Source of the DNA: Flavobacteriales bacterium
Lineage (GTDB): Bacteria > Bacteroidota > Bacteroidia > Flavobacteriales_D > JABDKJ01
DNA: 33,697 nt
Direction: 5' to 3'
Assembly (NCBI GenBank): GCA_013001705.1
Contig: JABDLZ010000305.1
Location: forward strand, 1 to 33,697
This document shows, piece after piece, positions 1 through 33,697 of this stretch. How positions within the stretch are numbered: position 1 is the first letter of the stretch; each line of letters opens with the position of its first letter. A program made the translations under genes and the position numbers. The notes beneath the pieces were generated by a model, which saw nothing but the letters and a program-made list of their open reading frames with translations, had not been told where the DNA came from and did not search any database.

Positions 1-963
1 GGGGCGTGTCATATCTGTACACTGCTCGGTGTCATTGCAGAGCCAAAGACTATGTGCTGAATGATGGAGCAGAACTGGAATCCCGTGACCCATGGCCTCT
101 ATTGTGGCAATTCCGAAGGCCTCATCGACCGAGGGTAAAACGAAGAGGTCGGCCATCGGGTAGATGCGCTGCATGATGTCATGCGCAACGTAGACCGACT
201 TGGTCATACAGCCCGTCTCTTTATTCATGCGCTCCAATCTTTCAGGGTCCATATCCCCGCACACGAGCAAGCACCATCCGTCTCCTAGATTCTGGACTGC
301 TTCTTCTATACGCTCAAAGTTCTTCTCTTCCAATTCCGTAGGGCCTACATAGAGAAGCATGCGTTTATCCCCTTTGAAGTATTGTATCTCGTTCAGAATC
401 GGTGCGTCTTGCCTTGAATCCTCCCAGATGGGGTCAAAGAAGTGGGGGATCAAGTGACAGGGTTTTCCCACAGATTCCGCCTTCGGACAGATGTAATCGA
501 AATTGGTCTTATTGACCTCTTGCAGGATATCCGCATGTATCAATCTGGTCTCACTCTTAGAGACGAATCCCTCACAGTAGACCAGATCATAGCTCCATCC
601 AAAGACTTTTTTCAATCTACCCAAGCCTACCATGTGCACGTATTCCTGCGTGTAGATATAGTCCAGTTCTCTAGCGTTCTGCACGAGATAGAAGAACAAT
701 CTGATCATGAAGAATACTTGTTCCCAATAGATATTATAGCCTCGGAGTTTCCCTAAGAAACGATTCAACCAGGTATGCCGCTTGGGAACGCTCAGAACTA
801 CTTCATCCTTCCTGCGCTTCCCACTTCCTTTGATCAAGCTGACACTGATACCTGGCTCGAGTTTCAGCTTCTCAAAGAGCATACGGGCATGTGCTTCTAC
901 CCCACGTTTGCAGTGTTCCAGACCAAATGCCACTATAGCCACTTCAGTTGGTCTGGCCATCAT
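1..963 (-). CDS. Glycosyltransferase, GT4-like, C-terminus cut by window edge
   Basis: The frame is open without a stop from the ATG pair at 963/960 to base 1, giving 321 codons, so the 3' end lies outside the window. The start MMARPTEVAIVAFG fits the N-terminal Rossmann strand of a GT-B enzyme. The C-terminal half has the GT4 pattern: a strand with LLYVGPTELEEKNFERI, then DIMQRIYPMADLFVLPSVDEAFGI and IEAMGHGIPVL, an E-x7-E-like region that binds the nucleotide sugar. It probably acts on the cytoplasmic face in surface glycan assembly. It overlaps the upstream glycosyltransferase (stop at 944) by about 20 nt, so the two are probably cotranscribed and translationally coupled. Donor and acceptor cannot be told from sequence. 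Confidence 0.85.
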   Translation of the reverse strand, partial: MMARPTEVAIVAFGLEHCKRGVEAHARMLFEKLKLEPGISVSLIKGSGKRRKDEVVLSVPKRHTWLNRFLGKLRGYNIYWEQVFFMIRLFFYLVQNARELDYIYTQEYVHMVGLGRLKKVFGWSYDLVYCEGFVSKSETRLIHADILQEVNKTNFDYICPKAESVGKPCHLIPHFFDPIWEDSRQDAPILNEIQYFKGDKRMLLYVGPTELEEKNFERIEEAVQNLGDGWCLLVCGDMDPERLERMNKETGCMTKSVYVAHDIMQRIYPMADLFVLPSVDEAFGIATIEAMGHGIPVLLHHSAHSLWLCNDTEQCTDMTRP

Positions 964-2092
964 GGATCATTTTGAGGTTCCGATACTTCACCCGATTGAA
1001 TTCGCTTTTACGCATCAATCTTTCTTGCGCAAATTCACGAGCCTTCTCCCTTTGTTCTTCTGTGACTGGAGGAAGGATTGTGATCAAGTCATTGTCCTTC
1101 TTCCCGCGATAGACCAGTCCCAGATCGTGCTGCTGGACCATCTCTGAGAGGTCACCGATATCCGGACTGATGATGATCTTGCATCCATTTGCTACATAAT
1201 CGGCAAACTTGCTCGGAGAGGCTACTTGATTGGTGACCGCCTTCTTTCTGAGTAGGATCCCATAGTCGCTGATCGACAGGTAAGAGGAAACCTCACTTGA
1301 CGGAACAGTGCGTTTAATACATCTATCTGAAGAGAATTGAGGAAAACTCTCGAGCGCATCCAACTGCCGACTAAGGATGATCAGACGATTCTCTGGATGC
1401 TGGAGTATCTTGCGTGTGAGTTCCACAAAACTCCGCGGGAAGTTCCATACACTCAAAGAACCAGCGTAGCAGAAGACCTTGACCTCACTATTTCCGAAGA
1501 GCGATTCTTTACTATGGGTAGTCAAGACTTCGGCTGGCACATGACAACAAGGCACGACCGAGTGATTATGGTCTCGGTATCGGTTCTCGTTCTTGAAATA
1601 ATCCACCAAGCTCTGAGAGACCGCGTAGACCCAATCTGCCTTCTTCCAACTCAAGGCCTCGATCGTACGCATCCGTTGTATGGTCTGGGGTGAAGCATCT
1701 GAGAATTCCTCCAGTTCTTTGTAATGACATCCACGGGCATCATAGAAGAATTTCCAACCTCTCTTTTGAAGAGCCATGCATAAGTGCACCGCTACCGGGT
1801 TGCGGGTCATGACCGAGTCAGCTTCTATCCGAGCCAGTAACCAAGCATTCAACCGACTGTACCACTGGCGGTCCTGCCATCGATTCACGACAGGTAACAC
1901 CTTGATATTCATGGCATAGCGCTTCAGAAGTTCCTTTTGCTGGAAATACAATCTGAGCGGAACGAAGGCTACGACCCGGGTCGGAATCTCCATGTGTTCT
2001 TGGAGGAACTGGCAGAAGCCGATGACCTGAGAGGTGAAGACCGGGGAATCGACATCCCCATATGTGAGATACACCAATGGCCTGCTGCGCAT
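944..2092 (-). CDS. Glycosyltransferase, GT4-like
   Basis: This encodes 382 residues. It is a GT-B-fold enzyme of the type whose C-terminal half reads ASPSKFADYVANG followed by ISPDIGDLSEM. The N-terminus VYLTYGDVDSPVFTSQVIGF and the middle FYDARGCHYKELEEF match a subfamily also represented at 15688-16893. No signal peptide or membrane segment is visible, so it is cytoplasmic and acts on an activated-sugar donor in glycan assembly. The ATG at 2092 is chosen because the protein begins directly with the first Rossmann strand. It is the first gene of a minus-strand pair with the partial gene at 1-963, and a good Bacteroidota-type promoter lies at 2116-2147. Substrate unknown. Confidence 0.85.
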   Translation of the reverse strand: MRSRPLVYLTYGDVDSPVFTSQVIGFCQFLQEHMEIPTRVVAFVPLRLYFQQKELLKRYAMNIKVLPVVNRWQDRQWYSRLNAWLLARIEADSVMTRNPVAVHLCMALQKRGWKFFYDARGCHYKELEEFSDASPQTIQRMRTIEALSWKKADWVYAVSQSLVDYFKNENRYRDHNHSVVPCCHVPAEVLTTHSKESLFGNSEVKVFCYAGSLSVWNFPRSFVELTRKILQHPENRLIILSRQLDALESFPQFSSDRCIKRTVPSSEVSSYLSISDYGILLRKKAVTNQVASPSKFADYVANGCKIIISPDIGDLSEMVQQHDLGLVYRGKKDNDLITILPPVTEEQREKAREFAQERLMRKSEFNRVKYRNLKMIHDGQTN

Positions 2093-2117
2093 ATCAAGTG
2101 CTTAAATTGGCAGGCCA
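2078..2117. repeat. Inverted repeat around the divergent start region
   Basis: TGGCCTGC at 2078-2085 and GCAGGCCA at 2110-2117 form perfect 8-bp inverted arms separated by 24 bp. The right arm touches the TAGCTTTG promoter element and the spacer contains the start codon at 2092-2090. It could be an operator for the divergent pair, or chance. Confidence 0.3.
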
Positions 2118-2147
2118 AAGCTATCAAATGTTCTACACCCTCTCCAA
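2116..2147 (-). promoter_or_regulatory. Bacteroidota-type promoter for the 944-2092 glycosyltransferase
   Basis: On the minus strand a TTG (2147-2145) is followed after 21 nt by TAGCTTTG (2123-2116), matching the Bacteroidota -33/-7 pattern TTG...TAnnTTTG. The start codon is 23 nt downstream. The element lies inside the 5' end of the divergent gene on the plus strand. Sequence match only; no expression evidence. Confidence 0.55.
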
Positions 2148-2880
2148 GGCCCTGCTTTTCCTGATCCAGCCCACCACCTGGCTATTGATCATCATCATCC
2201 TCTCCTTCTATTCTCGATCCAGGATCAGAAGGAAACGCTTGCGTGTCATCGCATTGGCTCTATTCGTGATCTTCGGAAACGCATTTCTATTCGATCAAGT
2301 CGTATACAGACTCGAAGCTGAGCCTATCGATCTGAGTAAAGAGCGCTACCGATACGGAGTATTGCTCGGTGGATATGGTGAACATAATAGCCAAAGCGAT
2401 GCGCTCGAACTGTTCAGAGCGGCTGATCGATTGACCACCGCCATTGAACTGCTCGAAGGAGGTCAGATACAAGAACTCATTCTATCCAGTGGCGTGCATG
2501 AGTATGGTCGAGCTCATCAGAACGAGGCTAGACTGACCTATGATATGCTGGTCAGAATGGGTGTGGATGCGGAACGATTGATCATAGAGGACAGATCATG
2601 GAATACCTATCAAAATGCACTGATGAGTCGAGAGATCATCGGGCCAAGTACCGAGCCGGTAGTGCTGATCACTTCAGCATTCCACATGCCTCGAGCCAAA
2701 GCCTGTTTTGAAAAGCAAGGACTTGAGGTCATCCCCTATGCGGTGGATTTCATCTATGATGATGAGCCCAAAAGCTGGAGTTACTATGTGATCCCTTCCA
2801 TCCAAGTGATGATAGAATGGCAGATCATTCTGAAGGAAGCTGTCGGAGGTGTTGTCTACGCTCTAAGAGGTTATTGCTGA
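2128..2880 (+). CDS. DUF218 family membrane protein (ElyC/SanA/YdcF type)
   Basis: This encodes 250 residues from the ATG at 2128. A frame-consistent start at 2077 would overlap the divergent glycosyltransferase start and adds no hydrophobic or conserved sequence, so 2128 is preferred. Two hydrophobic segments at the N-terminus (about residues 5-27 and 34-52) anchor a domain outside the cytoplasm. The DUF218 signature is clear: GVLLGGYGE, ILSSGVHEYG, an acidic E in NEARLTYDML, then RSWNTYQNALMSRE and ITSAFHMPRAKACFEKQG. E. coli ElyC and SanA affect envelope integrity and peptidoglycan precursor use, but the biochemical role is unsettled. No promoter of its own is evident. It stands alone between glycosyltransferases and the ribosomal operon. 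Confidence 0.85.
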   Translation: MFYTLSKALLFLIQPTTWLLIIIILSFYSRSRIRRKRLRVIALALFVIFGNAFLFDQVVYRLEAEPIDLSKERYRYGVLLGGYGEHNSQSDALELFRAADRLTTAIELLEGGQIQELILSSGVHEYGRAHQNEARLTYDMLVRMGVDAERLIIEDRSWNTYQNALMSREIIGPSTEPVVLITSAFHMPRAKACFEKQGLEVIPYAVDFIYDDEPKSWSYYVIPSIQVMIEWQIILKEAVGGVVYALRGYC

Positions 2881-2886
2881 GTGAGT

Positions 2887-2920
2887 AAAAAAAAAGACCT
2901 CCCCAAAACTGGAGAGGTCT
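2887..2920 (-). terminator. Intrinsic terminator of the rpsF-rpsR-rplI operon
   Basis: On the minus strand AGACCTC (2920-2914) pairs with GAGGTCT (2901-2895) and the stem is followed by a run of T's (complement of the A's at 2887-2895). It sits 25 nt after the rplI stop. On the plus strand there is no T-run, so it is one-directional. Confidence 0.85.
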
Positions 2921-2944
2921 GAAATCCTGAAGCGTCAGAGCGAT

Positions 2945-3391
2945 CTACTCTGCCACTACTTCGAAGTCTACTTCTACCGCGACTTCTTTGTGCAGTTTGA
3001 CGGTAGCCTTATAGCTTCCGAGTTCTTTGATAGGTTCATCCACGATGGTGATGTTCCTTCTGTCGATATCGTATCCTTCTTTCTCCAAGGCTTCAGAGAT
3101 CTGGATGGTATTGACAGAACCGAAGATTTTTCCTTTCTCTCCAGCTTTAGCACCTACCTGTAGCTTGACCGAAGACATCTTCTCAGCGATGGCTTCTGCA
3201 TCCTCTTTGATCTTGGCTGCTTTGTGTGCTTGTTGTTTCTGATTCTCAGCGTGGACTTTCTTAGCTGATTCAGTCGCTAGGACTGCCAGCCCACGTGGGA
3301 TAAGGTAATTCCTACCGTACCCATCCTTCACTGTGACGATCTCATTGGCCGAACCTAGTCGGTCAAGGTCTTTTTTCAGTATCACTTCCAT
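2945..3391 (-). CDS. rplI: 50S ribosomal protein L9
   Basis: This encodes 148 residues, the normal length for bL9. The N-terminal domain starts MEVILKKDLDRLGSANEIV and contains GYGRNYLIPRGLA, the universally conserved L9 signature. A charged central helix (about residues 40-75) connects to a C-terminal domain with GKIFGSVNTIQI. L9 binds 23S rRNA domain V near the L1 stalk and helps maintain frame. It is third in the rpsF-rpsR-rplI operon, 19 nt after rpsR, and is followed by the operon terminator. Confidence 0.97.
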   Translation of the reverse strand: MEVILKKDLDRLGSANEIVTVKDGYGRNYLIPRGLAVLATESAKKVHAENQKQQAHKAAKIKEDAEAIAEKMSSVKLQVGAKAGEKGKIFGSVNTIQISEALEKEGYDIDRRNITIVDEPIKELGSYKATVKLHKEVAVEVDFEVVAE

Positions 3392-3410
3392 GATTGCTAG
3401 GGTTATAGGA

Positions 3411-3677
3411 TTACTTCAATTGGTCCGCCACGTAAGGCAGTAAGGCGAGATGCCTTGCCCTTTTGATGGCCTGCGCCACTTTTCTTTGATACTTCTGTGA
3501 GGTACCGGTCAATCTACGTGGAAGGATCTTCCCTTGCTCATTGATGAGCATCATCAAGTAGTCAGGATCCTTGTAATCGATGAACTTGATCCGATTCTTC
3601 CTGAATCTGCAGTACTTCTCTTTCTTGGTCTCGATCTCAATGGGAGCGAGATATCTGATGTCTCCTTTATCTGCCAT
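3411..3677 (-). CDS. rpsR: 30S ribosomal protein S18
   Basis: This encodes 88 residues. bS18 signatures are visible: [10 protein letters not shown] near residue 17, [20 protein letters not shown], then [20 protein letters not shown] and [12 protein letters not shown]18 forms a heterodimer with S6 on the 30S platform. The gene begins 3 nt after the rpsF stop, consistent with coupled stoichiometric synthesis of the pair. Confidence 0.97.
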
Positions 3678-3680
3678 GAC

Positions 3681-4028
3681 TTAAGCGTTTTGAGGTTGTG
3701 ATTCACGATTCCTTCTACTCTCAGCATAGGTCACATGGTGGTGATCCATCTTGACTGTGAGGAATCTGAGTACTTTCTCATCTCTTTTGAAAGCCAGTTC
3801 CAGCTTCTCGATGAATGCGGGATCACTTTCGTGCTCGATGAGGAAATAGAAGCCGGTGGACTTCTTCTGAATCGGATAGGCCAGTTTGCGCAGCCCCCAG
3901 TCCTCTTTGTGGACTTGGGTAGAACCGGCCGACTTGAGCATACTTGTGTAGCTCTTGACTGTCTCCTTTGCCTGCTGCTCAGACAAAACGGGAGTTAAAA
4001 TGAAGACAATCTCATATCGGTTTGTCAT
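3681..4028 (-). CDS. rpsF: 30S ribosomal protein S6
   Basis: This encodes 115 residues. The bS6 fold is recognisable: MTNRYEIVFILTPVLSEQQA, the strand EDWGLRKLAYPIQKKSTG, then FYFLIEHE and KRDEKVLRFLTVK. A short polar tail (ESRRNRESQPQNA) follows the core, as in many S6 proteins. It binds S18 on the 30S subunit. It is the first gene of the operon, with a TACATTTG promoter element 35 nt upstream. No clear S6:S18 autoregulatory RNA structure can be seen in the short leader. Confidence 0.97.
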   Translation of the reverse strand: MTNRYEIVFILTPVLSEQQAKETVKSYTSMLKSAGSTQVHKEDWGLRKLAYPIQKKSTGFYFLIEHESDPAFIEKLELAFKRDEKVLRFLTVKMDHHHVTYAESRRNRESQPQNA

Positions 4029-4063
4029 GATATAGAGATTATTCGTTTCTAAAAATTGGGCTG

Positions 4064-4071
4064 CAAATGTA
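4064..4071 (-). promoter_or_regulatory. Putative -7 element (TACATTTG) of the ribosomal operon
   Basis: TACATTTG on the minus strand matches the Bacteroidota TAnnTTTG -7 consensus, 35 nt before the rpsF ATG. The -33 region is only a partial match (GTTT about 20 nt upstream). Its placement ahead of a ribosomal operon with no other upstream signal supports it. Confidence 0.55.
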
Positions 4072-4141
4072 GGATTTTACCCTGAAAGTGTAAACTGAAA
4101 CAGAGTATGTTTCGAATCAAGGACAGTTACGGCAAGAGCCT

Positions 4142-4153
4142 GTCAGTACTGAC
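4142..4153. repeat. Perfect 12-bp palindrome next to the rdgB stop codon
   Basis: GTCAGTACTGAC reads the same on both strands and begins one base after the rdgB stop. No T-run follows on the minus strand, so it is not a standard intrinsic terminator. It lies between rdgB and the promoter of the ribosomal operon. Confidence 0.35.
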
Positions 4154-4154
4154 C

Positions 4155-4733
4155 TCAGAGCAATTTGTGGAGGAAGTAGATGAATTTCTCCATGGCCAGG
4201 GCCCTGTGACTGATCTGATTCTTCTCTTCGAGAGTCATCTGGGCGAAGCTCTTCGTATGTCCATCCGGAATGAATATCGGATCGTATCCGAATCCAGAAT
4301 CCCCTCTGCGTTCATAGGTGATCTTGCCTTCTACCCGACCCTCGAACACATACACCTCTTGCTTGATCATCAGTGCGATATAGGTGATGAATCGCGCTTT
4401 CCGATCCACTACGCCTTCCAACTCCAATAGCACCTTATCGATGTTAGCGTCTGCATTCTTTCCTGCTCCGGCATAGCGTGCCGAGTAAACTCCAGGCTTT
4501 CCTCCCAGGGCGTCAATGACCAGCCCGGTATCGTCTGAGAAACAGGGTGATTGGAAACGGTCATATACCGTACGGGCTTTCTGAACGGCATTGCCTCGCA
4601 AAGTTTCTGAAGTCTCAGGAATCTCATCGTGATACCCTATATCACTGAGACTGTCCACCTCGAAATACCTTCCTAATTTGTCTTGAACCTCATGGACCTT
4701 ATGGTCATTATGGGTCGCAAAAATCAATCTCAT
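4155..4733 (-). CDS. rdgB: RdgB/HAM1 family dITP/XTP pyrophosphatase
   Basis: This encodes 192 residues from the ATG at 4733. A TTG one codon upstream is also in frame, but MRLIFATHN is the canonical family start. The enzyme hydrolyses non-canonical purine NTPs (dITP, XTP) to the monophosphate and so cleans the nucleotide pool. Signatures are ATHNDHKVHEV (residues 6-16), the metal-binding FSDDTGLVIDALGGKPGVYS (residues 65-84), GFGYDPIFIPDG, and the C-terminal EKNQISHRALAM. Its start codon shares one base with the stop codon of the large secreted protein upstream (TGATG), so it is probably translated by reinitiation from that message. No promoter directly in front of it was seen. Confidence 0.95.
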   Translation of the reverse strand: MRLIFATHNDHKVHEVQDKLGRYFEVDSLSDIGYHDEIPETSETLRGNAVQKARTVYDRFQSPCFSDDTGLVIDALGGKPGVYSARYAGAGKNADANIDKVLLELEGVVDRKARFITYIALMIKQEVYVFEGRVEGKITYERRGDSGFGYDPIFIPDGHTKSFAQMTLEEKNQISHRALAMEKFIYFLHKLL

Positions 4734-7700
4734 CAATCGTCAAGCACTTGCAGTTTGAACACTTGGGTCTCTAGTCCGATATTCAATCGCAATAGATATC
4801 TCCCATTATCCAGTGCTGAGAGGTCCATCTCGTACGCTTGTACGAGCTCACCACTGTTAGTCAATTGTCGGTCCACTATCACCCTACCACTCATATCCAC
4901 GATCTGGGCCATCAATTCTTGATTCCCCAGATTGATCAAAGTGAAAGACAATTTATCGGAAACAGGATTGGGATACGGACCGATCATGTACACTTCTTCT
5001 CCTACTGTTCCTATCTCTTGGCAGAGTTCATTGTTGGCAGGCTCTTGATCCACTCGTTGGTCGGGCGGTATCAGGCGTACACAGAAGAAGGGTAAGGATT
5101 CTTCGAAGTAGACCCCGGCACTCATGGTATAGAGTATCGCTCCATTCCGAGGTAATAGACCGGTCCATTGCTCCTGGACCAGCGGCCCTTCGGTGAATTC
5201 GATCTCGATCGTGAATTCTTCCAGGTCATAGTTTCCCAGATTTCGTATCGACAGGATCGGATAGAGGAAATCCTCTACAATGATGTATTCCATATCCAAA
5301 AGCACCAGATCGACCAGTGGTTCGGTGAGGAAAATGGGTTGGGAACTGATATCGCTGCATCCAGCTTCGTTGAATACTTCCAAGCTCACATTGACCAGCC
5401 CAGAATCTGTGAAGGTGTGGTTAGGAATGGAATCGAAATTCTGCTGTCCGAAGTCCAGCGTCCAGACATAATCCGATGCACCTTCTGAGAAGTTCTCGAA
5501 TTCCGGTGTGAACGGTGGACTTCCAATGTTAGGGATCATCGAAAATGAAGAGATGGGCAAAGGAGCAATCTGTATCTGAGTCTCAAATTGTCCTTCGCAA
5601 CCCGCGGTGGTCTCTACGTTCAGCGAGACATCGAAGATCCCTGGATTCTCGAACGTGTAGCTCGGTGTAGAATCCGTTGACCCCTCGATGTTTGCGAAGA
5701 ACCAGGTGTACGCGAGTACAGAATCTCCTGGAAAAAGGATAGACGTATCCGCGAACTGGACCGGTTGATCGACACAAGACAGTCCGTACTCGAAACCTAC
5801 CTCAGGATCATCAGCTACGAACACGACTGCAGTCGTATCATCAACACAACCCAAAGCCGATGTAACGGTCAGCGAAACCTCATTGGGACCGGTATTCGGG
5901 ATGGTATAGGTAGTCGTTTCAAATATGCTCGTAGCCCCACCGAAATCCCAAAAGAACTGATTCACCGGACCGCTCAATGACTCATCAGGATCAGCTGTGA
6001 ACACTGTAGGGTTCCCCAAGCAGACCGTCTCTGCCTCAAAACTCGATGTAGGCGTACCATTGACCGTTAGAGTTTCAGAGATGGTATCTCTACATCCAGC
6101 TTGGGTCTCTACGATCAATCGGATATCGAAATCACCAGGATCATCATAGATGAAAGATACGATCGGCCCCGTGAAGGTCTGAACCCCATTGAACAACCAC
6201 TCTATATCCTGAATCACTCCCGACTCTACCACACTCACATCTTCAAAAAGCACTTCTTGTTGATGACATAGTGGTCCGTTGCTGAATTCTGCCTGAGGAA
6301 GAGGCGAGATGACCACCTGCTGTTCTATGGCATCAGAGCAGCCTTGATCCGTGGTTATGAACAGTGAGACTAAGAAGGTGTCGGTCGCGGCATACTGGTA
6401 CGTAGGATTGTCGAGTATAGACTCTCCCCCATCTCCGAATTGCCACAGGAACTCATCGATCACCGCACCGTCCGGTGCGATGGAATTATCCACGAATTGA
6501 ACCTGCTCGTTGAAACAGGTGTTGGAATATCCAAATATCGCTAGCGGAGCCTCACCTAGGATGGTGACAAGAATGGTATCATATGCCACACAGGCATTGA
6601 TGTTGGTTGCTTCCACATAATACTCATCGCTAGTCAACACTTCCAAGCTGGGCAGTTCACTGGCATCATCCCACAGATATGAGACCGTGCTATCTGCACC
6701 CGATATGAGTGCAATCTCATTTCCCGCGCAGAGCTGAGTATCCGGCCCCAGCGTGGTCGTAATGGGATAGGTATCCAAGGTAACCTGTACCGTGTCCGAC
6801 TCATATATACAACCTTCCCCATCTACTACCTGCACCTGATAGTCTCCTCCATCCTGAATCAATAGAGATGGACCTGAATTGGGAACATTCCAAGTCAAGT
6901 TATACTGTGGGTCATCCAGACCGGTGTCCCAGAGTGAATCACTCCCTGCGCAGAGAGTGAAAGGGTCGATGAAATTGCCGGGGTATAAGACCTCGATACT
7001 ATCGCTGCTCTCGCTCCCGAAAACATCTTGCACGGTCAAGGTATAAATACCTGAACTCGATATGAGTGTACTTGAGCTATCGCTTCCCGTGGACCAATCA
7101 TAGGATGAGAACCCTGGTGCAGCGGCCAATAAGGTGTCACAGAAGCCTTCTTCTATGATCAAATCGTCAGGTAGGACCACTTGTGCACCATATCTCAAAT
7201 AGATATAATCCAAAACACCTTGCTCCTCCTCTGAAGTCAAGGGAGCCTCATAGATGATCAATTCACAGATATCCCCTTGCCAGAATCGACCACTGGTAAA
7301 GTTCCTATTCTTTGCCAGCCTTAGTGTGGTGGAAGTGGGTACTTCCTTACTACCACCGTAGACATGGTAGTTCTCCAAGGGAGCGAAATCATTGGTGAAC
7401 ACCCCATTGTTCTGGATATCCGCTCCGAAATATCCTCCTGCAAAGAGCTGTGTCGATCCTTGATCTCCTTGGAACATGATCAGTCCTGCTCCTCCGCTCT
7501 GTGCAGTCAACAACCCATCGAAATCGTCAAAGACCTCGGCTTCATAATCGGCCACCAAGAAAACATGACCTACGTTCACGGCCGTGTTCAGAGAAAGTCC
7601 ATCATTCACTCCATCGAATCGCACTGTTGGATTACCTGCAATCTCTGGATCGGATTCTATCCAGAGGGGCATGAGGGCAGGGTCTGATTCCACTGCATGA

Positions 7701-7867
7701 TTCCCAGAAGCCGAAAGGTCGAAGATGGTATCTACTGCACCCGCAGAAAGGCTGACGCTATCCGCTCTCAACCAAGTCACCAGACCTGGCAGGTCATCTG
7801 GATCGATCTGTGACCTGAAGTCCAGTGAGAAGAGTAGCAGTACGATGAGGGCAGTAGTGATTCTCAT
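4733..7867 (-). CDS. Secreted multidomain PKD protein with T9SS type A sorting domain
   Basis: This encodes 1044 residues from the ATG at 7867, where a signal peptide begins (MRITTALIVLLLFSLDFRSQ); an upstream in-frame start at 7975 only adds sequence lacking a signal. After the signal comes a LamG/concanavalin-like region (about residues 22-240, with GLVTWLRAD, VRFDGVND and GDICELIIYEAPLTSEEE). Ig-like segments follow, then a series of PKD-type domains (about 440-860) with WQFGDGG, FFWDFGG and repeated T..GC motifs. A CARDB-like region precedes a C-terminal sorting domain (about 957-1044) with GPYPNPVSDKLSFTL and ending in LDNGRYLLRLN. The protein should cross the inner membrane by Sec and the outer membrane by T9SS, then remain on the surface or be released. 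Adhesion or glycan binding is likely; no catalytic domain was recognised. Confidence 0.9.
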   Translation of the reverse strand: MRITTALIVLLLFSLDFRSQIDPDDLPGLVTWLRADSVSLSAGAVDTIFDLSASGNHAVESDPALMPLWIESDPEIAGNPTVRFDGVNDGLSLNTAVNVGHVFLVADYEAEVFDDFDGLLTAQSGGAGLIMFQGDQGSTQLFAGGYFGADIQNNGVFTNDFAPLENYHVYGGSKEVPTSTTLRLAKNRNFTSGRFWQGDICELIIYEAPLTSEEEQGVLDYIYLRYGAQVVLPDDLIIEEGFCDTLLAAAPGFSSYDWSTGSDSSSTLISSSGIYTLTVQDVFGSESSDSIEVLYPGNFIDPFTLCAGSDSLWDTGLDDPQYNLTWNVPNSGPSLLIQDGGDYQVQVVDGEGCIYESDTVQVTLDTYPITTTLGPDTQLCAGNEIALISGADSTVSYLWDDASELPSLEVLTSDEYYVEATNINACVAYDTILVTILGEAPLAIFGYSNTCFNEQVQFVDNSIAPDGAVIDEFLWQFGDGGESILDNPTYQYAATDTFLVSLFITTDQGCSDAIEQQVVISPLPQAEFSNGPLCHQQEVLFEDVSVVESGVIQDIEWLFNGVQTFTGPIVSFIYDDPGDFDIRLIVETQAGCRDTISETLTVNGTPTSSFEAETVCLGNPTVFTADPDESLSGPVNQFFWDFGGATSIFETTTYTIPNTGPNEVSLTVTSALGCVDDTTAVVFVADDPEVGFEYGLSCVDQPVQFADTSILFPGDSVLAYTWFFANIEGSTDSTPSYTFENPGIFDVSLNVETTAGCEGQFETQIQIAPLPISSFSMIPNIGSPPFTPEFENFSEGASDYVWTLDFGQQNFDSIPNHTFTDSGLVNVSLEVFNEAGCSDISSQPIFLTEPLVDLVLLDMEYIIVEDFLYPILSIRNLGNYDLEEFTIEIEFTEGPLVQEQWTGLLPRNGAILYTMSAGVYFEESLPFFCVRLIPPDQRVDQEPANNELCQEIGTVGEEVYMIGPYPNPVSDKLSFTLINLGNQELMAQIVDMSGRVIVDRQLTNSGELVQAYEMDLSALDNGRYLLRLNIGLETQVFKLQVLDD

Positions 7868-7878
7868 TATGAACTGAC

Positions 7879-7886
7879 CAAATGTA
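7879..7886 (-). promoter_or_regulatory. Putative -7 element (TACATTTG) of the PKD protein-rdgB operon
   Basis: TACATTTG on the minus strand is 11 nt before the ATG at 7867, implying a very short leader. No TTG was found at the usual -33 spacing, so support rests on the -7 match and position. Confidence 0.4.
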
Positions 7887-7979
7887 GAGAGTCCTTCATG
7901 TATGAATGTATACCTACAAATTGGTTGTATACACAGAGATATGAATATTTCTGTACGCATTCCCCTCATTATCATACAA

Positions 7980-7987
7980 TATCTTTG
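7980..7987 (+). promoter_or_regulatory. Putative -7 element (TATCTTTG) of the wzx-glycosyltransferase operon
   Basis: TATCTTTG matches TAnnTTTG and lies 18 nt before the TTG at 8006. If it is the promoter, translation must begin at 8006 or later rather than at the ATG at 7898. No -33 match is visible. Confidence 0.35.
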
Positions 7988-8005
7988 AAAGCCTTAGCAA
8001 AGGGA

Positions 8006-9460
8006 TTGGAGCGCCTTAAAAAAATCATCACTGTACTTATCGGTCAAGGTCTCAATGCCTTGATCAGCTTTTTGATGATGCCTTATCTGGCCCGTAGTCT
8101 CACCAAGGTGGACTATGCCAATTACGGACAGACTTTGCTGGTAGTAGCCAGTGCTATTGCTATCCTAGCGGCCGGATTCAATAAATCCTTATTCGTCTTT
8201 CTAGCCGATGAGAAACGGGATAAGGACCGCACAGTGAGTGGTAACCTGATGGTAGGCATCGGCCTTTCGGTGCTCCTGTCCGTTCTGATCTATTTCTCAG
8301 CAGAGGCGATTGCCGCTTGGTTCGGTAACATGGACCTGGTCCAGTATATACGCATCTATTGTTGGACCTGTCCTTTCATTATACCATACTACGCTCTCAA
8401 TTCTCTGTTGGTCTTCAGCGACAAAGTGAAGGAGTCTACCCAGATTGCTGTTATATCCAATTTGATCAAGGTGAGCGGGCTCTTCGTTGCTATTCAGTTC
8501 TACGCCTCTTTGACCTATGTATTCTACGTTCTGGTCGCAGTAGGGCTGTTACAATTCATATGGACTCTGGGCACTTCATATTCTCTCTGGAGCGTGAAAA
8601 TGAAAGGGGCCTGGAAACTAGGTATCGGACAGTTGCGCATCGGGCTGCCTCTTGGGCTGAGTGCTGTGATGGGCTTACTCATCACTAAGATGGATGGCCT
8701 GATGATCAGCACGCTGATGAGTCAGGAAGCGTACGCTGAATTCCGCAATGGAGCTTGGGAGATACCGCTTATAGGTACGCTCTATGCAAGTATATCCACT
8801 ATCATTCTACCTGAAGTGGCCAAATTATACTCTTCCAAGAATTTCACGGAGATCGTTAGATTGAAAAGCTTGGCCATCGTCAATACTGCGATGGTCACTG
8901 TACCGATCCTCGTATTTCTCCTGGTCAACAGCAAGGTCCTCGTTATCTCCTTGTTCTCTTCCAGCTATGAGGCCAGTTGGCCGGTATTTGCCATTTTCAA
9001 TCTCACCTTGTTGATCCGGATCAATGACTATTCGGACATCCTCGTCTCCTCTGCCAAGACGCGGTTTATCAGTTATTTCTACGCAATATCCCTGTCCCTG
9101 AATGTGATTCTCAATCTTGTTTTCATACACTTCTGGGGCATCTATGGTGCAGCGGCCGCTACTGTGCTATCCATTGCTGTCCTTGCCATTCTTCAGGCCA
9201 GGAAATCGATCGATATCCTTTCGACAGGCTTTGCAGAACTATTCCGTCCGGCAGAGATCCTCAAAGTGATGTTGCTCTCATTGCTCTGCATAGGCTTCAC
9301 CTATCTCATTACATGGCCGCTGGATGTATCTCCATTGACTCGATCCATCATCATGGGTCTGCTCTACTTCCCCTTGATAGGTGGTATCTTTGTGAAGCGA
9401 AAGATGTTCCATCCCTTGGTATTGGAGAAACTTGACTTAAGGAGATATTTGAAGAAGTGA
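8006..9460 (+). CDS. Wzx-type polysaccharide flippase (MOP/MATE-like superfamily)
   Basis: A polytopic membrane protein of about 484 residues with roughly 12-14 hydrophobic segments and the flippase N-terminus KIITVLIGQGLNALISF, then MMPYLARSLTKVDYANYGQ, as in the polysaccharide-synthase/Wzx family. Wzx proteins flip undecaprenyl-diphosphate-linked oligosaccharide units across the inner membrane. The start is uncertain. TTG at 8006 gives a normal N-terminus (MERLKKIITVL), TTG at 7985 is also possible, and the only early ATG (7898) adds about 36 residues of non-hydrophobic, family-unlike sequence across the promoter region. It is the first gene of a plus-strand operon whose next gene starts inside its stop codon. 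Confidence 0.85.
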   Translation: MERLKKIITVLIGQGLNALISFLMMPYLARSLTKVDYANYGQTLLVVASAIAILAAGFNKSLFVFLADEKRDKDRTVSGNLMVGIGLSVLLSVLIYFSAEAIAAWFGNMDLVQYIRIYCWTCPFIIPYYALNSLLVFSDKVKESTQIAVISNLIKVSGLFVAIQFYASLTYVFYVLVAVGLLQFIWTLGTSYSLWSVKMKGAWKLGIGQLRIGLPLGLSAVMGLLITKMDGLMISTLMSQEAYAEFRNGAWEIPLIGTLYASISTIILPEVAKLYSSKNFTEIVRLKSLAIVNTAMVTVPILVFLLVNSKVLVISLFSSSYEASWPVFAIFNLTLLIRINDYSDILVSSAKTRFISYFYAISLSLNVILNLVFIHFWGIYGAAAATVLSIAVLAILQARKSIDILSTGFAELFRPAEILKVMLLSLLCIGFTYLITWPLDVSPLTRSIIMGLLYFPLIGGIFVKRKMFHPLVLEKLDLRRYLKK

Positions 9461-9963
9461 GACGGATACTCTACAGACGCATCCTGGGTCGCCCCTACTA
9501 CTGCAGTATACCCACCGGACTCCTACTTCTCAACTTTGTTGTACAACGCATTTTCAGGCAGAATGCTGAAGTCCCCTACTCTGTGCACTACACCTCCAAA
9601 CTGGTAGGCATCAAACAGATGACCTTGGGGGAAAAGGCCAAGTTATCACTAGCTATCTCTGGAGGTGCATTTATAAAGGCCTTCGAAGGAAGCAGTATCC
9701 GAATTGGTGAGGGGACCATTTTTGCGAATAACGTTACCATTCATACCGGCAATCATGATCTGATCGACAGAGAAAAGATCATCCTGAAGGACATCTCCAT
9801 TGGTCAGAACTGCTGGATAGGCTCCGGAGCATCGATACTCTCAGGAGTGACATTGGGAGATAATGTGACGGTAGGGTCCAATGCGGTAGTGACCAAGGAT
9901 TTCCCGTCCAATGTAGTAATCGGAGGAGTCCCGGCCAAGATCATCAAACACATCGAAGTGTAG
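9457..9963 (+). CDS. Hexapeptide-repeat (left-handed beta-helix) acyltransferase
   Basis: This encodes 168 residues starting with GTG, which overlaps the flippase stop by 4 nt (GTGA). The C-terminal two thirds carry hexapeptide repeats: IRIGEGTIFANNVTI, then ISIGQNCWIGSGASILSG and VTLGDNVTVGSNAVVTK, ending GGVPAKIIKHI as in Maa/WcaF-like acetyltransferases. A histidine in IHTGNHD is the likely catalytic base. It probably O-acetylates a sugar of the surface glycan using acetyl-CoA in the cytoplasm. The N-terminal 50 residues contain a short hydrophobic stretch (TGLLLLNFVVQ) that may associate with the membrane. The exact acceptor is unknown. Confidence 0.85.
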   Translation: MRRILYRRILGRPYYCSIPTGLLLLNFVVQRIFRQNAEVPYSVHYTSKLVGIKQMTLGEKAKLSLAISGGAFIKAFEGSSIRIGEGTIFANNVTIHTGNHDLIDREKIILKDISIGQNCWIGSGASILSGVTLGDNVTVGSNAVVTKDFPSNVVIGGVPAKIIKHIEV

Positions 9964-10011
9964 TGCCTTCTACCCAGCAACAAGAGCCATCTATTATTGA
10001 TACTTCTTTCC

Positions 10012-11103
10012 ATGGCTAAGAAGAAGCATCTCCTTTTAGGTACGGTGGATGTAGGGTGGCGCATCAAGCAGTTTCAGCGATTTGCGAAAGACCATCTCTC
10101 TGACCGATTGGAGAGCAGTAGCCTGGTCTATTACCATGTGCCTAGCAGTGTGCATCGCACTGCCTACGACCGACCCTACAACATCCATCACCGGCCCAAG
10201 TGGACCCGATTGCCCATCAAGTTGATGGAATTCTTCCGTGCTCTGATCATCTTTGATCAATTTCACTTCATCTCGGGTGAAACACTTCTCAATAGGCGTT
10301 TGAGAAGATGGGAATTCAGATGCTATAAATGGTTAGGAAAGGAATTGACCATGCATTTCGTAGGCAGCGACATCCGGGACCCTTATCGGGTCTTCGACCA
10401 AGAAGAACGGCTGGTCCGGGGTCAACTTCCTGAAAAATCAGAGAGTCTGGACTGGCAGCGGAGATTGATCGAGGATGCTGAAACATATGCCCATCACATA
10501 TTGGTCTCAACACCCGACCTACTGGACGTCTGTCCGCAAGCAGTATACTACCCGGTACTTATCGACCTTGAGGATCTGGGTGAGTTGATCCCGGATGTCG
10601 AGGAGAAAAAGTCAGACGAAGAGATACTGATAGTGCATGCACCGTCCAACCCTGCGATCAAAGGGAGCGCGGCCATCGATTCTGTCATGAAGAATATCTT
10701 GGACGAGACCACACTTCCTGTGAGATATATCAACACGGCACACACTGACGAACTCGGACCTGATAGCCAGTACAATCTTTCACGACAGAGTCTATTCCAA
10801 CTCTATCGACAAGCACATATTGTGATAGACCAGATGTTGATCGGCTGGTACGGTCTGCAAGCCTTGGAGGCCCTCATGTGCAATTGCCAGGTCATCACTT
10901 ATATCAGGCCTGATCTGGAATCCCATTTAGCAAAAGGATGTCCCATACGCTCAAGTAGCTTGTACGACCTGGAAAATACAATGAGAACAGCTATCGATCA
11001 GGTCAGAGCTGGTGGATACGATCATCGCGCAGGGAGAAAGTGGGTCTTGGAAGAGCACACCATAGATGAGAATCATCAAGCACTCCTCGACTGTTGGCTA
11101 TGA
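10012..11103 (+). CDS. Glycosyltransferase, GT-B type
   Basis: This encodes 363 residues from the ATG at 10012 (MAKKKHLLLGT); an in-frame TTG at 9997 is less likely. The N-terminal half has the motif FVGSDIRDPYR, seen in a divergent group of GT4-like enzymes. The C-terminal half has IVHAPSNPAIKGS, then VIDQMLIGWYGLQALEALMC, corresponding to the donor-binding E-x7-E region of GT-B enzymes. No membrane segments. It follows the acyltransferase by about 48 nt and overlaps the next glycosyltransferase by 4 nt (ATGA). It presumably adds one sugar to the lipid-linked unit flipped by the Wzx encoded upstream. Donor unknown. Confidence 0.8.
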   Translation: MAKKKHLLLGTVDVGWRIKQFQRFAKDHLSDRLESSSLVYYHVPSSVHRTAYDRPYNIHHRPKWTRLPIKLMEFFRALIIFDQFHFISGETLLNRRLRRWEFRCYKWLGKELTMHFVGSDIRDPYRVFDQEERLVRGQLPEKSESLDWQRRLIEDAETYAHHILVSTPDLLDVCPQAVYYPVLIDLEDLGELIPDVEEKKSDEEILIVHAPSNPAIKGSAAIDSVMKNILDETTLPVRYINTAHTDELGPDSQYNLSRQSLFQLYRQAHIVIDQMLIGWYGLQALEALMCNCQVITYIRPDLESHLAKGCPIRSSSLYDLENTMRTAIDQVRAGGYDHRAGRKWVLEEHTIDENHQALLDCWL

Positions 11104-12209
11104 AGAGGATCTGCTATATCGTATCCGATATCGACCGATCATTGGCCTTTGAATGGATCGTTAAGAACCTCGATTCCAAAAGATTCCATCTCCGATTCAT
11201 TCTTCTCAATCCCGGTCCGAGTGCACTGGAGAAATATCTGATTGAAACTCAGGTTCCATTCATTCGCATCAATGCAGACGGTTCCTTGGGTCTAATATCC
11301 GCATGGATACAGGTCTGGTGGCACCTTCTGATCCATCGCCCACATATCGTTCATTGTCATATGAGAAAGGCGAAGCTGATCGGTATCAGTGCGTCATTTC
11401 TGTCGCTCATTAGCCGAAGGATATACACCAGACACTCAGCGGATTACAATCACAAGTATCATCCTCATGCTGTGAAGTATGATCGATTGGTCAACACACT
11501 TTCCACCGACATTGTTGCCATTTCAAAGAACGTAGAAGAAGTGCTTACTCAGGATGAGAAAGCAGCCCCCCAAAAGATCCATCGAATCCCGCATGGCTTT
11601 GACCTGAAAGGATTTCAAGAGGTGGATGCAAGACGGATACTGGCCCTCAAGACAAAGTGGGAATTAGAGGGAGACAGAACATGTATCGGTGTCATCAGCC
11701 GCATGCTGGAGTTGAAAGGTTTTCAATACATCATACCCGCAATCGCTCGACTTCAGAAGCAAGGAGTCAAATGCACTCTGGTCATCGCCAATGCCCGTGG
11801 CCCCTATCTGGACCATGTCAAGAGACTTATTGCGGAGCATGCACTCGATGATGTCAGACTCATTCCTTTCGAACATGATATACAGGCTCTCTATCACTGC
11901 TTCGATATTTTCTTGCACACTCCGATAGACCGGAGATCCGAGGCATTTGGACAGACCTATGTAGAGGGCCTAGCAGCCGGTATACCAAGTGTATTCACAC
12001 TATCTGGTGTGGCACCAGAGTTCATCACTGATTCGCACAATGCCTTGGTGGTTCCCCATTGTGACAAGGAGGCCATATCAGACGCCATCCAACGCCTCTT
12101 GGAAGATGAACATCTTCGAAGTGAACTTAGTCGTCAAGGAAAAGAGTCTGTAAAGATCTTTGCACTTGATACATTCATCCAACGACTGGAATCCTTGTAT
12201 GGACACTGA
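11100..12209 (+). CDS. Glycosyltransferase family 4
   Basis: This encodes 369 residues from the ATG at 11100, which overlaps the previous stop (ATGA). Typical GT4 features are the N-terminal Rossmann strand RICYIVSDIDRS, an acceptor-side motif IVHCHMRKAKLIG, and the donor site GVISRMLELKGFQYIIPAIA followed by EAFGQTYVEGLAAGIPSVF, the retaining GT4 E-x7-E motif. Cytoplasmic, no membrane segments. The start one in-frame TTG earlier (11094) is rejected because the ATGA junction is the standard form in this operon. Confidence 0.9.
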   Translation: MKRICYIVSDIDRSLAFEWIVKNLDSKRFHLRFILLNPGPSALEKYLIETQVPFIRINADGSLGLISAWIQVWWHLLIHRPHIVHCHMRKAKLIGISASFLSLISRRIYTRHSADYNHKYHPHAVKYDRLVNTLSTDIVAISKNVEEVLTQDEKAAPQKIHRIPHGFDLKGFQEVDARRILALKTKWELEGDRTCIGVISRMLELKGFQYIIPAIARLQKQGVKCTLVIANARGPYLDHVKRLIAEHALDDVRLIPFEHDIQALYHCFDIFLHTPIDRRSEAFGQTYVEGLAAGIPSVFTLSGVAPEFITDSHNALVVPHCDKEAISDAIQRLLEDEHLRSELSRQGKESVKIFALDTFIQRLESLYGH

Positions 12210-13119
12210 GCCACTGTTCTCCATCATCGTCCCTACCTACAATCGGGGGGACATCATCGGGTCAACACTGGATTCGATACTTGCACAGACTTACGATGAC
12301 TACGAGGTCATAATTGTAGATGATGGTAGTACCGATAATACAGCTGAAGTAATCCGAGCCATAGATGATAAGCGATTCAAGTATTTCTTTCAGGAGAATC
12401 AAGAACGCGGTCGAGCACGTAATCATGGAATAGAGAAAAGTCTAGGCAGATACATCACCTTTCTCGATTCTGATGACCTCATCTATCCAGAGCACTTGGA
12501 AATTGCTCGGCAGAATATCCAGAACGGATCGGATTTCTTCTGGCAACCATATGAGGAGATCGATCGGAATGGACATTTGGTGAGGGCCTATGAGAGATCG
12601 AAGAAGGGAATAGTAGAAGAACTCGTGGACAAAGGCAATATTCTCGCGTGTCATGGGATATTCATAAAAAAAGACCTCTTGCGTGATATCAGATTCAACG
12701 AGAACCGGGAAATGGCGGGATCCGAGGATTTAGACCTCTGGTTGCGCCTGACGGCTCGACATCCTATCACCAATACCCATCAGGTCACAAATGCCTTGGT
12801 ACACCATGATGATAGAAGTGTCTTCAATTTCCCTTTTGACCGATTGGAACGAAGAAAACTCTTGATGCTGGAAAGCCTACAGTCAGATGCTGTTTTCATG
12901 GAGCAATTCGGAGATCGATTCCATAGGGTCGAATCGAATGCCTATGGCTATATCGCCTTGCATGCTTCCATGAATCCGAGCAATCCGCTCGGCCAAGCAC
13001 TGCGCTATCTTCATAAGAGTGTGGCCTCTTCACCGCCTGTGCTCGTGCAGAAACGTACCTGGGTGACGCTAAGAAACATAGTGAGTCGATTCATGGGCGC
13101 TGAAAGGAGTTCAACATGA
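12199..13119 (+). CDS. Glycosyltransferase family 2 (GT-A)
   Basis: This encodes 306 residues from the ATG at 12199, overlapping the previous gene by 11 nt; an in-frame ATG at 12160 lies deeper in that gene and adds nothing conserved. The GT-A signature is complete: FSIIVPTYNRGDIIGSTLDS, IIVDDGSTDNTAEVI (residues 38-52), and the metal/nucleotide-sugar motif LDSDD at residues 89-93. GSEDLDLWLRL near residue 180 matches the ED catalytic-base motif of inverting GT2 enzymes. No transmembrane helix, so it is a soluble cytoplasmic enzyme adding a sugar to the lipid-linked unit. Confidence 0.92.
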   Translation: MDTEPLFSIIVPTYNRGDIIGSTLDSILAQTYDDYEVIIVDDGSTDNTAEVIRAIDDKRFKYFFQENQERGRARNHGIEKSLGRYITFLDSDDLIYPEHLEIARQNIQNGSDFFWQPYEEIDRNGHLVRAYERSKKGIVEELVDKGNILACHGIFIKKDLLRDIRFNENREMAGSEDLDLWLRLTARHPITNTHQVTNALVHHDDRSVFNFPFDRLERRKLLMLESLQSDAVFMEQFGDRFHRVESNAYGYIALHASMNPSNPLGQALRYLHKSVASSPPVLVQKRTWVTLRNIVSRFMGAERSST

Positions 13120-13171
13120 TGCATGCCCTCATAGTATATTCGGACGCTTTCAATCCCAAACGCAAGATGCA

Positions 13172-14260
13172 TTGAGGATTCTCATCGTATCGACATATCC
13201 GCTGGACAAGGGGCCTTCTCAACGCTTCCGTATCGGACAATATCTCTCCGCTATCAAAAAGGCAGGTCATAGTGTAGAGTATCATGCGTTTTTCGATGAG
13301 GAGGCCTATCAGGTCCTATACCGTTCAGGAAAATTCTGGACCAAGGTCAAGCATTTGATCAGGGGCTTCTCCAAGCGATTGCTCCTTACCACTCGGCTAT
13401 ATCGATATGACTGTCTTTGGATTCAGCGAGAGGCATCCATCATAGGGCCTCCTACTCTAGCATTCATCGCTAGGTTTTTATTCAGGAAAAGGCTGGTATT
13501 CGACTTCGATGATGCTATCTGGTTGCCTAATTACACAGAGGCCAATGCACGATTCCATCGGCTCAAGTCCTATTGGAAGGTGAGATATCTGATCAAATGG
13601 AGTCATCAAGTCATTGCTGGAAACGAGTTCTTGGCGGACTTTGCACGACAATATAATTCGCAGGTCACAGTCATACCCACTGTGGTTGACACGGAGACCT
13701 ATTATCTACCGAACGGCTCAAAAGGGTTAACAGAGATACCGACCGTTGGCTGGACCGGGAGCATAAGTACCGTTCCTCACTTGGCTTCCATCCTCCCTAT
13801 TCTGAATGAAGTTCCTGCTGAAATTCCATTCCGCATGTTGGTCATCAGCAATTCCGACCCAGCTTTTACCGACTTCGATTATGAATTCCGTCAATGGGAC
13901 AAAGAGCGCGAGATACAGGACTTGAACGAGATGGACATTGGGATCATGCCACTTCCAGACAATGAATGGACACGTGGCAAATGTGGCTTCAAGGCCATAC
14001 AATACATGTCGTTGGGCATACCTACTATCGCCTCTCCGGTAGGTATGAATCAACAATTGATCGATCACGGGCGGAACGGGATACTCAGTTCTACTCCTGA
14101 AGAATGGAAAGCATCTTTGATGCTTCTCTTGACCGATACTGAACGCAGGCAAGCATTAGGCAAGTCAGGTCGATCGACCATAGAAAGTCACTACTCCGTA
14201 AGTAGTCAATGCTCCAAACTGATCGAAGCATTGGTGGGGGAAGAAGACCTTCTGACCTGA
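13172..14260 (+). CDS. Glycosyltransferase, GT4-like
   Basis: This encodes 362 residues starting with TTG at 13172; no in-frame ATG lies nearby and the protein begins with the typical strand RILIVSTYPLDKGPSQRFR. The centre has VFDFDDAIWLP, then GNEFLADFARQY. The donor region has GWTGSISTVPHL, IGIMPLPDNEWTRGKCGFKA, then QYMSLGIPTIASPVG. The E of the usual E-x7-E is replaced by a KCGFKAIQY arrangement, as in a subset of GT4-like enzymes. It is the last gene of the wzx operon, 52 nt after the GT2 gene. Its final 55 nt overlap the 3' end of the convergent membrane protein gene. Confidence 0.85.
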   Translation: MRILIVSTYPLDKGPSQRFRIGQYLSAIKKAGHSVEYHAFFDEEAYQVLYRSGKFWTKVKHLIRGFSKRLLLTTRLYRYDCLWIQREASIIGPPTLAFIARFLFRKRLVFDFDDAIWLPNYTEANARFHRLKSYWKVRYLIKWSHQVIAGNEFLADFARQYNSQVTVIPTVVDTETYYLPNGSKGLTEIPTVGWTGSISTVPHLASILPILNEVPAEIPFRMLVISNSDPAFTDFDYEFRQWDKEREIQDLNEMDIGIMPLPDNEWTRGKCGFKAIQYMSLGIPTIASPVGMNQQLIDHGRNGILSSTPEEWKASLMLLLTDTERRQALGKSGRSTIESHYSVSSQCSKLIEALVGEEDLLT

Positions 14261-15606
14261 GCCGCTTTCATCTGTTTCAACTCTTTGACCTTGTGACGCA
14301 AAATTACCAGTGTGCTCAGGTAAAATGGTATACATGGAATCTTATAGCGCACCAGAGCACCGAAATTGTACGAGGTGAATCCCACAGCGAATCCAAAAGT
14401 GATAGCAAAGGAAAGTGTCATCAGGAGAAAAGCATCTTTATTGAGTATGCGCAGTACCCTGAAGAATCCCAAGCCCAAGAAAATGAAGAAGGAGAATAGG
14501 AAGATCGCGGTGCTCTCAATAGCTGCTGCCAGCATAGCGACATTCTTGACTTCCCAGAGGTAGGGTCTGAAGAAGGTCACGTTCACCGCTGGGATGAACA
14601 TTTTCAGCGTACCTGCAAGATCCGGTTCATATTCACCTAAGGAGTAGCTCGATCCTCGACCGTGTTGATCGCTTGTGTTCTTGCCTTCAACATAGTGCCA
14701 GGATTGCATGCTCTGAGCGGTCTTGAATACGGAATCGACATTGTACTTACTCGAGAACTGACCGATGAAGGTGACCGAATATGCAATACCGAAGATCGAC
14801 ACAGCAAGCAACATGGGAAAGACCAAACTCCTCACTACCCAGTTACGAATTCCGTCCCGCACGTTCATCACGATCCAGATGATGATAGCCGGAATGATAG
14901 TGATCAATACATAGGGCTTGATCTCGAATATGATGTACGAACAGATGATGATAATGATGCTCGAACCAATTCGCTTCAGCACTCCTGCGGAAATCAAACT
15001 ATCCACGTAGTATATCAAATGACCAAGAAACCCTATGACTATTGAGTCTTTCATTATCCCGGAACCCCAGAAAAAGACAGAGGGTACAAAAAGGACCGCA
15101 TATGCGATCTCTCGGTGGGCCTTGGGATATCTGCGACATAGCAGCCTGAAGAAATTCCAGATACCCGTATAACTCAATCCAGCGAATATCAGACTCGTTG
15201 AGAAATAACTATTCAATCCTAATAGGGTGGCTACACTACTAATCTTCACTGTGAACCATTCTGGAGTTCCGATATTATATCTCAGCGGAGCTTGTATTTC
15301 ATAGTAATCTGCCAATATTTGCTCAGTAGACGCCCAGATAATGCGCCAGTAGTCCAAGGGGGATTCCAAAAAAACGGAGACCATATAGGATGAGTCATGG
15401 AAGTAGGTCTTGGTATCTCCACCGTACGTGTAGTAATAGGTATATACAAGAGCAAAGGCCAGTCCACCGAACAGCTTCACGAACAGACCTGACATGAAAT
15501 ACTTGCGATAGAGCGGATTCTGGCTTTTATTCCCTCTGACGATCAGACCTACTCCGAGGATCAGGATGAAATAGAATACAGTGGCGATGATGTCGAAGAA
15601 TGACAT
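14206..15606 (-). CDS. Polytopic membrane protein, candidate glycan polymerase
   Basis: This encodes 466 residues with about ten hydrophobic segments (first at residues 4-24, others near 45-60, 140-160, 190-210, 215-255, 270-295, and three after 370). A large extracytoplasmic loop lies around residues 295-345 (KYNVDSVFKTAQSMQSWHYV onward). The topology, with many helices and one large periplasmic loop, plus the setting among glycosyltransferases and a Wzx flippase, suggests a Wzy-type polymerase or ligase. No sequence motif proves this, because Wzy proteins share little sequence. The gene is opposite in strand to both neighbours and overlaps the upstream glycosyltransferase tail to tail by 55 nt. 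A TATTTTTG promoter element lies 8 nt before its ATG. Confidence 0.7.
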   Translation of the reverse strand: MSFFDIIATVFYFILILGVGLIVRGNKSQNPLYRKYFMSGLFVKLFGGLAFALVYTYYYTYGGDTKTYFHDSSYMVSVFLESPLDYWRIIWASTEQILADYYEIQAPLRYNIGTPEWFTVKISSVATLLGLNSYFSTSLIFAGLSYTGIWNFFRLLCRRYPKAHREIAYAVLFVPSVFFWGSGIMKDSIVIGFLGHLIYYVDSLISAGVLKRIGSSIIIIICSYIIFEIKPYVLITIIPAIIIWIVMNVRDGIRNWVVRSLVFPMLLAVSIFGIAYSVTFIGQFSSKYNVDSVFKTAQSMQSWHYVEGKNTSDQHGRGSSYSLGEYEPDLAGTLKMFIPAVNVTFFRPYLWEVKNVAMLAAAIESTAIFLFSFFIFLGLGFFRVLRILNKDAFLLMTLSFAITFGFAVGFTSYNFGALVRYKIPCIPFYLSTLVILRHKVKELKQMKAAQVRRSSSPTNASISLEH

Positions 15607-15614
15607 ATTGAGAA

Positions 15615-15622
15615 CAAAAATA
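15615..15622 (-). promoter_or_regulatory. Putative -7 element (TATTTTTG) of the membrane protein gene
   Basis: TATTTTTG on the minus strand matches TAnnTTTG and ends 8 nt before the ATG at 15606. No clear -33 match at the usual spacing. Confidence 0.4.
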
Positions 15623-15648
15623 GATATACCGCACCAAGCGGACCCAGC

Positions 15649-15670
15649 AATTCCTACTCATGAAGGAATT
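15649..15670. repeat. Inverted repeat upstream of the 15688 glycosyltransferase
   Basis: AATTCCT (15649-15655) and AGGAATT (15664-15670) form a perfect 7-bp inverted repeat with an 8-nt loop in the 81-nt divergent intergenic region. It could be an operator or an RNA hairpin in the leader; nothing else supports a role. Confidence 0.3.
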
Positions 15671-15687
15671 CAGGCATAAGGTAGTAT

Positions 15688-16893
15688 ATGGCCCATATCC
15701 TCTATTTGACCTATGACGGACTGACCGATAATCTCGGTAGATCCCAGATCATCCCTTATATAAATGGCTTGGCCCAAATTGGCCATTTCATCTGGGTGAT
15801 CTCAGTGGACAAAGCCGATCATTATGCTACTCGCCATACCGAGGTCGAGTCACAGCTTCACAGCAGTATCTCGTGGGTCAGTATCCGCTATACCAAGCGT
15901 CCTCCCTTGCTTTCTACGATCTATGATCTGAGAAGAATGCAAAAGGCTGCTAGTCAACTGGTACGGGAAAAGAGAATCCAGACCGTCCATGTGCGCAGCT
16001 ACCCTCCCATGTCTATCGCTCTGAAGCTTGCCCAAAGCCATGGCGTCAAAGTACTCTTCGATATGCGAGGTTTCTATCCCGAAGAGCGGATCGAAGGTGG
16101 AATCTGGAACCTTCGAAATCCAATCCACCGAGCGGTCTACAACAGGCTGAAGAAAAAAGAGCTGAATTTTATTGAGAAGGCCGATCATATCATCAGCCTG
16201 ACTGAAAAGGCGAAGAACATCTTGATGGATACGTTCAATGTGTCCGGATCAAAGGTCACCGTAATACCATGTTGCGCTGATTTCGAACACTTCCGATTGG
16301 CACAGACCAAACCACCGTTACAACCCTTGAAAGTCCTCTATCTCGGGTCTTTAGGTACGTGGTACTTGATCCCTACATTGGTGCAATTCTTCCAGCGCAC
16401 ACAAGAGATTTATCCCGATGCACAACTGCATGTGATCACCGGTGATCACCCAGAACAACTTTATCTCGAAGCAGGTCGACTGGGAGTCGCTTCTTCGTCC
16501 ATCCATTGTCGTTCTGCAGAGCGGGAAGAAGTACCAGAACTCATTGGCGCTTGTCACCTTTCGGTGTTTTTCATCAAAGACTCTTTCTCTAAATCCGCCT
16601 CCTCTCCCACCAAATTAGCAGAGATACTGGCCAGTGGACGTCCTGTGATCTGCAATGGCGAGATAGGTGACCTGAATCGACTATCTACCCAGCTTACAGG
16701 TCTGTACACACTACATCTGAGTGACATAGAGACTATCGATTTGTCGAAGGTCATAGAGCAACTGATGGATCTGGACCCGAATGCTATCCGGAACTCGGCC
16801 AAGGAGATTCTCGACCTGGATGTCGCTATTGCGGCATACACACGCGTCCATGCTGGATTGAGCGATCAAAATTCCAGTACTTCAGTCCAATAG
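15688..16893 (+). CDS. Glycosyltransferase family 4
   Basis: This encodes 401 residues. The N-terminus HILYLTYDGLTDNLGRSQII and the middle HVRSYPPMSIALKLA, then FDMRGFYPEERIEGG, belong to a GT4 subfamily common in Bacteroidota glycan clusters. The C-terminal donor site has YLGSLGTWYLIPTLV and SSPTKLAEILASGRPVI, followed by NGEIGDL. It is clearly related in motif order to the glycosyltransferase at 944-2092. No membrane segments. It starts a two-gene plus unit: the next gene begins 2 nt after its stop. Donor and acceptor unknown. Confidence 0.88.
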   Translation: MAHILYLTYDGLTDNLGRSQIIPYINGLAQIGHFIWVISVDKADHYATRHTEVESQLHSSISWVSIRYTKRPPLLSTIYDLRRMQKAASQLVREKRIQTVHVRSYPPMSIALKLAQSHGVKVLFDMRGFYPEERIEGGIWNLRNPIHRAVYNRLKKKELNFIEKADHIISLTEKAKNILMDTFNVSGSKVTVIPCCADFEHFRLAQTKPPLQPLKVLYLGSLGTWYLIPTLVQFFQRTQEIYPDAQLHVITGDHPEQLYLEAGRLGVASSSIHCRSAEREEVPELIGACHLSVFFIKDSFSKSASSPTKLAEILASGRPVICNGEIGDLNRLSTQLTGLYTLHLSDIETIDLSKVIEQLMDLDPNAIRNSAKEILDLDVAIAAYTRVHAGLSDQNSSTSVQ

Positions 16894-16895
16894 GC

Positions 16896-18299
16896 ATGAT
16901 ACAGTTCATCCAGCGCCATATCAAGATATTTCTGGTTATCCTCATTGTGAAGTCGATCCTCGCAGGGATGATCATCCATCTTTCGCTATGCGCACAAGGG
17001 ATAGACCAAGACGGCTTCTACCTTACGGCCGGAGATACCCGTTCATATTTCGAACCTCTCGAACACCTCGCCACCCAAGGCAAATACTTCTATCTCAATC
17101 TGGATGGGGAAAAGGTCATAGCTGGGAGAACTCCGTTCTATGGACTACTGTATTTCATAGGTCATTCGTTCCTGAATAAGGAATCCATCCTTTCACTCTA
17201 CGTTCTATTGCAAGTTCTACTTGAGGCCATCTCAGTATTGCTGCTTTGGGATCTGATAAGACAAATCGTCCAACGAAAATGGATCCAATGGTTTGGGCTA
17301 CTCCTATTGACTGTATCGACTTACCATACGTTCTGGTCATGTAAATTGATTCCAGAAAGCCTCGCCTTATCATGTCTGATCATCCTATTCTGGCTGTTGA
17401 GTAGAGCCCGACCCCGAGCAATCGCGCTAGGTATCCTTCTCCTAATTCTAACTGGACTGAAGCCCTACTTGGGGATTTTGGCGGTGGTGGTATCTGTTCT
17501 GATCATCAAGCGTGAAAAGTCGCTTTCATCGAGAAAGACCTGGCGGTCACTCATAGCCCTCTGGGCTCCTCTCTTTCTTTTCGTCATGGTCTGGGGAGGA
17601 CGTAACTACGCTATAACTGGAAAGGTCATTCCATTCACTGAAGCACTGAGCGGTTATTCCTTTACTGAAGCAGAACTGGCTTTCAGAAAATTCATGGCCG
17701 CCAAAGGTGAAAGTCAGGAATACTGGGATAAGAAGGCCGAAAGCTCCTTCTACTATGGCCGAGAATCTGTTTACACATTAGATGAACTCTACACCGATAG
17801 TTATATCACATCGGATACCCTGCTGACCATACGCCAGCATCTGAGCCAGATTGCGAGAGGAGAAGCCGTGGAAGAAGAAAGGGATCGGAAGATTGCTGGA
17901 ATCATCGAACGGACCACCTCCCACTATAAGGAAACACATCCCTCCCATCTTCTCACTGGGAGCCTGGACCGAGTGAAGGACCTCATATTTCACAGTGGCT
18001 CATACTATCTACCGATAGCCAAGGACAGTCCGTGCTACTCAGAGTGGCAGTGGATATTCAAACTCATGCAGTCACTCTTCTATTATCTGTTCACGTGCTT
18101 TGGTCTGTTATCCCTATTCCTCATAAAAGACTGGCGTGTCCAATTCATGCCCTGGTACCTGATAGCTCTGTTCTGTATCGTCCTACAGTTCATCGAACTA
18201 CGTTTCTTCCTGCTGGCATATCCGAGCTTGGTATTGGGATCTTTCTATCTGACGGGAAGACTCCATCGGTCATTGAAGCCCCCATCATCTCCCATATAG
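16896..18299 (+). CDS. GT-C-like membrane glycosyltransferase (ArnT/PMT-like fold)
   Basis: This encodes 467 residues with an N-terminal membrane helix (about residues 8-30), a non-cytoplasmic loop bearing GDTRSYFEPLEHLATQGKYF, then about eight further helices. A polar insertion of about 140 residues (from TGKVIPFTEALSGYSF to SPCYSEWQW) precedes the last two helices. An acidic residue in the first extracytoplasmic loop (D of GDTR) is the usual GT-C catalytic or metal position. GT-C enzymes use polyprenyl-phosphate sugars on the periplasmic side. It follows the GT4 gene by 2 nt and ends 9 nt from the convergent aminotransferase gene. The call rests on topology and the loop motif, so it could instead be a polymerase-like protein. 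Confidence 0.65.
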   Translation: MIQFIQRHIKIFLVILIVKSILAGMIIHLSLCAQGIDQDGFYLTAGDTRSYFEPLEHLATQGKYFYLNLDGEKVIAGRTPFYGLLYFIGHSFLNKESILSLYVLLQVLLEAISVLLLWDLIRQIVQRKWIQWFGLLLLTVSTYHTFWSCKLIPESLALSCLIILFWLLSRARPRAIALGILLLILTGLKPYLGILAVVVSVLIIKREKSLSSRKTWRSLIALWAPLFLFVMVWGGRNYAITGKVIPFTEALSGYSFTEAELAFRKFMAAKGESQEYWDKKAESSFYYGRESVYTLDELYTDSYITSDTLLTIRQHLSQIARGEAVEEERDRKIAGIIERTTSHYKETHPSHLLTGSLDRVKDLIFHSGSYYLPIAKDSPCYSEWQWIFKLMQSLFYYLFTCFGLLSLFLIKDWRVQFMPWYLIALFCIVLQFIELRFFLLAYPSLVLGSFYLTGRLHRSLKPPSSPI

Positions 18300-18308
18300 G
18301 ATCGAGAT

Positions 18309-19445
18309 TCAGTCTTTGAAAAAGGACTCTACCGAGTGTATCACATGTTCCTGTGATTCCCTATCCAACTCGTAGTAGAGTGGCAGCCTGATCAAGCAGT
18401 CGGTGTATCTATCGGCCTGAGGCAGATCGGGATGATAGTCGGGGTAGATATTTTGGATAAATGTGCTCTTATGTAGGCTCAGATAATGGAAAACGGCATA
18501 GATTCCTTCTGATTTCAAATGGCTGATCAAGGCGGTACGTGTGTCGAGATCATGTACTACGATGTAGAACATATGACCGTTATTACTGGCATATTCAGGC
18601 AGATAGGGTAGTTTGATCCGACCTTTCTCCTCGAGTTCCTTAAGACCTTGATGGTATCGTTCCCAGAGTACCTTTCTGCGAGACTGGATTTCTTCTATGT
18701 TCTCCAGTTGCGCATAGAGGAATGCTGCTGTGACCTCGGAGGGTAAGAAAGAAGAGCCTATATCCACCCAGCCATACTTATCGACCTCACCTCGCCAAAA
18801 TGCAGCCCGATCTGTCCCTTTTTCCCAGATGATCTCAGCTCTGTTGACGAATCGTTCATCATTGATGACCAAGAGGCCTCCCTCTCCTGAGATGATATTC
18901 TTGGTCTCATGAAAAGAGAATGCCGCTAGATGCCCTAAAGACCCTAAAGGCTTTCCCTTGTAGGTGCTATCAATGGCTTGTGCTGCATCCTCGATGATCA
19001 ATATCTTTTTATCTGCAACGGCTTCATTCAGTGCATCCATATCTACCGCTACACCGGCATAGTGGACCACTACTATAACCTTTGTACGGTCGGTGATACA
19101 GGCTCGTATGGAATCCACGCTCACATTGGGTTCGCTTGACTTACTATCGGCAAAGACAACTGTAGCTCCACGAAGGATGAATGGATTTGCTGAACTCACA
19201 AAGGTGTATGACGGAACGATGACCTCATCATCTGGCCCCACCTCTGACAGGATGGCCGCCATCTCCAGCGCATCGGTACACGAGGTAGTAAGGAGCGTTT
19301 TACGGAAGCCGAAAGTACTTTCGAAGAAAGCTTGACATTTCTTGGTAAAAGTCCCGTTGCCCGAGATCATTCCTGAAGCCACAGCCTCTTCGATGTACTT
19401 GGTCTCTTTCCCTGTAAGGAAGGGCTTGTTGAAAGGAATCTGCAT
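18309..19445 (-). CDS. WecE/RffA-like sugar-nucleotide aminotransferase (DegT/DnrJ/EryC1/StrS family)
   Basis: This encodes 378 residues from the ATG at 19445 (MQIPFNKPFLTGKE); a longer in-frame start at 19547 would run into the upstream gene and lacks conservation. It is a PLP-dependent aminotransferase that resembles E. coli WecE closely over its whole length. Shared motifs are TSCTDALEMAA, DEVIVPSYTFVSSAN, VHYAGVAVDMD and IEDAAQA. FSFHETKN contains the PLP lysine at residue 182, and WVDIGSSFLPSE follows. WecE converts dTDP-4-keto-6-deoxyglucose to dTDP-4-amino-4,6-dideoxygalactose (Fuc4N) using glutamate. The exact sugar here is inferred. It is the last gene of the six-gene operon, starting 1 nt after the PglD-like gene's stop. 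Confidence 0.92.
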   Translation of the reverse strand: MQIPFNKPFLTGKETKYIEEAVASGMISGNGTFTKKCQAFFESTFGFRKTLLTTSCTDALEMAAILSEVGPDDEVIVPSYTFVSSANPFILRGATVVFADSKSSEPNVSVDSIRACITDRTKVIVVVHYAGVAVDMDALNEAVADKKILIIEDAAQAIDSTYKGKPLGSLGHLAAFSFHETKNIISGEGGLLVINDERFVNRAEIIWEKGTDRAAFWRGEVDKYGWVDIGSSFLPSEVTAAFLYAQLENIEEIQSRRKVLWERYHQGLKELEEKGRIKLPYLPEYASNNGHMFYIVVHDLDTRTALISHLKSEGIYAVFHYLSLHKSTFIQNIYPDYHPDLPQADRYTDCLIRLPLYYELDRESQEHVIHSVESFFKD

Positions 19446-19446
19446 G

Positions 19447-20106
19447 CTAGACCTTGGTGCTGAGACTGTTCTTATCAAGTCGATCGGCCGGACGTGCTGA
19501 ATACACCTCCCCTGCTCGGGTGTCCTTCTTGATGACTGCTCCCCCACCTATGATGCACTTCTCTGCCACCGTGATGTTGTCCCTGAGTGTACAATTGATG
19601 CCGAGGAAGCAATTATCCTTGACAACGATACGACCTGATACAGAAGCCCCTGGGGCTAGAAAACAATGGTCCCCGATAGTGCTATGGTGCGCCACCACAG
19701 CGTTGGACCAGAGAACTGTGTTCTTTCCGATGACAGCTTCGGGTTCTATAGTCACTCCATCGAAAACGAAAGAACCCTCACCAACGCTATCCTCAGACCA
19801 TACATTGGCCCGAGAAGAGATAAAAGTGAATGCTTCATAGCCTTTGACCACAGCTTCATTGAACAAGCGCTCTCGAATTGTATTGACCTGATTGGGCCCT
19901 ATCCCCGCGATGACAATATGATCTCCGGTCGGATAGTGCTCTTCCAGATCCTCGAATGGAACTACCGGTAGACCTTGAAAATCATCGCTGGACAAGAAAT
20001 CACGTTCTACTGTAAAAGCCACCACCTCCACTTCTCCATCCCGTGAGATATAGCGAAGGGCCATTTCTGCATAGTCACCGGTGCCTATGATGATCAATTT
20101 CTTCAT
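19447..20106 (-). CDS. PglD/NeuD-like sugar acetyltransferase
   Basis: This encodes 219 residues. The N-terminal Rossmann-like domain (MKKLIIIGTGDYAEMALRYI, and IAGIGPNQ near residue 67) and a C-terminal left-handed beta-helix (from about residue 100) match the PglD/NeuD family. AHHSTIGDHCFLAPG places His140 where PglD has its catalytic His. The ending DTRAGEVYSARPAD is typical. PglD N-acetylates a UDP-4-amino sugar with acetyl-CoA. Next to the aminotransferase gene, the natural reading is acylation of the 4-amino group. The start overlaps the methyltransferase stop by 4 nt. O-acetylation of another sugar remains possible. Confidence 0.88.
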   Translation of the reverse strand: MKKLIIIGTGDYAEMALRYISRDGEVEVVAFTVERDFLSSDDFQGLPVVPFEDLEEHYPTGDHIVIAGIGPNQVNTIRERLFNEAVVKGYEAFTFISSRANVWSEDSVGEGSFVFDGVTIEPEAVIGKNTVLWSNAVVAHHSTIGDHCFLAPGASVSGRIVVKDNCFLGINCTLRDNITVAEKCIIGGGAVIKKDTRAGEVYSARPADRLDKNSLSTKV

Positions 20107-20732
20107 CCTTTGGATTTACGGATCATCAGGGTGAATTCGTAGAGCTCGTAGTCATGGTCTATGACCCAATCCCTACCACAGTTATCAATGAGAAACCGGG
20201 TGAGCTCATTGAGATCCGGATAGTAGAGTCGCTCATAGGTATAGTCCACATAGGGTGACATCAGATTGATGATTACGGCCTTTCTGGCCAGTTGGTGCAT
20301 CTTCAATATCGAGGACTTAACATAGGAGGCCCATGCTTCCATGTCTGTACCAATGCTGGCATTGAAGGTGCCTGAAGCGATCACATAGTCATGCGCTTCT
20401 GTGAAGTCATCGATGGGACCAAGGTAGACCTGGACCTCAGGATGGGTGGCCTTTACATGTTCGGTCATCTCTGGCACGATATCCAGACCGGTATAGGCTA
20501 TCTCCTTTCCCAAGGACTTGCAATAGGCATAGTATGATCCTGCACCGCAACCTACATCCAAGACAGAAGGAGATACGTCCAGATCGATGTAGCGATTTAT
20601 CACTTCGAACCGCAGTTCTTGGCTTTCTTCATCTTTCCAGTCCACTCCTTTGGCAGTGAAGCCGCTCTCAGAAAGCTTCTCTTGATAGTATCCGATGATA
20701 CGTTCCTCATTGGGTATTCTCTCGGCACTCAT
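20103..20732 (-). CDS. Class I SAM-dependent methyltransferase
   Basis: This encodes 209 residues. SAM-binding motif I is VLDVGCGAGSYY (residues 57-68), followed by YTGLDIVPEM, whose acidic residue should bind the ribose, and a motif near FNASIG. The C-terminal part (YLYERLYYPDL-like region around residue 160) is specific to a poorly described group found beside sugar-modification genes. It overlaps both neighbours by 4 nt. A role in methylating a sugar or its acyl substituent is inferred from context; the substrate cannot be read from sequence. Confidence 0.82.
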   Translation of the reverse strand: MSAERIPNEERIIGYYQEKLSESGFTAKGVDWKDEESQELRFEVINRYIDLDVSPSVLDVGCGAGSYYAYCKSLGKEIAYTGLDIVPEMTEHVKATHPEVQVYLGPIDDFTEAHDYVIASGTFNASIGTDMEAWASYVKSSILKMHQLARKAVIINLMSPYVDYTYERLYYPDLNELTRFLIDNCGRDWVIDHDYELYEFTLMIRKSKG

Positions 20733-21643
20733 AGCTCTTGTTTGATGACTGTGAGCGGGCGTTGCTTGATTTCGATGAACATCTTACTGATATACATTCC
20801 CACTACTCCAAGACATAAGATGATCACCCCACTCAAGAACCAGATAGAGAGGATCAGACTGGGCCATCCACCCAAGTACTCTTTGAGAAATAAAGCACTG
20901 GTGAGGTAGTACAGACTGATGATGAAACTGATACTGCTCATTAATATCCCTAGATAGAAGACGTAAACCAAGAGTCTGTGAGTAGATGAGGTTATGGCAT
21001 CGATCATCAGGCTGAGTCGTTTCCTGAAGGAATAATTGCTCTCTCCACGTGAACCCTTTTCAACTTCCACCGAACGCTGATCGAAGCCGACCAAAGCAAA
21101 TACTCCACCCAAGAAGAGAGACCTTTCTTGGAATTCTGACAATGCATCCACATAGGGTCGGGATACCAGTCGGGCCATGAGTATGTTCTTCTCTATGGGA
21201 ACATCGGCCAGTTTGTTGAAGGCCCAATAGAAAAAGGAACCGAATATCCGTTCGCCCCATCCTCCTTTACGTGCTGATTGGACTCCATAGACTGCATCCA
21301 CATTCTCCGAATCCATGTGCTCGTAGAAGGTGGCCAATAATTCCGGTGGTTCTTCGAGATCACAATCGATGATGAATACCCTGTCTCCAGAGGACTTCCT
21401 GATACCCGTCATGATCGCTTTATGATGTCCGAAGTTCCGTGACAGTTCAATGATGCGGATGCGTGGGTCATCGGCCTTGAGCGATTGTAAAAGAGCTATA
21501 GAATCATCGGTGATACCATCAATGACATAGATGAATTCGGCCTCCTCTATTGCGAGACGATCCAGCACTTCACACGTGCGGCTGTGGAATTCTCGGAGGA
21601 ATCCTTGTGAACGATACACACTGGTGACAATGCTGACCTTCAC
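20729..21643 (-). CDS. GtrB/ArnC-like polyprenyl-phosphate glycosyltransferase (GT2)
   Basis: This encodes 304 residues. The GT-A domain (1-220) has VSIVTSVYRSQGFLREFH, then IELSRNFGHHKAIMTG, and IIDCDLEEPPELL with the DxD at residues 93-95, matching the DPMS/GtrB/ArnC group (usually DADLQDPPE). SRGESNYSFRKR near residue 205 is the characteristic interface motif. Two C-terminal membrane helices (about 225-250 and 265-290) anchor it, as in GtrB and ArnC. These enzymes move a sugar from a nucleotide to undecaprenyl or dolichyl phosphate. The usual DDGSTD is altered to IDGITDDS. It overlaps neighbours on both sides by 4 nt. Confidence 0.88.
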   Translation of the reverse strand: MKVSIVTSVYRSQGFLREFHSRTCEVLDRLAIEEAEFIYVIDGITDDSIALLQSLKADDPRIRIIELSRNFGHHKAIMTGIRKSSGDRVFIIDCDLEEPPELLATFYEHMDSENVDAVYGVQSARKGGWGERIFGSFFYWAFNKLADVPIEKNILMARLVSRPYVDALSEFQERSLFLGGVFALVGFDQRSVEVEKGSRGESNYSFRKRLSLMIDAITSSTHRLLVYVFYLGILMSSISFIISLYYLTSALFLKEYLGGWPSLILSIWFLSGVIILCLGVVGMYISKMFIEIKQRPLTVIKQEL

Positions 21644-22335
21644 TGCTGCGCTGATCGTTTAATGAAGTTTCTTGAATTCCCTCCCTCATGGAACATAAGG
21701 TCTAAGATACTGAGTCCATGTTCAAAATGCGTCCCTGCTTGGGAATACTCTGGATATCCTTCATAATCCATCCATTCGACCTCGATGCCTTGCTTTTGAA
21801 ATCTAGGTACATCTATATAGGTCCTTGCAGATGGGCCAGAGAGATAGATGTCTGCATTCAGTTTATCACATAGGTCCAGTATGCGTTCTTGTTTATCACC
21901 TTGAAGCGCGTAATCCGTACTCTCCGTGATGGGAGTGTCAATGTCCAAGTACCTACAGACCTCTAATATCAGATGCCTGTTGATATCGCTCAACATGTCC
22001 GATTCGATTTCGGTGTACCATTTCTCTATCAGTGGCATGAGTTCCTTGAATGCTCCGGCCCGGCCATAGCATGCTTTTAGGGTCTTCAGATGTTTCTTTC
22101 TCCAAAGTTCACTGGCCACTTGTGTCTCATTGACCTTTTGAGATAGCCCTTCAACCCGAACAGGTATAGTGATCCACTGGGTATTACCATGTGCATCTTT
22201 GATCTTATTCCTATTGCGCCAGTCATTCTTGGTGTACTGTACTTCATCATAGAACACGAAGTGGTCCACCTCATCGATCATATCGAAATAACCCTTCCAA
22301 GGAATATAATTGGATTGAAGTAGCGCAATCTTCAT
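21640..22335 (-). CDS. WbqC-like family protein
   Basis: This encodes 231 residues. The start MKIALLQSNYIPWKGYFDMI and the following FYDEVQYTKNDWRNRN, TQWITIPV and YLSGPSARTYID mark the WbqC-like family of O-antigen and exopolysaccharide clusters. Biochemical function is not established to my knowledge. A role in attaching an amino-acid or acyl group to a 4-amino sugar has been suggested for members near aminotransferase genes, but this is from memory and should be treated as inference. Soluble, no signal peptide. It overlaps the HTTM-DCC gene and the GT2 gene by 4 nt each. Confidence 0.85.
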   Translation of the reverse strand: MKIALLQSNYIPWKGYFDMIDEVDHFVFYDEVQYTKNDWRNRNKIKDAHGNTQWITIPVRVEGLSQKVNETQVASELWRKKHLKTLKACYGRAGAFKELMPLIEKWYTEIESDMLSDINRHLILEVCRYLDIDTPITESTDYALQGDKQERILDLCDKLNADIYLSGPSARTYIDVPRFQKQGIEVEWMDYEGYPEYSQAGTHFEHGLSILDLMFHEGGNSRNFIKRSAQQ

Positions 22336-24212
22336 AGTTCCCTCTGTCGGCTTGTGTCGAACTCTCCATCTACCCAGACCACTTCACCCCACTCCTCCCA
22401 TGGTCGGTTGAGGTTTTCGGTCAGTAGATCCTTTTCCCACTTGAAGACGGGTCGGTCTGAGCGTGTCGTGACCCTGAAGCGTTGCTGACCTTCCACACCG
22501 CGACCTGTCGACATCAGCCAGTAGGCGGTGTAGCGTTTTAGTCCGGCAATCAAGGCCTCATCATCTGCTTGGGAATAGCATACTCTGAATGTCCAGTGAA
22601 CAAATGTCCCTCCACTGAGCATTTCCCCTGGCAATCCTTCCGCACTGGTCATGGGCAAAAGGATTCGTTCATCACCCTGCTGATATTCTACCGCAAATGA
22701 TCTGATCTTATTGAAATGCCCATCCATGAATACCGGGTGTCGGGTGATGCCAATGAGCTTCCTAGAGTAGGCCTCCATCCCATTGTGGAAACTATTGACC
22801 GGGGATTGAATCCTTTCCGGAAGATGAGAGAGCATCTGCTCTGTCCATTGCTTCGGGTAGGGTGAGAATAGACTGACATTGATCTGGAAGATGAGAAGGA
22901 TCAGAACTCCATACTTCAGCAGATTGAATTCCAGCTGTTCACTGTTCAGATTCCTGAAGATTCTAGTCGGCTTTTCCTCATATGGAGAGCGCAGCAGAGG
23001 TAGTCCGCAGTTCTCTTCGTTACACCGCTCGGTATCCCGAGCATCAGCGATGTAGCGATAGACCTTTGCCGAGACCTGTTGCAGACCAGGCAGTGAGACC
23101 ATAGGCAAGAATATCCAGAACGCTGGGACCCGCTTGAATACCTCTCGATAGCTGGCCAATCCTTCAAAGGTATTGCCCTTGTACTGGGTGAATACACTAT
23201 CCAAAAGCTCTTCTCTCGTATTCTCTTTTAGGAGTTCATGCTGATCAGGCAGTGACTGTATCGCTACGAAATCGACCCGTGAACGGAAATCGAAATATTC
23301 GATGATCCATTTGGTCCTCAAGCAGAGAGGGCATTCTGCATCGTAATAGAAATGCAGTGGCTCATACTCTGAATTCCTATTGAATATCGAACCGATCCTT
23401 CTCCACCAAGAAAAGGGGAACATAAGTACGTAGATGAATGCACTACCCAGAGCAAAGTATGGAATAGGGAACTCTATATATATACCTATGTGCAGTCCGA
23501 TTCCTATAAGAAGAAACGGGATTCGGAAGGGCTTGAACCAGAATGTGAAGATGAATATCGTCTCAAACAGTACAGTCAAATACCCCAGACCCCTGACCAG
23601 CCATTCTTGATTCAGAATGAACTGATCCTTGCAAATGGTGATCTGTGTGATGGAGGCCGGCAACCACATACCTAAGCCTTCCATCCACATGGGGGAGGTG
23701 ATCTTGTACAGAACCGAGTCCGCGTAGACCACACCCAATCCGAATAGAACAGGAAGGAAGTAGGCATAGACCCTGACTGTACGTTCTTCTTCATACTCTT
23801 GCTTGGATGAAGAGAACCGGATCTTCCTGCGAAGACGATCCAAAGACATCACTCGGTCTATCGGTAGGAAAATCACCATCAGGCTCAACCCAGTGTATAC
23901 ATAGTCCATGTGATACTCGAACATATCCAGATCACTCATGTAGACCAGGATCAAGAGATAGTTGATGACGGTGGCCCAGCGTGTGAAGAGTCCAAAGACG
24001 ATGAAGACCAAGGAGATCATCCAGATACACAGCGGGATAGTCAATGCGATCTCTGAACTCTCGAGGAAAGGGACCCGATCGAAGATCAACTTCCGGTACG
24101 TGAAAATATGGAAGACCTCGAGGAGAAGATTGGTGAAGAAGAGGATGCGGAAGACAGCTAGCCCTGTAGCAGGTACCTTTTTGGCGAATATGCGCTCGAA
24201 GAACCTATTCAT
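22332..24212 (-). CDS. HTTM (vitamin K-dependent carboxylase-like) - DCC thiol oxidoreductase fusion
   Basis: This encodes 626 residues from the ATG at 24212 (MNRFFERIFAKKVPATGLAVF). A longer open frame to 24581 has no family similarity and would cover the divergent gene. Residues 15-275 form an HTTM domain of several helices with FRILFFTNLLLEVFH, EYHMDYVYTGLSLMVIFLPI and LLIGIGLHIGIYIEF. From residue 287 a DCC/DUF393 domain starts FYYDAECPLCLRTKWIIEYF (D291, C294, C297). Another helix follows near residue 455, then a soluble C-terminal domain with TRHPVFMDGHFNKIRS. HTTM is homologous to gamma-glutamyl carboxylase, a quinol-dependent enzyme; the bacterial function is mostly unknown. It is the first gene of the six-gene operon. 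Confidence 0.85.
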   Translation of the reverse strand: MNRFFERIFAKKVPATGLAVFRILFFTNLLLEVFHIFTYRKLIFDRVPFLESSEIALTIPLCIWMISLVFIVFGLFTRWATVINYLLILVYMSDLDMFEYHMDYVYTGLSLMVIFLPIDRVMSLDRLRRKIRFSSSKQEYEEERTVRVYAYFLPVLFGLGVVYADSVLYKITSPMWMEGLGMWLPASITQITICKDQFILNQEWLVRGLGYLTVLFETIFIFTFWFKPFRIPFLLIGIGLHIGIYIEFPIPYFALGSAFIYVLMFPFSWWRRIGSIFNRNSEYEPLHFYYDAECPLCLRTKWIIEYFDFRSRVDFVAIQSLPDQHELLKENTREELLDSVFTQYKGNTFEGLASYREVFKRVPAFWIFLPMVSLPGLQQVSAKVYRYIADARDTERCNEENCGLPLLRSPYEEKPTRIFRNLNSEQLEFNLLKYGVLILLIFQINVSLFSPYPKQWTEQMLSHLPERIQSPVNSFHNGMEAYSRKLIGITRHPVFMDGHFNKIRSFAVEYQQGDERILLPMTSAEGLPGEMLSGGTFVHWTFRVCYSQADDEALIAGLKRYTAYWLMSTGRGVEGQQRFRVTTRSDRPVFKWEKDLLTENLNRPWEEWGEVVWVDGEFDTSRQREL

Positions 24213-24296
24213 GGATTGCGTTAAGTGGAGCAAAGTAAGGCAATTAAAGAAAGGAAGTGCATTAGCTTTCCAGACGGGCCATGAGCAATGTTTGGC

Positions 24297-24304
24297 TAGG
24301 TTTG
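24297..24304 (+). promoter_or_regulatory. Putative -7 element (TAGGTTTG) of the 24312 glycosyltransferase
   Basis: TAGGTTTG matches TAnnTTTG and ends 7 nt before the ATG at 24312, suggesting a nearly leaderless message. No TTG at the expected -33 spacing. The facing minus gene (start 24212) has only an imperfect element, TTACTTTG. Confidence 0.4.
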
Positions 24305-24311
24305 TCGACCG

Positions 24312-25469
24312 ATGAAGATCCTTTTCATCATACCGTCCATCACCAATTACTACACCTTTTTGGAGGATATCGCCCGCGAACTGCAGGAGCGCGGGAATGA
24401 GGTATTCCTTGCGAGTTCTACCAAGCACATCTCTCAGATAGACTGCTATGATCGGGAAGTCTTCGGAGAACTGGTAGAAGTGGATTTCCCACGTGGATTC
24501 GAATGGAACAAGCACCTGAGCTCGGCCAAGAGATTGAGAGAGATAGTCAATGAGATCAAGCCTGACCTGATCAACGTACACTTCTCAGCAGCTATGTTCA
24601 CTACAGCTATAGCCAAAGAGCCTAGTTGGCCACGTACTGTGGCCATGATACATGGTCTGGCCTACCCGATCTTGAAAGGGTGGAGAAAACTGGCTATAGG
24701 ATCCGCTGAACGATGGGCTGCAGGAAAAATGGATCAAATCATTCTTCTGAATGAATCCGACCGTCAAGTACTCAGTGGCCATGTAGATTCTTCTCGCATC
24801 AAGGTCCTTGAATCATTCGGTCTGGGCTGTGATCTGGAAAAATTCAATCTGGATGTCATCCCCCAAGAAGAACAGATTCGATACCACCGAAGATTGGGCG
24901 TGAGAGATGGGGATTTCGTCTTCATTTTCGTTGGACGTCAAGTGGATTTCAAGGGTTTTGACAAACTCATACGGGCCTTCTTGCAACTCTATGAGGATCA
25001 TAAGAATCTGAAGCTCATACTCGTAGGGGCCAAAGACCGCATCCATCCGACCAATCTCACGCCAGAAGAGGAAGAGCAGATGCGCAGGTGCCCGGGCATT
25101 GTCAATGTCGGTTGGAAGGAGAATGTCTACCACTACCTATGTGTAGCCGATGTGAATGTCTTCCCAAGCGAGCGTGAAGGAATGCCCGTCAACCTCATGG
25201 AGTCACTCGCCATGGGCGTTCCTGTGATCACCACAGATTCCAGAGGGTGCAATGAAGTAGTGGAACATGGGCTCAATGGACTGGTCATGAAGGCCAATAC
25301 CGTAGAAGAGATACGGGATAATATGGACCGCCTCTATCAGGAGCCGGATCTATTGAACAAGCTCAAGCAAGGAGCCTTGGATAATCGCCATCATTTCGAC
25401 CGGACCCGATTCATAGAGGAGATGCTCGAAATTTTCGAATCCGACCTCGCCACAAGCCCGAGTTCATAG
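24312..25469 (+). CDS. Glycosyltransferase family 4
   Basis: This encodes 385 residues. The start MKILFIIPSITNYYTFLEDI and the motif LINVHFSAAMFTTAIA resemble the N-terminal acceptor domain of PglA/WcaL-like GT4 enzymes. The donor domain has FIFVGRQVDFKGFDKLIRAF, then ADVNVFPSEREGMPVNLMES, with the E-x7-E pair in EGMPVNLME, and AMGVPVITTDSRGCNEVV. Cytoplasmic. It is followed by galE after 19 nt, so UDP-galactose or UDP-GalNAc is a plausible donor, though this rests only on adjacency. Both genes carry a TAnnTTTG element of their own just upstream. Confidence 0.9.
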   Translation: MKILFIIPSITNYYTFLEDIARELQERGNEVFLASSTKHISQIDCYDREVFGELVEVDFPRGFEWNKHLSSAKRLREIVNEIKPDLINVHFSAAMFTTAIAKEPSWPRTVAMIHGLAYPILKGWRKLAIGSAERWAAGKMDQIILLNESDRQVLSGHVDSSRIKVLESFGLGCDLEKFNLDVIPQEEQIRYHRRLGVRDGDFVFIFVGRQVDFKGFDKLIRAFLQLYEDHKNLKLILVGAKDRIHPTNLTPEEEEQMRRCPGIVNVGWKENVYHYLCVADVNVFPSEREGMPVNLMESLAMGVPVITTDSRGCNEVVEHGLNGLVMKANTVEEIRDNMDRLYQEPDLLNKLKQGALDNRHHFDRTRFIEEMLEIFESDLATSPSS

Positions 25470-25474
25470 ATTTG
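25467..25474 (+). promoter_or_regulatory. Putative -7 element (TAGATTTG) of galE
   Basis: TAGATTTG begins with the TAG stop of the upstream glycosyltransferase and ends 14 nt before the galE ATG. It could give galE its own transcript. The stop codon supplies part of the match, so support is weaker than elsewhere. Confidence 0.3.
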
Positions 25475-25488
25475 TCGCAATATCCATC

Positions 25489-26508
25489 ATGAAGATCCTT
25501 ATCACAGGTGGAGCCGGATATATCGGGTCCCACACGATCGTAGAACTCCTAGAGTCCACTGACTGGTCCTTGGTGAGCATTGATAACTATTCCAATAGTT
25601 CACCTGATACCTATAGAAGGATCGAGGAGATAACTGGTCGTAAAGTCGAGCATGAAGATGTAGACCTGAGAGACGAGCAAGCGGTGGATGCATGTTTTGA
25701 TAGACATCGATTCGATGGGGTCATCCATTTCGCAGCTCTCAAGGCAGTAGGCGAGAGCGTAGAGAAACCCTTGGAATACTATGAGAACAACGTAGGGGGG
25801 CTGATCCACCTCATCAAGGCTCAGCGAAAATATGGTGTCAAGTATCACCTGTTCTCTTCATCTTGCACTGTCTATGGCACACCACCCAGCCTCCCTGTCA
25901 CAGAAGATTCACCCATAGGTAAAAGCGAATCGCCCTATGGATTCTCCAAGGTCATTGGCGAGCGCATACTATCGGACTGTGCCCTGCAATGGGATATGGA
26001 TGTACTCGCATTACGTTATTTCAATCCGGTGGGTGCCCATACTTCCGGAAAACTCGGAGAACTGCCGCTAGGCGTGCCCAATAACCTACTCCCTTATATC
26101 ACTCAGACCGCTGCTGGCCACAGAGACAAGCTGACGATCTTCGGAGATGAATACCCCACCCGTGATGGTACCTGCATCCGCGATTACATCCACGTGACGG
26201 ATATTGCCAAAGCTCACATCATGGGAATGCGCAGACTCATAGACGGGCTGCAAGAGCATTCATTCGACTTCATCAATCTGGGAACAGGTAATGGTGTATC
26301 GGTCCAGGAGATCGTAGATGCGTTCAAGGAAACAAACCAAGTAGACTTACCCTATATCATCGGTCCCGCAAGGCCTGGGGATATCGCAGCTATCTATGCT
26401 GACAATGGTAAAGCAAGAGAGAAACTGATGTGGACACCTCAGTTGGGCTTGGACGACATGGTATCCTCCGCTTGGAAATGGCAGTGCCATCTCGATCAGT
26501 CGTTGTGA
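25489..26508 (+). CDS. galE: UDP-glucose 4-epimerase
   Basis: This encodes 339 residues, normal for GalE. The NAD-binding motif TGGAGYIGSH is at residues 6-15, SSSCTVYG at 123-130, and the catalytic Tyr150-x3-Lys154 in YGFSK. LRYFNPVGAH, CIRDYIHVTDIAKAH, and NLGTGNGVSVQEIVDAF complete the family pattern. It interconverts UDP-glucose and UDP-galactose, and some homologues also the N-acetyl forms, supplying donors for the neighbouring glycosyltransferases. Its last 13 bases overlap the 3' end of the convergent rlmH. Confidence 0.95.
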   Translation: MKILITGGAGYIGSHTIVELLESTDWSLVSIDNYSNSSPDTYRRIEEITGRKVEHEDVDLRDEQAVDACFDRHRFDGVIHFAALKAVGESVEKPLEYYENNVGGLIHLIKAQRKYGVKYHLFSSSCTVYGTPPSLPVTEDSPIGKSESPYGFSKVIGERILSDCALQWDMDVLALRYFNPVGAHTSGKLGELPLGVPNNLLPYITQTAAGHRDKLTIFGDEYPTRDGTCIRDYIHVTDIAKAHIMGMRRLIDGLQEHSFDFINLGTGNGVSVQEIVDAFKETNQVDLPYIIGPARPGDIAAIYADNGKAREKLMWTPQLGLDDMVSSAWKWQCHLDQSL

Positions 26509-26963
26509 TAGGGATGCTTGTTGATAATGGTCAGCGCCCGATATAGTTGCTCAACGAAAACAGCCAACGCCAATTCATGATTGAATGTCATTCTGGAAAG
26601 CGATATGCTTTCATTTGACCTTTTCTGCAAGATATCGGCAAATCCATAAGCTCCACCTATCACGAAGGTCATACGTTGTGATCGGTGAAGGAAATGTTCG
26701 GAGATCATCTTAGCGAATCTCCTGCTCGTGAGACTTGCTCCGCCCTCATCCAATAAAACCACCAAATCACTAGAATTCAAGTGCTTACACACATGATCGG
26801 CTTCTTTTTGCTTGACCTCCTCAGCATTCAATTTTCCTTTGGGACTATTGACCACGATGATCTCCAACTTGGCGAATCGACTCAGACGTTTACGGAATTC
26901 TTCTATGAAACTCCTCAGCCCTTTATCTGAGGTCTTCCCAATGTGGATGATAGCGAACTTCAT
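26496..26963 (-). CDS. rlmH: 23S rRNA (pseudouridine1915-N3)-methyltransferase RlmH
   Basis: This encodes 155 residues from the ATG at 26963 (MKFAIIHIGKTSDKGL). An upstream in-frame start at 27023 would overlap the divergent nadC and is rejected. RlmH is a SPOUT-class enzyme; the knot that binds SAM is visible in FVIGGAYGFADIL, with ISLSRMTFNHELA and the C-terminal EQLYRALTIINKHPYH, the invariant RlmH ending. It methylates pseudouridine 1915 in helix 69 on 70S ribosomes. It is convergent with galE and divergent from nadC. No clear TAnnTTTG element upstream. Confidence 0.95.
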   Translation of the reverse strand: MKFAIIHIGKTSDKGLRSFIEEFRKRLSRFAKLEIIVVNSPKGKLNAEEVKQKEADHVCKHLNSSDLVVLLDEGGASLTSRRFAKMISEHFLHRSQRMTFVIGGAYGFADILQKRSNESISLSRMTFNHELALAVFVEQLYRALTIINKHPYHND

Positions 26964-26994
26964 AAGGTCTCTGCCGATGGATCGTGGTTTCCAA

Positions 26995-27002
26995 TAGATT
27001 TG
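26995..27002 (+). promoter_or_regulatory. Possible -7 element (TAGATTTG) of nadC
   Basis: TAGATTTG ends only 2 nt before the first candidate ATG (27005) and 5 nt before the second (27008). If real, the message would be leaderless or start at 27008. Weakly supported, with no -33 match. Confidence 0.25.
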
Positions 27003-27004
27003 GC

Positions 27005-27862
27005 ATGATGAATCTAGAAACATTCGTAAGACTCGCTTTAGAAGAAGATGTACGCGATGGTGATCATACTTCCCTGGCCTGCATTCCAGAAGATGCCCAA
27101 GGCAGCATGTATATGCTCATCAAAGAAGATGGGGTGCTTGCTGGACTTGAAGTGGCCGTCAGGATTTTCCACCTGATCGATCCCGATATCCAAGTGGATG
27201 TGAGCAGCACCGATGGACGCTCACATGTTTATGGGGATATACCGCTGCGTGTCATGGGGGATGTTCACTCGCTTCTAATAGCAGAACGACTGGTATTGAA
27301 CATTCTACAGCGTATGAGTGGGATTGCTACCAAGACCCGGTCGACCATGAATCTTATATCCCATACTAACACCAAAATACTGGACACACGCAAGACCACA
27401 CCCTTGTTCAGATATTTCGAGAAAGAAGCTGTACGTATCGGAGGGGGTACCAATCACCGCATGGGACTCTATGACGCGATGATGATCAAGGACAATCATA
27501 TTGATTTTGCTGGCGGTATCTCCCGAGCGATCACACGATGTACAGATTACCAGAAAGCCCAAGGTCTGGATCTGGATATCATCGTAGAAGCAAGGGATAT
27601 GGAAGAGGTGAATGAGATCCTAGATAATGAAGGCGTACGAAGAATCCTACTGGACAACTTCTCTGTGGCAGAGACAAAAGAGGCGGTGACTGTGATCAGT
27701 GGACAAACTGAAACGGAAAGCTCAGGAGGGATCACCAAGGAGAATATAGTTCCTTACGCTGAGTGCGGAGTTGACTTCATATCAATGGGAGCCTTGACTC
27801 ATAAGGTCAGAAGTCTGGACATAAGTCTGAAAGCAGAATTCGATGTTCAAACCGCTGATTGA
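27005..27862 (+). CDS. nadC: Nicotinate-nucleotide pyrophosphorylase (carboxylating)
   Basis: This encodes 285 residues from the ATG at 27005; the adjacent ATG at 27008 and a GTG at 26984 are also in frame. The enzyme joins quinolinate and PRPP to form nicotinate mononucleotide in de novo NAD synthesis. Signatures are LALEEDVRDGDHTS, LLIAERLVLNILQRMSGIAT, ILDTRKTTP (DTRKT at 127-131), RIGGGTNHRMGLYDA (GGGTNHR at 147-152), and IKDNHI. The C-terminus has ILLDNFS and SSGGITKENI. Downstream it overlaps the YihY/BrkB gene by 20 nt, so the two are probably cotranscribed. Confidence 0.96.
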   Translation: MMNLETFVRLALEEDVRDGDHTSLACIPEDAQGSMYMLIKEDGVLAGLEVAVRIFHLIDPDIQVDVSSTDGRSHVYGDIPLRVMGDVHSLLIAERLVLNILQRMSGIATKTRSTMNLISHTNTKILDTRKTTPLFRYFEKEAVRIGGGTNHRMGLYDAMMIKDNHIDFAGGISRAITRCTDYQKAQGLDLDIIVEARDMEEVNEILDNEGVRRILLDNFSVAETKEAVTVISGQTETESSGGITKENIVPYAECGVDFISMGALTHKVRSLDISLKAEFDVQTAD

Positions 27863-28817
27863 GTATATACAGACCAGTCCACCAGTAGAATGGACCAGAT
27901 CCGCTTTGGAGAAGATCATTCTACCCGGTTTCGAAGGATTGAATCTGCTATTTGTCATTCGGTTCTTTTTCCATGGACTAGGAAATGGAGCTCTGGCGCT
28001 GCGTGCTTCTGCCATTTCCTTCCAGTTGATCATGGCCTTCTTCCCCACGGTCATTCTGCTTTTCTCACTGATCCCCTACATATCGGATGACTTTCAGATA
28101 CTCCTACTCAACTACCTGAGCGATATCATTCCGAATAGGGCATATGCCGTATTCGAAGGTGCCATCGTAGACCTCATTCAGAACAAACGCACGGGTATTC
28201 TTTCCGTGACCTTCCTACTGGTCTTCTATTATTCCAGTCGATCGGTGTCGTCTATTCTCTCAGCATTCGGGCAGTCGGTCAATCTGGTCAATCGGCAAGG
28301 AGCATTCATTCAGTTCTTCATATCCCTACTGATCATGTTGGTATTGGCCATACTGGTGATCACCGCTCTGTCTTTGGTCACTGCTAGTGGATGGGTCGCA
28401 GATTATCTGGACAGCCTGGAAATTATAGACGATGGTATACAGACCGCCTTTTTCTATTTGACCAACTATGCCATCGTACTGCTCCTATTCATGATGGCCA
28501 TATCGATACTTTATAATGTGGGCAATCCGGATGACAAAGGGTGGAAGGTCTTTTCTGCAGGGACCACCTTGGCCAGCCTGCTCATGATCTTGATCGCCCT
28601 CGGGTTTGCCACCTATGTGAACGACTTCACAAGTTTCGATGAACTCTATGGTTATGTGGGTTCGGTCATCGGGTCCATCATTATCTTCTGTCTGTGGATC
28701 TACTTCAACAGTATTGTTCTTCTGATAGGTTTCGAACTGAATGCCTCGATAAGTCGGGCGCGAAAAGCCCACTCAGAAGTCAAGGAATCACTTGTTGAAA
28801 AGCACTCTAAGCTCTGA
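27843..28817 (+). CDS. YihY/BrkB family inner-membrane protein
   Basis: This encodes 324 residues with about six membrane helices. It shows the YihY/BrkB pattern: ALALRASAISFQLIMAFFP, then LLNYLSDIIPNRAYAVFEGA, a helix after KRTGILSVTFLLVFYYSSRS, and the C-terminal YVGSVIGSIIIFCLWIYFNS followed by LIGFELNA. The family was once misnamed ribonuclease BN; its function is unsettled and is best described as an envelope membrane protein. The start overlaps nadC by 20 nt and the 3' end overlaps the convergent lipoprotein gene by 30 nt. Confidence 0.9.
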   Translation: MFKPLIEYIQTSPPVEWTRSALEKIILPGFEGLNLLFVIRFFFHGLGNGALALRASAISFQLIMAFFPTVILLFSLIPYISDDFQILLLNYLSDIIPNRAYAVFEGAIVDLIQNKRTGILSVTFLLVFYYSSRSVSSILSAFGQSVNLVNRQGAFIQFFISLLIMLVLAILVITALSLVTASGWVADYLDSLEIIDDGIQTAFFYLTNYAIVLLLFMMAISILYNVGNPDDKGWKVFSAGTTLASLLMILIALGFATYVNDFTSFDELYGYVGSVIGSIIIFCLWIYFNSIVLLIGFELNASISRARKAHSEVKESLVEKHSKL

Positions 28818-30065
28818 GGCGGCACTGCCTACATCTACACTCCCTGCGTTCTGCAACGGATCCAGAAGATAGAATCCAATAGAGCTCCCTTCAGAGAGAA
28901 CAAGGCGTTGTCCCAGGTCATCGTAAGATAGGCTATGAAAATCTGTGCCGGAGTATATCAGAGGTGCTAGAAAGCTGGATGATGAGTAGCGATATAGTCC
29001 TTCTGAAGTAATGAAATAGGCGACATCTCCCTGAGCTACAATACAATCCAAGACCGGAGGTTCTGCAGCCGTGTCAATACCATACTGTCCTCCGGTCGGA
29101 GTTTCAAGTATGCGTATATCGCCATTGCTATCCACTAGGATGAGCTCATCTGTCGATAATCGCTCCATCTGTACAGGTCTCTCGGGGACAATGAAAAAAT
29201 CGACTTCGAATCCACTCGCTTTGAATATCTGACTCACCCGATAACCAGAGGGAGTTTCAGAAGCGACCCAAATATGGTCTGGATCGATGTACATGAGCAG
29301 TGGTGACCATTCAGCATCTAATGAGACGGTGGCAGAAGCGAGTCCATCTTTGTTGAAATTTAAAATGGATGGTACTGAGGTAAGGACCCGCGATGAACGA
29401 GAATAAGGATCATTCTTCAACTCAATGATTTCATCTTGAGACCCGATAATGGAAGGAATCGACCAATTTTCTAGGCCAGAATCGGCATCGTAAGAGCTGA
29501 GCGAATTGTTTTCTTCATCAAGAATGACAATAGAATTCCATCGGTCATTACTGGTGGTGAGAATGCCATTTGAACCCGTGTAAAGGGTGAACAGAGTTCC
29601 ATCTTCTCTCAATATCAAGGCCATTTCCTGACCTAATTGTTCTTGAGTGAAAAGGAGTCCTTGGTATTCGCGTGGGATCGCGGTGACCTGAACTTCTACA
29701 TAGGCTCGCGTATCATTATTACCGTCCGAGGCAAACACTTCTACGAAATGTGGCCCGGTCTCTATATCTAAGTCCGTGACAGGTAAAGTCAGGGAGAAGT
29801 CCAAGGGATTGTTGATCGAAGTGACAGATATCCGTGGACCGGCCTGAACCAGGTCCTGATTCACGAGACCGAAATTGACAAATTCCAATTCTTTATCATC
29901 TTCCACCTCTCCTGCCACAGTGATCGTATCGGGCATGATGATGGCTATATCGGATTCTGGAGAGGTAATAACAATACGTGGTGGTACGTCATCCACATCT
30001 TCCTTGCAGGACACAAAGCCCAAGAGGAGGGTGACCCAGAAACCTAAAGCAGAAAGGAGCCGCAT
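28788..30065 (-). CDS. Predicted surface lipoprotein of unknown function
   Basis: This encodes 425 residues from the ATG at 30065. A lipoprotein signal peptide (MRLLSALGFWVTLLLGFVSC) ends with the lipidated Cys20, followed by K-E-D-V-D-D. In Capnocytophaga the motif K-(D/E)2 after the cysteine sends lipoproteins to the cell surface, so surface exposure is likely. Residues about 30-120 look like an Ig-like domain (PPRIVITSPES, ITVAGEVEDD, HFVEVFASDGNN). The rest has repeating beta-strand units (LFTLYTGSNGI, IVILDEENN, LILVDSNGDI, VAYFITSEGLYRYSS) and may form a beta-propeller. No catalytic motif was recognised. A TAACTTTG element lies 6 nt upstream of the ATG. Confidence 0.82.
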   Translation of the reverse strand: MRLLSALGFWVTLLLGFVSCKEDVDDVPPRIVITSPESDIAIIMPDTITVAGEVEDDKELEFVNFGLVNQDLVQAGPRISVTSINNPLDFSLTLPVTDLDIETGPHFVEVFASDGNNDTRAYVEVQVTAIPREYQGLLFTQEQLGQEMALILREDGTLFTLYTGSNGILTTSNDRWNSIVILDEENNSLSSYDADSGLENWSIPSIIGSQDEIIELKNDPYSRSSRVLTSVPSILNFNKDGLASATVSLDAEWSPLLMYIDPDHIWVASETPSGYRVSQIFKASGFEVDFFIVPERPVQMERLSTDELILVDSNGDIRILETPTGGQYGIDTAAEPPVLDCIVAQGDVAYFITSEGLYRYSSSSFLAPLIYSGTDFHSLSYDDLGQRLVLSEGSSIGFYLLDPLQNAGSVDVGSAASELRVLFNK

Positions 30066-30071
30066 AGAATT

Positions 30072-30079
30072 CAAAGTTA
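30072..30079 (-). promoter_or_regulatory. Putative -7 element (TAACTTTG) of the lipoprotein gene
   Basis: TAACTTTG on the minus strand matches TAnnTTTG and ends 6 nt before the ATG at 30065. The 10-bp palindrome GTCAGCTGAC (30081-30090) sits just upstream of it, where an operator could lie. No clear -33 match. Confidence 0.4.
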
Positions 30080-30205
30080 GGTCAGCTGACAGCATCTACG
30101 CAGCACATTCCATCGATCGTTGAAAAGGATGTTGGACAGACGTTGAAATCCATTCTGTATTTTATCATCTTCAGAAAGTCAGCTTATCCTACTTTCACGA
30201 TCCCG

Positions 30206-31750
30206 ATGGAAGAACTGAAGACAAAGAAGAATATCGACCGCCTGAAACGTCCCTCATCATTTGGGAACGCGGCCATAGAAGGAGGCAAATTACCTCCTCA
30301 GGCTATCGAATTAGAAGAAGCAGTGCTCGGTGCGATCCTCATGGATTCCAAAGCACTGAACGATGTGATAGATGCCCTGCGTCCCGATGCCTTTTATGAC
30401 CCTAGGCATCAGCAGATCTTCGAGGCCGTGACCAGATTGTTCAATGAGTCGAAACCTATCGATATTCTGACAGTCACTGAGAAAGTGCGAGAACTCGGAC
30501 ATCTTGAGGCTATTGGAGGTCCCTTCTACATCTCGCAGTTGACCAACAAGGTGGCATCTACAGCCAATGCAGAAGTTCATGCTAGGATCATCACTCAGAA
30601 ATTCATTCTGAGGGAATTGATTCGAATCTCATCCGAGACGATTAAGGATGCGTACGATGAGACCACCGATGTCTTCGATCTCCTTGACCGCACAGAAAGC
30701 AAACTCTACACCGTCTCAGAAGGGAATCTGAAACGATCCTATGATGCGATGTCCTCATTGATGAAAGAGGCGATCTTACAGATCGAAGAGGTCATGAAGA
30801 TGGAAGAAGGCGTAAGTGGAGTTCCATCAGGGTTCAAGGACTTGGATAAGGTCACCTCTGGTTGGCAACGATCGGATATGGTCGTGATCGCAGCCCGTCC
30901 AGGTATGGGTAAAACTGCATTTGTACTGTCCATGGCACGTAATACCGCAGTGGAGTTTCAACGACCAGTCGCCATATTCTCTCTTGAGATGTCATCTGTT
31001 CAGTTGGTCCAACGACTGATTGCCAGTGAGACCGAGATCTCTTCTGAGAAACTAAGAAAAGGTAGCTTGAGAGATGATGAATTTGCTCATCTCCATGCTC
31101 GCATTGGACGTCTATCCAAGGCTCCTATTTTCATCGATGATACCCCTGCCCTCTCTGTATTTGAACTGAGGGCAAAGTGCAGACGTCTCAAGCAACAGCA
31201 TAATATTGAGATGATCATCATTGATTATCTCCAATTGATGACAGCGGGCGGAGATAAAGGAAACAGAGAGCAAGAAATTTCAACTATTTCACGCTCCATC
31301 AAGAGTATTGCCAAAGAATTGAATGTCCCAGTTATTGCACTTTCGCAATTGAATCGATCGGTGGAGACTAGAGGTGGTGATAAGAAACCCCAACTATCGG
31401 ATCTCAGAGAATCAGGAGCAATCGAGCAGGATGCTGATCTGGTCTCGTTCATCTACCGTCCAGAGTACTATAACATACATGAGTACGAAGATGGTATGCC
31501 AACGAAGAATATCGGAGAGTTCATTATCGCCAAGCACAGGAACGGTGCCTTGGACACGATCAAGCTGAGATTCCAGAACGAGTTGGCGAAATTCAGCGAT
31601 CTACAGGCATTCGACTTCCACGAGACCATCGACCCACTTTCCCCTGACATGGGATTCTCCGATGCTGGTCCAACCATCACTCTGCAGTCTAAAATGAATG
31701 ATGATTGGAGCCCAGATGAATCCACCGATGCAGACGATCTAGACTTCTGA
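30206..31750 (+). CDS. dnaB: Replicative DNA helicase DnaB
   Basis: This encodes 514 residues from the ATG at 30206; an in-frame TTG at 30143 would add 21 residues foreign to the family. The N-terminal domain (about 28-130) starts PPQAIELEEAVLGAILMD. The RecA-like ATPase domain has SGVPSGFKDLDKVTSGWQ, Walker A ARPGMGKT (GMGKT at 233-237), EMSSVQLVQRL, Walker B MIIIDYLQLM (near 340), and DLRESGAIEQDADLV with an arginine-finger region. No intein interrupts it. DnaB is the hexameric fork helicase loaded at the origin. The C-terminal tail is acidic (DESTDADDLDF), common in Bacteroidota DnaB. No clear TAnnTTTG element was found upstream. Confidence 0.97.
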   Translation: MEELKTKKNIDRLKRPSSFGNAAIEGGKLPPQAIELEEAVLGAILMDSKALNDVIDALRPDAFYDPRHQQIFEAVTRLFNESKPIDILTVTEKVRELGHLEAIGGPFYISQLTNKVASTANAEVHARIITQKFILRELIRISSETIKDAYDETTDVFDLLDRTESKLYTVSEGNLKRSYDAMSSLMKEAILQIEEVMKMEEGVSGVPSGFKDLDKVTSGWQRSDMVVIAARPGMGKTAFVLSMARNTAVEFQRPVAIFSLEMSSVQLVQRLIASETEISSEKLRKGSLRDDEFAHLHARIGRLSKAPIFIDDTPALSVFELRAKCRRLKQQHNIEMIIIDYLQLMTAGGDKGNREQEISTISRSIKSIAKELNVPVIALSQLNRSVETRGGDKKPQLSDLRESGAIEQDADLVSFIYRPEYYNIHEYEDGMPTKNIGEFIIAKHRNGALDTIKLRFQNELAKFSDLQAFDFHETIDPLSPDMGFSDAGPTITLQSKMNDDWSPDESTDADDLDF

Positions 31751-31782
31751 GGAAAAGAAGGTCGATACTTCGATCGAATTCC

Positions 31783-31814
31783 TTGCCATAGAGGAGCACA
31801 TGGCCCTATTTTTG
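31783..31814 (+). promoter_or_regulatory. Bacteroidota-type promoter for the 31844 gene
   Basis: TTG (31783-31785) is followed after 21 nt by TATTTTTG (31807-31814), matching the -33/-7 pattern with good spacing. The ATG is 29 nt further downstream. With 2116-2147 this is one of the two best promoter matches in the window. Confidence 0.6.
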
Positions 31815-31843
31815 AAGTACCCACTCAAATTAGGTCCACGTCC

Positions 31844-33100
31844 ATGAGATTGATTCTGATATCGTTCTGTTTTCTTTTTTCTTCTTGGTTATCAGCTGCT
31901 TATATACTCATCCCGATGGATGAGAGCCAGAAAAACCATCTCAAGGCCTATGGTATTGCCTTCTGGGTATTGCAGAATGATATCGAAGTTGAGTGGCTAT
32001 TGAATTATCGGGGAGGCAGCTTCATGATAAAAAGCTATGCAGATATTGAAGAAGAATGCGTGATCAGAGGAGTCTCCTATAACATCTTGGCCGATGTCCA
32101 GGCTATGGAGATCATCAATCAAATTGCTGATCCTGAAGTCAACCAAGAAGTAGTCAAACTAGAAACAGCACCTGAGATCGCGGTCTATTCACCAAAAAGC
32201 AAACTCCCTTGGGATGATGCGGTCACACTGGTGATGACATACGCTGAAATCCCATATAAGGTCATCTATGACGAAGAGATAATCAAGGGAGAATTACCTA
32301 AATATGATTGGCTCCACTTGCATCATGAGGATTTTACAGGACAGTACGGAAAGTTCTACGCCAGTTATAGAAATGCGGCTTGGTACCAAGAACAGGTCAA
32401 AGAGATGGAATCCTTGGCCAATCGTTTAGGATTCACCAAAGTATCCGATCTCAAAAAGGCAGTGGTAAGCAATATCTCAGAATACACCGCTGGAGGAGGT
32501 TATCTCTTCACCATGTGTTCTGGAACGGATTCATATGATATTGCTCTTGCAGCATTGAATACAGATATCTGCGAGTCCATGTTCGATGGAGATCCAGCTG
32601 ACCCTACTGCACAGTCCAAACTTCAGTATGACAACTGTTTCGGGTTTGAGAATTTCACCTTGGAAAAAAACCCCATGGTCTATGAGTTTTCGAGTATCGA
32701 TGCCACTCGTGTCCATACTCGTATTCCTCAGGATAAAGACTTCTTTCTTCTGTTCGAATTCTCAGCGAAATGGGATGTAGTTCCGACCATGTTGACGCAG
32801 AACCATGAAAAGGTGATCAAGGGGTTCATGGGTCAGACCACCTCTTTCCATAAGGACCAGATCAAGTCTAACGTACTAGTGTTGGGAGAAACCCACAAAC
32901 ACAGCACTGCCAAATACATCCATGGAGAATACGGTTTGGGACAATGGACTTTCTATGGGGGCCATGACCCAGAAGACTATACACATCGGGTTAATGACCC
33001 TCCGACAGACCTCAATCTCTTTCCTAATTCTCCTGGATATCGATTGATTCTGAACAACATCCTTTTCCCAGCTGCTCGCAAGAAGAAGCAGAAGACCTAA
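31844..33100 (+). CDS. Conserved secreted Bacteroidota protein of unknown function
   Basis: This encodes 418 residues. The N-terminal hydrophobic stretch (MRLILISFCFLFSSWLSAAY) is a likely Sec signal peptide without a lipobox. The mature part begins ILIPMDESQKNHLKAYGIAF, with WLLNYRGGSF near residue 51. The centre has LHHEDFTGQYGKFYASYRNA and a glycine-rich turn TAGGGYLFTMCSGTDSYDIA. The C-terminal half has FSAKWDVVPTMLTQNHEKVI and GLGQWTFYGGHDPEDYTHRV. I recall similar proteins labelled asparagine synthetase B in flavobacterial annotations, but none of the motifs of that enzyme (N-terminal Cys2 amidotransferase, SGGxDS) is present. The GQWTFYGGHDPED segment and the GG-cysteine motif resemble glutamine-amidotransferase-like (ThuA-type) folds; this is tentative. 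Confidence 0.75.
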   Translation: MRLILISFCFLFSSWLSAAYILIPMDESQKNHLKAYGIAFWVLQNDIEVEWLLNYRGGSFMIKSYADIEEECVIRGVSYNILADVQAMEIINQIADPEVNQEVVKLETAPEIAVYSPKSKLPWDDAVTLVMTYAEIPYKVIYDEEIIKGELPKYDWLHLHHEDFTGQYGKFYASYRNAAWYQEQVKEMESLANRLGFTKVSDLKKAVVSNISEYTAGGGYLFTMCSGTDSYDIALAALNTDICESMFDGDPADPTAQSKLQYDNCFGFENFTLEKNPMVYEFSSIDATRVHTRIPQDKDFFLLFEFSAKWDVVPTMLTQNHEKVIKGFMGQTTSFHKDQIKSNVLVLGETHKHSTAKYIHGEYGLGQWTFYGGHDPEDYTHRVNDPPTDLNLFPNSPGYRLILNNILFPAARKKKQKT

Positions 33101-33146
33101 AGCAAACTGAAGGACTAAAAGGTCTTGTTGAAGAGAAAGAGATCGA

Positions 33147-33156
33147 ACTGGCCAGT
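33147..33156. repeat. 10-bp palindrome in the 33101-33279 spacer
   Basis: ACTGGCCAGT is a perfect palindrome in the spacer between the secreted protein gene and the rRNA terminator. The rest of this spacer (about 180 nt) shows no gene, promoter or clear terminator for the plus-strand gene. Confidence 0.2.
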
Positions 33157-33279
33157 CCTAACGCGATGTCAGGCATAACCGTACTTCATTTCCTCACAAT
33201 TTTCATGATCTAGCAGCACCAATTGCCGGTGTAGATTACTATAGCATGCACGGATACTTCCAACTTGAGATATATCGCA

Positions 33280-33311
33280 TAAAAAAGCCCCTTCAAATAA
33301 ATGAAGGGGCT
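33280..33311 (-). terminator. Intrinsic terminator of the rRNA operon
   Basis: On the minus strand AGCCCCTTCA (33311-33302) pairs perfectly with TGAAGGGGCT (33295-33286) around a 6-nt loop, and six T's follow (complement of the A's at 33281-33286). It lies about 10 nt beyond the 5S 3' end. Confidence 0.93.
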
Positions 33312-33320
33312 CTTTATTAA

Positions 33321-33428
33321 GATTGGCAACGACCTACTCTCCCGCCTTAGCAGTACCATTAGCGCTGATGGGCTTAACTTCTCTGTTCGAAATGGTAAGA
33401 GGTGAACACCATCGCTATAGTCACCAAA
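33321..33428 (-). rRNA. rrf: 5S ribosomal RNA
   Basis: On the minus strand the sequence begins TTGGTGACTATAGCGATGG and ends GTAGGTCGTTGCCAATC. The 5' TTGGTGAC and 3' GTTGCCAA ends pair as an 8-bp helix I (with G-U pairs). The conserved CGAACAGAGAAGTTAAGC loop of 5S rRNA is present. About 108 nt; the exact ends may differ by a few bases. Confidence 0.95.
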
Positions 33429-33505
33429 AATCGTGGTCAACGCAAGGTTGACACCAATATCAAAAAGACATCTTGGAAAATGATTAGGAGAACTGTTCTC
33501 TCATT

Positions 33506-33697
33506 GAAAGCTTCGAACAATTAGTACTGCTCGGCTTTGACATTGCTGTCTTTACACCTGCAGCCTATCAACGTCATCGTCTATAACGGTTCTCAATGAT
33601 ATCTCATCTTGAGGTGAGTTTCGCGCTTAGATGCTTTCAGCGCTTATCTCATCCGAACATAGCTACCCTGCGATGCAACTGGCGTCACAACAGGTAC
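33506..33697 (-). rRNA. rrl: 23S ribosomal RNA, 3' end only
   Basis: The minus strand carries the conserved last part of 23S rRNA, including GGATGAGATAAGCGCTGAAAG, TCTAAGCGCGAAACTC, then GATGACGTTGATAGGCTGCA and GTACTAATTGTTCGAAGC near the end. The 5' part lies beyond the window edge. The 3' end near 33506 is estimated from the usual position a few bases after the TACTAAT motif. A spacer of about 75 nt separates it from 5S. Confidence 0.93.

What the first reader, a model, noticed from the sequence alone, without database searches (positions are those of the whole stretch)
22332..24212. HTTM-DCC fusion with an extra C-terminal domain leads a glycan-modification operon
Seen: an HTTM-like membrane domain, a DCC domain with D291-x2-C294-x2-C297, another helix and a soluble C-terminal domain containing TRHPVFMDGHF in one 626-residue protein, first in a six-gene operon of sugar-modifying enzymes. 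Known: HTTM is homologous to vitamin K-dependent gamma-carboxylase, which needs reduced quinone, and DCC proteins are predicted thiol oxidoreductases. Inference: the DCC cysteines could recycle a quinone or handle disulfides for the HTTM site, making this a possible self-contained redox-coupled membrane enzyme acting on a lipid-linked or surface glycan. Fusions of this type may be common in Flavobacteriia even if the function is not known.
Basis: partly seen in the sequence, partly recalled or inferred. Interest (0 to 1): 0.6.

Follow-up and report, generated by a model that had tools for sequence, protein, structure and literature searches.

The report
Carboxylase-like membrane enzyme in sugar operon
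The gene encodes a rare bacterial membrane protein that shares its core and key catalytic residues with the human vitamin K-dependent carboxylase and almost always sits beside genes that make an unusual amino sugar for the cell surface, so it probably modifies that sugar, while its attached thiol-redox domain is an optional extra that relatives have lost several times.

Summary
The protein is real: 626 aa, minus strand, first of six tightly packed genes. DCC1-like matches Pfam clearly. HTTM is not detected in this protein alone, but profile comparison (98.9%, E 1.6e-17) and an AlphaFold/Foldseek search (top 16 PDB hits all GGCX) place its N-terminal half in the vitamin K carboxylase superfamily. 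Essential GGCX Lys218 and His160 are conserved as K170 and H101. The C-terminal domain is not the VKGC lumenal domain and matches no Pfam family or PDB fold. I collected 24 relatives plus one remote one across Bacteroidota. The family is rare (7/394 class genomes, 0/394 phylum genomes). Its link to amino-sugar genes is strong: NeuD and WecE lie downstream in 15 of 16 complete loci; 32 control HTTM loci have neither. DCC active-site cysteines were lost, or the domain deleted, repeatedly (7 changes, at least 4 forced), while K170, H101, H241, H492 and H499 stay invariant in all 22 main-family members. DCC is predicted cytosolic; the HTTM site and C-terminal domain face the periplasm. DCC is therefore not an essential partner of the HTTM site. 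Best reading: a carboxylase-superfamily enzyme modifying a lipid-linked 4-acylamino-4,6-dideoxy sugar, with DCC accessory. Chemistry and substrate are inferred.

The parts
22332..24212 (-). HTTM - DCC - TM - C-terminal-domain fusion protein, 626 aa (P0001), first gene of the operon
23361..24212 (-). HTTM (vitamin K carboxylase-type) membrane domain, residues 1-284, about 8 TM helices
   Evidence: hhalign 98.9%, E 1.6e-17; family HMM hits classical VKGC proteins at up to 1.7e-13; Foldseek GGCX
23910..23912 (-). H101, equivalent of GGCX His160
   Evidence: hhalign and phmmer to GGCX chain; invariant in 22/22 main-family members
23703..23705 (-). K170, equivalent of GGCX Lys218 (catalytic base)
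   Evidence: invariant in 25/25
23490..23492 (-). H241, equivalent of GGCX His287
   Evidence: invariant in 25/25
23037..23348 (-). DCC1-like thioredoxin-type domain (Pfam stretch, residues 289-392), predicted cytosolic
   Evidence: (E 4.6e-16); topology
23322..23342 (-). D291-x2-C294-x2-C297 motif of DCC
   Evidence: repeatedly lost in relatives
23007..23024 (-). second cysteine pair C397-x4-C402 (TERCNEENC), lost in the relatives that lose the DCC cysteines (one Cys remains in L100)
22869..22943 (-). transmembrane helix, residues about 424-448, linking cytosolic DCC to the periplasmic C-terminal domain
22335..22868 (-). C-terminal soluble domain (residues 449-626), predicted periplasmic, no Pfam or PDB-fold match
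22713..22745 (-). T490-x-H-x-VFMD-x-HF motif of the C-terminal domain (H492 and H499 invariant in 22/22)
21640..22335 (-). WbqC-like protein (PF08889)
   Evidence: E 9.6e-79
20729..21643 (-). GT2 glycosyltransferase with C-terminal TM helices, ArnC/PgfS/GtrB-like (probable undecaprenyl-phosphate sugar transferase)
   Evidence: below equivalog cut-offs
20103..20732 (-). SAM-dependent methyltransferase
19447..20106 (-). NeuD/PglD/VioB-type sugar N-acyltransferase
   Evidence: TIGR03570 177.9 bits, cut-off 160.8
18309..19445 (-). WecE, dTDP-4-amino-4,6-dideoxyhexose transaminase
   Evidence: NF008687 550.2 bits, cut-off 375; TIGR02379 491, cut-off 434.85

Best explanation
The protein is a membrane enzyme of the vitamin K carboxylase (HTTM/VKGC) superfamily. 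It probably acts at the periplasmic face of the inner membrane on a lipid-linked 4-amino-4,6-dideoxyhexose. WecE makes the amino sugar, NeuD (with WbqC or an ATP-grasp enzyme) acylates its 4-amino group, and a GtrB/ArnC-like or WecF-like transferase puts it on the lipid carrier. The HTTM domain supplies the reaction centre (K170 as base, H101 and H241), most simply using menaquinol as GGCX uses vitamin K hydroquinone. The C-terminal periplasmic domain with THxVFMDxHF holds the glycan substrate. The DCC domain is an insert in the cytosolic loop between the HTTM and the last TM helix; it is an accessory, not part of the catalytic core. Shown here: domain homology, conserved catalytic residues, operon, repeated DCC loss. 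Inferred: substrate, side of action, use of a quinol, role of the C-terminal domain.
For: HTTM homology: hhalign 98.9%, E 1.6e-17; AF2 model and Foldseek, top 16 PDB hits all GGCX, 15 with E 6e-6 to 3e-4. K170/H101 align with Lys218/His160, which are reported essential in GGCX (PMC9146348). Operon: NeuD + WecE downstream on the same strand in 15 of 16 complete loci; the 16th (L100) has WecE just upstream and no NeuD; 14 of those 15 also hold a GT2 or GT56 sugar transferase. 0 of 32 control HTTM loci (16 classical, 16 single-domain) have WecE, NeuD or GT2 relatives. Chance of any DegT gene within 16 kb is about 5% per locus. A remote homolog (L106) whose HTTM is not recognised by the family HMM keeps the same set of genes, WbqC-MTase-NeuD-GT2-WecE. 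DCC dispensable: D-x2-C-x2-C lost or domain absent in L061c, L062a, L062c, L065, L068, L100, L102, 7 changes on the tree with at least 4 forced by well-supported branches. Topology by positive-inside rule matches GGCX (N-terminus cytosolic, C-terminus lumenal; PMC5343777).
Against: No biochemical data on any member. Residues equivalent to K218/H160 occur in bacterial HTTM proteins of unknown activity, so they do not prove carboxylation or quinol use. No VKOR in 9 genomes, so a GGCX-type cycle is not supported, and menA was found in only 3 of 6 genomes (other menaquinone routes not tested). Operon membership shows pathway, not the reaction; acting on the glycan polymer, on a protein, or in transport is not excluded. 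Side of the membrane rests on charge counts.
Confidence: 0.45

Rival explanations
1. Self-contained redox enzyme: the DCC cysteines recycle the quinone or handle disulfides for the HTTM site in the same chain.
For: DCC is fused in most members and its two Cys pairs are intact in 15 of 25 sequences. All loci that carry the epimerase-ATP-grasp-HAD module (or ATP-grasp-HAD alone, L069) keep at least one intact DCC (11/11), while loss is confined to loci without it (4 of 6; uncorrected p 0.006).
Against: Repeated independent loss with the rest of the protein intact. Predicted cytosolic side, opposite to K170/H101/H241. G763 keeps the enzyme but has no DCC1-like protein in its genome. The module correlation is not significant once phylogeny is allowed for (2 pairs, sign test 0.5).
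Confidence: 0.12
2. The protein is not an oxygen/quinol enzyme: it is a transferase, flippase partner or scaffold for the lipid-linked amino sugar that reuses the HTTM fold, with the two invariant histidines of the C-terminal domain (H492, H499) as the active or metal site.
For: The C-terminal His motif is as invariant as the HTTM residues (22/22); no VKOR; the remote subfamily L103-L105 loses H101 and the C-terminal histidines together but keeps K170 and H241.
Against: K170 and H241 are invariant in 25/25 and H101 in 22/22, which a mere scaffold would not need. GT2 or GT56 transferases, and in some loci a Wzx-like gene, are already present in the operons.
Confidence: 0.3
3. The HTTM protein modifies a secreted peptide or protein (as proposed for HTTM proteins of linaridin clusters) and sits in the sugar operon for other reasons.
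For: GGCX modifies proteins; an HTTM protein occurs in a linaridin peptide cluster (PMC9927463).
Against: The neighbourhood is sugar genes across several families of Bacteroidota and no precursor peptide was seen to recur next to it (ORFs under 80 aa were not clustered).
Confidence: 0.08

Closest known systems
Vitamin K-dependent gamma-carboxylase GGCX (HTTM PF05090 + VKGC lumenal domain PF22777)
   Same: HTTM fold, predicted cytosolic N-terminus, Lys218/His160/His287 equivalents, last TM helix leading to an extracytoplasmic C-terminal domain
   Different: C-terminal domain unrelated by profile and by fold search; DCC inserted in the cytosolic loop; sugar-gene operon; no VKOR in the genome
Bacteroidota classical HTTM-VKGC proteins and single-domain HTTM proteins of about 290 aa
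   Same: Homologous HTTM domain
   Different: No DCC, no THxVFMDxHF domain, no WecE/NeuD/GT2 neighbours in 32 loci
DCC1-like (PF04134, DUF393) thiol-disulfide oxidoreductase family
   Same: Domain with D-x2-C-x2-C, above Pfam cut-off
   Different: Here an insert in a membrane enzyme, and repeatedly decayed
WecE/NeuD/ArnC- or WecF-type pathway for 4-amino-4,6-dideoxyhexoses
   Same: WecE and NeuD above curated cut-offs in the operon
   Different: Known versions (from memory) include no HTTM enzyme

Membership tests
HTTM (PF05090) superfamily | Match to the Pfam HTTM model | tested here: inconclusive
   Not for P0001; 9 of 15 homologs at E up to 10, best 2.4e-8
HTTM (PF05090) superfamily | Profile and fold homology to GGCX/HTTM proteins | tested here: met
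   hhalign 98.9%, E 1.6e-17; Foldseek top hits GGCX
Vitamin K-dependent gamma-carboxylase | Catalytic Lys218 and His160 | tested here: met
   K170 and H101
Vitamin K-dependent gamma-carboxylase | VKGC lumenal domain (PF22777) | tested here: not met
   No Pfam hit; hhalign 9.6%; no fold match
Vitamin K-dependent gamma-carboxylase | Carboxylation of Glu with a quinol | not testable with these tools
   Needs biochemistry; no VKOR found in 9 genomes
DCC1-like oxidoreductase | Match above Pfam cut-off and D-x2-C-x2-C | tested here: met
   60.5 bits against 27.8; D291, C294, C297
4-amino-4,6-dideoxyhexose operon | WecE transaminase plus NeuD-type acyltransferase in the operon | tested here: met
   Both above curated cut-offs; conserved downstream in 15 of 16 complete loci

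The most novel reading that the evidence does not exclude
A vitamin K carboxylase-superfamily enzyme that uses menaquinol and oxygen to carboxylate or otherwise activate a C-H bond of a lipid-linked 4-acylamino-4,6-dideoxy sugar in the periplasm: quinol-driven chemistry of the GGCX kind on a glycan instead of a protein.
Probability: 0.25. Interest if true: 0.8.

Novelty: new variant of a known kind. Interest (0 to 1): 0.52.

Why it matters
Bacterial HTTM proteins are widespread but, as far as I know, mostly have no assigned reaction. This family gives a defined pathway, a small gene set and natural domain-loss variants, so the question of what non-carboxylase HTTM enzymes do can be asked directly: delete the gene in a cultivable Flavobacterium, Psychroflexus or Pedobacter and read the surface glycan. 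It also warns against reading a fused redox domain as the engine of its partner: relatives show it can be lost.

Tried and rejected
First genome-contig scan with the single protein found nothing; the alignment-based one found 15 full-length homologs. PDB sequence search with P0001 and with the family profile: no hit. C-terminal domain as a diverged VKGC lumenal domain: profile comparison 9.6% and fold search of the domain alone no hit at E 0.001, so rejected, although the full-length Foldseek alignments to GGCX run over about 655 columns at high rmsd. VKOR as a quinone-recycling partner: absent. Flavobacterium psychrophilum O-antigen paper as a source for the operon's product: it describes a 4-N-acyl quinovose with strain-variable R-groups but names no DCC or WecE, so kept only as background. 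Correlation of DCC with the ATP-grasp/HAD module: suggestive, not significant with phylogeny. No paper holds both HTTM and DCC in the searched library. One extraction script picked wrong frames for minus-strand VKGC loci and was redone.

Full report
Observation. Pfam recognises only the DCC1-like domain (289-392, E 4.6e-16). HTTM is not recognised in this sequence alone. The gene is first of six: HTTM-DCC, WbqC, GT2, methyltransferase, NeuD, WecE, joined by four 4-bp overlaps and one 1-bp gap. WecE (550 bits, cut-off 375) and NeuD (178 bits, cut-off 161) pass curated cut-offs.

Relatives. Named sources include Psychroflexus, Flavobacterium, Pedobacter, Chitinophagaceae, Saprospiraceae and Cytophagaceae. 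The family is patchy and rare: 7 of 394 other genomes of the class and none of 394 other genomes of the phylum sample. It is not common in Flavobacteriia.

HTTM identity. The family's N-terminal profile matches classical VKGC-type HTTM proteins of the same order with 98.9% probability, E 1.6e-17; a family HMM finds them at up to 1.7e-13; 9 of 15 family members hit PF05090 in Pfam. An AlphaFold2 model (pTM 0.79) searched against the PDB gives GGCX structures as the first sixteen hits, fifteen of them at E 6e-6 to 3e-4. Aligning a bacterial VKGC-type protein with the human chain and with P0001 maps K170 to Lys218, H101 to His160 and H241 to His287. Lys218 is reported as the base that starts the GGCX reaction, and Lys218 and His160 as essential (PMC9146348). 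K170 and H241 are invariant in 25 of 25 family sequences and H101 in 22 of 22 of the main family.

C-terminal domain. It does not resemble the VKGC lumenal domain by profile (9.6%), it hits no Pfam family, and an AlphaFold2 model of it alone (mean pLDDT 84) has no PDB match at E 0.001. Its motif T-x-H-x-VF-x3-HF has both histidines invariant in 22 of 22.

Topology. Hydropathy and charge counts over the alignment give a cytosolic N-terminus, K170, H101 and H241 on the outer side, a positive exit into DCC (cytosolic), one more TM helix at about 424-448, and a periplasmic C-terminal domain. This is the GGCX layout (N-terminus cytosolic, C-terminus lumenal; PMC5343777) with DCC inserted into the cytosolic loop. 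The argument is predictive, not experimental.

DCC is optional. L068 lacks the domain; L065, L102, L100 and three of six tandem copies in two Chitinophagaceae loci (L061, L062) lost the D-x2-C-x2-C cysteines, and the second pair (TERCTxENC) decays with them, with one Cys remaining in L100. On a tree built without the DCC columns this needs 7 changes, at least 4 forced by well-supported branches. The remote L103-L105 group also lacks the cysteines. G763 has a family member (L102) and no detectable DCC1-like protein anywhere in its genome. The HTTM and C-terminal residues stay constant in the main family throughout. The DCC cysteines therefore cannot be a general requirement of the HTTM reaction. 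An intact DCC is present in every locus with the ATP-grasp-HAD module (11 of 11), and loss is confined to loci without it (4 of 6); the count gives p 0.006 but only two independent pairs once phylogeny is used, so this is a lead only.

Operon. In 15 of 16 loci with complete flanks, NeuD and WecE lie downstream on the same strand within about 8 kb; L100 has WecE upstream and no NeuD found. A WbqC gene or one of two ATP-grasp enzymes (with or without epimerase and HAD) occupies the place between the HTTM gene and NeuD in those 15 loci, and 14 of the 15 have a GT2 (GtrB/ArnC-like) or GT56 (WecF-like) transferase. The same tblastn probes found none of WecE, NeuD or GT2 near 16 classical HTTM-VKGC genes or 16 single-domain HTTM genes. 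Any DegT-family gene would be expected within 16 kb about 5% of the time. A remote homolog, L106, whose HTTM part the family HMM does not see, keeps WbqC, methyltransferase, NeuD, GT2 and WecE. The pathway link is therefore strong.

Mechanism. Established knowledge: WecE makes dTDP-4-amino-4,6-dideoxyhexose, NeuD/PglD-type enzymes acylate such amines, and ArnC/GtrB- and WecF-type enzymes transfer sugars to lipid carriers. Inference: the HTTM enzyme acts on the lipid-linked product at the periplasmic face, with K170/H101/H241 as reaction centre and the C-terminal domain holding the glycan. Quinol use is the simplest reading of the conserved residues but is not shown: VKOR is absent from the 9 genomes tested, and menA was found in 3 of 6.

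Verdict. A rare new variant of the HTTM/VKGC superfamily tied to an amino-sugar pathway.

Noticed in passing
L061:7980-13732 and L062:6033-11779: Three tandem copies of the HTTM-DCC-C gene in two Chitinophagaceae loci; one (L061) or two (L062) of the three copies have lost the DCC cysteines while another keeps them.
   Followed up: partly
L055:2657-4639: In-frame stop between DCC/TM and the C-terminal domain in a MAG (L055, same record as L101); sequencing error, decay or natural split is unknown. The same MAG's WecE is also split in two frames.
   Followed up: no
L103, L104, L105: Remote subfamily from one family (f76) keeps K170 and H241 but lacks H101 and the C-terminal histidines, has a decayed DCC and none of the tested sugar genes nearby.
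   Followed up: partly
L106:8330-10183: Remote HTTM-like/DCC/C-terminal protein with intact DCC and the same WbqC-MTase-NeuD-GT2-WecE gene set as the window, although its membrane part is not recognised by the family HMM.
   Followed up: partly
L126, L129, L026: Single-domain HTTM genes (about 290 aa) lie within 8 kb of Wzc and Wzm/Wzt-like polysaccharide export genes in 3 of 16 loci.
   Followed up: no
L107:5507-7773: Separate DCC and HTTM genes lie about 0.8 kb apart on one strand, a possible unfused counterpart.
   Followed up: no
genome G000, contigs C231 and C197: The window's own genome also encodes two proteins with a VKGC lumenal domain, one a full-length classical HTTM type (C231), yet no VKOR.
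   Followed up: no
window 24213-24311: The HTTM-DCC gene is divergent from a glycosyltransferase gene starting at 24312; the 99-bp gap shows no sigma-70-like site.
   Followed up: no
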